From assembly GCA_030680855.1 (NCBI GenBank), contig JAUXUN010000070.1, positions 62,001 through 126,000 on the forward strand: a DNA stretch of 64,000 nt, written 5' to 3'. The stretch's first letter is position 1. Each line of letters starts with the position of its first letter. This document shows positions 1-64,000 of the stretch, in pieces. The DNA comes from Aestuariivirga sp. Its GTDB lineage: Bacteria > Pseudomonadota > Alphaproteobacteria > Rhizobiales > Aestuariivirgaceae. A program made the translations under genes and the position numbers. Under the pieces are notes generated by a model. The model saw nothing but the letters and a program-made list of their open reading frames with translations. It ran no database searches and was not told where the DNA came from.

Positions 1-197
1 AGCGTGATTTCAAACAGCGCCATAACCATCACCACGACGCCCACGGCCAGCGCGCTGTACAGGACCGGCGGCGGCATTTCACCCATTACCAAGGCAGGTG
101 TCAGCAGCAACAGGCCGCCAAGGCCGATCAGGAACCAGTCTTCCCAGCCCCGATGGACTTTCAAAACATTAAGATTTGGAACATTAAACATTGCCAT
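1..197 (-). CDS. SPW-repeat-like small membrane protein, 3' end outside window
   Basis: The visible N-terminal 65 residues begin at ATG 197, behind a strong ribosome-binding site (AAGGAGGAGG read on the minus strand just upstream). The protein starts MAMFNVPNLNVL and contains HRGWEDWFLIGLGG followed by LLLLTPALVMG, then a second hydrophobic stretch that runs off the window edge. A Trp-rich WxDW entry into a transmembrane helix that ends in a proline turn is the pattern of SPW-repeat membrane proteins, whose function is unknown. It is transcribed on the same strand as miaA, 91 bases downstream of the miaA stop, with its own ribosome-binding site. The family call is by resemblance only; the gene call itself is well supported by the start signals. 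Confidence 0.6.
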   Translation of the reverse strand, partial: MAMFNVPNLNVLKVHRGWEDWFLIGLGGLLLLTPALVMGEMPPPVLYSALAVGVVVMVMALFEIT

Positions 198-288
198 GGA
201 AACCTCCTCCTTTGAGAAGTCCCGGTCCACGCCCAAGGGATCCGCCACGACAATCCGCCACGCAACCTTTGGCACGTGACCTCGGGAT

Positions 289-1188
289 TCAGGTAGGGAA
301 TGCCGCCCAATTTACAAGGGCTGCCTGCCCCCGCCACCAGGTGAGCTGGCGCTTGATATATTGGCGGGTTGCCGTTTTGGCCAAAGCCACGGCTTCCGGC
401 AGGGATATTTCACCGCGCAAATGACGGGTGAGTTCGGGAACGCCAATGGCTTTCATCATGGGCAATACGCTGCCGTGCTTGATCAGGGGGCGCACTTCCT
501 CGAGCGCCCCGGCCGCCATCATCCGGTCAAACCGGCGTTCGGCGCGGTTGTAGAGTTCCTCGCGCGGCACATCGACCAGATGGCGCTCGACGAAGGCATC
601 CTTGAGAAATGCCTGCGATTGCGCTTCCGCCTGCCAATGGGAAAGCGGTTTTCCGGTTCCCTCGATCACCTCCAGGGCGCGCGACAGGCGTTGCCTGTCG
701 TTCGGATTCAACGCCTTGGCGCTTTCCTTGTCACGGCGGATAAGCTCCCTGTAAAGATCGCCCTCAAAGCTCCGCCATTTCTCACGGATATCGAGCGAAA
801 TGGGCGGAACTTCGGCCAGCCCTTTCTCCAGAGCCATAAAATACATTCCGGTTCCACCGGTGATGATGGGCAACTTGCCGGCAGCCCACGCCGTTTCAAT
901 TTCGCTCTTGGCATCCGCCAGCCAGTGCGCCACCGAATAGCTGTCGAGGCCCGACACATGGCCGTAAAGCCTGTGGGGAGCCATATGCACTTCCTCATCA
1001 GTTGGCCGGGCTGAAAGGATGCGGAGTTCCCGGTAAACCTGCAGCGCGTCCGCATTGATGATGACGCCGTCACGCTCCCTGGCCAGCGTCAGGGCAAGGG
1101 CAGACTTGCCGCTGGCGGTGGGGCCTGCGATAAGCAGCGCAGATTTGGCTTTGGTCGGGTTCATCATGACATCGGTACTTGTTCTCAT
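289..1188 (-). CDS. miaA: tRNA dimethylallyltransferase MiaA
   Basis: Transfers a dimethylallyl group to N6 of A37 in tRNAs that read codons starting with U; cytosolic. The P-loop GPTASGKS lies at residues 22-29 and the following NADALQVY (45-52) is the substrate-binding signature of the family. The C-terminal part has the TRQYIKRQLTWWR segment typical of the tRNA-binding end. Start choice: ATG 1188 has GGAG and GGGG upstream and gives 299 residues, the usual size; in-frame ATGs at 1167 and 1164 are alternatives without a clear ribosome-binding site. With the 1188 start, the gene overlaps the start of divergent serB by 23 bases, so each promoter must lie inside the other gene. The reading frame stays open far upstream, but that part is antisense to serB and is not coding. 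Confidence 0.93.
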   Translation of the reverse strand: MRTSTDVMMNPTKAKSALLIAGPTASGKSALALTLARERDGVIINADALQVYRELRILSARPTDEEVHMAPHRLYGHVSGLDSYSVAHWLADAKSEIETAWAAGKLPIITGGTGMYFMALEKGLAEVPPISLDIREKWRSFEGDLYRELIRRDKESAKALNPNDRQRLSRALEVIEGTGKPLSHWQAEAQSQAFLKDAFVERHLVDVPREELYNRAERRFDRMMAAGALEEVRPLIKHGSVLPMMKAIGVPELTRHLRGEISLPEAVALAKTATRQYIKRQLTWWRGQAALVNWAAFPT

Positions 1189-2017
1189 AGCAGCCCCGGG
1201 CTCCAACGCAATAAACGACGCTGTCGTGGCGATTGTAGGAACACCACCTCTTTGGCTCTCCAAAGGCGAGGCGGCGGACTTCGCGGCACCCGACAACTTT
1301 GGAAAACTCCGCGAGGCCTTGGCCACGTTCCCCATTGACGTAAATCTGGTTTCCAAAAGCAACCGCCGCAAGAGGCTGCTTATCGCCGACATGGATTCAA
1401 CCATGATCCAGCAGGAATGCATAGATGAGTTGGGCATCGTGGCGGGCCTTGGCGACAAGATCAAAGCCATCACCGTGCGTGCCATGCGCGGAGAGATCGA
1501 CTTTGCCGACGCGCTTCGTGAACGCGTGGGCCTGATGGCGGGCCTTGACGCAAAGGTCATCGACAGCATCTTGCGTGAGCGCATCACCTTCATGCCCGGC
1601 GGCAAAACCCTGGTCGCCACCATGAGAGCGCAAAGGGCCTACACGGCACTTGTCTCCGGCGGCTTCCGCCAGTTCACCTCGAAGGTCGCCGCCAGCCTCG
1701 GCTTTCACACCAATGAAGCCAACGACCTCATCATCGAAAATGGCAAGCTCACGGGCAAGGTGGCGGAACCCATTCTTGGCAAAGAGGCCAAGCTTGCGGC
1801 CCTCAGGCATCTCAGCCTGGTAGACGGCCTGACCCCCGCCGACGCCATCGCGGTGGGCGACGGCGCCAATGATATTCCCATGCTGCAAGCCGCCGGCATG
1901 GGCGTGGCGCTGCACGCCAAGCCGAAGGTGCAGGAGGCCTTGCAGCTCCGCATCAATCACGGCGACCTGACCGCGCTGCTTTATTTGCAGGGATACAAGA
2001 AGTCGGAGTTTATCTAA
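1166..2017 (+). CDS. serB: Phosphoserine phosphatase SerB
   Basis: Last step of serine synthesis: hydrolyses O-phosphoserine to serine. A HAD-superfamily enzyme of 283 residues. The nucleophile motif DMDST is at 75-79, and the motif GDGAND that carries acidic Mg-binding residues is at 231-236; a Ser-Gly-Gly motif (ALVSGGF, about 161-167) and the lysine region between them fit HAD motifs II and III. The N-terminal 70 residues form the short regulatory domain seen in rhizobial SerB. ATG 1166 was chosen because MTSVLVLIAAPG matches the usual family start. It overlaps the miaA start region head to head. A hairpin at 2045-2067 follows the stop. Divergent miaA/serB next to htrA is the rhizobial arrangement as I recall it. 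Confidence 0.95.
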   Translation: MTSVLVLIAAPGSNAINDAVVAIVGTPPLWLSKGEAADFAAPDNFGKLREALATFPIDVNLVSKSNRRKRLLIADMDSTMIQQECIDELGIVAGLGDKIKAITVRAMRGEIDFADALRERVGLMAGLDAKVIDSILRERITFMPGGKTLVATMRAQRAYTALVSGGFRQFTSKVAASLGFHTNEANDLIIENGKLTGKVAEPILGKEAKLAALRHLSLVDGLTPADAIAVGDGANDIPMLQAAGMGVALHAKPKVQEALQLRINHGDLTALLYLQGYKKSEFI

Positions 2018-2044
2018 AGCAACTCACGTTTCATAAATCTTATC

Positions 2045-2067
2045 ATGCCCGTGCTCGACACGGGCAT
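2045..2067. terminator. Hairpin between convergent serB and htrA
   Basis: A perfect inverted repeat: ATGCCCGTG, loop CTCGA, CACGGGCAT. It lies 27 bases after the serB stop and 74 bases after the htrA stop on the other strand, so it could end transcription from both sides. The T tract is poor on both strands (TCTCTGG on plus), so intrinsic termination is uncertain. The CATGCCCG...CGGGCATG style resembles short dispersed hairpins common in Rhizobiales genomes, but only one copy was noticed here. Confidence 0.5.
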
Positions 2068-2141
2068 TCTCTGGAACCCTCAAGAGAAGATGGCCGCGTC
2101 AAGCGCAGCAATGATGAGATTGGGAAATCTGATTGAGCTAA

Positions 2142-3644
2142 CTACTTCTTCAGCTTCAGCGCAATGAAGCGCATCTCCGTTTGCTTGCCGCCTTTTGAGA
2201 CGAGCAGGAGAACCGAGTTCTTTCCTGCCTTTTCGGCCTCTTCGATGCTCGCGGAAATGTCTGCGGCACCGGTCACGGCCTTCTCGCCGGCTTCGGTGAT
2301 CACGTCGCCGGGTTCCAGCCGCTTGTCGGCAGCCGCACTGTCGGCCGTCACCTCGGTGACAACCGCGCCCTTGATTTCAGCATCAATTGCATACTTCTGC
2401 CGGAGTTCGTCGGTCATCGAACTGACCGTCATGCCGAGCACGGTTAAAACCGCCGGAGCCGGGGCCGTGCCCGAACCGCCGTCCTGCTGGGCCACGACTT
2501 TCTCGCCATCTTCCAGGCGGCCGACTTCCGCCATGAGCTCGAGCTCCTTGCCCTTGCGGAAAATCTTGATCGGCACCTTCTTGCCGATTTCCGTATCCGC
2601 CACAATGCGCGGCAGGTCGCGCATGGCGTTGACCGGCTTGCCGTTAAATTCGATCACCACATCGCCCGGTTCAATGCCGGCCTTTTCGGCGGGACCGGTC
2701 TTGGTCACATCGGCAATCAGGGCGCCGCGCGCCTTGCCCATGGCCATGCTCTCGGCAATGTCATCAGTCACCGACTGGATCTTGACGCCAAACCAGCCGC
2801 GGCGGGTTTCGCCGAACTTCACCAGCTGATCGATTACGCCCTTGGCCGTATTGGCAGGAACCGAAAAGCCAATGCCGACGGAACCGCCGGTGGGCGAGAA
2901 GATCGCCGTATTGATGCCAACCACCTCACCCTTCAAATTGAACAGGGGGCCGCCGGAATTGCCCTTGTTGATGGCCGCATCCGTCTGGAGGAAATCGTCA
3001 TAAGGGCCGGCATTGATGTCGCGGTTGCGGGCCGAGACGAGGCCCAGCGACACCGAGCCGCCAAGGCCGAAGGGATTGCCGATGGCCATCACCCATTCGC
3101 CGATGCGCAGCACATCACTGTCGCCGAAGGCTACCACCGGCAGCGGCTTCTCGGACTTGACGCGCAGCACGGCGAGATCGGTTTTCGGATCGCGGCCAAC
3201 CAGCTCAGCCTTCAGGATTGTCGTATCCTGAAAATGCACTTCAATCGACTCGGCCCCTTCAACCACATGGTTGTTGGTGACAATGAGGCCGCTGGCGTCA
3301 ATCACAAATCCCGATCCCATGGAACTGACCGAGCGGTCCTGCGGTTCTGGCGACTGTCCCCGCCGCTGCTTCTTCAGGAACTCGTCAAAGAAATCCTTGA
3401 AGGGCGAATTGTCGGGAAGGTTGGGCATCTGCAGGGCCGGGCCGCTGGTATCCGATTTGGTCTGAACCGAAATTTCAACCACCGAGGGAAGCAGGCGCTC
3501 AGCCAGGTCGGCAACCGAGGGAAGCTGCTCAAGCTGGGCCTGCGCCGGCGGCGTGGTGAGGGGTGCGACGACAAAACCGAGGCTCAACATGCCAAGCGCC
3601 ACGCCACCCATTAGGTTACGCACAATCCTGATCCGTCCCGTCAT
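2142..3644 (-). CDS. degP: Periplasmic serine endoprotease, Do/HtrA family
   Basis: Periplasmic protease/chaperone that degrades misfolded envelope proteins; 500 residues. A signal peptide occupies about residues 1-37 (basic start, hydrophobic GVALGMLSLGFVVAPL, cleavage near AQA). The trypsin-like triad is visible: His126 in TNNHVVEG, Asp156 in DPKTDLAVL, Ser230 in GNSGGPLFN. Two PDZ domains follow (about 275-370 and 400-495). Start ATG 3644 has GGGAGA upstream; a longer reading from 3674 would overlap DUF2065 and push the signal peptide inward. It is the last gene of the hflK-hflC-DUF2065-htrA group, an arrangement that couples membrane protease control to periplasmic quality control. Whether it is functionally DegP or DegQ cannot be settled by eye. 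Confidence 0.93.
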   Translation of the reverse strand: MTGRIRIVRNLMGGVALGMLSLGFVVAPLTTPPAQAQLEQLPSVADLAERLLPSVVEISVQTKSDTSGPALQMPNLPDNSPFKDFFDEFLKKQRRGQSPEPQDRSVSSMGSGFVIDASGLIVTNNHVVEGAESIEVHFQDTTILKAELVGRDPKTDLAVLRVKSEKPLPVVAFGDSDVLRIGEWVMAIGNPFGLGGSVSLGLVSARNRDINAGPYDDFLQTDAAINKGNSGGPLFNLKGEVVGINTAIFSPTGGSVGIGFSVPANTAKGVIDQLVKFGETRRGWFGVKIQSVTDDIAESMAMGKARGALIADVTKTGPAEKAGIEPGDVVIEFNGKPVNAMRDLPRIVADTEIGKKVPIKIFRKGKELELMAEVGRLEDGEKVVAQQDGGSGTAPAPAVLTVLGMTVSSMTDELRQKYAIDAEIKGAVVTEVTADSAAADKRLEPGDVITEAGEKAVTGAADISASIEEAEKAGKNSVLLLVSKGGKQTEMRFIALKLKK

Positions 3645-3666
3645 GTAAGTCGTCTCCCGAAAGTCC

Positions 3667-3864
3667 TCAGACAAAAACCGCTTTTACCACCCAAACCATG
3701 AAAACCCCAAAGCCCAGGGCGGCCAGGCCGCCAATGCGGAGCGTATCATCCGGAACGCTTTCCATCGCTTTCATCATATTTTTCAAATGCCCCGGAACCA
3801 AGGCATAAAGAAGGCCCTCGATCACGAAAACGAGACCGAGGGCCATCAGCAAACTTTGCGTCAT
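3667..3864 (-). CDS. DUF2065 (YjeT-like) inner-membrane protein
   Basis: A 65-residue protein with two hydrophobic segments (about residues 4-24 and 44-64) joined by a short polar loop with GHLKNMMKAMESVPD. This length and the VIEGLLYALVP motif fit DUF2065, a small membrane family with no established function, often encoded next to hflKC. Its start overlaps the hflC stop in an ATGA (3861-3864), so it is probably translationally coupled to hflC. The htrA start lies 22 bases after its stop. From context a role near the HflKC/FtsH complex is possible, but that is inference. Confidence 0.85.
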   Translation of the reverse strand: MTQSLLMALGLVFVIEGLLYALVPGHLKNMMKAMESVPDDTLRIGGLAALGFGVFMVWVVKAVFV

Positions 3865-4754
3865 TGCGCCGGTGCAGCAGGCGTTCCGCTATTTCTATCA
3901 AACCCGAAATACTTGAAGAATTCCGAGTCGGGATTCAGCACCATGGTGGTGCCATCGGCTCCTATGCTTTTGGTATAGGCCTGCATCGACCGGTAAAAGC
4001 TGAAGAACTCCGGATCCTGCTGGAAGGCCTGCGCAAACACCTTGTTGCGTTCGCCGTCGCCCTCACCCCTGATGATTTCAGACTGGCGCTGGGCATCGGC
4101 AAGCTTGACCGTATAGGTGCGGTCTGTTTCCGCATTCATGCGTGTCTTGGTCGCCTCGCCCTTGGAACGGATATCGGCGGCCAGGGCGTTGCGTTCGGAT
4201 TCCATGCGCCGGTAGGTTTGCTCAAGGACATTTTCACTCAAGTCGGTGCGGCGCACCCGGACATCAACGATGTCAATGCCAAAGGTGTCAGCTTCTTTCC
4301 TGAGTTCGGTGCGGATTTCGCGCATCATGACGGCACGGTCCGATGAGAGTGCCGCATCAAACGATCGCCGGCCATAGGTCTGGCGCAAGGCGGAGTCCAA
4401 GCGGGCCGCTACACGCGCCTCGGCCTGCACCAGGTCAGCGCCAAGGGTTTCACGGAACAGCCGCGTGTCAAAAATGCGCGCCAGCGTAATCGCGTTCACG
4501 ATGTACACCTGACTGGCAATATCCTGCACCGGCCGGTCGTTGTTTTCCCATATGAGCATGCGGTCCTCAATGTAGGTCACGCTGTCGGCGAACGGCACCT
4601 TGAAATACAGGCCGGGTTTTTCAACCGAACGGTTGATTTCACCAAAGCGCAGAACCAGCGCCTTCTGCCGCTCATCCACAACGAAATAGGAGGAATAGGC
4701 AATGAAGGCGATGATCGCCAGCACGATGCCGAATACATTTTTAATGCTGCTCAT
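3861..4754 (-). CDS. hflC: Protease modulator HflC (SPFH/band 7 protein)
   Basis: With HflK it forms the large membrane complex that encloses and modulates the FtsH protease. It has 297 residues: an N-terminal membrane anchor (about 7-25), then the SPFH/band-7 domain with FVVDERQKALVLRFGE and GLYFKVPF, and a long helical part rich in Glu and Arg (about 165-240, including ESERNALAADIRSKGE). Length and domain order are normal for HflC. It lies 20 bases downstream of hflK and overlaps DUF2065 by 4 bases, so it belongs to the same transcript. No signs of damage. Confidence 0.95.
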   Translation of the reverse strand: MSSIKNVFGIVLAIIAFIAYSSYFVVDERQKALVLRFGEINRSVEKPGLYFKVPFADSVTYIEDRMLIWENNDRPVQDIASQVYIVNAITLARIFDTRLFRETLGADLVQAEARVAARLDSALRQTYGRRSFDAALSSDRAVMMREIRTELRKEADTFGIDIVDVRVRRTDLSENVLEQTYRRMESERNALAADIRSKGEATKTRMNAETDRTYTVKLADAQRQSEIIRGEGDGERNKVFAQAFQQDPEFFSFYRSMQAYTKSIGADGTTMVLNPDSEFFKYFGFDRNSGTPAAPAQ

Positions 4755-4774
4755 GTGAGTGTCCTAAATCTGAA

Positions 4775-5848
4775 TTACTGGCCAGACGTGGCGGCGCGTT
4801 TTTGGATTTCCGGAAGCGGCAGGTAGGGCACGACGCCCGATCCGCCCTGCCCGCCCTCGATGATCACCTTGTTTGATTTGGAAAGGATGCCTTCCATCGT
4901 CTCAAGGTAGATACGCTGGCGGGTCACATCCTTGGCATTCTTGTACTCGTTGTAAACCGAGAGGAACCGGGCCGCTTCACCCTGCGCTTCAAACACCACG
5001 CGGGCCTTGTAGCCGGTGGCATCTTCAACCAGCTTGGCGGCTTCACCTTCCGCCAGTTGAACCTGCTGGTTGCGGTATTTCTCGGCCTCGTTGATCAACT
5101 GTTGCTGGTTCTGCCCGGCCCGCACCACTTCGGCAAAGGCGTTTGCCACTTCGGCGGGAGGCTGAACGTCGCCAAGGTTGATCTGGCTGACAATGACGCC
5201 GGCCTTGTACTCATCGAGAAGGTCCTGCGTGATCTGCTGGACCTGGGCTGCAACGGCGTCCTTGCCGGTTGTTAGAATCATTTGCGCCCGTGTCTGGCCA
5301 ACGACTTCACGCATGGCGCTTTGGGCAACCGCCCTTATTGTCCGCTCCTGGTCGGCCACGTTGAAAAGAAAATCCTTTGGCTCCAGAATTCGCCAGAACA
5401 CCGAGAACGGAACGGAAATAATGTTTTTGTCGCTGGTGAGCATCTGGCCTTCGTTGGCTTCCATGCCGATGTTGATCTGGCGAACAGCACCTACCCGGGG
5501 CTTTTCCATGGTTTCAAAGGGCCACACGGCGAAATGCAGTCCGGGGTCGGCAGTTCGGGTGTATTCGCCGAAACGCAGTACGATGCCGCGCTCATCCGGC
5601 TGAACTTGGTAAACCGAGTTGAATACCCAGAAGGCCGCCAGCAGGGCTAATGGCAGAAGCCATGAGCCGCGCCCGCCGGCCGGAAGTACATTCTTCAGGC
5701 TGTCCTTGCCGCGCTGCAAAAGCTCATCAAGGTCTGGCGGATTTGGGCCCCGGCCACCGGTGTTGCGCGGGCCCTTCGGACCCTGGCCCCATGGCCCCTG
5801 GCCCCATGGGCCCTTGCCTCCACCACCTTCATCACTGTTCCACGGCAT
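4775..5848 (-). CDS. hflK: FtsH protease activity modulator HflK
   Basis: Partner of HflC in the FtsH-regulating membrane complex. It has 357 residues: a Gly/Pro-rich cytoplasmic N-terminus (residues 1-45, repeats of GPWGQGP type), one transmembrane helix (about 63-80), the SPFH domain starting VQPDERGIVLRFGEYTR, and a helical C-terminus with NEAEKYRNQQVQLAEGEA. The order N-terminal glycine-rich region, single helix, SPFH is diagnostic for HflK rather than HflC. The 78 bases upstream (5849-5926) separate it from the amine oxidase gene; they could hold a promoter but no clear -35/-10 pair was seen. Confidence 0.95.
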   Translation of the reverse strand: MPWNSDEGGGGKGPWGQGPWGQGPKGPRNTGGRGPNPPDLDELLQRGKDSLKNVLPAGGRGSWLLPLALLAAFWVFNSVYQVQPDERGIVLRFGEYTRTADPGLHFAVWPFETMEKPRVGAVRQINIGMEANEGQMLTSDKNIISVPFSVFWRILEPKDFLFNVADQERTIRAVAQSAMREVVGQTRAQMILTTGKDAVAAQVQQITQDLLDEYKAGVIVSQINLGDVQPPAEVANAFAEVVRAGQNQQQLINEAEKYRNQQVQLAEGEAAKLVEDATGYKARVVFEAQGEAARFLSVYNEYKNAKDVTRQRIYLETMEGILSKSNKVIIEGGQGGSGVVPYLPLPEIQKRAATSGQ

Positions 5849-5926
5849 CTATTGGGGTTCCCATCGGTTGAGGGTTAAGTATTGTTACAGCCGATATAGG
5901 AAGCCTGCGGCGGAATGTCCACGAGT

Positions 5927-7216
5927 TTAGGATGGCAGCCACAGGGGGTCTTTTGGCCCCACGGACAAGCCCAGGGCGGCTGCCGCCTTGTAGGCCGCAT
6001 CAAGACCGGTGTCATAGGCGCCGTGGACTGTTGCCATGTAGTGCCGGTGCACATGCTCGCCCGCCAGGAAGAGGCGGTCATGGACCGGTTCGGAAAACAC
6101 CTTCCGGGCTTCGGCCTTGCCGGGTGCGGCGCCCGAATAGGCCCCGCCGATATGCTCGTCCATCGTCCACCCTGTCGCCGCACTTGCCACAATGCGCTGG
6201 CGGATATCCGCACCGAAAGCCTTCACCAGCGTATCGATGGCAAACGCCTTCATCGCCGCAGGGCCGGCTTGCGCAAGCTCTTTCGCAAAGTTACCGCCCA
6301 CATGCGCCACCGCAATGGGCCTGCCAAATGGATGCAGCTCAAAATTAAGCGGCCTAGTCTCCGGCTCCACCGGATCAAACACATCGGCAAAGGGAATTTC
6401 GAAACCCTCGAACACCTTGCGATCAAAGCCCAGGGCCACTTTTTCTCCATAGCCCATGGTCACCTCGGCAAAGGCCTGCTGCAACGCGGCGGGCAGGCCC
6501 GGCTTGATTGCAATGCGCTGCTTTTCCATCACGCGTGACGGAACCGCCAGGATGCAGGCCTTGGCCGTGATCGTGCCGGAGCTTGTTTCAAGGCGAACCC
6601 CTTCGCCCGTAACTTCAATGGCCTTGACCGTCACGCCAAGCCTGATTGGCAAGCCCAGCGACAGGCGCGCCACCAGCGCCCCATAGCCATCTTCCACCGG
6701 CAGATTGACATGGGTGTCAGAATAGTTGGCGGCGTCCCTTGTCGAAATATCGCTGGGGTCGTTTGAGTACATGAGCTGGCACCAGTGGCGCAGCAACGGA
6801 TACATGGCATGGCCGCGGTCCAGAATGCTTTCCGCCGCCACATCGCTGCCGTTTCGCCCGGCCTGCACAATCTCCTCCAGCTTGGTCCAGACATAGTCGG
6901 TGGCGAACTCCGAAACTTTCCACTGGCCCCCGATGAATGACCGGAAGCTGCTGACCGCTGGACTTGCAGGGCGGAATTTATGCTTCAGCTTCTCCGCCAG
7001 AAAACGCATGACATTGACATCGCCGGAATGCAGCCAGTGCGCGCCGTGGTCCCAGAGATGGCCGATGCTTGACGTATCGCTGTAGGCCCTGCCGCCAACC
7101 CGCTGTTTTGCCTCAAGAATAAGATGGGAAACACCAAGCCGCGTCAGCCCCAGCCCAGCCCCGATGCCAGCCGCACCCGCCCCTACGATCACAACATCCA
7201 GATTTTGAACCATCAT
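5927..7216 (-). CDS. FAD-dependent amine oxidase family protein
   Basis: A flavoprotein of the monoamine oxidase superfamily, 429 residues. The N-terminal dinucleotide-binding fold is clear: VVIVGAGAAGIGAG (about residues 8-21), then LILEAKQRVGGRAYSD, the second FAD-contacting motif. The C-terminal FAD motif is FLAGEHVHRHYMATVHGAYDTGLDAA. No signal peptide is visible, so it is probably cytosolic. The substrate (an amine or polyamine) cannot be read from the sequence. It lies 15 bases downstream of folA on the same strand and is probably part of the thyA-folA-hflK transcript. This oxidase is not part of the conserved rhizobial order as I know it and may be an insertion in the operon. Confidence 0.85.
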   Translation of the reverse strand: MMVQNLDVVIVGAGAAGIGAGLGLTRLGVSHLILEAKQRVGGRAYSDTSSIGHLWDHGAHWLHSGDVNVMRFLAEKLKHKFRPASPAVSSFRSFIGGQWKVSEFATDYVWTKLEEIVQAGRNGSDVAAESILDRGHAMYPLLRHWCQLMYSNDPSDISTRDAANYSDTHVNLPVEDGYGALVARLSLGLPIRLGVTVKAIEVTGEGVRLETSSGTITAKACILAVPSRVMEKQRIAIKPGLPAALQQAFAEVTMGYGEKVALGFDRKVFEGFEIPFADVFDPVEPETRPLNFELHPFGRPIAVAHVGGNFAKELAQAGPAAMKAFAIDTLVKAFGADIRQRIVASAATGWTMDEHIGGAYSGAAPGKAEARKVFSEPVHDRLFLAGEHVHRHYMATVHGAYDTGLDAAYKAAAALGLSVGPKDPLWLPS

Positions 7217-7231
7217 TCAATAGTGCAGGGA

Positions 7232-7726
7232 TCAGGCATTCCGGTCAAGCACCCGCAACACAAAGCCCGCGCTGTCATTGGGCCCGCGGGGATGAATTTC
7301 CCGCGCCGTTTCGGTCCACTGCGCCGGATCAATCGGCGGAAGGAAAGTGTCGCCGTCAACTTCGAGATCGACCTCGGTGAGATAGATGCGGTCTGTTTGA
7401 GCGAGGAACATATCGAAAATTTCCCCGCCGCCGATAACGCAAACTTCTTCAACCTGCCCTGCCGCAGCCAGAGCCGAAGGAGTATTGGCGACGACAATGG
7501 CCCCCTCGGCCCGGTAATTTTTCTGCCGCGTAATCACGATGTTGGGCCGCCCCGGCAACGGCTTCTTCGGCAGGCTTTCCCAGGTCTTGCGCCCCATGAT
7601 GAGCGGCTTGCCCATGGTAATCGCCTTGAAGCGCTTCAGGTCCGTTGAAATATGCCAAGGCAATCCGCCGTTCCGGCCAATCACCCCGTTGCGCGACACC
7701 GCCACCACAAAGGAAATCCGGCTCAT
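7232..7726 (-). CDS. folA: Dihydrofolate reductase
   Basis: Reduces dihydrofolate to tetrahydrofolate with NADPH, restoring the cofactor that thymidylate synthase oxidises. It has 164 residues, the usual size. Visible family features are VVAVSRNGVIGRNGGLPW at the N-terminus (with the substrate-loop Trp), the acidic substrate-binding residue replaced in context ISTDLKRFK, the NADPH site IMGRKTWESLP, and VIGGGEIF. The start overlaps the stop of the upstream GNAT gene in ATGA (7723-7726). It shares an operon with thyA, so the two halves of the thymidylate cycle are co-transcribed. Confidence 0.95.
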   Translation of the reverse strand: MSRISFVVAVSRNGVIGRNGGLPWHISTDLKRFKAITMGKPLIMGRKTWESLPKKPLPGRPNIVITRQKNYRAEGAIVVANTPSALAAAGQVEEVCVIGGGEIFDMFLAQTDRIYLTEVDLEVDGDTFLPPIDPAQWTETAREIHPRGPNDSAGFVLRVLDRNA

Positions 7727-8196
7727 GTCGCCAGGGCCTTCAAGGCATCATCGCGAATCCGGCAGAATGTCGTGCCCGGTTCAAGCTCGGCACCGATGCT
7801 TTGATAAAGGGCGCTGGCTTCCATGTTCCAATCCATCATCAGCCAATAAACACTCGGATAATTCTTTGCGAGCGCCAAACGCGCCACCGCTTTCAACAGG
7901 GCCCGCGCCACCCCGCGCCGGCGGAATTCCGGCAGCACCGACAGGTCTTCGAGATACATCACTTCAGCCCCCCGTTTGGTGGAAAAACTGCGATGCCAAA
8001 CGGCGCAGCCCGCAAGCCGCCCATCATATTCCGCCATCAGGGTGCCGACAATCGGCTGGTCCGAAAACATTGCCGCTTCAAACATCTCCGGCGTTGCCAG
8101 CACGGTATGTAAAAGATTGTGCGACTCCGCCAGGGCGCGGACCATCGACAGGAGTGCGGCACCCTCGCCGCGCTGCATCGGACGCACCGCGATCAT
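7723..8196 (-). CDS. GNAT family N-acetyltransferase (first of two)
   Basis: A predicted acetyl-CoA-dependent acetyltransferase of 157 residues, substrate unknown. The acetyl-CoA site is visible as VLPEFRRRGVARALLKAVA (the R/QxxGxG/A motif), preceded by the beta-strand MYLEDLSV and followed by VYWLMMDWNMEASALYQSIGAE, the typical C-terminal GNAT segment. ATG 8196 was chosen because it overlaps the stop of the next upstream GNAT gene in ATGA; longer readings would overlap that gene substantially. The pair look like diverged paralogues (compare LEDLSV/LEDLFV and MDWN/LDWN). Context inside a folate/thymidylate operon does not reveal the substrate. Confidence 0.85.
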   Translation of the reverse strand: MIAVRPMQRGEGAALLSMVRALAESHNLLHTVLATPEMFEAAMFSDQPIVGTLMAEYDGRLAGCAVWHRSFSTKRGAEVMYLEDLSVLPEFRRRGVARALLKAVARLALAKNYPSVYWLMMDWNMEASALYQSIGAELEPGTTFCRIRDDALKALAT

Positions 8197-8672
8197 TTCG
8201 CCGCCAGCTTGTCCAGGGCTTCGCCGGAGACGCGGAACACCGTCCACTCATCCTGCGGGGCCGCACCCAGGGATTTGTAGAATTCAATCGACGGCGCGTT
8301 CCAGTCCAGCACCCACCATTGCAGGCGCGGCAATCCTTCCTTCACACAGCGCTGCGCCAAATGTTTTAGCAGAGCTTTTCCGATTCCCTTGCCGCGCATC
8401 GCGTCATCGACAAAAAGATCTTCGAGATAAATTCCGGCCCGCCCGCGAAAGGTGGAATAGTTGTAAAACCACAGCGCAAAGCCAGCAGGCTCGCCCCTCC
8501 AGAAAGCCAGATCGCAATAGGCCCGAGGCGTTGGCCCAAACAGGCTTTCGCGGATATCGCCCACCGTGGCCGAAACTTCGTGGCGCAGGCTTTCATAATC
8601 CGCCAGTTTGCAGATATACTCAAAGACGACCTGTTCATCGCCCGGAACCGCCTGACGGATGAGCAGGCTCAT
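8193..8672 (-). CDS. GNAT family N-acetyltransferase (second of two)
   Basis: A 159-residue acetyltransferase. The N-terminus is MSLLIRQAVPGDEQ. The acetyl-CoA-binding motif is AMRGKGIGKALLKHLAQRC, preceded by GIYLEDLFVDD and followed by LPRLQWWVLDWNAPSIEFYKSLGA. The aromatic FALWFYNYSTFRGRAGIYLEDLFV pattern resembles the diamine/polyamine N-acetyltransferase (SSAT-like) branch, which is a guess worth testing because a flavin amine oxidase is encoded three genes downstream. The start at 8672 overlaps the CPBP protease stop in ATGA, which fixes the start. Confidence 0.87.
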   Translation of the reverse strand: MSLLIRQAVPGDEQVVFEYICKLADYESLRHEVSATVGDIRESLFGPTPRAYCDLAFWRGEPAGFALWFYNYSTFRGRAGIYLEDLFVDDAMRGKGIGKALLKHLAQRCVKEGLPRLQWWVLDWNAPSIEFYKSLGAAPQDEWTVFRVSGEALDKLAAK

Positions 8673-9487
8673 TGCGGCAATGATCCAAAGATGAAGAGCG
8701 AATACAGGCCGTTCCAAACGGCGTGGCAGGCAATCGTCACCCATAGGCTGCCAAAGCGGATAAGCAGCGCGCCCAAAGCCAATCCCATCACAAAGATGAT
8801 GCCAATGGCAAGCCAGGGTTCGGTGATGTGCAGCAGCGACCAAAGGGCCGAGGTGATGAGCGTCGCACCGGAAAACCCGGCCCTGCTGCGGGCCAGAGCC
8901 GCAAACAACTGGCCGCGGAAAACTAGTTCCTCCGCCAGCGGCGCGCCAATGGCGACGGCGGGAAACGCCAGCCAAAACAGCTTGGGCTCATTGGCCATGT
9001 CGAACATGGCTTCCTTCACCAGCCCGGCCGAGCCGGAAGTCGGCGATTGCCCGTCCGGTCCCGGTGTATAATTCGCAAGGTCGATTTGGAACACTGTCAC
9101 CAAAACAAAAATCGCGCCATACACCACAATCATGAATCCACCGATAACGATGAGCCATCCCAGCCAGCCCAGGTCCGGCCAGCGCAGGGCCAGAACTTCC
9201 CATGGATTGCCGCCGCGAATCTTGGCCACCTGCCACGCCATGACGGCGGTCAAAACCGAGGCCGGAAAAATCCCGATGATGAACGACTTGATGACCGACC
9301 TTTGGTCGTCCACGCCCGCGTCAAAGAAAAGACTGAGCGCCCCCATCCCGGCCACGGTCTGCAGCAGCGAATTCGTAATCAGCAGGGCAAGCGCCAGCGC
9401 AAGCGCCACCCAAAGCCCCGCCGGGTTGCTGGGAACATAAAGGAGAGGCGAAGTATATTTCTGGAAGTCCGTTCCGAATGCTGCCAT
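8669..9487 (-). CDS. CPBP family intramembrane metalloprotease
   Basis: A polytopic membrane protein of 272 residues with about seven or eight hydrophobic segments. The CPBP (Abi/CaaX-type) motifs are present: EELVFRGQLF (the paired glutamates and arginine of motif 1), ALWSLLHI with the motif 2 histidine, and CHAVWNGLYS with the motif 3 histidine and asparagine. These families cleave within membranes or act in immunity, maturation or regulation; the substrate here is unknown. It lies 5 bases downstream of thyA, so it is co-transcribed with it. The overlap with the next gene is four bases. Confidence 0.87.
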   Translation of the reverse strand: MAAFGTDFQKYTSPLLYVPSNPAGLWVALALALALLITNSLLQTVAGMGALSLFFDAGVDDQRSVIKSFIIGIFPASVLTAVMAWQVAKIRGGNPWEVLALRWPDLGWLGWLIVIGGFMIVVYGAIFVLVTVFQIDLANYTPGPDGQSPTSGSAGLVKEAMFDMANEPKLFWLAFPAVAIGAPLAEELVFRGQLFAALARSRAGFSGATLITSALWSLLHITEPWLAIGIIFVMGLALGALLIRFGSLWVTIACHAVWNGLYSLFIFGSLPQ

Positions 9488-9492
9488 CGCGA

Positions 9493-10287
9493 CTAGATCG
9501 CCACCGATCCGGAAATGTTCGGATGCGCCTGGTAGTTCACGATTTCAAAATCCTCGTAACGGAATTCATCGATGGCCTTGACCTCGCGCTTCATCACCAG
9601 CCGCGGCAGGGCATAGGGCTCACGCGACAACTGCTCATCAATCTGCTCAAGATGATTGAGATAGATGTGAGCGTCGCCCAGGGTGTGGACAAATTCGCCG
9701 GCTTTCAGCCCCGTGACATGGGCCATCATGTGGGTGAGCAAGGCGTATGAAGCGATGTTGAAGGGCACACCGAGGAAAATATCAGCCGAACGCTGGTAGA
9801 GCTGGCATGAAAGTTTGCCGTTGAGCACATAAAACTGGAACAGGCAGTGGCACGGCGGCAGGGCCATCTTGTCCACATCGGCGGGATTCCACGCAGTGAC
9901 CAGCAGCCGGCGCGAATCGGGATTTTTCTTGATGCGCTCGACGGTGTCGGCGATCTGGTCGATGACGCCGCCGTCACGCGACGGCCACGAGCGCCACTGC
10001 TCGCCATAAACGGGCCCAAGATCGCCGTTCGCATCGGCCCACTCGTCCCAGATGGTGACCTTGTTGTCGTGCAGGTACTTGATGTTGGTATCGCCGCTGA
10101 GCAGCCACAGCAGCTCATAGATGATGGAACGCAGGTGCAGCCGCTTGGTCGTCACCAGCGGAAAGCCGGCACCGAGGTCAAAGCGCATCTGATAGCCGAA
10201 CACCGACCGCGTCCCGGTCCCGGTACGGTCCATTTTCTGCCCACCGTGGTCGCGGACATGCCGCATGAGATCAAGATATTGGCGCAT
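9493..10287 (-). CDS. thyA: Thymidylate synthase
   Basis: Methylates dUMP to dTMP with methylenetetrahydrofolate; cytosolic dimer. It has 264 residues, the same size as the E. coli enzyme. The catalytic cysteine is in [12 protein letters not shown], followed by the folate/dUMP-binding segment [21 protein letters not shown]; the N-terminal [15 protein letters not shown] and the [18 protein letters not shown] loop are typical. It is the first gene of the minus-strand operon. A 136-base spacer separates it from the divergent ssrA promoter; no confident -10/-35 pair for thyA was seen. Confidence 0.97.
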
Positions 10288-10422
10288 AGGTCCACACTAG
10301 CCGATTCTTTTTGCCAAAACAAAACAGGGAACTCCGAGCCGCGCCCCGCCATCTTTTTGATTGTTCGTATAAACCTTTGATAAAATGCCGGAAAAAAGGG
10401 TTTTCAAAGTTGTGGACTGGCC

Positions 10423-10451
10423 CTTTCGTTTGCCCCCCGGAAGCCCTATAT
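10423..10451 (+). promoter_or_regulatory. Candidate promoter of ssrA
   Basis: A -10-like CTATAT (10446-10451) is preceded by CTTTCG (10423-10428) with a 17-base spacer. The -35 match is weak, but the position places the transcription start just before the acceptor piece of the tmRNA, which is what a permuted ssrA gene requires. Confidence 0.35.
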
Positions 10452-10453
10452 CA

Positions 10454-10790
10454 GGGGTGCCACCCAGCAATGGGCGGCTATGGTGATAAAATGCCATCGT
10501 AATAAACCTTTCGGACCCGGGGGCAGTACCCGGCGCCTCCACCAAAGATTGCACGAAATGCAGGCTTTGATGGGGGCGAACTAGGATCGACGAGGGTGTA
10601 AAGGATGGAGCTTTGCCCGTGATGGTTCCGACGTTATCGGGCTAAACAAGTAGTTGCAAATGACAACTATGCTCCGGTACATCTCGCTGCTTAATGCAGT
10701 GCGAATGCCGAAATCAAAGTCCTGAGGCTTAGCCGTTTCAGGCGGGGTCCGCCGGCACCTGGCAACAGAAGCCGGCACTTTCAAATGTGT
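10454..10790 (+). ncRNA. ssrA: Circularly permuted (two-piece) tmRNA, alpha type
   Basis: Rescues stalled ribosomes and tags the nascent chain. The gene is permuted: the acceptor piece comes first and ends GGCGCCTCCACCA (CCA at 10542-10544); a 27-base hairpin insert (10545-10571, AAAG/CTTT with an inner stem) follows; then the coding piece starts GGGGGCGAACTAGG at 10572. The two ends pair as a perfect 7-bp acceptor stem (GGGGGCG with CGCCTCC) whose third pair is G-U, the alanine identity element. The T arm precedes the CCA. The tag frame lies at 10656-10694. The outer limits are approximate: the 5' end is taken from the promoter, and the 3' end from a GCCGGC...GCCGGC hairpin near 10750-10780 and the sspB leader. 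Split processing is known in alphaproteobacteria. Confidence 0.92.
10656..10694 (+). other. tmRNA proteolysis-tag reading frame
   Basis: From resume codon GCA (10656-10658) the frame reads A-N-D-N-Y-A-P-V-H-L-A-A and stops at TAA (10692-10694). The AND start and LAA end are the parts recognised by SspB and ClpX respectively. It is close to the rhizobial tag type. Confidence 0.92.
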
Positions 10791-10874
10791 GGGACAAATG
10801 ACGGCATGGCTGCAGAAAGCCTGAACCTGTAGTATCTGAAGGGTGAGTCGGCCTTTCCAAAGGATGTAGTGCTT

Positions 10875-11387
10875 ATGCCTGAAGATCTGATGCGATACGA
10901 CCAACTGGCGCAAAACGCCCTGCGCGGGGTGGTGCGCGAGGCCCTGCGCCGGGTCGAGAAGTCAGGACTGCCGGGTGAGCATCATTTTTATATTGCCTTC
11001 AACACGAAATTTCCCGGCGTCGACATCGGCGAGCGCATGGCCCAGCGCTACCCCCGCGAAATGACCATCGTGCTCCAGCATCAGTATGAAAATCTTCTGG
11101 TAAAGGAAGACCGCTTTGAAGTGGAATTGTCATTCGACAACATCCTGGAAAAGCTGGTAATCCCCTTCAATGCGGTGAAGGGATTCCTTGACCCCTCGGT
11201 GCAGTTCGGCCTGCAATTCGAAGTTGTCACGGTCGAACCCCCCGTTGACTCTGAGAGCAAGCTGGAGAAACCTGCATCCGGCAAGGTGAAACGTGAGTTG
11301 GAAGGTGCCGAGACCGGCGGTCCTTCAGATGAACCACCCAAGGACGGACCCAAGGTTGTTTCCCTGGATTCCTTCCGCAAGAAATGA
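10875..11387 (+). CDS. sspB: ClpXP adaptor SspB, alphaproteobacterial type
   Basis: Delivers ssrA-tagged proteins to ClpXP. About 170 residues: an N-terminal folded domain beginning MPEDLMRYDQLAQNALRGVV, a middle with MTIVLQHQYENL and VPFNAVKGFLDPSVQFGLQF-type beta strands (peptide groove), a flexible acidic linker (about 115-155), and a C-terminal PKVVSLDSFRKK that corresponds to the ClpX-binding tail. ATG 10875 sits about 10 bases after AAAGGA (10859-10864); GTG 10869 is an alternative with short spacing. It directly follows the ssrA RNA, so substrate tag and adaptor may share expression. The stop overlaps the mepA start in ATGA. Confidence 0.93.
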   Translation: MPEDLMRYDQLAQNALRGVVREALRRVEKSGLPGEHHFYIAFNTKFPGVDIGERMAQRYPREMTIVLQHQYENLLVKEDRFEVELSFDNILEKLVIPFNAVKGFLDPSVQFGLQFEVVTVEPPVDSESKLEKPASGKVKRELEGAETGGPSDEPPKDGPKVVSLDSFRKK

Positions 11388-12340
11388 GGATCAAACGGCC
11401 TATGCAGAACTCAAAGTCCCTTGCAGCCTTCTTCATTGCAATTGTTTTCATGTCGGCGCCTTCAACCCTTGCCCAGTCGGCCGAGGACCAGGCGGCACTT
11501 GCCGCCCTGGCCAGCGCCGACCTCAAGCACACGCCCGCCAAGAAACTTTTCGGCGCCAAGAAACTGCCGCTGAACATGAAGGCCCGCGCCATTGGCAGCT
11601 ATGCCAAGGGCTGCCTCTCGGGCGCCAAGGCGCTGCCCGTGACCGGCCCCGCCTGGCAGGCCATGCGCACCTCGCGCAACCGTAACTGGGCCCATCCCGC
11701 CCTTCTCAATATCGTTGAAAAACTGGCCAGGGAATCAAAGCAAAGCGATGGCTGGAACGGCTTGCTGGTTGGCGACATGTCCCAGCCCCGCGGCGGCCCC
11801 ATGCTGACCGGCCATGCCAGCCACCAGATTGGCCTCGATGCCGATGTCTGGTTCACCCCCATGCCGGACCGCATCCTGACCGAGCAGGAGCGCGAAACCT
11901 TTACCCCCATCGAGATGGTGAAGGACCGCTCGACCTTGAATAATGACACGTGGACCGAATCCCGCGCCAGGCTGATAAAGCGTGCCGCATCCTACCCGGA
12001 AGTGGCCCGCATCTTCGTCAATCCCCCAATCAAGAAAGAACTCTGCAAATGGGCCAAGGGCGACCGCTCGTGGCTGGCCAAGGTGCGCCCCTATTACAAT
12101 CACACCTATCACTTCCATATCCGCATGAATTGCCCGCCGGGCTTTGCGGGCTGCAAAAACCAGGCACCGGCCGCACCGAAAGACGGCACCGGCTGCGGCG
12201 AGGAAATGGCCTATTGGATGGGTGACATTCCCTGGAAGCCCAAGAAGCGCGACCCCAACGCCAAACCGGTGAAACCGGCCCCGGCCTTGACACTGGCGGG
12301 CCTTCCTGCTGAATGCCGGGCCGTTGTGACGGCTCCTTAG
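11384..12340 (+). CDS. mepA: Penicillin-insensitive murein endopeptidase MepA
   Basis: Periplasmic LAS-type zinc metallopeptidase that cleaves D-Ala-meso-DAP crosslinks in peptidoglycan. It has 318 residues from the coupled ATG 11384 (an alternative ATG is 11402). A signal peptide runs to about AQS (residues 25-31). Zinc ligands are visible in GHASHQIGLDADVWF (His and Asp) and in YHFHIRMNCP (HxH). Six cysteines, for example GCLSGAK, CPPGFAGCKN and GTGCGEE, fit the disulfide-rich family. It starts inside the sspB stop (ATGA), so the two are probably translated together. The C-terminal 30 residues after WKPKKRD are a Lys/Pro-rich tail. Confidence 0.9.
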   Translation: MRIKRPMQNSKSLAAFFIAIVFMSAPSTLAQSAEDQAALAALASADLKHTPAKKLFGAKKLPLNMKARAIGSYAKGCLSGAKALPVTGPAWQAMRTSRNRNWAHPALLNIVEKLARESKQSDGWNGLLVGDMSQPRGGPMLTGHASHQIGLDADVWFTPMPDRILTEQERETFTPIEMVKDRSTLNNDTWTESRARLIKRAASYPEVARIFVNPPIKKELCKWAKGDRSWLAKVRPYYNHTYHFHIRMNCPPGFAGCKNQAPAAPKDGTGCGEEMAYWMGDIPWKPKKRDPNAKPVKPAPALTLAGLPAECRAVVTAP

Positions 12341-12388
12341 ACCGTTTCCGGAAATCATTGAGGAGGCGGAGCCCGGATTGGGCCTTCC

Positions 12389-14293
12389 ATGACACAAACA
12401 AACACTCCCACAAGCGAAGAAGCCCAAAAATCTGGACCCTCTTCGGCCAAGTACAAACTTGCTTTCGCCTCCATCGGCGTGGTCTTCGGTGACATTGGCA
12501 CAAGCCCGCTTTATGCCATGCGCGAAGCCCTGCACCCGGTAGTGAGCGCCGGGGGCGATCTTCGCCTTGCATCGCTCGGCGTTGTCTCGCTCCTTCTCTG
12601 GGCCTTGATTCTGGTGGTCGGACTGAAATATCTCATCCTTCTCATGCGCGCCGACAACAAGGGCGAAGGCGGCATTCTCTCGCTCGTCGTGCTGGTCGAA
12701 ACACTGCTGAAGAAAAAGGGCGGTGTGGTTCTGGCCCTAGGCATTATCGGTGCCGCTTTTTTCTTCGGCGACGCGATGATTACCCCTGCCATGTCGGTGC
12801 TGGCCGCCGTTGAGGGCCTTGCCGTCATCAATCCCCGCTTTGAGTCCGTGGTGGTCCCGCTCACTCTGGTCATCCTCTTCAGCCTGTTCCTGTTCCAGTA
12901 TCGCGGCACCGCCGGCATTGCCGCGATTTTTGCGCCCGTGACGGCCATCTGGTTTGCGGTGATTGGTCTGATGGGACTTGTTCACATTGGTGATGACCTC
13001 GCAATATTCTATGCCTTCAATCCGCTGTATGGCTTTAACATGCTTGTCCAGCAGCCGGGGCTTGCTCTTCTTGTTTTCGGCGGCGTGTTTTTGGCGGTCA
13101 CCGGTGGCGAGGCGCTTTATGCCGACATGGGCCATTTCGGAAAAAAATCCATCCGCCTTGCCTGGCTTTGCGTGGTGTTCCCGGGATTGGTGCTGAATTA
13201 TCTCGGCCAGGGCGCCTTCATCATCGCCCATCCGCAGCACGTGGAAAATCCGTTCTTCCTGATGATGCCAACCTGGGGCCTGATCCCCCTCGTTATCCTT
13301 GCAACACTCGTGACCGTCATCGCCAGCCAGGCGGTTATCACTGGGGCCTTTTCCATTGCCCAGCAGGCCATGTCCCTCGGGCTGCTGCCGCGCATGAACA
13401 TCACCCACACCAGCGAAACCGAGCAGGGCCAGATCTACATCGGCCAAATAAATTGGATGTTACTTTTGGGCGTCATTCTCCTCGTGCTGGTTTTTCGTTC
13501 CTCATCAAACCTTGCATCTGCCTACGGCATTGCGGTCAATACATCGATGGTGGTTGATACGCTGCTCGCCTTGGTCTTCTTCTGGAAGGCGCGAACCCTT
13601 CCGCTCTATATTGTCATACCCGCCCTTCTCGGCATTTTCGCAATCGAATTGACCTTCCTTGCCGCCAATGGATTGAAGCTTGCCAAGGGTGGCTACGTGC
13701 CAGTCCTCTTTGGCGCTGCCGTCATTCTGCTTATGGTCACCTGGATGCGCGGGCGTTCTGCCCTCGCCGCCAAGCTCCGCCGCGAATCCATTGAACTCGT
13801 GGGTCTCTTGCAAAGCCTCGAAAAGCGCCAGCCCACGCGCGTGGCGGGCGCTGCCGTATTCATGCAGACCGATCCGATTTATGCGCCCAGCGCCCTCATG
13901 CACAATCTGAAGCACAACCGCGTCCTGCACGACATTCTGGTTTTCATCAGCGTTGAAACAACCGATGAACCGCGCGCCGATCCTGACAACCGCGTTTCGG
14001 TAAAGCACCTGCCCCTGGGGGCATTTCTGGTGGAGGCGAAGTTTGGCTACATGGAACAGCCTGACGTGCCCGCCGCCTTGCGCGCCTGTGAGTCCCAGGG
14101 GCTTTCAATCGATCCGGCCCAGGCCTCCTATTTCCTCGGCCGCCGCGTCATTCGCACCTCGGCCAAATCTGCATTGCCCTTCTGGCAGCAGCGCATTTTC
14201 ATCATGTTGACAAATCAATCGGCCCGGGCGATCGAATTCTTCCGCATTCCCCCCGACCGGGTTGTTGAACTCGGCATGCAAATGAGCGTCTGA
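12389..14293 (+). CDS. kup: Low-affinity potassium uptake protein Kup
   Basis: Inner-membrane K+/H+ symporter of the KUP/HAK/KT family, 634 residues. The N-terminal signature FASIGVVFGDIGTSPLYAMREA (about 28-49) is diagnostic. About twelve hydrophobic segments follow to residue 455; DMGHFGKKSIRLAW and GGEALYADMG are conserved loops. The C-terminal 170 residues form the soluble cytoplasmic domain, including PRVVELGMQMSV-like ending. A perfect GAGGAGG (12360-12366) lies 22 bases before the ATG, too far for a normal ribosome-binding site, and no closer one is evident. The stop overlaps the start of the PHP gene by one base (TGATG). Confidence 0.95.
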   Translation: MTQTNTPTSEEAQKSGPSSAKYKLAFASIGVVFGDIGTSPLYAMREALHPVVSAGGDLRLASLGVVSLLLWALILVVGLKYLILLMRADNKGEGGILSLVVLVETLLKKKGGVVLALGIIGAAFFFGDAMITPAMSVLAAVEGLAVINPRFESVVVPLTLVILFSLFLFQYRGTAGIAAIFAPVTAIWFAVIGLMGLVHIGDDLAIFYAFNPLYGFNMLVQQPGLALLVFGGVFLAVTGGEALYADMGHFGKKSIRLAWLCVVFPGLVLNYLGQGAFIIAHPQHVENPFFLMMPTWGLIPLVILATLVTVIASQAVITGAFSIAQQAMSLGLLPRMNITHTSETEQGQIYIGQINWMLLLGVILLVLVFRSSSNLASAYGIAVNTSMVVDTLLALVFFWKARTLPLYIVIPALLGIFAIELTFLAANGLKLAKGGYVPVLFGAAVILLMVTWMRGRSALAAKLRRESIELVGLLQSLEKRQPTRVAGAAVFMQTDPIYAPSALMHNLKHNRVLHDILVFISVETTDEPRADPDNRVSVKHLPLGAFLVEAKFGYMEQPDVPAALRACESQGLSIDPAQASYFLGRRVIRTSAKSALPFWQQRIFIMLTNQSARAIEFFRIPPDRVVELGMQMSV

Positions 14294-15222
14294 TGCCCTC
14301 ACTTTCGCCCTTCTCGCTTCCCGGCCGTTTTTGGCGCGGCAACCTGCATACCCATTCGAACCTGTCTGACGGGGCCCTTGAACCGCCGCAGGTGATCGAG
14401 GCGTACAAGAACGCCGGCTATGATTTCATGATGCTGTCGGACCATTTCATCGGGCATTACAACTGGCCCATCGCCGATACCCGCGCCTTGCGCTCCAACA
14501 ACTTCACCACCATCTTCGGCTGCGAACTGCACGCCCCGCAAACCCAGGTGGGCGAACTCTGGCATATCGTGGCAGCAGGCCTTCCGCTCGATTTTCCGCC
14601 CGCCGGCAAGAATGAATCTGGCGAGCAACTGGCAAGGCGCGCCCATGAAGCAGGAGCCTTCATCGGCATAGCCCACCCTGCCTGGTCGCAACTCACCATC
14701 GAAGATGGCCGCGCCATTGATTGCGCCCATGCGGTGGAAATTTACAACCATGGCTGCGCCATTGAAAACGACCGGGGCGACGGCTGGTATCTGCTCGACC
14801 AGCTTTTGAGCGAAGGCAAACGCCTCACCGCCTTTGCCACCGACGATGCCCATTTCAAGTCGCCGGACTATTTCGGTGGCTGGGTCCATGTGAAGACCGA
14901 AAGCTTGGGGGCCGAAGTGCTGCTCGAGGCGCTCAAGAAGGGCCATTATTATTCCAGCCAGGGACCGCAAATTCATGATATTTCGATAAGCGGGAGCGAA
15001 ATCAGCATCAGTTGCTCACCCGTCGATAACATCACCGTGCTCTGCGGCAATTCCCGCAGCCTGGTGCGCAATGCCAAATCCGTCACCGACGCGACATTCG
15101 ATTTGAAGAAACTGGAAACCGGCTGGCTGCTCACCAAACTAAGCCCGTGGTTGCGCGTAGTGTGCATTGATCACGCAGGAAAGCGCGCCTGGAGCAATCC
15201 TATTTGGAAGGATGAGCTCTAA
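14293..15222 (+). CDS. PHP-domain metal-dependent phosphoesterase family protein
   Basis: A predicted metal-dependent hydrolase of 309 residues. The PHP motif 1 is GNLHTHSNLSDG (HxH, about residues 16-27), motif 2 is MMLSDHF, the third motif has GCELH, motif with IGIAHPAW carries a histidine, and TDDAHF supplies a late Asp/His pair. The C-terminal 90 residues are beta-rich and lack catalytic motifs. Family members hydrolyse phosphoesters or phosphonates, or bind to polymerases; the substrate here is unknown. Its start is coupled to kup. Its last 23 bases overlap the convergent MFS gene. Confidence 0.82.
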   Translation: MPSLSPFSLPGRFWRGNLHTHSNLSDGALEPPQVIEAYKNAGYDFMMLSDHFIGHYNWPIADTRALRSNNFTTIFGCELHAPQTQVGELWHIVAAGLPLDFPPAGKNESGEQLARRAHEAGAFIGIAHPAWSQLTIEDGRAIDCAHAVEIYNHGCAIENDRGDGWYLLDQLLSEGKRLTAFATDDAHFKSPDYFGGWVHVKTESLGAEVLLEALKKGHYYSSQGPQIHDISISGSEISISCSPVDNITVLCGNSRSLVRNAKSVTDATFDLKKLETGWLLTKLSPWLRVVCIDHAGKRAWSNPIWKDEL

Positions 15223-16375
15223 CCTGCACAAAGGGCAGGAGTACCAGTGCCGAGGCGGTGAATGCTGCGCCCGCCATAAACGTCGCCTGTGAGCCTGCCA
15301 CATCCCACAGAACTCCAGCCAAGGTGCTCGCAATCAAAAGAACAACCCCGCTGACCAGACTGAAAATGCCAAAGGCTGTCCCGCGTAATTCTGCGGGTGC
15401 AGTGTCAGCCACCAGCGCGGACAGAAGCCCCTGTGTCAACCCCATGTGAAGGCCCCACAAAGCCACACCAATAAATACCGGCGCCAGGGACGTTGCAAAA
15501 CCCAGCACTAAATCGGCGGCCAGAAGAGCAGCAAGTCCAAGCAACAGAAGCCCACGCCTTCCGATCCTGTCAGACAGAACACCGACAGGATAAGAGGTCA
15601 GCGCATAGACGAGGCTCATGACAACAAGAATCAATGGCACATATCGCGCCGCCAACCCCACCTCCGAAGCCTTGATGATGAGAAATGCCTCGCTGAACCG
15701 CGCCAGCATGAAAATGGCGCCGACCAAAACAACAATCCAGAAGTTGCTCCCAAGCAACTTCGCGGTTGCAAGATTCATGCCCGGCTTGTTCTGGCCCTTC
15801 GCCACATGTTCGGGCTCCCGTATGCCAAGGGCAAGTATCAAAACCGCAACCAGGGCTGGTGCACAGGCAAACCACAGCACGGTGCGAACATTATCGGTGT
15901 AGGCGATCATAAGCCCGACCGCTGCCAGAGGACCAATAAATGCTCCCACTGTGTCCATTGATTGCCGCAGGCCAAACGCGGCGCCCCGGAGGTCCGGCGG
16001 CGTAATGTCCGCCACAAGCGCATCCCTTGGCGCCCCCCTGATGCCTTTGCCAATACGGTCCACGATACGCGCAACGAACACCGTGAACGCCATATCGGCC
16101 AAGGGGAAGAGCGGTTTCACCAGGGCGGCGAGGCCATAGCCCAAAAGCGCCAGAACCTTGCGGTTTCCGAACCTGTCGCTCAACAGGCCCGATGCCATTT
16201 TCATGATCTGGGCCGTGCCTTCGGCCAGGCCCTCTATGAGCCCGAGGAACGTGGCGCTGACACCCAGGGTGCCAATCAAAAACACCGGCAGCAGCGCATG
16301 GATCATTTCCGAGGAAACATCCATAAAAAGGCTGACAAGGCCCAGAACCCAAACCCCGCGCGGAATTTTTTGCAT
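15200..16375 (-). CDS. MFS transporter, substrate unknown
   Basis: An inner-membrane transporter of 391 residues with about twelve hydrophobic segments. The inter-helix loop motif DRFGNRKVLALLGYGLAA (residues about 66-83) and its C-half equivalent DRIGRRGLLLLG are the MFS A-motif pattern. VDRIGKGIRGAPRDALVADI is a conserved feature of a bacterial MFS subgroup of unassigned substrate. It is convergent with the PHP gene (23-base overlap) and divergent from fumC across 54 bases, where both promoters must lie. Confidence 0.85.
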   Translation of the reverse strand: MQKIPRGVWVLGLVSLFMDVSSEMIHALLPVFLIGTLGVSATFLGLIEGLAEGTAQIMKMASGLLSDRFGNRKVLALLGYGLAALVKPLFPLADMAFTVFVARIVDRIGKGIRGAPRDALVADITPPDLRGAAFGLRQSMDTVGAFIGPLAAVGLMIAYTDNVRTVLWFACAPALVAVLILALGIREPEHVAKGQNKPGMNLATAKLLGSNFWIVVLVGAIFMLARFSEAFLIIKASEVGLAARYVPLILVVMSLVYALTSYPVGVLSDRIGRRGLLLLGLAALLAADLVLGFATSLAPVFIGVALWGLHMGLTQGLLSALVADTAPAELRGTAFGIFSLVSGVVLLIASTLAGVLWDVAGSQATFMAGAAFTASALVLLPFVQVRAHPSK

Positions 16376-16429
16376 TCTTCTTTCCAGCCATGATAATCAG
16401 GATAAAGCAACAGAGCAGAATTTGGACCT

Positions 16430-17818
16430 ATGAAAAAGACCCGCACCGAAACCGACAGCTTTGGCCCGATTGAAGTGGAAGGCACGCGCTACTGGGGTGC
16501 CCAGGCCCAGCGTTCGCTTGGCAATTTCAAGATCGGCTGGGAAAAGCAGCCGCTTCCCGTGGTGCGCGCCCTTGGCATCGTCAAGCGCGCCGCGGCGGAA
16601 GTGAACATGACCCTGGGCCGCCTCGATCCGAAACTCGGCAAGGCAATTGTCAGCGCCGCCCAGGAAGTGATCGAAGGCAAGCTCAATGACCATTTCCCGC
16701 TGGCCGTGTGGCAGACGGGCTCCGGCACCCAGTCCAACATGAATGCCAATGAGGTGGTGTCAAACCGCGCCATTGAAATGCTGGGAGGCGTTATGGGTTC
16801 GAAGAAGCCCGTACACCCCAACGACCATGTGAACATGAGCCAGTCGTCCAACGACACCTATCCCACCGCCATGCACATCGCCTGCGCCGAGGAAATCCAC
16901 CACGCCCTGCTCCCGGCCCTGCAGAAACTCCGCAACGCGCTCAACGACAAGGCGCAGCAGTGGAAGCACATCATCAAGATCGGCCGCACCCACACCCAGG
17001 ATGCAACGCCGGTAACTTTGGGCCAGGAATTTTCCGGTTACGCCAGGCAAATTGAGAACGGCATCCTCCGCATCGAACAGACCATGCCGTTGCTGATGGA
17101 ATTGGCCCAGGGCGGCACCGCCGTTGGCACCGGCCTCAACGCGCCCGTGGGCTTTGCCGAAATGGTGGCCGAACGCATTGCCGCCATTACCCAGATGAAA
17201 TTCACCAGCGCGCCAAACAAGTTCGAGGCTCTCGCCGCCCATGACGCCATGGTGATGAGCCATGGGGCGATTAACACGGTGGCCGCCTCGCTGTTCAAGA
17301 TCGCCAACGACATCCGCTTTCTGGGCTCAGGCCCGCGTTCCGGCCTTGGCGAATTGTCGCTGCCGGAAAACGAGCCCGGCTCCTCCATCATGCCGGGCAA
17401 GGTGAACCCCACGCAATGCGAAGCCCTCACCATGGTCTGCGTGCAGATCTTCGGCAATCATGCGGCCCTCACCTTCGCCGGCAGCCAGGGCCATTTTGAA
17501 CTCAATGTGTTCAATCCGGTGATGGCGTATAACTTCCTGCAATCCGTACGTCTCATGGCCGACGCCGCCACCAGCTTCACCGACAACTGCGTGATCGGCA
17601 TTACCGCCCGCGAAAAAAATATCAAGGCCGCATTGGATCGTTCGCTGATGCTGGTGACGGCCCTTGCGCCAAAATACGGCTATGACCGCGCCGCCAAGAT
17701 CGCCAAGACGGCCCACAAGAACGGCACCACCTTGCGCGAAGAAGCCATCAAGGATGGCATTCCCGCCGCCGACTTTGATGCCATCGTGCGGCCTGAAGAC
17801 ATGCTGGCGCCAAAATGA
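16430..17818 (+). CDS. fumC: Fumarate hydratase class II
   Basis: Iron-free fumarase of the TCA cycle, converting fumarate to malate; cytosolic homotetramer. It has 462 residues, the normal size. Motifs: [14 protein letters not shown] (about 100-113), [16 protein letters not shown] with the catalytic histidine (about 185-200), and the superfamily signature [16 protein letters not shown] (about 320-335) on the flexible catalytic loop. The upstream spacer is only 54 bases from the divergent MFS gene. The stop overlaps the next gene (ATGA at 17815-17818), so fumC, DUF4169 and the ribbon-helix-helix gene form one coupled unit. Confidence 0.97.
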
Positions 17819-17994
17819 TGGCCAAGGTCGTCAATCTCCGCAGCTTTCGCAAGCGCAAAGAGCGCGCGGAGAAGGAGACTGCCGCCCAGGTCAATCGCGC
17901 TGCCTTTGGTCGAACAAAATCCGAAAAGCAATTGAACAAGGCAAAACGCGCGCTGGAACAGAAGGTGCTTGATAAGCACAAGCGCGAAGACTGA
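17815..17994 (+). CDS. DUF4169 family small basic protein
   Basis: A 59-residue, strongly basic, helical protein: [21 protein letters not shown] and on to [20 protein letters not shown]. The opening VNLRxFRKxKxRAEKE pattern is DUF4169, a small alphaproteobacterial family of unknown function that I recall immediately after fumC. Translation may begin at 17815 (ATGA overlap with fumC) or at the adjacent ATG 17818. Its stop overlaps the following gene in ATGA. The charge suggests nucleic-acid or ribosome contact, which is only inference. Confidence 0.82.
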
Positions 17995-18206
17995 TGGCCA
18001 AGGATCTCAAGCGCTCATTGACCATTGCCGGCCACCGCACCTCGCTTTCCCTCGAGCCCGAATTCTGGCAGGCCCTGCAGGACGTGGCGCGGGCCGAAAA
18101 GAAAACCCTCGCCAGTATCGTAGGTGAAGTAGACCGCACGCGCGGCACCCGCAATCTTTCCAGCGCCATCCGCGTCTGGCTGTTCAGGCGGGCGAAGAAG
18201 TCCTGA
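17994..18206 (+). CDS. Ribbon-helix-helix domain protein
   Basis: A 70-residue protein: LKRSLTIAGHRTSLSLEPEFW forms the ribbon strand and first helix, and KKTLASIVGEVDRTRGTRNLSSAIRVWLF the second helix region. This is the RHH_4-type domain (family often mislabelled as a sulfotransferase). Such proteins resemble Arc/MetJ-type DNA-binding dimers, so it may be a small regulator, but its target is unknown. It is coupled to DUF4169 by ATGA. Its stop abuts the stop of the convergent AsmA gene with no spacer. Confidence 0.8.
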   Translation: MAKDLKRSLTIAGHRTSLSLEPEFWQALQDVARAEKKTLASIVGEVDRTRGTRNLSSAIRVWLFRRAKKS

Positions 18207-21200
18207 TCAATAAAGACCGGAAGGCGGCGCCGGCGATGCCGGCATTTTCGGCACCTGAATGATCTCACGTGGCGCAATTGGCTCGCCACGCGGCGCTATC
18301 GCTGGTGTGGCCTCCGCGACAACCTTCCGATGGACCCGCAACTCATGTTGCCGCAATCGCAGTTCCACCTTGTTGATGGCGTTGCCATCCCGGATCAGCC
18401 GCTGCTCTTCGGCCTTCGCCAGTTCGACATCCAAAATCCGCTGGGCGCTATGCACCTTCAATTCGCGCTGGCGCAGGCGCAATTCAGCCCGCTGCGCGTA
18501 GAAGGCCGTCAACCGCTCCTCGTCCACCTTGCGGAGTTCTTCCTCCTCGATGGCCAGGCGTTCCTGCTCCGCCTGTACTTTCTCAAGCGCATCAACACCC
18601 TGCTCCAGCACCTTGAATCCGAGGTAGGAGGTGAGCGCCGTCCGGTCCTCGCCGGCCACTAACTGTGACGGCGTTCCGGAATAGGAGATTTCCATCGGCG
18701 GCAATTCCGGCAGGGCCTTGAGGCTGAGCACCACGCCCAGGTCAATTTTCCCGTCAGCCAGTTCGGCAATCGGCTTGACCAGCACCTGCGCATCAGGCCC
18801 CGTCATGCCGAACGGCGTAAATGTTGCAACACCATTGGCAACTGCCACCGATCCGGAAACCGGCCCGAGCGTGATGCCGCCGCTGCTGCGCAGGCCGGCA
18901 AAGGCAAGCTCCAGGCCTTCCGCATCCTTCGCCGTCAAAATCAGCTTGGAAAAATTTTCCGGCGTAATGTTCAGAAGCTTGCCGTCATGCAGCGTAAAGG
19001 TGCCTTTGCCGTTGAGCAGCGCCAGCACCCCGCCAGGGCTCCGCCCCGCGCCATCAAACTTCACATCAACCGTGGCCAGCCCTGCGGCAATGGCCCGTCC
19101 GTCACTCTGCTTGAAGCGCTGGAAAACATCGATGGGAACCGTTACCCGCCCGGTAATCCTGCGTCCTTCAGTGGCCGGGCGCGAGGCAATTTCGACGGCA
19201 ATATCGTCGCCCTCTCCGGTTTTGGCGGAGGCGATGAACTCCGTCACGTCCGCCGCGGCGGTAATGCCTATTTGCGCGTTGCCGACGGCAAGGCCGGGAT
19301 AAATCTCAAGCGTCTTTGGCCGCACCCAGACCACCCCGGTCAGGCCGAACGGCAGGGTCCTGGCGAAGGTTTCCTCCAGCGGCTGGGGGCTGCCATTCCA
19401 CGGCAGGAAGACCGGCGCCATGGTTTTCACCAGTGATATATCACCCACGTCAAAATCGCCCGTCAGCTGCGTCTGGTCTTTCAACGCGGCGCTGCCCGAG
19501 AGGGTGAATTCGGAAAGCTTCGCTTCGATCTCGTCAAAGGATTGCACGTTCCCGGCCGTGTTGATCTTGGTGGCAAATGACAATTGCCCGCCCGCGGCTG
19601 AAAGCGCCGGGATATTGAGGGCGGCAAGCAAATCCTGGGCCTGCGCGCTCTGCACCGTGAGGTTGCCGTCAAGCACAAGCTTGCCGGGGTCCGGATTGAC
19701 ATTGCCCCTGAACTTCACCTCTGAACGGTAGATATCGCTCTGCAGGTCAATTTGGAAACTGTCGTGCAACACCCCGTCAGCGGTCAGAACTGCCCTGGCC
19801 GGAATCGCATCCACTGTTTCCACCGCCCCGCCAAACAGGTTGAACAACGTGGCGCTGGACGGGCTTTTGATTTCCGTCGTGCCTTTAAGCCCCGTGCCAG
19901 TCATGCCGGTCCCCACCGTAAAGCTGCCGTTGGACGTAATGTCGAGGTCACCCACCTTGCCCATGACGCCAAAATGCGTCGTGGGCGCCGTGGCCGATGG
20001 CTTTGCTTGCAGATCGATTTTCAACGCCGTCTTGCCCAGAACCGATGACCATTGCGGAGTCGTGCCGCGCGGCAGCAAGCCGATGAGACGGAGAAGCTCG
20101 CGTGGATCTTCAGCGGTGAGAGATATGCCGATGTCGCCATCGGGGCCTTCCAGCGTGTTCAGCACATTGCCCGACACACTCAGTTTAGCTCCGCCAACCG
20201 AGCCCGCCTCAATGGTCTTGAGGTCAAAGCCCTTCACCGTGGTTTCCATGTCCACCGCAACATCCGAGGCCTCAACCCCGTTGAGCCGGAGCGTTCCCGC
20301 CTGGAAGGTCAGATGCAGGTCCCGCTTGACCTGCTCTTCGACGAAGTTTCCGACAACGCTGGTCCAGCTTGCGCTGCCATCGGAAGAAAGCGCGGCCAGG
20401 CCATTGGGCACGTAACTGTCGATATCCGCGGTTTCCATGTCCACGCGCAAATCGATAATCGGGCGCTCGCCATTGACCAGCACTGCCAGCCCCGCCTTGC
20501 CCCGTTCGCCATCCAGTTCATAGTCGATGTTCTGCAGTTCAAGCTTGGAAGCGGTGAGCGCCACATCCGCCTTGGCCTCCAGGCTTCCGCGCAGGCCGGT
20601 CCAGGTCCGGGCGATTTGGTTTTTGCTGTCCGGCCACAGCCACAGCGAAAGCTGCCGCGCATCGGGCGATTTCACCTCAAGCGTGCCGGCCAGTTCCGCA
20701 TATTGCGTGCCAGGGAAGAAAACCCCTTCAAAGCGCGAACGCGAGCGCCCTGGAAGCGAGGCGGAAAGTTCATGAATGCGCATGGCATTGCGGTTGGCGG
20801 ATACGTCAAGCAGGACATTGTCCAGGACTTCCCCGCCAGTCGTGAGAGCCGCGAACTTTATCGAGGAACGCAGGTCAACCGCCTCCGGCAGGGCCGCCAA
20901 GAGGCCGTTCACCAGTGAAAGCCCGCCGCCATCGCGCAGCAGGCGGCGCGCCCCTGCTCCCGCCAGCACATCAAAATCCACCCGCGGGGCGGACAGGTCG
21001 GCAGTGGCTTTTATCTCCTTGTCGAGAACAAAACTCGCCGCGCCCGACAATATCGTGCCCTGGCCGGCAACATCCGCCGGCCTGATTTCGATTTCGCTGA
21101 GGTCGATCTTTTCAAAACTGCCGGTCACCTTCGACTTGAATGTGATGGGCCGGAACTGCCCTTCCGTATCGGATTTTCCATCGGGGCTTTGCGTGGGATC

Positions 21201-21941
21201 GAGGCGCAAGGTGCCATCGAACGTGCCCGCATCGCTCTTGCCGTCAAGGAAATAGGAGTACCCGGAATTTTCCTGCGACGACACGCGAAGCCCGAGACTT
21301 AGAGGCGCGTCATGCGCCCAGGTGCCGGTGTTGGCCGCAAACGCCAGGGGCGTGCCGTCATATTCAAAGCTGCCGGAACTGCGCCACGGGCCCGCCAGAT
21401 TCAACGCCGAGAAAGTGGCGTTGATTTTCCTCAACTCGGCCGAGGCGCTGCGCCGGTCATCAAGCACCTGCACGGTGCCGCCGCTGAGCGTGATCTGGTC
21501 CAGCTTCACCTGATCGAGCAGGCGGCTGTTGCGGATATTCTCGGCCGGCACAAAATGCCAGTTGGCGCTGCCGTCCAGCGAGCGCCGGAGTTTTATCATT
21601 GGGTTATCGATGTTGATGCCTTCAACCTGAATTTCAGCGTTGAACAGCGCCCCGAGATTCATCCGCACCACGATCTGGTCGGCAGTGGCAAACCATGTAT
21701 CCGCTGATCCGGGCGGATTGGCGATGCGTACGTCCTGGGCCCTGAGCCGCGGCCACGGGAAAAGCCTGACACCTATGGGCCCGGCGATTTCCACTTTCCG
21801 CCCGGTGAGCTTTTCGCCATAGGCTTCAAGCCCTTCGCGGTATTTGCCCCAATCCACCACAAAGGGCGCCAGCATGGCGCTGAACACCGCCAGCGCCAGC
21901 ACAATCCCGAAATAAAAGACCGGTGATTTCCAAACCTTCAT
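18207..21941 (-). CDS. Large AsmA family protein with C-terminal coiled coil
   Basis: A 1244-residue envelope protein. An N-terminal membrane anchor (about 7-27, YFGIVLALAVFSAMLAPFVV) is followed by the AsmA N-terminal domain (RKVEIAGPIGVRLFPWPRLRAQDVRIANP). A long beta-rich central region follows, and the conserved AsmA C-terminal domain lies about 900-1060 (GKGTFTLHDGKLLN). AsmA-like proteins are bridge-like lipid-transfer proteins between the membranes in characterised cases; a role in phospholipid or outer-membrane homeostasis is inferred. The last 150 residues are unusual: charged heptad-like sequence (EKVQAEQERLAIEEEELRKVDEE) and two similar segments ELRLRQRELKVHSAQ and ELRLRQHELRVHRKV. 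The start is ATG 21941. Confidence 0.88.
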   Translation of the reverse strand: MKVWKSPVFYFGIVLALAVFSAMLAPFVVDWGKYREGLEAYGEKLTGRKVEIAGPIGVRLFPWPRLRAQDVRIANPPGSADTWFATADQIVVRMNLGALFNAEIQVEGINIDNPMIKLRRSLDGSANWHFVPAENIRNSRLLDQVKLDQITLSGGTVQVLDDRRSASAELRKINATFSALNLAGPWRSSGSFEYDGTPLAFAANTGTWAHDAPLSLGLRVSSQENSGYSYFLDGKSDAGTFDGTLRLDPTQSPDGKSDTEGQFRPITFKSKVTGSFEKIDLSEIEIRPADVAGQGTILSGAASFVLDKEIKATADLSAPRVDFDVLAGAGARRLLRDGGGLSLVNGLLAALPEAVDLRSSIKFAALTTGGEVLDNVLLDVSANRNAMRIHELSASLPGRSRSRFEGVFFPGTQYAELAGTLEVKSPDARQLSLWLWPDSKNQIARTWTGLRGSLEAKADVALTASKLELQNIDYELDGERGKAGLAVLVNGERPIIDLRVDMETADIDSYVPNGLAALSSDGSASWTSVVGNFVEEQVKRDLHLTFQAGTLRLNGVEASDVAVDMETTVKGFDLKTIEAGSVGGAKLSVSGNVLNTLEGPDGDIGISLTAEDPRELLRLIGLLPRGTTPQWSSVLGKTALKIDLQAKPSATAPTTHFGVMGKVGDLDITSNGSFTVGTGMTGTGLKGTTEIKSPSSATLFNLFGGAVETVDAIPARAVLTADGVLHDSFQIDLQSDIYRSEVKFRGNVNPDPGKLVLDGNLTVQSAQAQDLLAALNIPALSAAGGQLSFATKINTAGNVQSFDEIEAKLSEFTLSGSAALKDQTQLTGDFDVGDISLVKTMAPVFLPWNGSPQPLEETFARTLPFGLTGVVWVRPKTLEIYPGLAVGNAQIGITAAADVTEFIASAKTGEGDDIAVEIASRPATEGRRITGRVTVPIDVFQRFKQSDGRAIAAGLATVDVKFDGAGRSPGGVLALLNGKGTFTLHDGKLLNITPENFSKLILTAKDAEGLELAFAGLRSSGGITLGPVSGSVAVANGVATFTPFGMTGPDAQVLVKPIAELADGKIDLGVVLSLKALPELPPMEISYSGTPSQLVAGEDRTALTSYLGFKVLEQGVDALEKVQAEQERLAIEEEELRKVDEERLTAFYAQRAELRLRQRELKVHSAQRILDVELAKAEEQRLIRDGNAINKVELRLRQHELRVHRKVVAEATPAIAPRGEPIAPREIIQVPKMPASPAPPSGLY

Positions 21942-21966
21942 GATTCCTTACAATAGGACCAAACCT

Positions 21967-23361
21967 TCAGAGTGCAAGAATTTTGCCGGGGTTCATGATG
22001 TTGAGCGGGTCCAGCGCCTGCTTGATCTGGCGCATCACGTCCAGCGCCTTGCCATGCTCGGCCTCAAGGAATTTCATCTTGCCGCTGCCCACCCCATGCT
22101 CGCCCGTGCAGGTGCCTTCCATGGCGATGGCGCGGTGAATGAGCCGCTCATAGAAACTCTTGACCCGCGTCACTTCCGCCTCATCCAGGGGATCGCAGTA
22201 CAGCACCACATGGAAATTGCCGTCCCCCACATGGCCGATGATGGGGCCGAAAAGATTATTCGCCCGCAAATCGTCCTGGGTCGCGATCACGCATTCCGCC
22301 AGCCGCGAAATGGGCACGCAAACATCGGTTGAAAAAACATCCTGCTTGCCCGGCGCAATGGCCCGCGTCGCCCAGAAGGCATCATGGCGCGCCTGCCATA
22401 GTTTCTGCCGGTCCTCTTCCTTTTCCGCCCACTCGAGGGGTCCCGCGCCATGCGACGCGGCGATTTCCCGAAACATTTCAATCTGCTCGCGGGCATAGGC
22501 AACAGTTCCGTGAAATTCCAGGAACAGTGTCGGGGCGATTTTAAGGTCGAGCTTCGAATAGGCATTGAGCGCCTTCACATGTTCCTCATCCACCAATTCG
22601 ATGCGCGCCACAGGAATGCCGAGCTGAATGGTTTCAATGGTGGCGTTGCAGGCGGCCTCGACACTTGGAAAGGCGCACACCCCCGCCGTCATGGCTTCCG
22701 GGATACCGTAAAGCTTGAGGCCAACTTCGGTGATAATCCCAAGGGTGCCTTCCGAACCCACCAGCAGCCGGGTGAGATCATAGCCCGCCGATGATTTCTT
22801 GGCCCGTGTTCCGGTGCGGATGATTTCCCCATTGGCCATGACAGCCGTGAGGCCCATGACATTTTCGCGCATGGTGCCGTAATGCACTGCATTGGTGCCC
22901 GAGGCCCGCGTCGCCGCCATACCGCCAAGGCTGGCGTCAGCCCCGGGATCAATCGGGAAGAAAAGGCCCTGGTCACGCAAATATGTGTTCAGGGTTTTGC
23001 GGGTGACGCCCGCTTCCACCCGCGCATCAAGGTCCGCCGCATTCACCGACAGGATGGCGTTCATCTGCGAAAGGTCAACCGTGATGCCGCCATGGGGAGC
23101 GGTTATGTGGCCCTCCAGCGAGGTGCCTGTGCCGTATGCGATGACCGGCGTCTGATGCATGGCGCAGATCGTGACGATCTTTTGCACTTCCAGAGTATTT
23201 CGCACGAAGGCCACGGCATCGGGCGGGGCTCCGGGCGCCCAGGTCTGGTCCTTACCGTGCTGCTCGCGCACGCTTGGCGCGGTGGAAAGCCGGTCGCCCA
23301 GGAACTCCCGGATTTCGGCAATGGTGGTAATTGTGCTGTTGGCACGGTCTCGTGTAAGCAT
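21967..23361 (-). CDS. FAD-binding oxidoreductase, D-lactate dehydrogenase (cytochrome)-like
   Basis: A VAO/PCMH-type flavoprotein of 464 residues. The FAD-binding signature is visible in PVIAYGTGTSLEGHI (about 92-106), then FPIDPGADASLGGMAATRASGTNAVHYGTMRENV and VGSEGTLGIITEVGLKL. The C-terminal catalytic part ends with GDGNFHVVLYCDP and GEHGVGSGKMKFLE, which contain the conserved metal/substrate histidines. This pattern matches the D-lactate dehydrogenase/glycolate oxidase GlcD group, closest in feel to the DLD branch; the true 2-hydroxyacid is not determined. It is divergent from a thioesterase gene with only 33 bases between the start codons. Confidence 0.87.
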   Translation of the reverse strand: MLTRDRANSTITTIAEIREFLGDRLSTAPSVREQHGKDQTWAPGAPPDAVAFVRNTLEVQKIVTICAMHQTPVIAYGTGTSLEGHITAPHGGITVDLSQMNAILSVNAADLDARVEAGVTRKTLNTYLRDQGLFFPIDPGADASLGGMAATRASGTNAVHYGTMRENVMGLTAVMANGEIIRTGTRAKKSSAGYDLTRLLVGSEGTLGIITEVGLKLYGIPEAMTAGVCAFPSVEAACNATIETIQLGIPVARIELVDEEHVKALNAYSKLDLKIAPTLFLEFHGTVAYAREQIEMFREIAASHGAGPLEWAEKEEDRQKLWQARHDAFWATRAIAPGKQDVFSTDVCVPISRLAECVIATQDDLRANNLFGPIIGHVGDGNFHVVLYCDPLDEAEVTRVKSFYERLIHRAIAMEGTCTGEHGVGSGKMKFLEAEHGKALDVMRQIKQALDPLNIMNPGKILAL

Positions 23362-23394
23362 GCGCCAAAACTAGCAGACGGGAAGAAAATTACG

Positions 23395-23889
23395 ATGGTT
23401 TTTCCAAGCCCCATCAAAAGCGCCCCCTATTCCATTGAAAGCCAGTGGATCGACTACAACGGCCATTTCAACATGGCCTATTACAATGTGCTGTTTGACC
23501 GGGATTCCGATGTGGCCCTGGCCCTTGTCGGCCTCGGCCCCGCCTATGTTGAAAAAACCGGAAGTTCCTATTTCACCCTGGAGGCCCATATCAGCTATCT
23601 GCGCGAACTTGGCGAGAAAGACCAGGTTTGCATTGCCACCCAAATTCTCGATTTTGATTCAAAACGTCTGCACTATGTACAAATGATGCATCACGCGAAT
23701 GAGGACTGGATTTCCTGCGTCTCGGAAAACATCGTGATGCACGTGGACCTGGCGTCGAAAAAATCCTCGCCCTTTCCGGCCGACGTTCTGGAGAAAATCA
23801 GGATCGCCCACGACGCGCACAAATCGCTCGCCGTTCCATTACAAGTGGGCCACAGGATCGGGATTCCCCGAAAGACCTTACAACCGTAA
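23395..23889 (+). CDS. Hot-dog fold acyl-CoA thioesterase family protein
   Basis: A 164-residue predicted 4HBT-type thioesterase. The catalytic signature is WIDYNGHFNMAYYNVLFDRDSD (Asp, Gly-His, helix), followed by FTLEAHISYLRELGEKDQV and LHYVQMMHHANED, the usual strands of the fold. Substrate is likely an acyl-CoA or carnitine-type thioester, which is inference from family. The ATG at 23395 follows GGGAAG. The divergent neighbour is the FAD-linked oxidase, with a 33-base gap, so the two promoters overlap. Confidence 0.85.
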   Translation: MVFPSPIKSAPYSIESQWIDYNGHFNMAYYNVLFDRDSDVALALVGLGPAYVEKTGSSYFTLEAHISYLRELGEKDQVCIATQILDFDSKRLHYVQMMHHANEDWISCVSENIVMHVDLASKKSSPFPADVLEKIRIAHDAHKSLAVPLQVGHRIGIPRKTLQP

Positions 23890-23950
23890 CATTCTCGTCG
23901 CATTCGCCTGCCATAACCAATTCACAACAAGAAACATGCAGGAGGCGAAT

Positions 23951-24136
23951 ATGATGACACATTCCGGTTATTTGCAATTTGCCGAAGCCTTGGTCTTTGC
24001 CCAGGGTCCAAAAGCTGCAGAAGAAGCGGCCAGACAGGCAATCCTCTGTGAAAAGTCAGGCGACATGGAAACCGCAGAAACCTGGCGGAATGTCCAATTT
24101 GCCTTGAAATGCGTGGGCTTTAAGAAAGCCGCCTGA
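23951..24136 (+). CDS. Small protein of unknown function (61 residues)
   Basis: The reading begins MMTHSGYLQFAEALVFAQGPKAA and ends CVGFKKAA. A perfect AGGAGG (23940-23945) lies 5 bases before ATG 23951, so translation is very likely. The protein is helical by composition and has two cysteines, with a TPR-like phrase (EEAARQAILCEKSGDMETAETW) reminiscent of a single helical hairpin. No family recognised. It lies 61 bases after the thioesterase and 84 bases before uvrD, on the same strand. Confidence 0.7.
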   Translation: MMTHSGYLQFAEALVFAQGPKAAEEAARQAILCEKSGDMETAETWRNVQFALKCVGFKKAA

Positions 24137-24220
24137 TCTCCCCCTCAGGGTGAGGGAATTTACAGGACTGTTCCCGCTTCTAAATTGCTATAAGGGGCCT
24201 CAGAGGATTCGAGAGACCCC

Positions 24221-26533
24221 ATGACGGCCAAGCCGACCAATAGTGTTGAAGCCAGTATTTCTGCGCGCGCCCTGGCGGGCAGTGAACCCGCATACTTCAA
24301 GGGCCTGAATCCGGAGCAGCGCGACGCGGTCGAATCAACCGAGGGCCCCCTGCTCGTGCTGGCCGGCGCCGGCACCGGAAAAACCCGCGTGTTGACGACA
24401 AGGCTGGCCCATATCCTGGCCACCAACAAGGCCTGGCCCAACCAGATGCTGGCGGTGACCTTCACCAACAAGGCGGCGCGCGAAATGAAGGAGCGCATCG
24501 GCCACCTCATCGGCGGCGTGGTGGAAGGCATGACCTGGCTTGGCACCTTCCATTCCATCGGCGTCAAGATCCTGCGCAATCATGCGGAACTGGCCGGGCT
24601 GAAATCCGGCTTTTCCATTCTCGATACGGATGACCAGATCAGGCTTCTCAAGCAGCTTCTCTCCGCCCACGATATTGACGAGAAGCGCTGGCCCGCCCGC
24701 CAGCTTGCCCATCTCATTGACGGCTGGAAAAACCGCGGCCTTGTTCCGGAGAAAGTTCCAGCCGGTGAAGCCCACGGTTTTGCCAATGGCATGGGTGGCA
24801 AGCTCTATGCCGAGTACCAGGCGCGCCTGAAGGTTGTGAACGCCGCTGATTTTGGTGATCTGCTTCTGGAAGTGCTTCGCATCTTCCAGTCCCATCCCGA
24901 TGTTCTGAAAACCTACCAGACCCGCTTCAAATACATGCTGGTCGATGAATACCAGGACACCAACGTGGCGCAGTACCTCTGGCTGCGGCTTCTCGCCCAG
25001 GGCCATAAGAACATCTGCTGTGTGGGCGACGATGACCAGTCGATCTACGGCTGGCGCGGCGCCGAGGTCGATAACATCCTGCGCTTCGAAAAGGATTTTC
25101 CCGGCGCCAAAATCATCAAGCTGGAACGCAACTACCGCTCCACTCCGCATATCCTTGGCGCGGCCTCGGGCCTTATCGCCAAGAATGAAAGTAGGCTAGG
25201 CAAGACACTCCGCACCGACAAGAACGATGGCGACCCGGTCATCGTGCGCAGCCATTGGGATGGCGATGAGGAGGCCCGCGCCATCGGTGACGACATCGAA
25301 AGCCTGCAGCGCAAGAAGGAAATGCTTAACGACATGGCCATCCTGGTGCGCGCCTCGTTCCAGATGCGCGCCTTTGAAGACCGCTTCATTACCTTGGGCC
25401 TGCCCTACCGTGTGATCGGCGGCCCCCGCTTCTATGAGCGCGCCGAGATCAGGGATGCGCTCGCTTATCTGAAAGTCACGGCCTCACCCGACAATGATCT
25501 CGCCTTCGAACGCATCGTGAATGTGCCCAAGCGCGGCATTGGCGATACCTCGATCAAGCGCATGTTTGAATTTGCCCGGGCCCGTGGCCTGTCGCTGTAT
25601 CGCGCCGCCGAGGAACTGACGCTCACCGATGAACTGCCCAACAAAACCCGCACCGCGCTCCGCCTGCTCATCGAAAGTTTCGGCCGCTGGCGCCAGGCCC
25701 TGCAGGGCCTGCCCCATATGGACCTCGCCGAAATGATTTTGGATGAATCGGGCTACACCGAAATGTGGCAGAATGATAAAAGCCCGGAAGCCGAGGGCCG
25801 GCTCGAAAACCTGAAAGAGCTGGTGCGCTCCATGGGCGAATTCGAGAACATGGCTGGCTTCCTCGAGCATATCGCCCTGGTGATGGACCGCGATAGCAAT
25901 GATGCGGATGACAAGGTCAGCATCATGACCCTCCATTCCGCCAAGGGCCTCGAATTCGGCACGGTATTCCTGCCCGGCTGGGAGGAAGGATTGTTTCCGC
26001 ACAAGCGGGCGCTGGAAGAAAAAGGCACACCCGGCCTGGAAGAGGAACGCCGCCTCGCCTATGTCGGAATCACCCGCGCCAAGCGCCGCGCCACTATTTC
26101 CTTCGCCCAGAACCGCCGCGTCCATGCCATGTGGCAGAACGCCTTGCCTTCACGCTTTGTCGATGAATTGCCGGAAGCCTTCATCGAAATCGCCCCCATG
26201 AGCAACAGCTTCGGCGGCCACAGCCTCGGCGGCTATGGCGCCAGCCGCTTCGATGAAGTCAAACCCTTCACCAACACCTATGCCACGCCCGGCTGGCAGC
26301 GCGCCCAGGAACGCTGGAGCAAGGGCGAAGGCCTGCGCTCAACCCCCAAATTCATCGAAGGCGAAATGGTCACCCACGGCGAAGAAAACCCGGCGCTGAC
26401 CAAGGGCACCCGTATTTTCCACCAGAAATTCGGCTACGGCCGCATCACCTCCGTCGACGGCAACAAGCTCACAATCGACTTCGAAAGAGCCGGCGAAAAA
26501 CGCGTGCTCGATAGTTTTGTGACGGCGGCCTGA
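24221..26533 (+). CDS. uvrD: ATP-dependent 3'-5' DNA helicase UvrD/PcrA
   Basis: Superfamily 1A helicase for nucleotide-excision and mismatch repair and for removing RecA or stalled complexes; 770 residues. All helicase motifs are visible: Walker A AGAGTGKT (48-55), TFTNKAAREMKERI (Ia), VDEYQDTN (II), GDDDQSIYGWRGA (III), LERNYRS (IV), IMTLHSAKGLEF (V) and LAYVGITRAK (VI). The C-terminal 45 residues (TRIFHQKFGYGRITSVDG...) are the small beta domain that contacts RNA polymerase in PcrA/UvrD. PcrA versus UvrD naming is arbitrary here. The N-terminus before the Q motif is about 30 residues longer than usual. Confidence 0.95.
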   Translation: MTAKPTNSVEASISARALAGSEPAYFKGLNPEQRDAVESTEGPLLVLAGAGTGKTRVLTTRLAHILATNKAWPNQMLAVTFTNKAAREMKERIGHLIGGVVEGMTWLGTFHSIGVKILRNHAELAGLKSGFSILDTDDQIRLLKQLLSAHDIDEKRWPARQLAHLIDGWKNRGLVPEKVPAGEAHGFANGMGGKLYAEYQARLKVVNAADFGDLLLEVLRIFQSHPDVLKTYQTRFKYMLVDEYQDTNVAQYLWLRLLAQGHKNICCVGDDDQSIYGWRGAEVDNILRFEKDFPGAKIIKLERNYRSTPHILGAASGLIAKNESRLGKTLRTDKNDGDPVIVRSHWDGDEEARAIGDDIESLQRKKEMLNDMAILVRASFQMRAFEDRFITLGLPYRVIGGPRFYERAEIRDALAYLKVTASPDNDLAFERIVNVPKRGIGDTSIKRMFEFARARGLSLYRAAEELTLTDELPNKTRTALRLLIESFGRWRQALQGLPHMDLAEMILDESGYTEMWQNDKSPEAEGRLENLKELVRSMGEFENMAGFLEHIALVMDRDSNDADDKVSIMTLHSAKGLEFGTVFLPGWEEGLFPHKRALEEKGTPGLEEERRLAYVGITRAKRRATISFAQNRRVHAMWQNALPSRFVDELPEAFIEIAPMSNSFGGHSLGGYGASRFDEVKPFTNTYATPGWQRAQERWSKGEGLRSTPKFIEGEMVTHGEENPALTKGTRIFHQKFGYGRITSVDGNKLTIDFERAGEKRVLDSFVTAA

Positions 26534-26609
26534 GGTGCCGGATAGCTTAATCCTGCCTTAAGGAAACCTGCCTAAGCCTTCCCTTTGGCGTAATGGAAGG
26601 CAGCATTTT

Positions 26610-28865
26610 ATGCAAATTGCGACGGAAGCCGGGCCGGCAGCTCGTGCCAGCACCGAGACCCTGAACCGGGCCGCGCCCGCCGTCTTCACCATGGCCATAT
26701 TCACCTCGGCCTTTCTGCTTTTCGCCATCCAGCCCATGTTCACCAAAATGATCCTGCCGCAACTCGGCGGCTCTCCCGGCGTTTGGTCCGTGGCCATGGT
26801 GTTCTTTCAAGCCGTGCTGCTCCTAGGCTATCTCTATGCGCACCTCTCAACCCGCTACCTGCCGCCACGCACCGCCGTATATGTGCATCTGGGCCTCCTC
26901 CTCGTAACCTTCATCGCCCTGCCGATCTCCATTGCCTCGGGCCTTGGAAAACCCCCGGCGGAAGGCCAGGCCTTCTGGTTGATCGGCGTGTTCACGTTTT
27001 CCGTTGGCTTGCCCTTTTTTGCGGTGGCCGGAAACGGCCCGCTCCTGCAGGCATGGTTGGCCCGCACCCGGCACAAGGACGCCGGCAATCCCTACTTTCT
27101 TTACGCCGCCTCAAACCTCGGATCCTTTGCGGCGCTCCTGCTCTATCCCCTGATCTTTGAAACCACCCTGCGCCTGCCGCAGCAATCCCTCGGCTGGTCA
27201 ATCGGTTTTGTGGCACTTGCCCTGATGATCGCAGCCTCGGGTTATGTCTTGCAGCTGACAATGGCCGAGCCAAAATTGGGCGTGATACAATCCCGAAACA
27301 TCGCGGGACCGACGAAACGCCGGGTTGGCGAATATATCTGGCTCTCATTCATCCCGTCGGCCCTGCTGGTGGCGGTCACCGCCCACATCTCCACCGACAT
27401 CGCACCCACACCATTCCTCTGGGTGATCCCGCTGGCATTATACTTGCTGACCTTTGTGCTGATCTTCCGGGATCAGGCGCTTATTCCGGCAAAATTTGTT
27501 GTCCATCTCGTTCCAGCTCTGGCAGGGCTGGTCGTCTTATCCAAAGTCGCCCAATTCAACCTCATTCTGACTTGCACGATACACCTCGGATTCTTTTTTG
27601 TTGCGGCCCTGATGTGCCACCAGCGGCTTTATGACCGGCGCCCTCCAGCCCAACAACTCACGCAATTCTATTTGTGGATGTCCTTTGGCGGCGTTCTGGG
27701 CGGCATTTTCTCCGGCCTGATCGCGCCACAAATTTTTGATCGCATTCTCGAGTATCCTATTCTGATAGGCCTTTTAATGCTGGCCCATCCTGCCGTGCGT
27801 CGCGCCTCGCGCGCCGAATTCATAAGGGAAGTTTTGCCAGTCATTGGCCTGGGGCTCGTGGTGGCAGCTGGCATCTACGTTTTCCGCGAGAATGAATTTA
27901 TCAGTTCCAACTCCTACCACAAATACCTTGTAGGCGTGATGAGCGTCGTGATCATTGGACTCTATATTCATCAACTGACAAGGGTGGCATTCATTGTTGC
28001 CGCGCTTCTGGCCTTGGAGATGTCACCTGTCGATATTCTGAATACAACCTACGAACGTTCATTTTTTGGCGTGAACAAAGTGTTCCTGCAGAACAGCGGG
28101 CAGTTCCGTGCGCTGGCGCACGGGACAACTCTGCACGGCGCCATCAGGATCAAGAATCCCGACGGTTCCGATTACACTGGCCCCATTACGCCGCTTACTT
28201 ATTATCATCCCAAAGGTGTGCTTGCGCAAACGCTGCAGTTGCTGCCGCCCCAGATCAACGGCCGCGAAGTCGCCGTCGTGGGCCTCGGCACCGGCGCCCA
28301 TTCCTGCAATGGCCTGACCCGCGACCGCTGGACCTATTACGAGATTGATCCAGTTGTTATCAAGATCGCCAAAGATCCGGAGCAATTTGGCTTTCTGTCG
28401 AACTGCGCCCCGGCAGCCAAAATCATTCTGGGTGACGCGCGCCTCACCCTTGCCGAACAGTCACCTTCAGCTTTCGACTATCTGCTCATAGATGCTTTCT
28501 CGTCAGATACGATTCCAATTCACCTGCTGACCCGTGAGGCAATTGCGCTTTACATGTCGCGCCTCAAGGGCGATGGACTTTTGGTAATCCACATATCAAA
28601 TCGCCACATGGAACTGCAAAGCGTTGTATCCGCGCTGGCTCACAATGCCGGCGTCGCCGTAAAAACACGGACCCAGACTACCAAGCCTGGGTCTCTTGGA
28701 GACCCGGTGCCGTCTGCAGTCGCAATATTTGCACGCCAGCCGGAAACCCTTGCCAGATACACCGAAGAGCTTGGTTGGAAACAGCCGCCAAACAATAATG
28801 TAGCGGTCTGGACAGACGACTATTCAAACATCCTGGGTGCCATCTGGCGGAAGTATGTGAACTGA
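26610..28865 (+). CDS. Fused MFS-like membrane domain and spermidine synthase-like domain
   Basis: A 751-residue two-part protein. Residues about 25-470 hold twelve or more hydrophobic segments; the early part FLLFAIQPMFTKMILPQLGGSPGVWS is characteristic of fused MFS/spermidine synthase proteins. The C-terminal 230 residues form a Rossmann methyltransferase-like domain with VAVVGLGTGAHSCNG (about 551-565), YYEIDPVVIKIAKD and YLLIDAFSSDTIPIHL, the last corresponding to the aminopropyltransferase core. Whether it makes or moves a polyamine, or uses another substrate, is not known. It lies 77 bases after uvrD and converges on msrB with a 7-base gap. Confidence 0.88.
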   Translation: MQIATEAGPAARASTETLNRAAPAVFTMAIFTSAFLLFAIQPMFTKMILPQLGGSPGVWSVAMVFFQAVLLLGYLYAHLSTRYLPPRTAVYVHLGLLLVTFIALPISIASGLGKPPAEGQAFWLIGVFTFSVGLPFFAVAGNGPLLQAWLARTRHKDAGNPYFLYAASNLGSFAALLLYPLIFETTLRLPQQSLGWSIGFVALALMIAASGYVLQLTMAEPKLGVIQSRNIAGPTKRRVGEYIWLSFIPSALLVAVTAHISTDIAPTPFLWVIPLALYLLTFVLIFRDQALIPAKFVVHLVPALAGLVVLSKVAQFNLILTCTIHLGFFFVAALMCHQRLYDRRPPAQQLTQFYLWMSFGGVLGGIFSGLIAPQIFDRILEYPILIGLLMLAHPAVRRASRAEFIREVLPVIGLGLVVAAGIYVFRENEFISSNSYHKYLVGVMSVVIIGLYIHQLTRVAFIVAALLALEMSPVDILNTTYERSFFGVNKVFLQNSGQFRALAHGTTLHGAIRIKNPDGSDYTGPITPLTYYHPKGVLAQTLQLLPPQINGREVAVVGLGTGAHSCNGLTRDRWTYYEIDPVVIKIAKDPEQFGFLSNCAPAAKIILGDARLTLAEQSPSAFDYLLIDAFSSDTIPIHLLTREAIALYMSRLKGDGLLVIHISNRHMELQSVVSALAHNAGVAVKTRTQTTKPGSLGDPVPSAVAIFARQPETLARYTEELGWKQPPNNNVAVWTDDYSNILGAIWRKYVN

Positions 28866-28872
28866 AGCCGGT

Positions 28873-29349
28873 TCACGCAGAGGCCGGCACGAATTTCAGC
28901 GCCAGCCCGTTCATGCAATAGCGCAGGCCCGTGGGCGGCGGGCCGTCATCGAAGACATGTCCCAGATGCCCGCCGCAGCGGCGGCAATGGACTTCGGTGC
29001 GTGTGGTGAAAAAGGTGTTGTCTTCCTTCTTGCCAACCGCGTCCGGCAAGACGTCATAAAAGCTCGGCCAGCCCGTGCCGCTGTCATACTTCGTGTCCGA
29101 TGAATAGAGCGGCAGGTCGCACCCCGCGCAGGTGAAGGTGCCCTGGCGGTGCTCGTCGAGAAGCGGGCTGCTGTTGGGCGGCTCGGTGTTCTCCTCGCGC
29201 AGCACCGCAAATTGCGCGGGCGCAAGCAAAGCCTTCCACTCGGCCTCGGTCTTTGTGATTTCAAAATCCCCCGCAAAGCCCGCACGGCTCCCGGTAGCCA
29301 GGCCGATGGCGGAAAATCCTGCATATTTCAAAATGCTGCGTCGATCCAT
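28873..29349 (-). CDS. msrB: Peptide-methionine (R)-S-oxide reductase MsrB with Tat-type signal
   Basis: Reduces methionine-R-sulfoxide in proteins. It has 158 residues. An N-terminal twin-arginine signal (MDRRSILKYAGFSAIGLATG, residues 1-20) indicates folded export to the periplasm. The mature part has the two CxxC zinc pairs (CAGC near 74-77 and CRRC near 122-125) and the catalytic cysteine in LRYCMNGLALKF. The WPSFYDVL block is also typical. A GAGGATG ribosome-binding site precedes the ATG. It lies 46 bases downstream of the DHA2 MFS gene on the same strand. Confidence 0.92.
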   Translation of the reverse strand: MDRRSILKYAGFSAIGLATGSRAGFAGDFEITKTEAEWKALLAPAQFAVLREENTEPPNSSPLLDEHRQGTFTCAGCDLPLYSSDTKYDSGTGWPSFYDVLPDAVGKKEDNTFFTTRTEVHCRRCGGHLGHVFDDGPPPTGLRYCMNGLALKFVPASA

Positions 29350-29395
29350 AACATCCTCACTTTACCATACCTACGGACCAAACCGGCAAAAAGTT

Positions 29396-30826
29396 TCAGA
29401 TCTCCACCGGCCCTTCTGCCACAGGCTGCGGCGCGGCGGGCTTTCCCCGGTTAATTACCGAGGACCCGGCATTCGCATCAAGCCGCGCAAATTGGAACAC
29501 GGAAAGCATGGCAATTCCCGCGACGATGAAAAACGCCATGGAAAAATCGTCGGCCGCAATGACCGCTTCACCGCGCCAGGCCTGCACCGCTTCCAGGACG
29601 AAAGCCGCCACGGCCACCCCGGCAGACAGTGAAAACTGCTGGGCCACCGCATAAAATGTGGTGGCGTTGCTGGTGTCGGCGCGAACTATGTCCGAGTAGG
29701 TGAGCGCATTCATCGCCGTGAATTGCAATGAACGGAGGAAGCCGCCGACTAGCAGCAACATCGAGATGAGCACAAAAGGCGTGACCGCCGAGAGCAAGCC
29801 ATAGCTTGCCATCAAAAAGCACGACACCACGCCATTGACGAGCAGCAATTGCCTGAAACCAAAGCGGCGGAGCAAGGCCGATGCGGAGAATTTCATTACT
29901 ATGGCCCCCGCCGCCGCCCAGCAGCTCAACAGGCCGGATTGGAAGGCGCTGAGGCCGAAGCCAAGCTGGAACATCAGCGGCATGAGGAAAGGAATGGCGC
30001 CCACGCCGATGCGGTAGAAGCTTCCGCCCTCCACACCGGCGCGAAAGGTGGGAATGCGCAGAAGCTTCAGGTCCAGGATGGGATTTTTCGCCGTCGCCGC
30101 ATGGCGCACATAAAGCCCCAGGCATACGACGCCAGAAATGATGAGCAGCAATTGCCCATAGCCGGGCAGGAAGTCCCGGCCCACGATCGTAAAACCGAAA
30201 ACCAGCGACGAGAGGCCGAGGGCGGAGAGCAGGAAGCCGCGGACATCCAGGGGCAGCACCGGCTCAGGCGGCATCTCCGGCAAATAGCGGGTCGCCACAG
30301 CGAGGCCCAGGAGCCCGATGGGAATATTCATCCAGAAGATCCAGCGCCAGTCAAAATAGGTGGTGATGAACCCGCCGATGGGTGGCCCCACCAAGGGGCC
30401 GATGAGGGCTGGAATTGTAAGCCAGGCCAAGGCGTCCACCAGTTGTGATTTTGGAACCCCGCGGAGAATGATAAGGCGGCCCACAGGCACCATCATGGCG
30501 CCGCCCAGCCCCTGCAGCGCACGCGCCGCAATCAACCAGCCCAGCGATTGGGAATAGCCGCAGGCAATCGAGCCCAGCATGAACACCGCAATGGCCGCGC
30601 GAAATATGTGCTTTGCGCCGAAGCGGTCGGCGCACCAGCCGCTGATCGGGATGAATACCGTGAGGCTGAGGAGATAGGTGGTGAAAGCCAGCTTCAGCAC
30701 GATGGGATCGGTGCCAAGGTCTGCGGCAATGGCCGGCAGCGATGTGGCAATCACCGTCGAATCCATGTTTTCCATGAACAGGGCGGAAGCTACAATGAGC
30801 GGAAGCAGGCGGGCTGGGGAGACCAT
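29396..30826 (-). CDS. MFS transporter, DHA2 (EmrB/QacA) family
   Basis: A 476-residue drug/proton antiporter-like protein with about fourteen hydrophobic segments, the number expected for DHA2. Motifs: the opening FMENMDSTVIATSLPAIA (the family's D1 motif), SGWCADRFGAKHIF (motif A), and LGGAMMVPVGRLIILR, with the motif C segment GPLVGPPIGGFI. Drug or metabolite export is inferred from the family; the substrate is not known. It is divergent from the ABC exporter gene across 190 bases (30827-31016). Confidence 0.9.
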   Translation of the reverse strand: MVSPARLLPLIVASALFMENMDSTVIATSLPAIAADLGTDPIVLKLAFTTYLLSLTVFIPISGWCADRFGAKHIFRAAIAVFMLGSIACGYSQSLGWLIAARALQGLGGAMMVPVGRLIILRGVPKSQLVDALAWLTIPALIGPLVGPPIGGFITTYFDWRWIFWMNIPIGLLGLAVATRYLPEMPPEPVLPLDVRGFLLSALGLSSLVFGFTIVGRDFLPGYGQLLLIISGVVCLGLYVRHAATAKNPILDLKLLRIPTFRAGVEGGSFYRIGVGAIPFLMPLMFQLGFGLSAFQSGLLSCWAAAGAIVMKFSASALLRRFGFRQLLLVNGVVSCFLMASYGLLSAVTPFVLISMLLLVGGFLRSLQFTAMNALTYSDIVRADTSNATTFYAVAQQFSLSAGVAVAAFVLEAVQAWRGEAVIAADDFSMAFFIVAGIAMLSVFQFARLDANAGSSVINRGKPAAPQPVAEGPVEI

Positions 30827-30980
30827 TTCAATGCCCGGCAGAATGCCAAACTATTCCATCTCACGCAATGCGGCGCCCCGCCAAAAAGCTCATGCTTTAA
30901 TGCTCCAACCCCATGCAACCACCTCATAAGGCTAAGGTTTTTCCATTGCAAACAATGCCCTAGGGCTCTTGCCCCGGCCT

Positions 30981-31010
30981 TTGACCCCCGCGCGGTGAAG
31001 GCGCTATAAG
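30981..31010 (+). promoter_or_regulatory. Promoter of the ABC exporter, predicted leaderless
   Basis: TTGACC (30981-30986), an 18-base spacer and TATAAG (31005-31010). Only six bases separate the -10 from the ATG at 31017, so transcription should begin at or next to the A of the start codon. No ribosome-binding site fits in the six bases GCGCCC. Confidence 0.55.
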
Positions 31011-31016
31011 GCGCCC

Positions 31017-32891
31017 ATGATAACTAGATTTTTTACCTGGCTCGAAAACTACGTCGATTCCTTTCCCATGCAGCAGGCTGAAAAGCCCGCGCCAACGCTG
31101 TTTGCCTTTGCCTTTCACTATACCAAACCTTTCCTGCCGCTGCTGATCGCCTCAATTCTCTTTTCAACGGTGATTGCCCTGATCGAGGTTTACCTCTTTG
31201 CCTTCATCGGCGATCTGGTTGACCTGCTCGGGGCGGCGGACCGCGCCACCTTCTGGGAGGTGAACGCCACCAAACTGATTCTGATGGGCGCGCTGGTCCT
31301 GCTGGCGCTGCCCATCCTCAATTTCATTTCCGAGGCCATTTCCCACCAGGGCCTGCGCGGCGCCTTCGCCATGCGCATCCGCTGGCTGGCGCACCGTTAT
31401 GTGCTGCGCCAGAGCATGGACTTCTTCCACAATGATTATTCCGGCCGTGTTGCCACCAAGGTGATGCAAGCCGCACTTGGCGTGCGCGATGCGGTGATGA
31501 AGATCACCGAGGTCGTGGTCTATGTCACCGTCTATTTTGTCGGCGCGCTCGTTCTCGTGGCCACCAGCGATTACTGGCTGATGGTGCCGCTTCTCGTCTG
31601 GCTCTGCGGCTATGCGCTGGCCTGCTGGTACTTCGTGCCACGCCTCGGCAAATTGTCAGAAGCCCAGGCTGAACTGCGCTCCCTCGTCGTGGGCCGGGTG
31701 GTCGACAGCTACACCAACATTTCGACGGTCAAGCTATTCGCCCACGCGGAACGCGAAGATTTCTATGCCCGCGAAGGCATGGGCTGGATGCTGGAAAGCG
31801 TCAACCGGTCCATGCGCATGTCCACCTTCATGACCTCAACGCTCAGCCTGCTCAGCGGCATTCTCATTTTCATGATGTCCGGCATCTCCATCTGGCTCTG
31901 GCATACGGGCGCCATCACCACCGGTGCAATTGCCTTCTCCATCGGCCTGACGCTGCGCCTCAAGGCCATGTCGCAATGGATCATCTGGGAAGTGGCCGGC
32001 CTGTTTGAAGATATCGGTGTCATCCAGGACAGCATCGAAACAGTTGCTCGCGACCGCCAGGTAACCGATATTCCGGATGCCAAGCCGCTTGTCGTCAGCA
32101 AGGGCGAGATCGTCTTTGACAAGGTGCGCTTCAATTATGGCAAGGAACAGGTTGAGGGCCGGCCTGATATTGTCGATGGCTTCTCGCTCACCGTCAGGGC
32201 CGGCGAAAAAGTGGGCCTTGTCGGCCGCTCGGGCGCGGGTAAATCCACCCTCGCCAATCTGCTGCTGCGCTTTTACGATCTCGAAAGCGGCGCCATCCGC
32301 ATTGACGGCCAGGACATCTCGCAGGTGGCCCAGGAATCCCTGCGCTCAAAAATTGGCGTGGTGACCCAGGACACCTCCCTGCTCCACCGCTCGGTCATGG
32401 AGAACTTGCGCTACGGCATGCCCGATGCAACGCTGGCCGAGGTGGAAGCCGCGGCGCACAAAGCCCACGCCGATGAATTCATCGCCAATCTTGTCGACCC
32501 CAAGGGCCGCAAGGGTTACGACGCCCATGTGGGTGAGCGCGGCGTGAAACTTTCCGGCGGCCAGCGCCAGCGCGTGGCCATTGCCCGCGTGCTGCTCAAG
32601 AACGCCCCCATCCTGGTTCTCGACGAAGCGACCAGCGCACTCGACTCGGAAGTCGAATCCGCCATTCAGGAAAATCTCTACACCCTGATGGAGGGCAAGA
32701 CCGTAATTGCCGTCGCCCACCGGCTTTCAACCATTGCCGCCATGGACCGCCTGATCATCATGGACAAGGGCCGCATTGTGGAAGAAGGCACCCACAAGCA
32801 ACTGCTCAAGCGCAACGGCCTCTATGCCAATCTGTGGAAACGCCAGTCCGGCGGCTTCCTGGTGGATGAAACCACGCTCGCCGCCGAGTAA
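31017..32891 (+). CDS. ABC exporter, fused permease and ATPase
   Basis: A 624-residue half-transporter that would work as a dimer. The membrane domain with about six helices runs to about residue 340. The ATPase follows: Walker A GRSGAGKSTLANLL (about 401-414), Q-loop GVVTQDTSLLHRSVMENL, signature LSGGQRQRVAIARVLL, Walker B ILVLDEATSALD and the His switch VIAVAHRLSTI. The order permease then ATPase places it in the MsbA/multidrug type exporters; lipid or drug export is inference. Its start follows directly on a candidate promoter (see 30981-31010), and its 3' end is 69 bases from an OmpA lipoprotein gene. Confidence 0.92.
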   Translation: MITRFFTWLENYVDSFPMQQAEKPAPTLFAFAFHYTKPFLPLLIASILFSTVIALIEVYLFAFIGDLVDLLGAADRATFWEVNATKLILMGALVLLALPILNFISEAISHQGLRGAFAMRIRWLAHRYVLRQSMDFFHNDYSGRVATKVMQAALGVRDAVMKITEVVVYVTVYFVGALVLVATSDYWLMVPLLVWLCGYALACWYFVPRLGKLSEAQAELRSLVVGRVVDSYTNISTVKLFAHAEREDFYAREGMGWMLESVNRSMRMSTFMTSTLSLLSGILIFMMSGISIWLWHTGAITTGAIAFSIGLTLRLKAMSQWIIWEVAGLFEDIGVIQDSIETVARDRQVTDIPDAKPLVVSKGEIVFDKVRFNYGKEQVEGRPDIVDGFSLTVRAGEKVGLVGRSGAGKSTLANLLLRFYDLESGAIRIDGQDISQVAQESLRSKIGVVTQDTSLLHRSVMENLRYGMPDATLAEVEAAAHKAHADEFIANLVDPKGRKGYDAHVGERGVKLSGGQRQRVAIARVLLKNAPILVLDEATSALDSEVESAIQENLYTLMEGKTVIAVAHRLSTIAAMDRLIIMDKGRIVEEGTHKQLLKRNGLYANLWKRQSGGFLVDETTLAAE

Positions 32892-32960
32892 ACCTTTCAT
32901 TAACCATAATCCGGCCACAACTGCCTTTTTAGACAGGCCCAGACAATTCCGGGGACATCA

Positions 32961-33620
32961 ATGAAACACGCCACCATCGCCTTGACCGCCGCATCCTTCC
33001 TGCTCGCCGCCTGCTCCACCGATCCCTATACCGGCGAGAAGAAGGTTTCCAACACCGCCATTGGTGCTGGCACCGGCGCCCTCCTCGGCACCGCCGCGGG
33101 CGCTCTGCTGGGCTCGACCACCAATATAAAGACCCGCAAGGCCATGCTGGTTGGCGCGGGGCTCGGCGCATTGGCCGGCGGTGGCGTGGGCCTCTACATG
33201 GACAACCAGGAATCAAAGCTGCGCGAGCGCCTCGAAGGCTCCGGCGTCTCAGTCACCCGCCATGGTGAAAACATCGTCCTCAACATGCCGTCCAACATAA
33301 CTTTTGCCACCGATCAGTCGGATATCAAGCCGGCCTTCTATGACGTGCTGAATTCCGTCGCCATCGTGCTGCGCGAATTCAACCAGACCCTCGTGGATGT
33401 CAATGGCCACACGGACTCCGATGGCTCCGATGACTACAACGAGGAACTTTCGAGCCGCCGCGCCAACTCGGTCGCCCACTACCTTGTCTCCCAGCAACTC
33501 GACAGCCGGCGCTTCTCGGTCCAGGGCTTTGGTGAGAGCCAGCCCGTGGCCTCCAACGCCAGCGCCTCGGGCAAGGCCCAGAACCGCCGCGTCGAAATCC
33601 AGATTGTCCCGCTGACCTGA
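32961..33620 (+). CDS. OmpA family peptidoglycan-binding lipoprotein (YiaD-like)
   Basis: A 219-residue outer-membrane lipoprotein. The lipobox LLAAC places the acylated cysteine at residue 18. Next comes a glycine-zipper region (AIGAGTGALLGTAAGALLG and VGAGLGALAGGGVGLYM, about 34-80), then the OmpA peptidoglycan-binding domain (about 110-215) with NGHTDSDGSDDYNEELSSRRANSV, which contains the DAP-contacting aspartate and arginine, and QNRRVEI at the end. The domain layout matches YiaD/OmpA-OmpA-like lipoproteins that anchor the outer membrane to peptidoglycan. Confidence 0.92.
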   Translation: MKHATIALTAASFLLAACSTDPYTGEKKVSNTAIGAGTGALLGTAAGALLGSTTNIKTRKAMLVGAGLGALAGGGVGLYMDNQESKLRERLEGSGVSVTRHGENIVLNMPSNITFATDQSDIKPAFYDVLNSVAIVLREFNQTLVDVNGHTDSDGSDDYNEELSSRRANSVAHYLVSQQLDSRRFSVQGFGESQPVASNASASGKAQNRRVEIQIVPLT

Positions 33621-33655
33621 TGGACGCGTATCCTGCGGGAAGCTAAAGCCCCCGC

Positions 33656-34600
33656 ATGGCCACGCCGCGTGTAATCCTCACCATCCCTGCCCTCAGCCTG
33701 GCGGCGGCGGAAGACATGGCAAACCGGTTCGAGAGTGATTTCCGGATCGAGCCGCTGGCTGTCACCATCAATGAAACCGATGAGTCCAAAGATCTTTGGG
33801 AAACCGTGGCGTATTTCGCCACTGACGAAGTTGCTGAGGAAGCGCGGCGGCTTCTGCAAGTGCCGACAGGCATTATATCAACGCTGCCGGATAGGGACTG
33901 GGTCAGGCATTCGCTTGAAGGACTTGCACCTGTCGTGGCGGGTCGGTTTTTTCTGTACGGCTCCCACGACCGTGACCGCCGACGCCATGGCGGTGTGCCG
34001 TTTGAAATCGATGCGGGAACGGCATTTGGAACCGGGCATCACGGCACCACAGCCGGCTGCCTTCTTGCCCTTGATGCGATCCTGAAACGGCGGCGGCCGG
34101 AACGCATTCTGGATCTTGGCTGCGGCACGGGCGTGCTGGCCATTGCTGCCGCCCTTGCCACGAAACGCAGAACCCTTGCTACCGACATTGACCCGGAAGC
34201 GGTGCGGGTGACGGAGTTGAATGCGAAACTCAACGGCGTCGCACCCCTGCTCAATGGCGTGACGGCACCGGGGCTCAAGCACACCCGCATCGCCCGTGGC
34301 GCGCCCTATGATCTGATCTTCGCCAACATCCTGGCGCGACCCCTGATCAGCCTGGCCCATGGCCTGAAAGCCATTCTGGCCCCGGGCGGAACCCTCATTC
34401 TGTCTGGTCTCACCCGCGATCAAATCCGCTGGGTCTCAGCCTCCTACCGCAATCGCGGCCTCTTCCCCAGCCAAACCCTATTGCTCGGAAACTGGGCCAC
34501 CCTCGTGTTCAGCAACCCGGCAAAAGAAAACCGCCCGAAAAGCGTGCGCATTGGGCGGTTAGTATCCAGTGCTGTAGGCAAGGGATGGGAAGAGGCTTAG
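33656..34600 (+). CDS. prmA: Ribosomal protein L11 methyltransferase PrmA, extended C-terminus
   Basis: Methylates lysines and the N-terminus of ribosomal protein L11 with SAM. It has 314 residues. The SAM site ILDLGCGTGVLAIAAA is at about 151-166; DAGTAFGTGHHGTT (about 118-131) and FANILARPL (the NPxx-type catalytic motif as in the family) are present. The normal end near GNWATLVF (about residue 285) is followed by about 27 extra residues, NPAKENRPKSVRIGRLV and on to EEA, which are encoded across a hairpin that serves as terminator of the opposite-strand gene. The stop overlaps the DUF1127 stop by three bases. Start: ATG 33656, no alternatives needed. Confidence 0.93.
   Translation: MATPRVILTIPALSLAAAEDMANRFESDFRIEPLAVTINETDESKDLWETVAYFATDEVAEEARRLLQVPTGIISTLPDRDWVRHSLEGLAPVVAGRFFLYGSHDRDRRRHGGVPFEIDAGTAFGTGHHGTTAGCLLALDAILKRRRPERILDLGCGTGVLAIAAALATKRRTLATDIDPEAVRVTELNAKLNGVAPLLNGVTAPGLKHTRIARGAPYDLIFANILARPLISLAHGLKAILAPGGTLILSGLTRDQIRWVSASYRNRGLFPSQTLLLGNWATLVFSNPAKENRPKSVRIGRLVSSAVGKGWEEA
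34521..34560 (-). terminator. Intrinsic terminator of the DUF1127 gene, inside prmA
   Basis: On the minus strand AACCGCCC (34560-34553) pairs with GGGCGGTT (34536-34529), and TTCTTTTG follows. The loop of 16 bases can form a small inner stem. It lies 37 bases downstream of the DUF1127 stop. On the plus strand it is coding sequence for the PrmA tail. Confidence 0.7.
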
Positions 34601-34791
34601 TTGCCCCAAACCATCTTTTCGATTTCCGAACGGCGCACACCGATATCGGCAAGCATCCGGTCGTCGAGCTGGTGCAACTGGCGCTCAGCCCGGGTGCGGG
34701 CGAAATAGCCCTTTACGCGGCCCATGATGCCGGGAGCAAAATCACTGCCCTTGATGTGGCTGGTTTCGCGGCCATAAGTTACTGTCGTCAT
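34597..34791 (-). CDS. DUF1127 domain protein
   Basis: A 64-residue basic protein. The C-terminal half, RAERQLHQLDDRMLADIGVRRSEIEKMVWG, is the DUF1127 domain (RxxxELxxLdDrxLaDIGlsR). In some Rhizobiales, DUF1127 proteins influence phosphate or sRNA-linked regulation, and in others motility or stress traits, but no function can be assigned here. A strong AAGGAG precedes the ATG at 34791. It is followed by its own terminator at 34521-34560 and preceded by an AT-rich spacer with a perfect 15-base palindrome. Confidence 0.9.
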   Translation of the reverse strand: MTTVTYGRETSHIKGSDFAPGIMGRVKGYFARTRAERQLHQLDDRMLADIGVRRSEIEKMVWGN

Positions 34792-34854
34792 TGTCTTTCT
34801 CCTTCAATCTCTTCCCAAAAACCTGCCTGGCGCTGACTTCCGAGGTTCCAAATC

Positions 34855-34869
34855 TTGTGCGTCGCACAA
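34855..34869. promoter_or_regulatory. Perfect 15-base palindrome, possible operator
   Basis: TTGTGC-GTC-GCACAA, a perfect inverted repeat, 63 bases upstream of the DUF1127 start and just downstream (minus strand) of a TATATA. The position at a promoter start site suits a repressor operator; the factor is unknown. Confidence 0.4.
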
Positions 34870-34984
34870 TTTCATACTCTATATATGCTGCAGTTCGCCC
34901 CGTTCGTAGAGCTAACCTTCCGTGTCTGCCATGCAATAATTACATGACTACGTTCATGCTCCGTTAATCTGCCAGGAACATCGC

Positions 34985-35074
34985 ATGGATAGTGTTATGC
35001 GCTTGAAATATGACAACTATTCAACGATTTATGCCTTTGTTCAGTCACAATGTTTGAAAATTTATAAAGACTGA
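34985..35074 (+). CDS. Possible 29-residue small protein
   Basis: ATG GAT AGT... reads MDSVMRLKYDNYSTIYAFVQ and ends CLKIYKD. AGGA (34974-34977) lies 7 bases before the ATG, a good ribosome-binding spacing. The sequence is unlike any family I know, and the codon use is AT-rich like its surroundings. Chance is a real alternative for a frame this short; no promoter was identified. Low confidence. Confidence 0.2.
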   Translation: MDSVMRLKYDNYSTIYAFVQSQCLKIYKD

Positions 35075-35107
35075 TAGCCCAATCAATGGGATTTCTGAGG
35101 TCAAAGG

Positions 35108-35124
35108 CATGCTTATTAAGCATG
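35108..35124. repeat. Perfect 17-base palindrome
   Basis: CATGCTTA-T-TAAGCATG, perfect on both arms, 31 bases beyond the cold-shock gene's terminator and about 90 bases before its stop on the opposite side. No T tract follows on either strand, so it is more like a protein-binding site than a terminator. Confidence 0.5.
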
Positions 35125-35154
35125 ATATGCACCCGCCTGAATTTTGCACTGCAC

Positions 35155-35185
35155 AATAAAAAATGCCCGACCTATTGGTCGGGCA
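35155..35185 (-). terminator. Intrinsic terminator of the cold-shock gene
   Basis: On the minus strand TGCCCGACC, loop AATA, GGTCGGGCA (35185-35164) followed by TTTTTTATT. A perfect 9-bp stem with a T run, 28 bases downstream of the cspA stop. This is the clearest intrinsic terminator in the window. Confidence 0.88.
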
Positions 35186-35212
35186 CCGTAATTCGCAAAG
35201 TTTTGCTAGCGA

Positions 35213-35422
35213 TTAAGCAGCAGTCAGATTGCCAGCCGAGCTCTTGCCCGTGCGCTTGTCGGTCACGATTTCAAAGGAGACCTTCTGGCCTTCCTTGAGA
35301 GTGCGCAGACCGGCGCGCTCTACAGCGGAAATATGGACGAAAACATCCTTGCTTCCGTTGTCCGGTTGAACAAAGCCGTAGCCTTTTTGCTCATTAAACC
35401 ACTTTACAGTACCCGTATTCAT
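35213..35422 (-). CDS. cspA: Cold-shock protein, CspA family
   Basis: A 69-residue single OB-fold RNA chaperone. RNP1 [11 protein letters not shown] (residues 13-23) and RNP2 VFVHIS (about 28-33) are intact, and the start [17 protein letters not shown] is canonical. ATG 35422 follows AGGACGATCCC. Candidate promoter at 35580-35608 implies a leader of about 150 bases, the length seen in cold-regulated csp genes where the leader controls translation. A strong terminator follows. The paralogue number in the genome is unknown, so the symbol is generic. Confidence 0.95.
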
Positions 35423-35579
35423 GGGATCGTCCTTCAGTTGGGTTATAGTGAGGCCTTGTTGAATTGCAAAAGCAGCGCAAAAAGACCCATGTAGTCGATT
35501 ATTGGAGGAGTCTTTGCGGCACGCGTCCCACAGGGATAGCGAACTGGCCAATCGTCCGGCCCAAGTTTTCGATGCAAAT

Positions 35580-35608
35580 GATATGGAACAAGTTGACGCA
35601 GGATGCAA
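35580..35608 (-). promoter_or_regulatory. Candidate promoter of the cold-shock gene
   Basis: Minus strand TTGCAT (35608-35603), 17-base spacer, CATATC (35585-35580). It would give a 5' leader of about 150 bases before ATG 35422, as expected for csp genes. The match to consensus is partial. Confidence 0.4.
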
Positions 35609-35653
35609 GTATTTCCTTTTGCCGGAATCGCGAGAGCGGATTAAGCTGCGGAA

Positions 35654-37426
35654 ATGACTCACAAATCTCGCGTGACCGAACTTCGGCAACTTTTCAGGAA
35701 ACAAAGACTTAGCGGGCTGATCATTCCCCGGCAGGATGAATTCCAGGGTGAATATGTGGCCGCCTACGCCGAAAGGTTGCGTTGGCTCACCGGTTTTGCC
35801 GGCTCCTGGGGCATGGCCATCCTCACCCTTAACAAAGGCGCTATTTTCGTCGATGGCCGCTACACCATCCAAGTGCGCCAGCAGGTGGATACCAAGCTGT
35901 TTACCCCGCATCATCTCGTCGATGAGCCGCCAGCCAACTGGATTACTGAAAACCTGAAAAAGGGCGATGTTCTGGGCTACGATCCGTGGTTGCTGACCGC
36001 CGACCAGGCCGAGCGCTTCGCGGCGGCTTGCGCCAAGGCGGGAGCAAAGCTGCAGCCCCTTGCCAGCAACCCTATCGATGCAATCTGGAAGGACCAGCCC
36101 AAGCGGCCAACCGCCCCCCTCTCGGTGCAACCCCTGCAATTTGCCGGCCAGAGCGTTGCCGACAAGCTGGCGATGATTTCAAAGTTGTTGGCCAAGGCCG
36201 GTGCCAATGCCACCGTGCTCACCCAGCCCGATTCGGTCGCCTGGGTCTTCAATATCCGGGGCCATGACGTGCCCTACACCCCCGTTGTCCTCGCCTATGC
36301 CATTCTACGGAAAAAAGGCAAAGCCGAACTCTTCATCGACAGGGCAAAATTGCCGGAAGATGTGCAGGCCCATCTCAGGAAATCGGTTACCATTAAAAAG
36401 CCTGCCGAATTTGAAGCGTCGCTGAAGACCCTGGGAAAATCCGCGGTTCAAATCGACGGCAATTGGGCTCCGGCAAAAATCAAACTGGCGCTGGCCAAGG
36501 CGAAAATCATCAACGCCACGGATCTCTGCGTTTTGCCCAAGGCAAGAAAGAACAAGACCGAGCAGGAAGGGGCCCGCGCCGCGCACCGGCGGGATGGCGT
36601 CGCCATGTCCCGCTTCCTCTGCTGGCTCGAAGCTGCCGCGCCGCAAGGCGGCCTCACCGAATGGTCCGTGGCCGAAAAGCTGGAGCAGTTCCGCCGAGAT
36701 ACCGGCATGCTGCTTGAACTGTCTTTCGACAGCATCGCAGGCGCCGGTCCCAATGCCGCCATTCCGCACTACCATGTGAACCCGGATGATTGCCTGCCCC
36801 TCAACATCGACGAAATCTTCCTCATCGATTCCGGCGGCCAGTATCAGGATGGCACCACCGACATCACCCGCACCGTCATCGTCGGCGAGCCAACGCAAGA
36901 AATGAGGGACCGCTTCACCCGCGTGCTGAAAGGCATGATTGATGTCTCGCGCATCCGTTTTCCGAAAGGCACCTGCGGATCGCAAATCGATGTGCTCGCC
37001 CGCCAAAGCCTGTGGGCCGCCGGCCTGGATTACGATCACGGCACGGGCCACGGCGTTGGCTCCTATCTTTCGGTGCATGAGGGCCCGGCCCGCATCAACA
37101 AGTCGGACCGCATACCTTTGGAACCCGGCATGATCCTTTCCAACGAGCCTGGTTTCTACAAGCAGAACGAATTCGGCATCCGTATTGAAAACTTGCTGCT
37201 CATTCACGAAGCGAAAGCCATCGAGGGCGGCGAGCGTCCCATGCTGGGCTTTGAAACTTTGACCCTTTGTCCCATCGAACGGCGCTTGATCGATACGAAG
37301 CTGCTCACACGTGACGAGTTGCACTGGCTCGACACCTACCACGCCCGCGTTCTCAAGGAAGTCGGCGATCACCTTTCCGGCGATGAATTGACGTGGCTGA
37401 GGAAGGCTTGCGCGCCCTTTAACTGA
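35654..37426 (+). CDS. pepP: Xaa-Pro aminopeptidase (M24B family)
   Basis: Removes N-terminal residues that precede proline; two-metal aminopeptidase of 590 residues. This is the long form with two creatinase-like N-terminal domains (residues 1-145 and about 150-310) and a pita-bread catalytic domain. Metal ligands are visible: the two aspartates in [16 protein letters not shown] (about 392-407), the histidine of [17 protein letters not shown], and the glutamates in [18 protein letters not shown]. No signal peptide, so cytosolic. The ATG at 35654 follows GCGGAA. The stop overlaps the convergent azlD stop by 8 bases. Confidence 0.92.
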
Positions 37427-37715
37427 GAACCATGCGGAGCAGCACCACACTGACAACGCCGGTCAAAATCGTAACCACCAATGGCGCCCTCATGAAGGCA
37501 ACCGCCGCTGTCAAAATGGCGGCGCTGGTTTCAGCAAGGCCCGTTGTCAAAATCGTCGGCGCGATCACCGCCATGAGAATGGCTGGCGGCAAAGCGTCAA
37601 GTGCTGCCTTCAGGCGTCCCTTCACCACCACGCCGCGCATGAGGTAAAGCCCGCTGGCGCGCGTCGCATAGGTCGCAAGCGCCATGCCCAGAATGGCCAG
37701 GATCGTCGCCGTCAT
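37419..37715 (-). CDS. azlD: AzlD-family branched-chain amino acid transport subunit
   Basis: A 98-residue membrane protein with three or four hydrophobic segments; ATYATRASGLYLMRG and LPPAILMAVIAPTIL are conserved AzlD features. With AzlC it forms a two-component exporter of branched-chain amino acids in characterised relatives. Its start overlaps the azlC stop (ATGA at 37712-37715), so the two subunits are made in step. The 3' end overlaps pepP. Confidence 0.9.
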   Translation of the reverse strand: MTATILAILGMALATYATRASGLYLMRGVVVKGRLKAALDALPPAILMAVIAPTILTTGLAETSAAILTAAVAFMRAPLVVTILTGVVSVVLLRMVLS

Positions 37716-38404
37716 GATGCTTCGCCTTCCCGGTAGAGAAGTGCTGCAACAACAACCCCAACAATTCCACCGATCACGATATACCAGGCGCCCGGAACAT
37801 AAAGCTTGGCCAGGGCCGCCGCGATGGCGCTGGCTCCCAGGACTGCGCCGGTGCGCGGGCCCTTCCAGAAGCCCGCCAGGATTCCGATGAACATGGCCGA
37901 GAATGCAAAATCAAAACCATAGGCCGCCGGATCGCCAAAAGACCGGCCGACAATTGCGCCAGTGATTGAAGACGTTGTCCATGTAATCCACATGGGCAGG
38001 GCGAGCCCGAAATAGTAGCCCAAGGTCAGCGGTGTCTTGAGCGCCCGACGCTCAGAGAAAGCCCAGTTTTCGTCGGCCATGAGGAACATCATCGCCGGAT
38101 GCCAGCGCCCATCTATGCCCCTCAGGTGGCGTGACAGGGATGCCCCCATCAACACGTGGCGGATATTGACGATCAGCGCCGTGACCGTCAGCAAAACCCA
38201 GGGCACCGGATCTCGCCACACTTCAATCGCCACGAATTGCGCCGCACCGGCAAAAACCGTGGCGCTCATCAGCCAGACTTCAAAAGGCACCAGCCCCTTG
38301 CTCGCCGCCAAGGTTCCCCACAGCAAGCCAATAGGCGTGGCGGCAACCAGAATGGGCAGGACGTCAAGCAGACCCTGCCGGAACTCACGCGCAGGTGACG
38401 TCAT
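37712..38404 (-). CDS. azlC: AzlC-family branched-chain amino acid exporter subunit
   Basis: A 230-residue membrane protein with about seven or eight hydrophobic segments. PIGLLWGTLAASKGLVPFEVWLMSATVFAGAAQFVA and NIRHVLMGASLS, with the following DENWAFS, are the AzlC family pattern. The start at 38404 overlaps the araC-type gene's stop in ATGA (38401-38404), so regulator, AzlC and AzlD form one coupled transcript. Start alternatives further upstream would overlap the regulator more deeply. Confidence 0.9.
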   Translation of the reverse strand: MTSPAREFRQGLLDVLPILVAATPIGLLWGTLAASKGLVPFEVWLMSATVFAGAAQFVAIEVWRDPVPWVLLTVTALIVNIRHVLMGASLSRHLRGIDGRWHPAMMFLMADENWAFSERRALKTPLTLGYYFGLALPMWITWTTSSITGAIVGRSFGDPAAYGFDFAFSAMFIGILAGFWKGPRTGAVLGASAIAAALAKLYVPGAWYIVIGGIVGVVVAALLYREGEAS

Positions 38405-39261
38405 GCGCAGTCCTTGCTCAGGCGGAACCTTCCGGGCGTGATGCCGAGCCGTGACTTGAACACGCGCGTCAGATGGCTTTGATCGGCGAAACCACATTGC
38501 GCCGCCACATGGGTGGCGCTCATGCCGGCCCGCAACAGGTTGCAGGCCAAATGCACCCGCTGGTCCATCAGCCAATTATGCGGCGTCAGTCCCGTAGCCT
38601 TGCGGAAGACGCGGATGAGATGGAAGGGGCTGAGGCCCGCCGCCCGCGCCAGCACCTCAAGATCAACCTGCTCATCCACATGGGCCGCGAGATAATCCTT
38701 GGCGCGGCGCACGGCAGCCGGTTCGTGCCCTGCGGCCATGGCCCGGAGGCCGCCACCGTGACGGTCAATCATATCAAGGAGCACTGCCGTCAGCGCCTCA
38801 TCCGCCGCAAGCGGCTCGGCGCCATTTTCGAGTGCCTCGTGAGCCTGCAAGAAGCGTGTGGCAAGGGACTGGTCCCGGATAACCGGTCCGTTGAACTGCG
38901 GGGCACAGGCCTGCCGCCCCGTTGCCATTTCGATGACTGTCTGCAGCAGGGAAGCCCGCGGATAGATCACCCGGTAGCTGTAGCCGCCCTTTTGCAGAAC
39001 CGTGTCGTGGACCTCGCCGGGGTTGATAAAACACAGGTCACCCACTCCGGCCCGCACCAGTGAACCCTCAATGTTGTAGACATGAAGGCCGGATACGACA
39101 GCGCCGACGACATAGGTTTCATGGGTGTGGGGTGGAAAAATATGGGTGCGGAAGGTGGCCGACAGGCATTCCAGGGACTCATGCCGGTTTACCCGCCAGA
39201 ATGACGTTTCATCATTCGCGGCCAGGTCATCCAGCGTATCGTCGGGAGCAAGAAGCTTCAT
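38401..39261 (-). CDS. AraC family transcriptional regulator of the azlCD unit
   Basis: A 286-residue regulator. An N-terminal cupin-type ligand domain (about 20-130) contains PPHTHETYVVGAVVSG and GDLCFINPGEVHDT. The C-terminal double helix-turn-helix domain (about 185-280) has LDVLARAAGLSPFHLIRVFRKATGLTP and the recognition helix in GFADQSHLTRVFKSRLGITPGRFR. It is cotranscribed with azlC and azlD, so it probably controls this exporter and senses an amino acid; the ligand is not known. Upstream spacer to ligA is only 48 bases. Confidence 0.9.
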   Translation of the reverse strand: MKLLAPDDTLDDLAANDETSFWRVNRHESLECLSATFRTHIFPPHTHETYVVGAVVSGLHVYNIEGSLVRAGVGDLCFINPGEVHDTVLQKGGYSYRVIYPRASLLQTVIEMATGRQACAPQFNGPVIRDQSLATRFLQAHEALENGAEPLAADEALTAVLLDMIDRHGGGLRAMAAGHEPAAVRRAKDYLAAHVDEQVDLEVLARAAGLSPFHLIRVFRKATGLTPHNWLMDQRVHLACNLLRAGMSATHVAAQCGFADQSHLTRVFKSRLGITPGRFRLSKDCA

Positions 39262-39309
39262 GGGCTATATTTAGCAGACAGGCCAAGAAAGGCTTGTACA
39301 GAATTGCGC

Positions 39310-41415
<2,106 letters not shown>

Positions 41416-43083
41416 TCAGCCCTTGGCCGCCAGCAAGCGATCCGCCTGGGCCCGCGCCTCATCGGTCACCTGCGCCCCCGAAAGCATGCGCGCCACTTCC
41501 TCGCGCCGGCTCTTGTCGGACAGCGATTGCACCCGAGTCACCATGCGGTGGCTGCCCACCTCTTCCATCTTCGAAATCAGCATGTGTTCGCTGGCCCGCG
41601 CCGCCACCTGCGGTGAATGGGTAACCGCCAGAACCTGTAACCCTAGCGCCATGCGCGCCAGACGCGCGCCGATGGCATCGGCCACCGCACCGCCTACGCC
41701 GGTATCAATTTCATCGAAGATCAGGGTGGGAGCCGAACCCTTGGCCGCGAGAATGACCTTGAGCGCCAGCATGAAACGCGCCAACTCGCCGCCCGAAGCC
41801 ACTTTCATCAGCGGCGACAATGGCGTTCCCGGATTTGCCGCCACGACAAATTCCACCCGGTCAACCCCGTGCGGCCCGGGCTTGCCCGCGTCGCTGGTAA
41901 TCTGCGTTTCAAAGCGTGCCTTCTCAAGCTTGAGCGGAGGCAATTCGGCAAGCACGGCCTTGTCCAAATTCTTCGCCGTCTCTTTGCGCACCGCGCTCAA
42001 CAGATCGGCAGCAGTTTCATAGTCCTTCTGCGCCGCCGCAGTCCGTGCTTCAAGCTTTGCAAGATGTTGGCCGCCATCGGTTAGCGTCGCAAGTTCCTTT
42101 TCAAAGCGTTCGCGCGTTGCGGCCAAAGCATCAACCGTGCACTTGTGCTTGCGCGCCGCCGCCCGCAACGCGAACAGCCGCTCCTCGGATTTATCCAGGT
42201 CCGCCGGATTAAAGGAGAATGAACGCTGAGCTTCGGCGAGAGCCCGGTTCGCCTCATTCATTTCGATGAGCACCTTGTCGAGCGCCGCACAGGCCTGGTC
42301 CAGTCTGCCACCGGCGGAATCCTTCCGCCGTTCCAGTTTGCGCAGCGCCGCATTCAGCCGCGCCTCGACACTGTCACCCGACAGCACACCCTCCGCCTCG
42401 CTGAGCGCACTCGCATATTGCTCCGCATGCATCATGACCTGGCGCGCACTGGCGAGTTTCAGTTCTTCGTCGGGTTGCGGATCAAGAACCCGCAACTCTT
42501 CCACAGCGTGTTCGATGTAATCGCGTTCGGCTTCCGCCCGCGCCATCAGTGCCCGATGCTCAGCCAGCTCATTTGTCAGATCACTTAACGCCTGCCAGAG
42601 TTTTCCAACTTCGCCAGCCTGCCCTTCAAGATCACCATACGCGTCAGTCAGCCGTCTGTGATTGGCCACATCCACCAAAGCACGGTCCGCATGCTGGCCA
42701 TGAATTTCAGCAAGGCTCCCGGCGATCTGCCGCAGCAGATTCAAACTCACCGGCTGGTCATTGATCGTGGCGCGGCTCGGGCCATCGGCATTCTGGATGC
42801 GCCGGATCACCAGTTCGCCTTCCGTTTCGATGCCCTGCTCCTCCAAGAGGCGCAGCGCCGCATGGGCCTTGGGCAGCACAAATCCGGCGGTGACAACGCC
42901 CTTTGCGGCCCCATGGCGCACCAGGCCCGAATCACCGCGCCCGCCAAGGGCGAGGCCCAGAGCATCGAGAAGAATGGATTTTCCGGCACCCGTTTCGCCG
43001 GTTAAAACCGTCAGACCCTCTTCCAGCGAGATATCGAGTTTCTCGATGAGCACGATATCGCGGATGGAAAGTGCGGTCAGCAT
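41416..43083 (-). CDS. recN: DNA repair protein RecN
   Basis: SMC-like ATPase of double-strand break repair; 555 residues. Walker A GETGAGKS at 29-36, signature VASGGELARFMLAL at about 430, and Walker B LIFDEIDTGVGG shortly after; the middle (about 150-380) is coiled-coil (EELRVLDPQPDEEL, EARTAAAQKDYETAA). The head-coil-head arrangement and SLAEIHGQHADRAL (about 110) are typical RecN. It lies 45 bases downstream of bamD and 3 bases upstream of ligA, the rhizobial order. Confidence 0.96.
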   Translation of the reverse strand: MLTALSIRDIVLIEKLDISLEEGLTVLTGETGAGKSILLDALGLALGGRGDSGLVRHGAAKGVVTAGFVLPKAHAALRLLEEQGIETEGELVIRRIQNADGPSRATINDQPVSLNLLRQIAGSLAEIHGQHADRALVDVANHRRLTDAYGDLEGQAGEVGKLWQALSDLTNELAEHRALMARAEAERDYIEHAVEELRVLDPQPDEELKLASARQVMMHAEQYASALSEAEGVLSGDSVEARLNAALRKLERRKDSAGGRLDQACAALDKVLIEMNEANRALAEAQRSFSFNPADLDKSEERLFALRAAARKHKCTVDALAATRERFEKELATLTDGGQHLAKLEARTAAAQKDYETAADLLSAVRKETAKNLDKAVLAELPPLKLEKARFETQITSDAGKPGPHGVDRVEFVVAANPGTPLSPLMKVASGGELARFMLALKVILAAKGSAPTLIFDEIDTGVGGAVADAIGARLARMALGLQVLAVTHSPQVAARASEHMLISKMEEVGSHRMVTRVQSLSDKSRREEVARMLSGAQVTDEARAQADRLLAAKG

Positions 43084-43128
43084 GTGAGGACTATAGCTGA
43101 GTCATTTGGCGAAGCGCGAGAGCCTAAT

Positions 43129-44043
43129 TCAGCTGCTGAAGAGGCGGCTGATCCATGACTTTTTGTTTTCAACCGGCTGCTGGCCTTCGCTTGAAACAAG
43201 TGCATAGGCGTCCTTGTACCATTCGCTGTTGGGGAAATTCTGCCCCAGCACCGCCGCCGCCGTTTGCGCTTCCGAGACAACGCCCAGGGCCATGTAGCCT
43301 TCGGTCAGGCGGTACAGCGCTTCCGGCACCTGGCTGGTCGTCTGGTAGTCCGACACAACTTTTTTGAAGCGGTTGATGCCCGCAAGATAGGACCCCTTTT
43401 TGAGATAGTAGCGCCCGACTTCCATTTCCTTGGCGGCAAGATGATCACGCGCCATGACGGCTTTCTTCATCGCGTCCGCCGCATAGGGCGACTGCGGGAA
43501 ACGCTTGCTTACTTCTTCCAGCGCTTCCAGTGCTTTCTGCGTCCTTGACTGGTCCCGGCGTACATCGCTGATCTGCTCGTACTGCGAAATCGCCGTCAGG
43601 TAATAGGCGTAGGCGGAATCCTTGTGGCCAGGATGCAAGGTGATGAACCGGTTGGCGGCATTGATCGAGTCATCATACTTATTGTTTTGATAGTAGGCGA
43701 AGGCCTGCATCAACAGGGCCTTGGTGGCCCACTTGGAATAAGGGTGTTGGCGCTCAACCTCGGAAAAGCTCTTGGCGGCCGCCTTATAGGAACCTGATTT
43801 CAGTTTTTCGAGCCCGGAATTATAGAGCTCGGCCACCGGATCACCCCGTGCCGGAGCATCGCCGCCGGGGCTCATGGCACCGCCGGTCAACGCCATGCTG
43901 GTCGAGGCCGCAGGGGTGGAATCATTGCCGAAAACATCTTTGATCACGCTGGCGGTCGAACACCCCGCAAGCAGCACAGCAACTGCTCCGAAGCCCAATA
44001 AACGCAGGGCCCGGACAGGGCGATTTCCAACGGCAAGAACCAT
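43129..44043 (-). CDS. bamD: Outer-membrane assembly lipoprotein BamD
   Basis: Essential TPR lipoprotein of the BAM complex. About 304 residues from ATG 44043 (a TTG two codons upstream is an alternative). The lipobox LLAGC gives the acylated cysteine near residue 27. After a low-complexity linker the TPR domain starts VAELYNSGLEKLKSGSYKAAAKSF and continues through PYSKWATKALLMQAFAYYQNNKY, RFPQSPYAADA and YRLTEGYMALG. It directly follows ftsZ; lpxC, usually between them in related genomes, is absent. Confidence 0.94.
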   Translation of the reverse strand: MVLAVGNRPVRALRLLGFGAVAVLLAGCSTASVIKDVFGNDSTPAASTSMALTGGAMSPGGDAPARGDPVAELYNSGLEKLKSGSYKAAAKSFSEVERQHPYSKWATKALLMQAFAYYQNNKYDDSINAANRFITLHPGHKDSAYAYYLTAISQYEQISDVRRDQSRTQKALEALEEVSKRFPQSPYAADAMKKAVMARDHLAAKEMEVGRYYLKKGSYLAGINRFKKVVSDYQTTSQVPEALYRLTEGYMALGVVSEAQTAAAVLGQNFPNSEWYKDAYALVSSEGQQPVENKKSWISRLFSS

Positions 44044-44129
44044 TCGCAACTAACTCTCTTATCTGAATAGCGGCATATTCTAGCCTATCGCGCCGGAAAC
44101 ATGAAGCAGATAGCGTTAGAAGCACGAAA

Positions 44130-44153
44130 CCCGGCGGAAATGTGACCGCCGGG
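44130..44153 (-). terminator. Hairpin after ftsZ
   Basis: Perfect 8-bp stem CCCGGCGG/CCGCCGGG with an 8-base loop, 24 bases after the ftsZ stop. On minus it is followed by TTTCG only, so termination may be partial, allowing read-through into bamD-recN-ligA. Confidence 0.5.
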
Positions 44154-44177
44154 CTTCTTAAACCGTAAGGGAATTGC

Positions 44178-45719
44178 TCAGTTTGCCTGGCGGCGCAGGA
44201 AGGCCGGAATGGTCAACTGGTCATCGTCCAGATTGGGGTCAATATAGGTCTGTGGTTCAGGCGGAGCCTGGCGGGCCTGCTGCCTGGTGACCTGCACCTT
44301 TGGTTCGGAACGGACCGCCATGACCGGTTCGCGCGCCACGGGGGCGGGATCATCCCGGCGGCCCAGGCCGACATTTGCCAGGCGCTCGAACAGGCCCTTT
44401 TTCTTGCGGGCCGCATGCTCGGCAATATGCTCGATGCGGTTTTGCTGGGCGGCAATCTGCTTCTGCGCAATGGGCGGGAATTCTTCAATCGCGGGAATGC
44501 GCTGGCTGCGATTTTTTACTTGAGCCCTCGCTGCAACCTGCATGTCGTGCTCGTCGTCCATCTCTTCTTCAACAGCCGCCGGTTTTGGCGGAGCGGGCGC
44601 TTTGTTGGCAACCGGATTGGCCCGTGCCGCCATCGGCGCCGGCTTTACAACCTTCGGAATTGCCGTTTGCTGCTTGCCCGTGTAGCCGAAGGATGAGCCG
44701 GTGGCTTCCTGCATTTCACCCTCAGCTTCAGCCGGATCGGAACTTGTCAAAAATTCCTGGGCAAGGCCCGTGGCAACCACGGACACGCGCATGGTTCCTT
44801 CCAGTGAATCATCGAATGTGGCGCCCAGAATGATATTGGCTTCCGGATCCACTTCTTCACGGATACGCGTTGCCGCTTCATCCACTTCATAGAGAGTCAA
44901 GTCTGGTCCGCCCGAAATCGAAATCAGAAGGCCGCGCGCCCCGCGCATCGACACATCATCAAGCAGGGGATTGGAGATCGCGGCTTCGGCTGCCTCAATG
45001 GCGCGTTTTTCGCCGGTGGCCTCGCCGGTGCCCATCATCGCCCTACCCATTTCGCTCATGATGGCGCGAACGTCGGCGAAATCGAGATTGATCAGGCCTT
45101 CCTTGGTCATCAGTTCGGTGATCGAGGCAACGCCCGAATAAAGCACCTGGTCAGCCATGGCGAAGGCCGCGGCAAAGGTTGTCTTTTCATTGGCCACCCG
45201 GAACAGGTTCTGGTTCGGGATGACTATCAGCGTATCGACATATTGCGCGAGCTGCTCAATGCCGCGCTCAGCGGTTTGCAAGCGCCGCACTCCTTCAAAG
45301 TGGAAAGGCTTGGTCACCACGCCAACAGTCAGAATGCCCTGCTCTTTTGCGGCGCGCGCAATGACTGGCGCCGCACCCGTGCCAGTGCCGCCGCCCATGC
45401 CCGCCGTAATGAAGGCCATGTGGGCCCCGGCGAGATAATCCAGAATTTCAGGAAGCGCTTCCTCCGCCGCCGCCGCACCAATTTGCGGTTGTGAACCGGC
45501 CCCCAACCCTTGTGTGAGGGCTGTGCCCATCTGCACCCGGCGCGAGGCCGAATTCTGCAAAAGCGCCTGCGCATCCGTGTTAGCCACAACGAACTCGACG
45601 CCCTCAAGGCGGCTTTCAATCATGTTGTTGACGGCGTTGCCCCCAGCACCGCCGACCCCAAAAACCGTGATACGTGGCTTGAGTTCAGAAAGGTTAGGAA
45701 TGTTCAGATTGATTGTCAT
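44178..45719 (-). CDS. ftsZ: Cell division GTPase FtsZ
   Basis: Tubulin homologue that forms the Z ring. It has 513 residues from ATG 45719; the start [21 protein letters not shown] is canonical, whereas a longer frame upstream is not. The GTP-binding loop GMGGGTGTG is at 107-115 and the T7 loop ([13 protein letters not shown], about 209-221) is intact. A long Pro/Ala-rich linker (about 320-480) precedes the conserved C-terminal peptide [12 protein letters not shown] that binds FtsA and other partners. The gene has a 175-base upstream spacer with likely own promoter (see regulatory entry). It is last in the dcw cluster. Confidence 0.97.
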
Positions 45720-45775
45720 GACTGCTTCCGGAGAGTTTTTCCCTGCCGTCATCTTTCTTACTCAAACAATAACAA

Positions 45776-45836
45776 ATGGTTAACGCCCGCTAACCAAGTC
45801 TCTCAATCTTGCTTAAAATATGCCTCAAAATGACTC
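45776..45836 (-). promoter_or_regulatory. Candidate control region of ftsZ
   Basis: The 175-base ftsA-ftsZ spacer (45720-45894) is the only real gap in the cluster. It contains the inverted repeat GGTTA-N8-TAACC (45778-45795), overlapping TTAACCAT (minus strand, 45783-45776), a CtrA-like half site, and a CcrM-type GACTC (45832-45836). These are the elements expected for cell-cycle control of ftsZ in alphaproteobacteria; binding is not shown. Confidence 0.4.
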
Positions 45837-45894
45837 AAAACGTTGCGAAAACCTTAAAACTTGAGCCCCCAGCGCCGAAATAAATTTTTTGGGC

Positions 45895-47220
45895 TCAGAA
45901 GCTGTCCGCGATCCAGCGCCCCACCCGCCGGACATAGCCCTGCTGGGCCCGGGCCAGGCTTTTTGCGGCCTGGGCCGGAAGAACGGAGTGCTTGTCCGGT
46001 TTCAGCCCATAGGAAAGGAGCCCAACGGCCACCGAAAATCCAGGATTTCGCCCGGCATCCGGCATTCCCGATACGGGTTTGGGCATGCCGAGACGAACCT
46101 GCCGGTCCAGCCACAGGCCTGCAACCTCCGCGACCCCAGTCAACTGGCTTGCACCGCCGGAGAGTACCACCCGCTGCCCGCCAAGATGCGCCACTGAGCA
46201 GGTGTTCAGGCGATCCGCCACAAGTTCGAAAATTTCGTCGATACGCGGCCGGATGATGCCCGTCAGCATGGCGCGCGGAACTTTTTGCACGGTGTCAACG
46301 CCACGCTCGCCCAGCAAGGGCACCGACAGCAGCTCGCGCTCGTCAGCACTGGTGGGAAGGGCGCTGCCCCACAGGGTTTTCATCCGCTCCGCATGGGCAA
46401 TCGAGGTTGACATGCCGCGCGCGATGTCATTGGTGACATGCATGCCGCCCACCGGAACGTTGTCCGCAAAAACCAGGCTTCCCTCATGGAATATGCCGAT
46501 GCTGGTGGTGGCACCGCCCATTTCAATGAGAGTGCTGCCCAGCACCGTTTCATCTTCCGCCATGACTGACTTGCCCGCCGCATAGGGCGCAATGACATAG
46601 CCCGTCACCGAAAGATGGGCCCGTTCGATGGCAAGCGCCAGGTTTCGCAAATGGGCGGTGTCGGCCGAGACAACGCCCAACTCAATGCTCAGGTTTTCAC
46701 CATGCATTCCAAGCGGCGCCGAAATGCCCTTGACGTCATCAAGCTGATACTGGATCGGCGCCAGATGCAACACCGTGCGCCGCGATGGATGGATCTGCGC
46801 CACCGCCGATGCAATGACCGTATCGACATCGCGCGGGCTCACGCCATTTCCCTCAAGTACAATCTGACCGATGTAACGGGTCGATTGCGGGCGCCCGCCC
46901 GACACATTCACATAGACTTCGGAAATTGTCTGCTGCGCCATGCGCTCCGCCGCATCGACGCTGAGGCGGATGGCGCGCTCCGCTTCATCTACATCAACCA
47001 CGGAACCATTGCGCACGCCGCGCGAAACCTGGTGTCCAAGGCCAAGAATTTTCAGGGACTTCTGTTCGGAAGCACCCGGCATTTTATGCTTGGCCGGCAG
47101 GGTTTCGCCGATCAGGCAGGAAATCTTGGATGAGCCGATGTCCAACGCCGCAACTATGCTGCGTCGGTCAGAAACCGGCCCCCGCCCCGTTGATTTTCCA
47201 TGCAATTGCACCACCGTCAT
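45895..47220 (-). CDS. ftsA: Cell division protein FtsA
   Basis: Actin-like ATPase that tethers FtsZ to the membrane and recruits later division proteins; 441 residues. The ATPase motifs are ALDIGSSKISCLIGE (about 25-39), IEMGGATTSIGIFHEG (about 233-248) and VVLSGGASQLTGV. The extreme C-terminus (YVRRVGRWIADSF) is the amphipathic membrane-targeting helix. A roughly 20-residue N-terminal extension precedes the core, as in rhizobial FtsA. It lies 21 bases after ftsQ and 175 bases before ftsZ. Confidence 0.95.
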   Translation of the reverse strand: MTVVQLHGKSTGRGPVSDRRSIVAALDIGSSKISCLIGETLPAKHKMPGASEQKSLKILGLGHQVSRGVRNGSVVDVDEAERAIRLSVDAAERMAQQTISEVYVNVSGGRPQSTRYIGQIVLEGNGVSPRDVDTVIASAVAQIHPSRRTVLHLAPIQYQLDDVKGISAPLGMHGENLSIELGVVSADTAHLRNLALAIERAHLSVTGYVIAPYAAGKSVMAEDETVLGSTLIEMGGATTSIGIFHEGSLVFADNVPVGGMHVTNDIARGMSTSIAHAERMKTLWGSALPTSADERELLSVPLLGERGVDTVQKVPRAMLTGIIRPRIDEIFELVADRLNTCSVAHLGGQRVVLSGGASQLTGVAEVAGLWLDRQVRLGMPKPVSGMPDAGRNPGFSVAVGLLSYGLKPDKHSVLPAQAAKSLARAQQGYVRRVGRWIADSF

Positions 47221-47241
47221 TACCCAGCACTTCCCGACCTG

Positions 47242-48087
47242 TTATTCGCTCTGGCTCAGCTTGACCTTCGCCTTCTCTGCGGTGGTTTCTTCAATCCTGG
47301 CAATCGCCACGATCACCCGGCCCGGGAAGCGCAAATCCACGCTTTTCACGCCCTTCGAAAGCAAATGTTGGCTTGCATCAAGCGCCACAACTCGGGCCAG
47401 TGCCGCCTCCACATCCTTCTCGGGCAACAGGACGGTGACGCCGTTGTCGAGATAAAGATTCCACCGGCGCTGTCCTACCCGGGCAGCACCGCGTATTTTC
47501 GATGATAGGTCAGGAGAAACTTCCAGTTGGTTAACAAGTCCTGCCACCTCAAACTGCGCGCCTTCGCCTGTTACCAGGGGAAGTGCCGGCAGTTTGCCCG
47601 GCGTCACATTGCTCATGGCCGAACCGGAGCGGTCAATCACGTAATAGGCGCCGGCCCGCTGCCACACCGCAAAGGGAACCCGTTCCTCCACGGAAATTTC
47701 AAGCTGGTTGGGAAACGAGCGTTGCACTGCGGCAGTCGCCACCCAATCGAGATTTTGAAGAAGCGACTTGGCATTTTCCGCGTCAAAGCCAATCAGGCTT
47801 CCACCGGGTTTGATCCCGAGAGCCGTAAGAAGCATCTCCGGTTCCTGGTGAACCAGCCCCGTTATCCGAATATCATCGGCAGCCCAGCCGATGAGGCTCG
47901 ACAGTTTGCCCGGCACTTTTGCCCACGGGCTGCCGTCATAATTGAGATAGCCCCCTAGAATAATGCTGTGCAGAATTGTCATGCCGAGAAACAGCACAGC
48001 GCTCGCCCGCACCGCCATGCGAACCCGCCTGCTCTGCCCAAGCTCCAGGAAGCCCGCGCGCTGGCCGCACCCATAAACCCGTGTCAT
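47242..48087 (-). CDS. ftsQ: Cell division protein FtsQ
   Basis: Bitopic divisome protein that links cytoplasmic and periplasmic stages. It has 281 residues from ATG 48087, which overlaps the ddl stop in ATGA; a longer start at 48117 would overlap ddl by 34 bases. One transmembrane helix (about 26-46, AVLFLGMTILHSIILGGYL), a POTRA domain beginning DIRITGLVHQEPEMLLTALGI, and the C-terminal beta domain with YVIDRSGSAMS. Order and length are normal. Confidence 0.93.
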   Translation of the reverse strand: MTRVYGCGQRAGFLELGQSRRVRMAVRASAVLFLGMTILHSIILGGYLNYDGSPWAKVPGKLSSLIGWAADDIRITGLVHQEPEMLLTALGIKPGGSLIGFDAENAKSLLQNLDWVATAAVQRSFPNQLEISVEERVPFAVWQRAGAYYVIDRSGSAMSNVTPGKLPALPLVTGEGAQFEVAGLVNQLEVSPDLSSKIRGAARVGQRRWNLYLDNGVTVLLPEKDVEAALARVVALDASQHLLSKGVKSVDLRFPGRVIVAIARIEETTAEKAKVKLSQSE

Positions 48088-49025
48088 CGGTTGATTGATG
48101 CGTCGTTGACCATCCATGTCACCAACTCCTCATAAGAATGCCCGGAATGGGCCGCGAGTTCGGGAACCAAAGAGGTTCCCGTCATCCCCGGCTGGGTGTT
48201 GATTTCCAGCAGGATCAACTCGCCCGCTGGCCCGTGCGTATCGTCATAACGGAAATCCGCGCGGCTGACGCCGCGGCAGCCCAGCGCCCGATGGGCCAAA
48301 AGGGAATATTGCTGGCATTTCCGGTAAACGTCCTTGGGAATGTCCGCCGGCAAAATATGCTGGGACCCGCCGGGAGAATACTTTGCGCGGTAATCGTAAA
48401 AGCCCACCTTGGAGATGATATCGATGACGCCAAGGGCCACATCGCCCATCACGGCGCAAGTGAGCTCCCGTCCCGGAACAAACCGTTCTGCCATTACGTG
48501 GGAGCCAAACAGTTTGCGTTCCTCCAGAATGATCGCGGCAGGGCCATTGGATTGCTCGGTGACAATATGAACCCCGACGCTTGAACCTTCACTGACGGGC
48601 TTCAGCACGTAAGGCAGCGCCATGGGATGCTGGGCTGCAGCCACTTCGATTTCCACCAGCACGCTTTCCGCTACCGGAATGCCCGCTTCATGGAACAGGT
48701 GCTTCGATTTTTCCTTGTGCATCGACAGGGACGAGGCCAGGACACCGGAATGCGTGTAGGGAATTTGCAGCGTTTCCAGCAGCGCGGCAGCACATCCATC
48801 CTCGCCCCATTTTCCATGGAGCGCATTGAACGCCACATCGGGCCGCAAATCCTGCAGAACAGGAAAAATCGTTTCGCGCTGCACATCTACTGGAGTGACA
48901 TTGAATCCGGCCCGGCGCAGTGCGGCAGCGCAGCCCTCGCCCGAAGAAAGGCTAACCTCCCGCTCAGCCGACCAGCCGCCCATCAGGACGGCAACATTGG
49001 TATCCCTAGGATTACGCTTGGTCAT
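48084..49025 (-). CDS. ddl: D-alanine-D-alanine ligase
   Basis: Makes the D-Ala-D-Ala dipeptide added by MurF. It has 313 residues; ATP-grasp fold. Visible: [19 protein letters not shown] (residues about 11-29), [12 protein letters not shown] (about 74-85), VKP near the ATP-binding lysine ([17 protein letters not shown]), [11 protein letters not shown] and [20 protein letters not shown], which carries the Mg-binding Glu/Asn. The ATG at 49025 overlaps the murB stop (ATGA); the stop overlaps the ftsQ start. Confidence 0.95.
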
Positions 49026-49948
49026 GCGGCACCTGCCGGAATGCCGATGCGCTTGATCTCCCAATCAAGCTCAATGCCGGAATTTGCTTTCACGCGGGCG
49101 CGGATTGTTTCGCCAAGCTCTTCAATCTGTGTAGCGGTTGCGCCACCTTCATTGATCAGGAAATTGCAGTGAAGCTCCGAAACCTTGGCGGGGCCGATGG
49201 CAAAACCACGCAAGCCCGCCTTGTCGATCAGTTGCCAGGATTTGTTGCCCGGCGGATTTTTGAACGTCGAGCCGCCGGTGCGGCTCTTGATCGGCTGGGT
49301 TGCTTCGCGGCTATCAGTAACCTTGTTCATGGCTGCCAAAATGTCATCCTGCTGTCCCGCGCGCCCCTGCAACAGGGCCCCGGTGAAAATCAAATCCTCC
49401 GCAGCACCACAGTACCGGTAGGAATATTTCATGTCCGCATTTGACAGCACGTGTATGTTTCCCTCCCGGTCCACCGCGCGCGCCTCGATGAGAACGTCCT
49501 TTGTTTCGCCACCATAGGCCCCGCCATTCATCCGCAACGCGCCGCCTATGGTGCCGGGGATACCTCTCAGAAAGGTTAACCCGTCAATGCTGTTATCGTA
49601 GGCAAAGCGCGCCGCGCGCGCGTCCGGCACGGCAGTTCCCACGCGCACACGATTGTCCGGCTCGGCCTTGATGTCGGAAAAGCCGCGGCCAAGGCGAATG
49701 ACAACGCCCGGAACCCCGCCATCCCGCACAAGCAAATTTGAACCGACGCCGATGACGTAAACCGGAATGTCCTTCGCCACGCCGCGCAGGAAATCCGCAA
49801 GGTCAGCCTCGTCCTGTGGCGTAAACAAAACCTCTGCCGGCCCGCCAACGCGAAACCAGGTCAGGTCCGCAAGCGGCGCATTGGCTTCAAGCCGTCCCCG
49901 CACAGCAGGCAGCCTTATAACCAGCGCCTCGCCATCCAGTTTCGGCAT
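49022..49948 (-). CDS. murB: UDP-N-acetylmuramate dehydrogenase MurB
   Basis: FAD- and NADPH-dependent enzyme that reduces UDP-GlcNAc-enolpyruvate to UDP-MurNAc; 308 residues. [13 protein letters not shown] (about 28-40), the FAD-binding [41 protein letters not shown] and, near the end, [19 protein letters not shown] are all family motifs. It lacks an obvious extra C-terminal loop and looks like the type II form. The start overlaps the murC stop (TAATG) and the stop overlaps ddl. Confidence 0.96.
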
Positions 49949-51366
49949 TACGCGGATCCCTTGCCGTCAAGGGCCGCCAACTGGCCGGGCAACGCATAGG
50001 CCCACTGGCTGATCGTGCCGGCGCCCAGGCAAACCACAATGTCGCCGGAGGCCGCCTGCTCACGCACCAAGGGGGCCAGCTCTTCCGGCCGCTCGATGGT
50101 GTAAACCGAACGATGGCCGCGCCCATGCAGTCCTTCAGCGAGGTGCTTATGCGTTGCGCCTTCAATGGGGCTTTCGCCGGCGGCATAGACCGGCGCCAGA
50201 ACAACCGAATCCGCATCGTTAAAACAGGCGCAGAATTCATTGAATAGACTCGACAATCGCGTGAAGCGATGGGGCTGCATTACGGCAATGACTTTCCCCT
50301 TCGTCACTTTCCGCGCCGCACTTAACACCGCGGCGATTTCAACCGGATGATGACCATAGTCATCAAACACCGTAACGCCATTATGCTCGCCGGTAAGCGT
50401 AAAGCGCCGCTTGACCCCGGCAAAGCTCTTCAGGCCATTGCGGATATTGTCGTCACTCAGGCCAAGCTCATGGGCCACGGCCACGGCTGCGGTGGAATTC
50501 AGCGCATTGTGGTCACCCGGCATTTGCAGCTCAAGGCCAGCGATATCCTGCGTCGCTCCGGTAAGCCGGTCGGTGATGCGCACCGCAAATTTTGTCACCG
50601 CATTTTCGTAGGCAAGATCGATCAGGCGGAAGTCCGCCTGCGGGCTGAAACCATAAGTTACCACGCGGCGGTCATTGACCCGGCCAATCAGTTCCTGGAC
50701 CATGGGATGGTCAATGCACATCACGGCAAAGCCATAGAAGGGAATGTTCTCGACAAAGGCCAGATAGGCTTCCTTGGCTTTTTCAAAACTGCCGTAATGA
50801 TCGAGATGCTCAGGATCGATATTGGTGACAATCACCACATCCGCCGGAAGCTTGACAAAGGTGCCGTCGGACTCATCCGACTCCACTACCATCCAGTCGC
50901 CCTTGCCGAGCCGGGCGTTGGTGCCATAGGCGTTGATGATGCCGCCGTTGATCACCGTCGGATCAAATCCACCCGCGTCAAGCAGTGCCGCGACAATGGA
51001 TGTCGTCGTGGTCTTGCCATGGGTGCCGCCCACCGCAACGCAGGATTTGAAGCGCATGAGTTCCGCCAGCATTTCGGCCCGGCGTACGATCGGCAGATAG
51101 CGGGCCCGCGCCTCGACAAGCTCCGGATTGTCCGGCATCACCGCCGATGAAACAACGACAACCTGTGCCGTGCCGATATTGGCCGCCTGGTGGCCAATGA
51201 GAACCTCAATGCCGTTTTTTCGCAGCCGCGCCACATTATAATTATCGCTGAGGTCCGAACCCTGCACCTTGTAGCCAAGCGTTGCCATCACTTCGGCAAT
51301 CCCGCTCATGCCAATGCCCCCGATGCCGATGAAATGGATGGGGCCAACGTCGCGCGGCAGTTTCAT
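49948..51366 (-). CDS. murC: UDP-N-acetylmuramate-L-alanine ligase MurC
   Basis: First amino-acid ligase of the stem peptide; adds L-Ala to UDP-MurNAc. It has 472 residues. [15 protein letters not shown] (about 12-26) is the UDP-substrate loop; [14 protein letters not shown] (about 115-128) is the ATP P-loop; [16 protein letters not shown] and [14 protein letters not shown] are the C-terminal ligase signatures. It overlaps murG (ATGA) and murB (TAATG). Confidence 0.97.
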
Positions 51367-52499
51367 GACTTCGTCTTCTCCAGTTTCGCTTTTGCGGAAT
51401 TGACCGCAAGCCGGTTTGTCAAATCTGCCAACCGCTGGGCAGCATCTGGTCTTCCGTGGTCAAGCGCTGCCTTGGCGGCAGCCCGCAATTCCCCCTCCTC
51501 ATAGCGCAATCGCGTCAAAAATGCGGCAAACTCGCCTGGAACAAGATCCGCCTGCGACTTGATCCAGCCTGCCCCCGCCTGGGCAAAGCTTTCCGCATTG
51601 CGCAATTGGTCATTATCAAGGGCATGGGGCAAGGGCACCATAATGGCGGGCCTGCCGATGACCCCGAGTTCGGCAATGGTCGAAGCCCCGGACCGGCAGA
51701 TCACCAGGTGCGCGTTTGCAATCCGAAGTGGCATGTCCATGAAGAAGGAGCGCAAATCAAACCGGAAATTGAGCGACTCATAGACTGCCTTGACCGCTTC
51801 CATGTCTTCCGGGCGGCATTGCTGGGTGAGGCGCAAATTCTTGAGAATGGCCCGCGGCATTTCCGCCAAGACCTTGGGCATGAACTCCGCGAAGAAGCGG
51901 GCCCCCTGGCTGCCACCAAACACCAGCAGGTTAAAGGTCTGGTCCGCACCGGTGGCGGGATAGGGCGAGGCCCGCTCGGCCATCACCAGGGCCCGCACCG
52001 GATTGCCGGTCACCACCAGCTTTGCCTTGGCCTGCTCCGGAAGCTTCGCCAGTTTTGGAAATGATGAGGCAACCGCGTCGACAAAGCGCGAGAGGAACCG
52101 GTTGGCCCGGCCCATCACCGCATTCTGGTCATGTACACAGGTTGCAATGCCGAGCTGCGACGCGGCGATGATTGGCGGGAACGACGGATAGCCGCCAAAA
52201 CCTACGACCACTTCCGGCTGCAGCCTTTTCAAGATGGTCTTTGCCTGCTGCACGCCGCGGAACAGTCGGAACAGGCGCCCCGGCAGCAGCCACGGCTTGG
52301 ACAGCGAAATTGTCGTCGAGGGAACAATATGGGTTTCGATGGCTGGAAAGGCCTTGCCGTAGTCGGCCACGCGCTCATCGGTGATCAGGTGGATGAGAAA
52401 GCCGCGCGCCACAAGTTCTTCCGCCAGCGCCTGGGCGGGAAACAAATGCCCACCCGTTCCGCCCGCCGCCAGAACCACAACGCCGCGCCTAATTTCCAC
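51363..52499 (-). CDS. murG: Lipid II glycosyltransferase MurG
   Basis: Membrane-associated transferase that adds GlcNAc to lipid I to give lipid II; about 378 residues. [20 protein letters not shown] is the first glycine loop, [12 protein letters not shown] and [12 protein letters not shown] lie in the N domain, [15 protein letters not shown] and [11 protein letters not shown] are the UDP-GlcNAc-binding motifs of the C domain. Start: GTG 52499 has GAGG at normal spacing; GTG 52511 is an alternative with no ribosome-binding site. It overlaps murC by four bases. Confidence 0.95.
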
Positions 52500-52525
52500 C
52501 AAACACCTCACTCATCGACTCAAAC

Positions 52526-53671
52526 TCATGTTGTCACGGGTTGCCATGTGGTTGAGGCGAGCGAGACATGCGGCTGCCTGCGGCTGAAAGCCAAAACCAT
52601 GCCCATGGCAAAGGCAACGCCGATGAGCGACGATCCGCCATAGGAGATGAGCGGCAGTGTCATACCCTTCGCCGGCAGCAGGGAGACATTTACCCCCATG
52701 TTGATGACGGCCTGCAAACCGAAAATAATTCCCAAGCCGCTCAGGGCGAGGGCCGGGAAGGGGTCAGGCTCGATTTTCGCCCGTTGCAGGATGCGCATGA
52801 CGACAAAGGCAAAAAGCAGCATCAGGCCGATGCAGGCAATCAAGCCGAATTCTTCGCCGACCACAGCAAAGGTAAAATCCGAGTGCGCGTCCGGGAGAAT
52901 TTGCTTGGCCTGGCCACCGCCCGGACCCGTGCCCAGCAAGCCGCCATTGTAGAATGCAGTAATTGCCGTATCGACCTGGAAAGTGTCGCCCTTGTCGGGA
53001 TTCAAGAACCGGTCAATGCGCGAACTCACATGCGGAACCAATGCATAGGCCGCCATCACGCCCGAGGCGCAGAGCCCTGCAAGGCCCAGAACCAGAATCC
53101 ATGGGATTCCATAAATCAGCAGCATGGTGCCAAACGTCAGCACCACCAGCGCCGTTTGGCCGAAATCGGGTTGCACAACGAGCAGGCCCACAAAAATTGC
53201 GAAAATCATGTAGGCGATGACATGCCCCGGCATGTCCGGCCGTTTCGTGTGTTCCGCCAGGAACCACGCGGCAATTACCACGAAGCTGGGCTTGGCCAAT
53301 TCCGAAGGCTGCAAGCCAATGGGGCCAAAATTGATCCAGCGATGGGCTCCCTTGATCTCAGGGCCCCAGAAAAGCGCGGCAACCATCAGGCCAAGGGATA
53401 GGGCGAGCATGAGAAAAGCGGCGCGCCGCGCCTGCCTGGGTTCAAGGAGCGAAACTGAAATTAGCAAGACCATGGCGGGTAAGAGAAAGGCCAGCTGGAA
53501 TTTGAAGAAATGGAAAGTATTGAGGCCAATGCGCTCCGCCACCGGCGGGCTGGCGGCCATGCTGATCAGAACGCCAATGGCCATTAGGAGCAGCACCGCA
53601 GACAGCAGGGGCCTGTCAACCGTGAACCACCAGCGCGCAAAGACTCCACGGTCACTTCGCGATACGAGCAT
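52526..53671 (-). CDS. ftsW: Peptidoglycan polymerase FtsW
   Basis: SEDS-family glycosyltransferase that polymerises septal peptidoglycan with FtsI. It has 381 residues and about ten transmembrane segments. GPEIKGAHRWINFGPIGLQPSELAKPSFV is the SEDS signature; the glycine-rich PGGGQAKQILPDAHSDFTFAVVGEEFG and SYGGSSLIGVAFAMG lie in the later helices. The start overlaps the murD stop by one base (TGATG). Confidence 0.96.
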   Translation of the reverse strand: MLVSRSDRGVFARWWFTVDRPLLSAVLLLMAIGVLISMAASPPVAERIGLNTFHFFKFQLAFLLPAMVLLISVSLLEPRQARRAAFLMLALSLGLMVAALFWGPEIKGAHRWINFGPIGLQPSELAKPSFVVIAAWFLAEHTKRPDMPGHVIAYMIFAIFVGLLVVQPDFGQTALVVLTFGTMLLIYGIPWILVLGLAGLCASGVMAAYALVPHVSSRIDRFLNPDKGDTFQVDTAITAFYNGGLLGTGPGGGQAKQILPDAHSDFTFAVVGEEFGLIACIGLMLLFAFVVMRILQRAKIEPDPFPALALSGLGIIFGLQAVINMGVNVSLLPAKGMTLPLISYGGSSLIGVAFAMGMVLAFSRRQPHVSLASTTWQPVTT

Positions 53672-55074
53672 CAGGAGCCTCCCTTTATGGTCATGACAAC
53701 GCCTGGCAATTCGGAAACAAGTTTCACGAAGGCATCGCCGCGGATTTCAAAATTGCGGTAATGGTCAAACGAAGAGCAGGCCGGCGACAGCAAAACCACC
53801 GCATCCGCCAGCCCGGAGTTCACCGCATCACGCGCCGCGGCGACGACCGCCTTGTCGAGCGTGCCGCATATTTCGAAGGGCACTTTGCCGGCCAGCACCT
53901 GCGAAAATTCATCCGCCGCCTCGCCAATCAAATAGGCCTTCTCAATGCGCGGGAAAAACGGCGTGAGCGGTGTGATGCCGCCCGCCTTGGCAATGCCGCC
54001 GGCAATCCAGAAGATATTCTCGAAGGAGGCCAGCGCCTTTGCCGCCGCATCGGCATTGGTGCCTTTCGAATCGTTGATGAAAGGCACATATCCGAGTAGG
54101 CCAATTTCCTGCATGCGGTGCGCAAGGCCGGGAAAACTCGTCATGGCGCTTCTGATCTCGGCAACGCTCAGGCCGAAGGCCCGCGCCGCGCCATAGGCCA
54201 TGCAGGCATTCTGCCAGTTATGCGCACCCTTGAGAGCGGGCATCGGGCGGAGATCAATCCGCGCCGCTTCGCTGCCGTTCTGCCACTCGCGGAGAATGCC
54301 GCCCACCGCCGAAATGCCATCTTCCATTTCATGAAGAACGGAAACCGCCCGCACCTTGGCGCCAGCCTTGATACCTGTGGCGATGTCGGCGCACCACTCG
54401 TCATCAACACCAATCAGCGCCGTATCATTCTCATCCTGCTTCAGGAACATCCGGGCCTTGATCGCCACGTAGTTTTCCATATTGCCATGACGGTCTAGAT
54501 GGTCAGGCGTGAGGTTCGTCAAAATGCCGATATCCGGCTTCAGTCCAGGCATTAAATCAATCTGAAAGGAGGAAAGCTCAAGCACATAGATGCGGTCCTG
54601 CGCCGGCGGCCGCATCAGGAACACGGCGGTGCCAATGTTTCCGCCCACATCAACATCGCGGCCCAAGGCCTGAAAGATATGGCCGATCAGGGCCGTAGTG
54701 GTGGATTTGCCATTGGTTCCCGTAACGGCAACGATGCGCGCGCCTGTGCCCGCCACTTCCCGCTGGAACACTTCCGTGTCGCCAATGATTTCAATGCCCG
54801 CAGCCCTCGCTTTGGCGACTGCCCAGTGCGGCGCCGGATGGGTGAGCGGCACACCAGGACTCAGGATCAAACTGTCAAGCGTGGCAAAATCAACGTCATG
54901 CAAATCCAAAACGCAAAGCTTTGCGTCCTTCGCCGCCGTCACTGCCGCCTCCGAGTCATCCCAGGCAAGAACGTCTGCCCCACCCAGCCGCAGGGCTTCG
55001 GCGCAGGCCTGGCCCGACCGCGCCAGGCCGAAGAGCGCCACTTTCCTGTTTTTGAATGAGTGGGCGGGAAACAC
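53671..55074 (-). CDS. murD: UDP-MurNAc-L-alanine-D-glutamate ligase MurD
   Basis: Adds D-Glu to UDP-MurNAc-L-Ala; 467 residues. FGLARSGQACAEAL (about 14-28) is the uracil/UDP loop; VTGTNGKSTTTALIGHI is the ATP P-loop, and VPFINDSKGTNADAAAKAL and LLSPACSSFDHYRNFEIRG are the C-terminal motifs. It sits between mraY (6-base gap) and ftsW (1-base overlap). Confidence 0.97.
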   Translation of the reverse strand: MFPAHSFKNRKVALFGLARSGQACAEALRLGGADVLAWDDSEAAVTAAKDAKLCVLDLHDVDFATLDSLILSPGVPLTHPAPHWAVAKARAAGIEIIGDTEVFQREVAGTGARIVAVTGTNGKSTTTALIGHIFQALGRDVDVGGNIGTAVFLMRPPAQDRIYVLELSSFQIDLMPGLKPDIGILTNLTPDHLDRHGNMENYVAIKARMFLKQDENDTALIGVDDEWCADIATGIKAGAKVRAVSVLHEMEDGISAVGGILREWQNGSEAARIDLRPMPALKGAHNWQNACMAYGAARAFGLSVAEIRSAMTSFPGLAHRMQEIGLLGYVPFINDSKGTNADAAAKALASFENIFWIAGGIAKAGGITPLTPFFPRIEKAYLIGEAADEFSQVLAGKVPFEICGTLDKAVVAAARDAVNSGLADAVVLLSPACSSFDHYRNFEIRGDAFVKLVSELPGVVMTIKGGS

Positions 55075-55080
55075 TAATGC

Positions 55081-56169
55081 CTACCTGAGCTTCAGGGTCG
55101 AAAGGCCGATGAGGGCCAGCACAAAAGCAATGATCCAGAAACGGATGACGATGGTCGGTTCCTTCCAACCTTTCTGCTCGAAGTGGTGGTGCAGCGGCGC
55201 CATGGCAAACACCCGCTTGCCTGTCATCTTGAAGGAAACCACCTGGACGATGACAGAAACTGTTTCCAGTACGAAGAGGCCACCGATAATCGCAAGCACA
55301 ATTTCATGCTTGACCGCAACAGCGATGGCGCCAAGTGCCCCGCCGAGCGCCAGCGAGCCGGTATCACCCATGAAGATCATGGCAGGCGGCGCATTGAACC
55401 AGAGGAATCCGAGCCCCGCCCCCACCAGGGCGCCGCAGATCACCGCGAGTTCGCCAGTGCCCTTCACATAATGCACCTGCAGATATTCAGCGAACACCGC
55501 GTTGCCCACCAGATACACGATCATCCCGTAGCTCGCCGCCGCGATCATAACCGGCACAATTGCCAGGCCATCAAGACCGTCGGTAATGTTCACCGCGTTG
55601 CCGGCGCCGACGATGACAATTACGCCCACGAGAATGAAGAAGCTGCCAAAAGGAATGAGCACGCTTTTGAAGAAAGGCACGGCAAGTGAACTCGACAGCG
55701 GCTTGTCGCCTATCCACATGAAGCAGGCAACCGCCACGCCCGCGATCAGGAATTCAACCAGCAGCCGAGCCTTGCCGGAAAATCCCTTGGTGGTCGAGCG
55801 CGTCACTTTCAGGAAATCATCATAGAAGCCGATGGCGCCAAAGCCGAGGGTGACAAAGATCACCGCCCAGACATAGAGATTGCTGAGATCGGCCCACAGG
55901 ATGGTGGACACGAAAGTGCCCGAGAGAATCATGAGGCCGCCCATGGTTGGCGTGCCCTGCTTCTCTACGATATGACGCTGCGGGCCGTCGCCGCGGATGG
56001 GCTGCCCGCGCCCCTGTTTAATCCTAAGTAGTGCAATGATCCGCGGCCCGAACACGAAAATGAAAAACAAGGCGGTTAGAATGGCCCCGCCGGTCCGCGT
56101 TGTGAGATAGCGGAACACGTTGAAGGCCGAAACATCATCCATGAGGCTGGTGAGAAGGTAATAAAGCAT
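55081..56169 (-). CDS. mraY: Phospho-N-acetylmuramoyl-pentapeptide transferase MraY
   Basis: Membrane enzyme that transfers phospho-MurNAc-pentapeptide to undecaprenyl phosphate, making lipid I. It has 362 residues and about ten hydrophobic segments. [15 protein letters not shown] (about 70-84), [19 protein letters not shown] (catalytic Asp pair, about 115-133), [13 protein letters not shown] and the C-terminal [19 protein letters not shown] motif are all present. Gaps to murF and murD are 3 and 6 bases. Confidence 0.97.
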
Positions 56170-56172
56170 CAG

Positions 56173-57600
56173 CTAGTGATCCCTGTGCAATGGTGCAAAG
56201 CGCTCTTTTATGGCGTCCACCAGCGGTCCCATGCGGCTGCCAAGCGAGCCCTTGATCATGACGACGTCTCCGGCACGAAGCCCTTCCAGTAAACTGTCCT
56301 TCAACTCCGCAGATGTTTTGGCTAGAACGCCCCGGCGATCTCGTGGGGTCTTTTCCCAGAGATGGGCCATCAACGGCCCAGCGGCATATAGGACATCAAC
56401 CTGTGCTTCGTCCAGTTGCAAGGCCAATTCCTCGTGCAGCGCCCTGCCATGCGGGCCGAGCTCCAGCATGTCACCCAATACAGCGATCCGCCGGCCCTCC
56501 CCGCGCGGCATTGACTGGCCGAGCAGGGCGATGGCAGCGCGCATGGACGGTGGCTGGGCATTGTAACTCTCGTCGATAAGCACAAAATCACCATTACCAA
56601 TGTGCAACCTATGGCGAGCCCCGCGGCCCTTGGCGGGTTCAGCCGTGGCCATCGATAGCGCGGCGCGAGCGAGATCTGCCCCCACTTGCTTAGCGGCCGC
56701 AAGCACGGCAAGCGAATTGGCCACCATATGGGCGCCGGGAACACCGAGCTTATAGGTCACCGGTTCTCCAAGAATGCTCGCGGTGACGCATGAGCAGGTT
56801 TCATGGAGCGCCACTCGTTCGGCTCGCGCCTCCGCCTGTGCATGTTCGCCGAAACCAATGATCTGCGCGGCGCCTGACTTCCGGGCCGCCGCCGCAAGCT
56901 TTTCGAAGTAGGGATTGTCGCGATTGATGATGGCGGTGCCGTCCGGTTCAAGGCCGAGAAAAATTTCGGCCTTCGCGTCGGCGATCTCGTCAAGCGATGC
57001 AAAATGTCCGGCATGACTTGCTGCAACGGTGGTGATGATCGCCACATGCGGTCGCACCATGCCGGTCAGTGGCGTAATTTCACCTGCATGGTTCATGCCG
57101 ATTTCAAACACGCCAAAGGCTGTATTGCGCGGCATGCGTGCCAGCGTCAGCGGCACCCCCCAGTGATTGTTGAATGACGCCACCGAGGAGTGCGTGAGCC
57201 CGGAAGCGGCCAGTGCCACCCGCAGCATTTCCTTGGTACTGGTTTTGCCCACACTGCCGGTGACGCCTACGATCCAAGCCTGGCAACGGGCCCGCGACGC
57301 ACGGCCGATTTTTTTCAGGCCCTCAAGCGGGTCATTCTCAACAACCAGCAGCGGCCCCGCCGTCTTCATCTCTTCCGTAACGCGCGAAACGACCGCCAGG
57401 CCAGCGCCTGCCGTGAGAGCCTTTGCCACAAACTCATGGGCGTCATGGGTCTCACCCTTGATCGCCACGAAAATGTCGCCGGGGGCAATCGTCCGCGTAT
57501 CGATGGAAACCCCATTTAGCGGCTTGCTGACGGAACCAATCAGTTTTCCGCCGCTTGCGGATACGAGTTCGTCCACTGTCCAAAGCGCGGGCTCAGCCAT
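56173..57600 (-). CDS. murF: UDP-MurNAc-tripeptide D-alanyl-D-alanine ligase MurF
   Basis: Adds the D-Ala-D-Ala dipeptide from Ddl; 475 residues. VTGSVGKTSTKEMLR is the P-loop (about 110-124); SFNNHWGVPLTLARM and FEIGMNHAGEI follow; LIDESYNAQPPSMRAAI and GDMLELGPHGRALHEELA are C-terminal motifs. ATG 57600 has GGGGAGG upstream and overlaps the murE stop by 8 bases; longer upstream readings are antisense-free but lie within murE and are rejected. Confidence 0.95.
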   Translation of the reverse strand: MAEPALWTVDELVSASGGKLIGSVSKPLNGVSIDTRTIAPGDIFVAIKGETHDAHEFVAKALTAGAGLAVVSRVTEEMKTAGPLLVVENDPLEGLKKIGRASRARCQAWIVGVTGSVGKTSTKEMLRVALAASGLTHSSVASFNNHWGVPLTLARMPRNTAFGVFEIGMNHAGEITPLTGMVRPHVAIITTVAASHAGHFASLDEIADAKAEIFLGLEPDGTAIINRDNPYFEKLAAAARKSGAAQIIGFGEHAQAEARAERVALHETCSCVTASILGEPVTYKLGVPGAHMVANSLAVLAAAKQVGADLARAALSMATAEPAKGRGARHRLHIGNGDFVLIDESYNAQPPSMRAAIALLGQSMPRGEGRRIAVLGDMLELGPHGRALHEELALQLDEAQVDVLYAAGPLMAHLWEKTPRDRRGVLAKTSAELKDSLLEGLRAGDVVMIKGSLGSRMGPLVDAIKERFAPLHRDH

Positions 57601-59053
57601 GATAGGCCTCCCCTTCAATGGCGGCGCGCACCGCCTCATGGTCGCTGAAGGGAATGACCTTGGTTCCAATAGTCTGGCCTTCTTCATGGCCCTTGCCAGC
57701 AACCAGCAGAACGTCTCCTGCCGACAAGCCATCAACACCGGTGCGAATGGCTTTGGCCCGGTCGCCGATCTCCTGGGCCCCCGGACAGGCGGCAAGAATT
57801 TCGGCGCGGATAATCTTCGGGTCTTCACTGCGCGGATTATCATCGGTGACGACAATCCTGTCCGCATGTTTCATGGCGATGGCTCCCATCTGTGGCCGCT
57901 TGCCCTTGTCGCGGTCGCCCCCGCAGCCAAAAACCACAACGAGCTTTCCATCCGTATAAGGACGAAGCGACGTCATGGCATTCTCAAGCGCGTCGGGTGT
58001 GTGGGCGTAGTCCACAAAGATCGAGGCCCCGCTCTTGCCCTTGCCCACAAGTTCCAAACGGCCTTTTGCGCCCTGCAAGGACTCCAGCGCATGCATGACA
58101 AGCGTTTCCTCGCCGCCCGTAGCAAGTACAAGCCCTGCCGCCACCAGTGCATTTGATGTTTGGAAGCCACCAACCAGCGGCAGATACACCGAGTGACTTT
58201 TTTGCACGCCTTGCAATTTTAACTGCTGGCCGAGCCCATCCCGTTGCGTGCTGAGCAATTTAAGTTCTAAGCCAAGTGTGCCGACCGAAAAAATCTTCAG
58301 GCCACGGGCCATGCAACGCGCCGTAACTTCAGAGCTGAATGGTGTGTCGGCATTGATGACTGCTGGTGCACCGGCGGGCAGCAGCTCTTCAAACAGCCGC
58401 ATCTTTGCGTCAAAATAGTCTTCCAGCGTGGCGTGGTAATCCAGATGATCGCGCGTCAGGTTGGTAAATCCCGCCGCCGAAAAGCGGATGCCGTCCAGCC
58501 GGTATTGCGCCAGGCCATGGCTTGAGGCCTCAAGCGCCAGATGCCCCACATGGTCTTCAGCCAGCGTTGCAAGCAGGCGCTGCAGCTGCACCGGATCAGG
58601 TGTCGTATGGGCCAGATACTCCGTACCCGAGGGCCCGACCACCCCAAGGGTGCCGAGGCTCGCCGCGCGAAACCCCATGAAGAGCCAGATCTGGCGCACG
58701 AATGCGGCAACCGAGGTTTTCCCATTTGTTCCCGTCACTGCCACCGTGAGGTCAGGCTGCTTGCCAAAAAACCGCGCTGCCATCCGGGCAAAAAGCTGGC
58801 GCGGATTGGGTGTCTCGATCACCAGTCCGGCGCCGCTGTAAGACCCCTCATTGGCGACGACAACGCTAGCCCCGCGCGCGAAGGCCTGGCCAATGTATTT
58901 TGCCCCATCAACTTTCGTTCCCGGCAGCGCCGCAAAGGCAAACCCCGGCTCAACTTCGCGGCTGTCCGCCGTCAGTCCGGCAACCAGCAGTGAGCCCGCC
59001 GCTTCCGGTAAAGCCGCGTCAGTTCCCACCAGTTTTGCCAGCATGGCACTCAT
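57593..59053 (-). CDS. murE: UDP-MurNAc-dipeptide 2,6-diaminopimelate ligase MurE
   Basis: Adds meso-diaminopimelate to UDP-MurNAc-L-Ala-D-Glu; 486 residues. TGTNGKTS is at 107-114, LEASSHGLAQYRLDGI and NLTRDHLDYHATLEDYF lie in the central domain, and VTDDNPRSEDP carries DNPR, the motif that selects meso-DAP over lysine. So the cell wall is of the usual Gram-negative A1-gamma type. It lies 6 bases downstream of ftsI. Confidence 0.97.
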   Translation of the reverse strand: MSAMLAKLVGTDAALPEAAGSLLVAGLTADSREVEPGFAFAALPGTKVDGAKYIGQAFARGASVVVANEGSYSGAGLVIETPNPRQLFARMAARFFGKQPDLTVAVTGTNGKTSVAAFVRQIWLFMGFRAASLGTLGVVGPSGTEYLAHTTPDPVQLQRLLATLAEDHVGHLALEASSHGLAQYRLDGIRFSAAGFTNLTRDHLDYHATLEDYFDAKMRLFEELLPAGAPAVINADTPFSSEVTARCMARGLKIFSVGTLGLELKLLSTQRDGLGQQLKLQGVQKSHSVYLPLVGGFQTSNALVAAGLVLATGGEETLVMHALESLQGAKGRLELVGKGKSGASIFVDYAHTPDALENAMTSLRPYTDGKLVVVFGCGGDRDKGKRPQMGAIAMKHADRIVVTDDNPRSEDPKIIRAEILAACPGAQEIGDRAKAIRTGVDGLSAGDVLLVAGKGHEEGQTIGTKVIPFSDHEAVRAAIEGEAYHG

Positions 59054-59059
59054 TTCCGC

Positions 59060-60769
59060 TTAACCGTCCTTCTTTGCGGTTTTGGCAAGCTTGGCCAGCT
59101 TCTCGATGTCTTCCGGCGTAAACACCGGCCGGACGCCCAGAAGCGGCGCGATCCGCTCGATGATCTTGCCAGCCGTCGGCACCGCATTCCAGCCCGCCGT
59201 GGCAAAACCATAGGTTTCCGGCGTGGCCTTCGGCTCGTCCAGCATCACGATGATTGCATATTTGGGGTTATCCATGGGGAAGGCCCCAATGAAGGAATTA
59301 AGCAATTTATCAGGTACGTAGCGTCCACCAAAGACCTTCTCGGCTGTTCCGGTCTTGCCGCCTACCCGGTAGCCGATGACATCGGCTTTGGAGGCCGTTC
59401 CCTTGCTCACATTGAGCCGGAAAAGATAGCGCATTTTCTCGCTGGTTTCCGGCTTCACAATGCGCTTGGCCAGCACCTCCGCCTCCGCCACATCGCGCTT
59501 CAGAAACGTGGGCGCTGTCATCACGCCATTGTTAAGTATTCCACCAATCACCGAAATCCCTTGCAAGGGCTGTACGGCAAAACCATGGCCAAAAGCGGCG
59601 GTGGCGGTGGCCAGTTTGCTCCAGCGCTTGGGATACAGCGGCTTGGCGCTTTCCGGCACTTCCGTGGTCAGCCGGTCAAAAAAACCGACCCGGCGGAGGA
59701 ATTCCTGGTGCCCCTCTAGCCCCACATCAAGCGCCATTTTGGCCGTCCCTATATTGGAAGAATAGGTAAATATCTCAGGAACCGTCAGCACTTTTCGCTT
59801 GGCTTTATAGTCCTCGATTTTTGCATTCCCAATTACCAGGGGAAAGCGCGCGTCATATGAACCGTTCAGGTCAGTCACGCCATAGTCAAAGGCCATGGCG
59901 AACGTCACGGCCTTGATGACCGAGCCAAGCTCGAACACCCCGCTCGTCATCATGTTGGCCTGTTGCTTGCTGAATTTTTTGTCTTCCTGGTTGGGATTGA
60001 AATCAGGCAGCGAGACAAGGGCCATTATTTCTCCCGTGGTGATGTCGATAACGATGCCGCCCGCGGCGATCGCCTTGAACCTTGCGACAGCCTTTTCCAG
60101 TTCATCGGTCAGCGCGTGCTGTACCCGCGTGTCGGCGGAAATCTGCGCCGGGCTTGCCGTCTCGCCGGAGCCTTCGGCAAGTGACGCGGTGTAAAGCGCT
60201 CCCTGGTCATCGAGGAATTTTTCAATGCCGGCAATGCCCTTGCTGTCGCGATCGACATAACCCACCGTATGGGCTGCAAGCCGCGCGAGCGGATAAACCC
60301 GGCGGCGCTCGTTCACAAAGCCAACGCCGGGAATGCCAAGATTGTAGACGGCGTCGCGCTCTTCCGGCGCCACCTGCCGCTTCAGCCAGACAAAGGCCCG
60401 CCTCGGCTGAGTGAGCTTGGCGCGCAAAGTTTTCGCATCGAGATCAGGAACCGTTGCCGTCAGGCTTTCAACCGCTTCTTCGACATCAATGATTTTTCGC
60501 GGGTCCGCGTATAGCGAGGCAACCGCAATGTCGGTGGCCATCACCGTGCCGTTGCGGTCGACGATATCGGGCCGTGGCATGCGCGGCTGATGTTCCGCCA
60601 GCACATCGTCTTCAACGCCCATGCCCTTGTAGATGGTGAGGTTTGCCAGTTGCAGCGCTATGGCGAGGAAGGCAATTGAAAAACCGATGGCCACAAGGCG
60701 AATGCGGTTTTGGCCCGCCAGTTTCGCCGGACCGTCAAATCTGTCATCGGGCTCGTGTGTCATGGTCAT
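59060..60769 (-). CDS. ftsI: Septal transpeptidase FtsI (PBP3)
   Basis: Class B penicillin-binding protein that crosslinks septal peptidoglycan; 569 residues. A single N-terminal helix (about 24-46), a pedestal domain, and the transpeptidase domain with SVIK at 283-286, SSN at 337-339 and KTG at 472-474. The residue after the catalytic serine is Val, where STxK is more common in FtsI. ATG 60769 overlaps the ftsL stop (ATGA). The motif IVDRNGTVMATDIAVASLYADP (about 69-90) is the usual start of the pedestal. Confidence 0.96.
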   Translation of the reverse strand: MTMTHEPDDRFDGPAKLAGQNRIRLVAIGFSIAFLAIALQLANLTIYKGMGVEDDVLAEHQPRMPRPDIVDRNGTVMATDIAVASLYADPRKIIDVEEAVESLTATVPDLDAKTLRAKLTQPRRAFVWLKRQVAPEERDAVYNLGIPGVGFVNERRRVYPLARLAAHTVGYVDRDSKGIAGIEKFLDDQGALYTASLAEGSGETASPAQISADTRVQHALTDELEKAVARFKAIAAGGIVIDITTGEIMALVSLPDFNPNQEDKKFSKQQANMMTSGVFELGSVIKAVTFAMAFDYGVTDLNGSYDARFPLVIGNAKIEDYKAKRKVLTVPEIFTYSSNIGTAKMALDVGLEGHQEFLRRVGFFDRLTTEVPESAKPLYPKRWSKLATATAAFGHGFAVQPLQGISVIGGILNNGVMTAPTFLKRDVAEAEVLAKRIVKPETSEKMRYLFRLNVSKGTASKADVIGYRVGGKTGTAEKVFGGRYVPDKLLNSFIGAFPMDNPKYAIIVMLDEPKATPETYGFATAGWNAVPTAGKIIERIAPLLGVRPVFTPEDIEKLAKLAKTAKKDG

Positions 60770-61116
60770 TGCATTTCTTTGAGTATGTCGCCAATCACGT
60801 CCTTGCCTTTTTCCTCCAGCATGATGATCGGTTCGGCTGGAACCCTTTGGGCAAGCTCTTCTTCGCTCACGAATTGCGAAGCCGTTACCGTTTGCAGTTT
60901 CAGGTTTTCCTGCGCCAGCTTCTGCAGGCGGTCGGGCCGCGAAAGGCTGCTCCATTCGGCGCCCAGAACTTTTATGGATTCGCGCTCATCTGAAATGCCG
61001 CTTTTGAGCTTTGCAATCTGCCGTTCGTAGCCGCGCGTTGAATGTTCAAGCGAATAGAGGAAGAAGGCCGAGACAAGGACGGCGAGCATCAGGCAGGCAT
61101 TGAAGAATTTATGCAT
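60766..61116 (-). CDS. ftsL: Cell division protein FtsL
   Basis: A small bitopic divisome protein, about 116 residues: MHKFFNACLMLAVLVSAFFLYSLEH gives the membrane helix (about 4-23), followed by a periplasmic coiled coil (STRGYERQIAKLKSGISDERESI, about 26-60) with LGAEWSSLSRPDRLQKLAQ, as in alpha FtsL. Sequence conservation is low in this family; the call rests on these features and its place between rsmH and ftsI. Start 61116 overlaps the rsmH stop by 8 bases. Confidence 0.88.
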   Translation of the reverse strand: MHKFFNACLMLAVLVSAFFLYSLEHSTRGYERQIAKLKSGISDERESIKVLGAEWSSLSRPDRLQKLAQENLKLQTVTASQFVSEEELAQRVPAEPIIMLEEKGKDVIGDILKEMQ

Positions 61117-62131
61117 GGTGGCGGCTCCGTTCAATCCTGGGAATTCCGAGCTCACCACGCGAGTCCGGCCACGCCGGTGCAGCGGTGCGCGAGGCGGCCC
61201 GGAGCTTGGCGCTGCGGGCCCGCGGATTTCCGTCTGCTTCCTGCTGTGACGGATCAAGATGACCCTTGAACAACAGTTCGAAACTGGGCTCCGCCTGCGC
61301 GATGGTCCCCGGCATATGGCGCGAAACCTCCGGCGTCTTGCCGCTGCGCATGGCGAGAAAGCGCTTCACGATGCGGTCCTCGAGCGAATGAAAGCTCACC
61401 ACCACGAGCCGCCCGCCGGCGTCCAAAATCTTTTCCGCCTCGTGCAGGGCGTCAACCAGTTCTTCCAGTTCCGCATTCACGTAAATGCGCAGTGCCTGGA
61501 AGGTCCGCGTCGCCGGATGGGTCCGGTCCTTCGCCCGCTGCGGCCCTGTTGCTTTCTCAACCGCCTTGACGAGATCAATCGTGGTAACCAGCGGTGATTC
61601 AAGCCGCTGCGCCACAATGGCCTTGGCGATGGCGCGCGAGCGTGGCTCTTCGCCAAACAGGAAAATCAATTTCGCCAGCATCTCGATAGAGTAGGTATTG
61701 ACCACATCTGCCGCACTCTGCCCGGCCTGCGACATGCGCATGTCAAGCGGGCCTTCGCGCATGAAGGAGAAGCCGCGTGCCGCCTCGTCAAGCTGCATGG
61801 AGGATACCCCTACATCCAGCACCACGCCCTGAACCTTCCCAAGCCCAAGGCCGGCAAGATGCTCGCTCATCATGCCAAACCTGCCTTCAACCAATGTGAG
61901 CCTTCCAACAAATTTGGCGGCAAGCCCCTGCCCGCCGGCAATCGCTGCGGGGTCCCGGTCCAAAGCCACAACCCGGCAATCGGCTGCTTCCAGAATGGCC
62001 CGCGTATAGCCCCCCGCCCCAAAGGTTCCGTCGACATAGATGGCGCCGGATTTTGGCCCAAGCGCCCGCACCACCTCGTCAAGCATGACGGGCACATGGC
62101 GCGGCTGGGTTTGGCTTGTTTCAGGGGTCAT
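61109..62131 (-). CDS. rsmH: 16S rRNA (cytosine-1402-N4)-methyltransferase RsmH
   Basis: Also known as MraW. Methylates N4 of C1402 in the decoding centre; 340 residues. HVPVMLDEVVRAL (about 12-24), YVDGTFGAGGYTRAIL (SAM loop, about 32-47), VLDVGVSSMQLDEAARGFSF and the C-terminal VVSFHSLEDRIVKRFL are signatures. It is the first protein gene of the cluster; mraZ, usually just before it, is absent, and rnpB lies 104 bases upstream on the same strand. Confidence 0.96.
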   Translation of the reverse strand: MTPETSQTQPRHVPVMLDEVVRALGPKSGAIYVDGTFGAGGYTRAILEAADCRVVALDRDPAAIAGGQGLAAKFVGRLTLVEGRFGMMSEHLAGLGLGKVQGVVLDVGVSSMQLDEAARGFSFMREGPLDMRMSQAGQSAADVVNTYSIEMLAKLIFLFGEEPRSRAIAKAIVAQRLESPLVTTIDLVKAVEKATGPQRAKDRTHPATRTFQALRIYVNAELEELVDALHEAEKILDAGGRLVVVSFHSLEDRIVKRFLAMRSGKTPEVSRHMPGTIAQAEPSFELLFKGHLDPSQQEADGNPRARSAKLRAASRTAAPAWPDSRGELGIPRIERSRHHA

Positions 62132-62169
62132 TTTGAGCGGAATATCACAATGAACAAGTCGTTAACGTC

Positions 62170-62184
62170 TGCCCGACATTGCCC
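62170..62184 (-). promoter_or_regulatory. GGGCA-N5-GGGCA direct repeat upstream of rsmH
   Basis: On the minus strand GGGCA, five bases, GGGCA, with 10-base periodicity, 39-53 bases before the rsmH start. MraZ operators are TGGG-type direct repeats with the same 10-base period, so this may be a decayed or divergent MraZ box. Only two degenerate copies; low confidence. Confidence 0.2.
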
Positions 62185-62235
62185 CCGGGAACATTAACAA
62201 ATAGTTTCAAATTAGCGTCATCCCGCAACAGAAAT

Positions 62236-62619
62236 GTCAGTCGGCCTGTAAGCCGGGTTCTGTCCCGGCGGTTTCCCGCCATGGATGACCATTCATCTGG
62301 AACCTCCGTTGCCGGAGGCTTCGCGCGACCTACCCGGGCAGTGGGCCGAAAAGACCCTGGGCCGAAGCCCGTACCACCCCTATTCGGTCTTGCTCCCGGT
62401 GGGGTTTGCCGTGCCGCAACCGTTGCCGGCCACGCGGTGCGCTCTTACCGCACCGTTTCACCCTTGCTGCGGATAGTCCGCGAGCGGTTTAATTTCTGTG
62501 GCACTTTCCCTGGGGTCGCCCCCGCCGGGTGTTACCCGGCACCGTTTTTCCGTGGAGCCCGGACTTTCCTCCCCCGCACCCTTTCGGGCCTAGCGGGAGC
62601 AGTCATCCAGCCGACTGAC
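62236..62619 (-). ncRNA. rnpB: RNase P RNA, bacterial type A
   Basis: Catalytic RNA that matures tRNA 5' ends. Ends pair as a perfect P1 helix (GTCAGTCGGC at the 5' end, GCCGACTGAC at the 3' end). Conserved core segments on the minus strand are GGAGGAAAGTCCGGGCTCC, AGGGTGAAACGGTGCGGTAA and AGAACCCGGCTTACAGGCC. About 384 bases, within the normal range. A promoter with TTGACC and TAGGTC ends 6 bases before the 5' end. It lies directly upstream of the dcw cluster on the same strand. No clear T-rich terminator was seen in the 104 bases before rsmH. Confidence 0.96.
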
Positions 62620-62625
62620 GCCCCT

Positions 62626-62654
62626 GACCTATTCCGCCCCGCCTCCAAGGTCAA
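62626..62654 (-). promoter_or_regulatory. Promoter of rnpB
   Basis: Minus strand TTGACC (62654-62649), exactly 17 bases, TAGGTC (62631-62626). The RNA 5' end lies 6 bases further on, as expected for a sigma-70-type promoter. The -35 is the same TTGACC seen before the ABC exporter. Confidence 0.65.
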
Positions 62655-62728
62655 CAGAAACCGCCTGTCCACAAATTCCTTGGCCGGGGCGATATCATGG
62701 CGGCAAAAATCGCGCTAAGAGGAAGGCA

Positions 62729-63190
62729 ATGCGCGCGCGCCTGTCCATAACGCTTGCCACCCTTGTGCTCGGATCATCCCCGATTTTGGCCCAGGAGCGC
62801 ATCTGGACTCTCGACCAGACCGATGCCGAGATCTTCCTGGTTTTCGGTGTGCCCGAAACCGACGATGTGGGGGTGAGTTTCTGGTGCACCCAGCAATCGG
62901 GAATCGTGAGATTGTATTTCCCCGAGTCTGATCCCACGCTGAAACCTGGCGTGGCGGTAAATTTCAAGCTGGAGGTCGCCGCCAAAACCTACTCCCTCAA
63001 TGGCAAGACCGCCTTTAATGAGGAATCGACCGGAACTAGCCTCGAAGCCGAGATCGAAACAACTGACCCGATATTTTCTGCCCTGCAATCGGCCAATCAT
63101 TTTGCCGTGAAGGCCGGTTCAACCAATCATGTGTTCCCTTTGGGCGAAGCGGATTTTCCCACCTTCCTCGCCGTCTGTGGAAAACCCTAA
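62729..63190 (+). CDS. Secreted protein of unknown function
   Basis: A 153-residue protein with a clear signal peptide (MRARLSITLATLVLGSSPILAQ, residues 1-22, cleavage at LAQ). The mature part is beta-rich: RIWTLDQTDAEIFLVFGVPETDDVG, then CTQQSGIVRLYFPES and a second half with FAVKAGSTNHVFPLGEADF. Two cysteines (about 53 and 150) could form a disulfide. No family recognised. It is convergent with the amidase (4-base overlap) and starts about 75 bases after the rnpB promoter, in divergent orientation. Confidence 0.75.
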   Translation: MRARLSITLATLVLGSSPILAQERIWTLDQTDAEIFLVFGVPETDDVGVSFWCTQQSGIVRLYFPESDPTLKPGVAVNFKLEVAAKTYSLNGKTAFNEESTGTSLEAEIETTDPIFSALQSANHFAVKAGSTNHVFPLGEADFPTFLAVCGKP

Positions 63191-63936
63191 AGCTGTTCCA
63201 ATCCTTGGAGCAGGCGGTGCAGGGTGATGACGGTAGAGGAATCCGCAATCCCATCTACCCGTGAAGGCCGGAAGTGGCGCTGGAAGGCCCGCACCGTTAT
63301 TTGCGTGAGATCATCATAAAGTCCGTTGACCTCCACCCCGTAGCCATAAAGCTGCAGCATGCCCTGCAGCGCTTCAACCGTCTGGCCCTGGTCACCCAAC
63401 TGCAGGAACGTTCCGCCCTCAATGGGTTCGGGCCTCACCCAATGGCCAACGCCTTGCGCATGCAGGCGCGCCCAGTCGAATTTTTCGCCTGGATCAATCT
63501 TCCGCTCGGGCGCGATATCCGAATGCGCCAACACCCGCGTGGGATGAATGGCGTGGCGCACCACGATATCCTTGCAGAGTGCAATGACCGCCAGCATCTG
63601 GGCTTCCGGAAAATCCGGATATCCCTCCGCATGACCAGGGTTTTGAATCTCGATGCCGATGGAACAGGAGTTGAGGTCCTGCTGGCCCTTCCAGGAAGAA
63701 ACCCCCGCATGCCAGGCCCGCATGTCTTCATCCACCATCTGGATGACCGCCCCATTTTCCTCAACCAGATAATGGCATGAGACTTTCGAAACGGGATCGC
63801 AGAGCCAGCGGCAGGCCTTCTTGGCATCAGGCATGCCTGTGTAGTGCAGGACAAGCATGTCCGGCGTAATGCCATCCCGCCGTGGCTCAATATTTGGCGA
63901 CGTCAGGAAAGCCGAAGCAAGCACGGAGCGCGTCAC
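63187..63936 (-). CDS. N-acetylmuramoyl-L-alanine amidase with PG-binding domain
   Basis: An AmpD/AmiD-type zinc amidase of 249 residues. VLHYTGMPDAKKA contains the first zinc histidine (His31); AHSDIAPERKIDPGEKFDW carries the later His and Asp. A peptidoglycan-binding_1 domain occupies the C-terminal part (about 185-245, DQGQTVEALQGMLQLYGYGVEVNGLYDD). No signal peptide is visible, which favours a cytosolic role in cell-wall recycling, but export by another route cannot be excluded. GTG start 63936 overlaps the upstream gene's stop (GTGA). Confidence 0.9.
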   Translation of the reverse strand: MTRSVLASAFLTSPNIEPRRDGITPDMLVLHYTGMPDAKKACRWLCDPVSKVSCHYLVEENGAVIQMVDEDMRAWHAGVSSWKGQQDLNSCSIGIEIQNPGHAEGYPDFPEAQMLAVIALCKDIVVRHAIHPTRVLAHSDIAPERKIDPGEKFDWARLHAQGVGHWVRPEPIEGGTFLQLGDQGQTVEALQGMLQLYGYGVEVNGLYDDLTQITVRAFQRHFRPSRVDGIADSSTVITLHRLLQGLEQL

Positions 63937-64000
63937 AATTGATGCTCCTTCAAAATCTGCTCATAGGCCGCGTTGATCCGCGCCAGGCGGCTCGTCGCCA
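63933..64000 (-). CDS. J-domain (DjlA-like) protein, C-terminal end only
   Basis: Only the last 21 residues are in the window: ATSRLARINAAYEQILKEHQL, then TGA. NAAYEQI is the end of a J domain (helix IV), and a TerB/J-domain co-chaperone gene upstream of an AmpD-like amidase is the arrangement I recall from Rhizobiales. The stop overlaps the amidase start. The family call is tentative for lack of sequence. Confidence 0.6.
   Translation of the reverse strand, partial: ATSRLARINAAYEQILKEHQL

Follow-up and report, generated by a model that had tools for sequence, protein, structure and literature searches.

That a terminator can lie inside an opposing gene is already known. In E. coli, a survey counted 58 convergent overlaps, with a rho-independent terminator used by one gene in 19 of them and by both genes in 2 (PMC2174442). 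According to the available excerpts of two papers, mutation of a stop codon is the model for how convergent overlaps arise (PMC2174442, PMC4161906). A related situation is reported for SelB. Its C-terminal extension is encoded over selC, the gene for tRNA-Sec, in Alphaproteobacteria, and over the complement of selC in Shewanella and a few Ferrimonas (PMC8124441). Finally, excerpts on the CIN1 locus describe the DUF1127 gene ccaF1 with CcsR sRNAs, and the cuckoo/ar14 RNA family (PMC10253847, PMC10746234); in the excerpted text, the Rfam family ar14 corresponds to CCUCCUCCC anti-Shine-Dalgarno sRNAs (PMC10746234).

The locus studied here lies in a 64,000-nucleotide stretch of DNA, the window, whose nearest named records are uncultured Rhizobiales/Hyphomicrobiales, Aestuariivirga and Taklimakanibacter. 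On its plus strand, prmA (33656-34600) encodes a ribosomal protein L11 methyltransferase of 314 residues. Residues 51-286 match the Pfam PrmA profile PF06325 with 181.1 bits (cut-off 22), which assigns the protein to the PrmA family, and the structures 1ufk and 3grz are relatives in the PDB. The convergent gene on the minus strand (34597-34791) encodes a small DUF1127 protein of 64 residues (PF06568, 33.2 bits versus a cut-off of 23.3). The two genes overlap by the four bases TTAG (34597-34600, both strands). The prmA stop TAG occupies 34598-34600 on the plus strand and the DUF1127 stop TAA 34599-34597 on the minus strand. The two stop codons have two bases in common, and not three as given in the initial annotation. 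Next to this pair, a match to the Rfam cspA thermoregulator (about 35158-35499, minus strand; L112:1503-1844) covers the cold-shock gene adjoining DUF1127. With 62.3 bits it is just below the gathering score of 78 (E 2.4e-13); sub-threshold matches were also found in 15 more of the 28 loci scanned.

Typically, the PrmA chain ends with the final strand of its methyltransferase domain, although this is not strictly a defining feature. The window protein departs from it. Its last predicted strand spans residues 280-286 in the AlphaFold model and is followed by a tail, residues 288-314 (34517-34597, plus strand). Alignment with the solved chain 1ufk_A (254 residues), from Thermus thermophilus PrmA, runs through residue 252 of that chain, equivalent to window residue 285. 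As the Pfam domain ends at 286 and this alignment at 285, about 27 residues are extra, which bears out the length first estimated from the sequence. The AlphaFold2 prediction, obtained with a 55-sequence alignment, has a mean pLDDT of 85.5. It gives residues 293-314 values below 50 and no docked position for the tail or its tip. On this model the tail is most likely disordered, so that a short linear motif would be the simplest role for the tip. The tip itself is the C-terminal peptide GKGWEEA (34577-34597, plus strand), corresponding to a family pattern GxGWExD. Among the 12 papers listed, of 73 matched by a literature search on C-terminal extensions of PrmA, none deals with such a tail, as far as titles and the first lines of abstracts tell.

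The minus strand of the tail-coding region carries an intrinsic-terminator-like element of DUF1127 (34521-34560). Its 8-bp stem is formed by 34560-34553 and 34536-34529, closing a loop of 16 nt. Both stem arms, AACCGCCC (34529-34536) and GGGCGGTT (34553-34560), are located within the last 27 codons of prmA, and the stem is followed on the minus strand by the U-rich tract TTCTTTTG (34528-34521). The hairpin at 34529-34560 and its U-tract inside the translated tail are thus as first described. A G+C-rich stem followed by the U-rich tract TTTTCTTTTG on the minus strand corresponds to an intrinsic terminator; the window (G000) fails a stricter terminator rule because of its 16-nt loop. The stem is present in the minus-strand fold of 34600-34500, with a z-score of -2.6 versus dinucleotide shuffles (5 of 200 shuffles as stable). 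Compared with synonymous randoms, the minus strand of the window tail is no more stable (z +0.32), and the hairpin of the window is weaker than those of its relatives. No U-run follows the stem on the plus strand. Because the hairpin precedes the prmA stop, termination there would yield a stop-less message, and the arrangement of the sequence points to a one-way terminator for DUF1127 as the most likely assignment. Just past the DUF1127 stop, a C/U-rich stretch, CCUCUUCCCAUCCC (34582-34595, minus strand), aligns with CUCCCAGCC of relatives in the 3'UTR alignment.

Within the window's family, a search with an E limit of 1e-40 detected PrmA in 62 of the 69 genomes. After five partial matches were left out (G059, G066, G074, G076, G078), 57 prmA 3' regions were analysed. 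A convergent DUF1127 match lies downstream in 51 of these loci (tblastn with the window protein, E up to 1e-3). Among the other six, the contig ends within 160 bases of, or before, the prmA stop in G050, G060 and G084, and no DUF1127 was detected after prmA by the same search in G024, G075 and G077. PrmA extends at least 25 residues past residue 281 in 32 of the 57 loci, each at least 55% identical to the window; G065 and G067 also reach this length, but are more distant and were treated apart. The motif or a close variant, GxG[W/Y][E/A]x[D/A/G], closes 30 of the 32 tails. Within these 30, Ala replaces the first Gly in five and Ser the second Gly in one. Ala also stands in place of Glu in G019, G022 and G041, which are related to one another.

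Tallied by genus code, g1 (to which the window belongs), g25 and g21 together have 39 genomes whose prmA 3' end is readable, and 30 of them carry the tip motif; of 17 genomes of other genera (g18, g20, g22-g24, g26), none does. The tail is not a peculiarity of the window genome: most readable PrmA proteins of the genus and its sister genus carry it. The exact four-base overlap occurs in only some relatives. The nine g1, g25 and g21 genomes without the motif (G008, G010, G012, G013, G014, G051, G062, G072, G073) fall, by eye on the PrmA tree, in about seven lineages. With 9 of 39 readable genomes missing it, the tip is dispensable over evolution. The initial annotation had predicted a tail that is absent or variable where the neighbour differs. 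The tip is kept in G024, in which no DUF1127 was found behind prmA. G067 (L158) and G065 (L166), both of g23, have a second, different PrmA tail, GQ[I/L]LIA[K/E]WLGRRF, and a strict terminator lies inside that of G065. Old synteny of the pair is suggested by L065-L111, where 28 loci, most of them with titles of Rhodobacterales genera, have a DUF1127 ORF on the other strand 339-726 nt downstream of prmA.

Comparison of genera gives an outline of how the tail arose. prmA has an early stop, shortly behind the core, in most of the family's other genera. The DUF1127 terminator is within the spacer in G061, G063, G068 and G079, and straddles the prmA stop in six g18 genomes and in G064. In these g18 genomes (L153-L155, L157, L160, L161) the prmA stop is in the loop region of the terminator hairpin. 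G062, the sister to g25 on the PrmA tree (support 92/76), reads LKHPA*AKRPGARA in frame, with its stop directly before the sequence translated as KKRPG in the tail-bearing genus. G062 thus combines an earlier outgroup stop with an untranslated spacer that matches the extension. Together, the early stops of other genera and this pre-loss state make stop loss the best account, and the aligned sequences make a loss of the prmA stop a well supported reading. The move of the prmA stop is old, not a recent accident. The proposal that it had moved into its neighbour agrees with the earlier stops of most other genera and with the untranslated, in-frame tail start of G062; it also fits the stop-codon mutation model, as the excerpts present it. 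G048 (L114) shows a further arrangement. Its prmA-DUF1127 spacer is 326 nt long, and the DUF1127-type 3'UTR and terminator are seen twice by eye, with one copy behind DUF1127 and one in the prmA tail. A TTGACA-N17-TATAAA sequence was noted by eye on the minus strand between the two terminator copies.

The DUF1127 3'UTR is constrained as RNA. It was aligned on the DUF1127 strand for 32 of the 51 genomes with DUF1127; G005, G012, G013, G019, G048, G061, G068, G072, G073, G079, six g18 and three g23 genomes were omitted, partly by length and partly by choice, a selection that favours agreement. The RNAalifold consensus of the 32 sequences contains one stem of 9 pairs, the terminator. In this stem 92.5% of cells are paired and 8 of the 9 pairs show compensatory change, with 50 compensatory cells; shuffles give 16.1, and none of 500 reached the observed count. 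Sliding one partner by one to three columns lowers pairing to 29-51%. Minus-strand folds of the 32 tails have a mean z of -1.26 versus synonymous randoms, 13 being below -1.64; for 64 core segments of the same length the mean is -0.09, with 4 below -1.64. By the strict rule, a minus-strand terminator lies within the prmA coding sequence in 28 of the 36 tails that reach at least 20 residues past residue 281, window included, where synonymous-codon randomisation predicts 5.0. The eight misses are G000, G048 (terminator in the spacer), G049, G020, G014, G024, G019 and G067.

Several other candidate elements were set aside. Single folds show one more hairpin, past the CUCCC motif and ahead of the terminator, but the consensus structure consists of the terminator stem alone. 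Other DUF1127 copies were considered as a source of a common 3'UTR element; among the 13 genome Pfam matches compared by eye, the window's included, the CUCCC-hairpin-terminator layout was found in no other copy of the same genome. The Rfam family freshwater-2 matched the DUF1127 5'UTR of the window with E 2.1 and was absent from a later scan that included the same stretch (L112).

At the protein level, the tail divides into a linker and a tip. Parsimony changes per site on the PrmA tree, at codon positions 1/2/3, are 3.8/2.7/10.1 in the core, 7.3/6.8/9.1 in the U-tract, 6.1/5.8/7.1 in the hairpin, 9.9/7.5/10.9 in the middle part and 3.2/3.8/8.1 in the tip. The ratio of the third position to the mean of the first two is 3.12 in the core, 1.30, 1.19 and 1.26 in U-tract, hairpin and middle, and 2.30 in the tip. 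Pairwise dN/dS, calculated from all 496 pairs, which are not independent, follows the same division, with 0.26 for the core, 0.53, 0.74 and 0.73 for U-tract, hairpin and middle, and 0.24 for the tip. The linker is close to neutral as protein, its codons changing almost like non-coding DNA, and the tip is under constraint comparable to that of the core. Within the tip, the first Gly (0/2/12), the second Gly (1/0/9), the Trp (0/2/2) and the Glu (0/1/6) follow a coding pattern. The two x sites (7/6/7 and 14/7/13) have no third-position bias, and the Asp site shows 0/7/7. The view that the tail has no conserved function is therefore adequate for the linker, with its almost non-coding mode of evolution, and probably wrong for the tip, given its third-position changes and its persistence in G024.

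Four genomes bear on what maintains the tip, and two of them, G024 and G019, serve as natural experiments that set tip and terminator apart. The 3.5 kb that follow prmA in G024 yielded no DUF1127 match; the neighbour there is a gene of opposite orientation whose translation looks, by eye, like a guanylate kinase. The G024 tail has no hairpin signal (z +0.53), yet it ends in GRGWEMDI. In G019, a terminator-like hairpin with TTTTGTTTTG was identified by eye past the prmA stop, in a spacer of 119 nt; the strict rule finds no terminator in this genome. The G019 tail has no hairpin signal either (z +1.65) and ends in GPGYAQDV. The third observation concerns G013 and G014, where the reading frame of the tail is lost. 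Comparison of the two shows differences at 4 of 80 3'UTR sites versus 66 of 200 core third positions (Fisher p about 1e-7), and at 12 of 55 third positions of DUF1127. The counterpart of the window's C/U-rich stretch (34582-34595) is kept in both, where it is no longer coding. Because this DNA is almost unchanged without the tail frame, part of the tip conservation may be at the RNA level.

We consider it probable, though well short of certain, that these data reflect a stop loss into the DUF1127 3'UTR, which left a linker dictated by the terminator and a tip, GxGWExD, under coding constraint. As judged from relatives, the prmA stop would have been lost in the ancestor of the window genus and its sister genus. 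prmA would then have read into the convergent DUF1127 3'UTR, bringing the terminator into its reading frame. On the minus strand, sequence and covariation suggest that the element still terminates DUF1127. Past the stop at 34597, the polymerase would make the stem 34560-34529 and let go of the transcript at the U-tract, which lies within prmA. The stem has no U-tract behind it on the plus strand, so the terminator would act one way, and transcription and translation of prmA would pass across it. In PrmA, the G+C stem and the run of A facing the U-tract would be read as a basic, flexible linker (K-K-R-P...G-R) under little protein-level constraint. Behind this linker, coding constraint would have taken hold of GxGWExD, whose most likely role would be that of a short signal for binding or stability on a disordered arm.

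The main competing explanation makes the whole tail passive, tip included: prmA would simply read the DUF1127 3'UTR, and conservation would reflect the opposite-strand RNA element, with its C/U-rich motif, hairpins and terminator. The near non-coding evolution of the linker codons is what this explanation predicts. G013 and G014 also speak for it, since in them the 3'UTR (CUUCCUCCCAGCCGGGAUCAYUCCCGG, terminator) has outlasted the reading frame, and so do the CUCCCAGCC columns, which, with the terminator, are among the most conserved parts of the 3'UTR alignment. The pattern of change in the tip is harder to reconcile with it, because the free sites are third codon positions, the Gly wobble positions having 12 and 9 changes versus 0-2 at first and second positions. 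Moreover, G024 retains the tip in the absence of a DUF1127 match or a hairpin signal, and G019 retains a variant of it although its terminator-like hairpin lies outside the tail. A fully passive tail thus appears rather unlikely to us. Far less probable still is that the tail reflects a faulty assembly, a frameshift error or a neutral event of recent date confined to one genome. Movement of a stop is, in the excerpts mentioned above, a proposed common route to convergent overlaps (PMC2174442, PMC4161906), and the restriction of the exact four-base overlap to some relatives would agree with a recent event. As a recent or single-genome event it is nevertheless refuted by the 32 of 57 related loci, from separate assemblies, whose PrmA continues at least 25 residues past residue 281.

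A further proposal concerns the nature of the RNA beneath the PrmA tail. The DUF1127 3'UTR could be an ar14/cuckoo-type sRNA, processed from the DUF1127 mRNA and exposing the anti-Shine-Dalgarno sequence CCUCC in hairpin loops. Rfam RF02344 matches the DUF1127 3'UTR in 7 of the 28 loci scanned (L116, L119, L123, L124, L132, L152, L162) and nothing else in these 28 loci at E up to 10. Five of the seven matches are coding and two (G061, G063) are in non-coding spacers. The loop of the DUF1127 terminator contains CCUCC or CUCCC in 12 of 45 cases, versus 0 of 69 other terminator-like loops of the same loci, and the pairing of DUF1127 genes with CcsR-like sRNAs has a precedent in the CIN1 locus, as excerpted (PMC10253847). 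All matches are, however, far below the gathering score (22.0-27.2 versus 58.8 bits), the best one reaching 27.2 bits with E 0.0011 on 161 bases of the relative L119 alone. Other families score alike at the same place, namely P15 (L119, L123) and ftsZ-DE (L124, L132, L134, L144), and 12 further Rfam families match the L119 stretch at E up to 1, so part of the ar14 signal comes from generic G+C-rich hairpins. Ten of the 12 CCUCC/CUCCC loops belong to close relatives in one part of g1. The window has neither an ar14 match nor CCUCC in its terminator loop; nothing reached the gathering level in 14 loci, nor in 7 others. Of 34 other prmA-DUF1127 gaps, 31 of which come from outside the family, a single one contains the full CCUCCUCCC; the motif in the terminator loops of relatives is the shorter CCUCC or CUCCC.

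We therefore treat an sRNA of this type as a doubtful identification. Within the family, the likeness to ar14/cuckoo would be a sub-threshold resemblance, a lead. The narrower idea of equating the window DUF1127 with that of ccaF1-CcsR (CIN1), cuckoo array included, was rejected, in view of the single CCUCCUCCC among 34 gaps and of the seven loci with nothing at gathering level. It is still less likely that a functional GxGWExD peptide arose de novo by overprinting the antisense of an ar14/cuckoo-like regulatory 3'UTR. If it did, one short DNA stretch would be selected as terminator and sRNA on one strand and as peptide on the other. In the same region of G079 (L165:3401-3471, plus strand), the DUF1127 3'UTR, rich in CCUCCC and CUUC, has sub-threshold matches to Rfam suhB/mmgR (25.4 versus 41 bits) and anti-hemB (26.5 versus 49.5 bits, E 0.043).

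What is new here is the lineage-wide character of the case and the separation of RNA and protein constraints. About 30 related genomes, several losses and one neighbour swap provide naturally replicated observations, which make it possible to distinguish, codon by codon, selection at the RNA level from selection at the protein level on one stretch of DNA. On the preferred reading, a stop loss into a neighbour's terminator can leave behind a basic linker dictated by that terminator and a conserved terminal peptide.

Compared with the CIN1 locus as excerpted, the present one shares a DUF1127 mRNA with downstream hairpins and, in some relatives, CCUCC in hairpin loops. It differs in that CCUCCUCCC is nearly absent, the window has no loop of this kind and none of the scanned loci gives a gathering-level Rfam match. 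The overlaps of the E. coli survey, as far as its excerpts describe them (PMC2174442), resemble it in their convergent genes, TTAG stop overlap, terminator inside the frame of the other gene and origin by stop-codon mutation. Unlike in that survey, the arrangement is genus-wide here, the constraints on terminator RNA and on protein are separable by codon, and the peptide behind the terminator looks selected. The nearest protein parallel to the PrmA tail is the SelB extension over tRNA-Sec. In that case (PMC8124441), a C-terminal extension is likewise the translation of a structured RNA, on the antisense side in the reverse case. The RNA is a tRNA gene in SelB, whereas in PrmA it is the terminator and 3'UTR of the DUF1127 mRNA.
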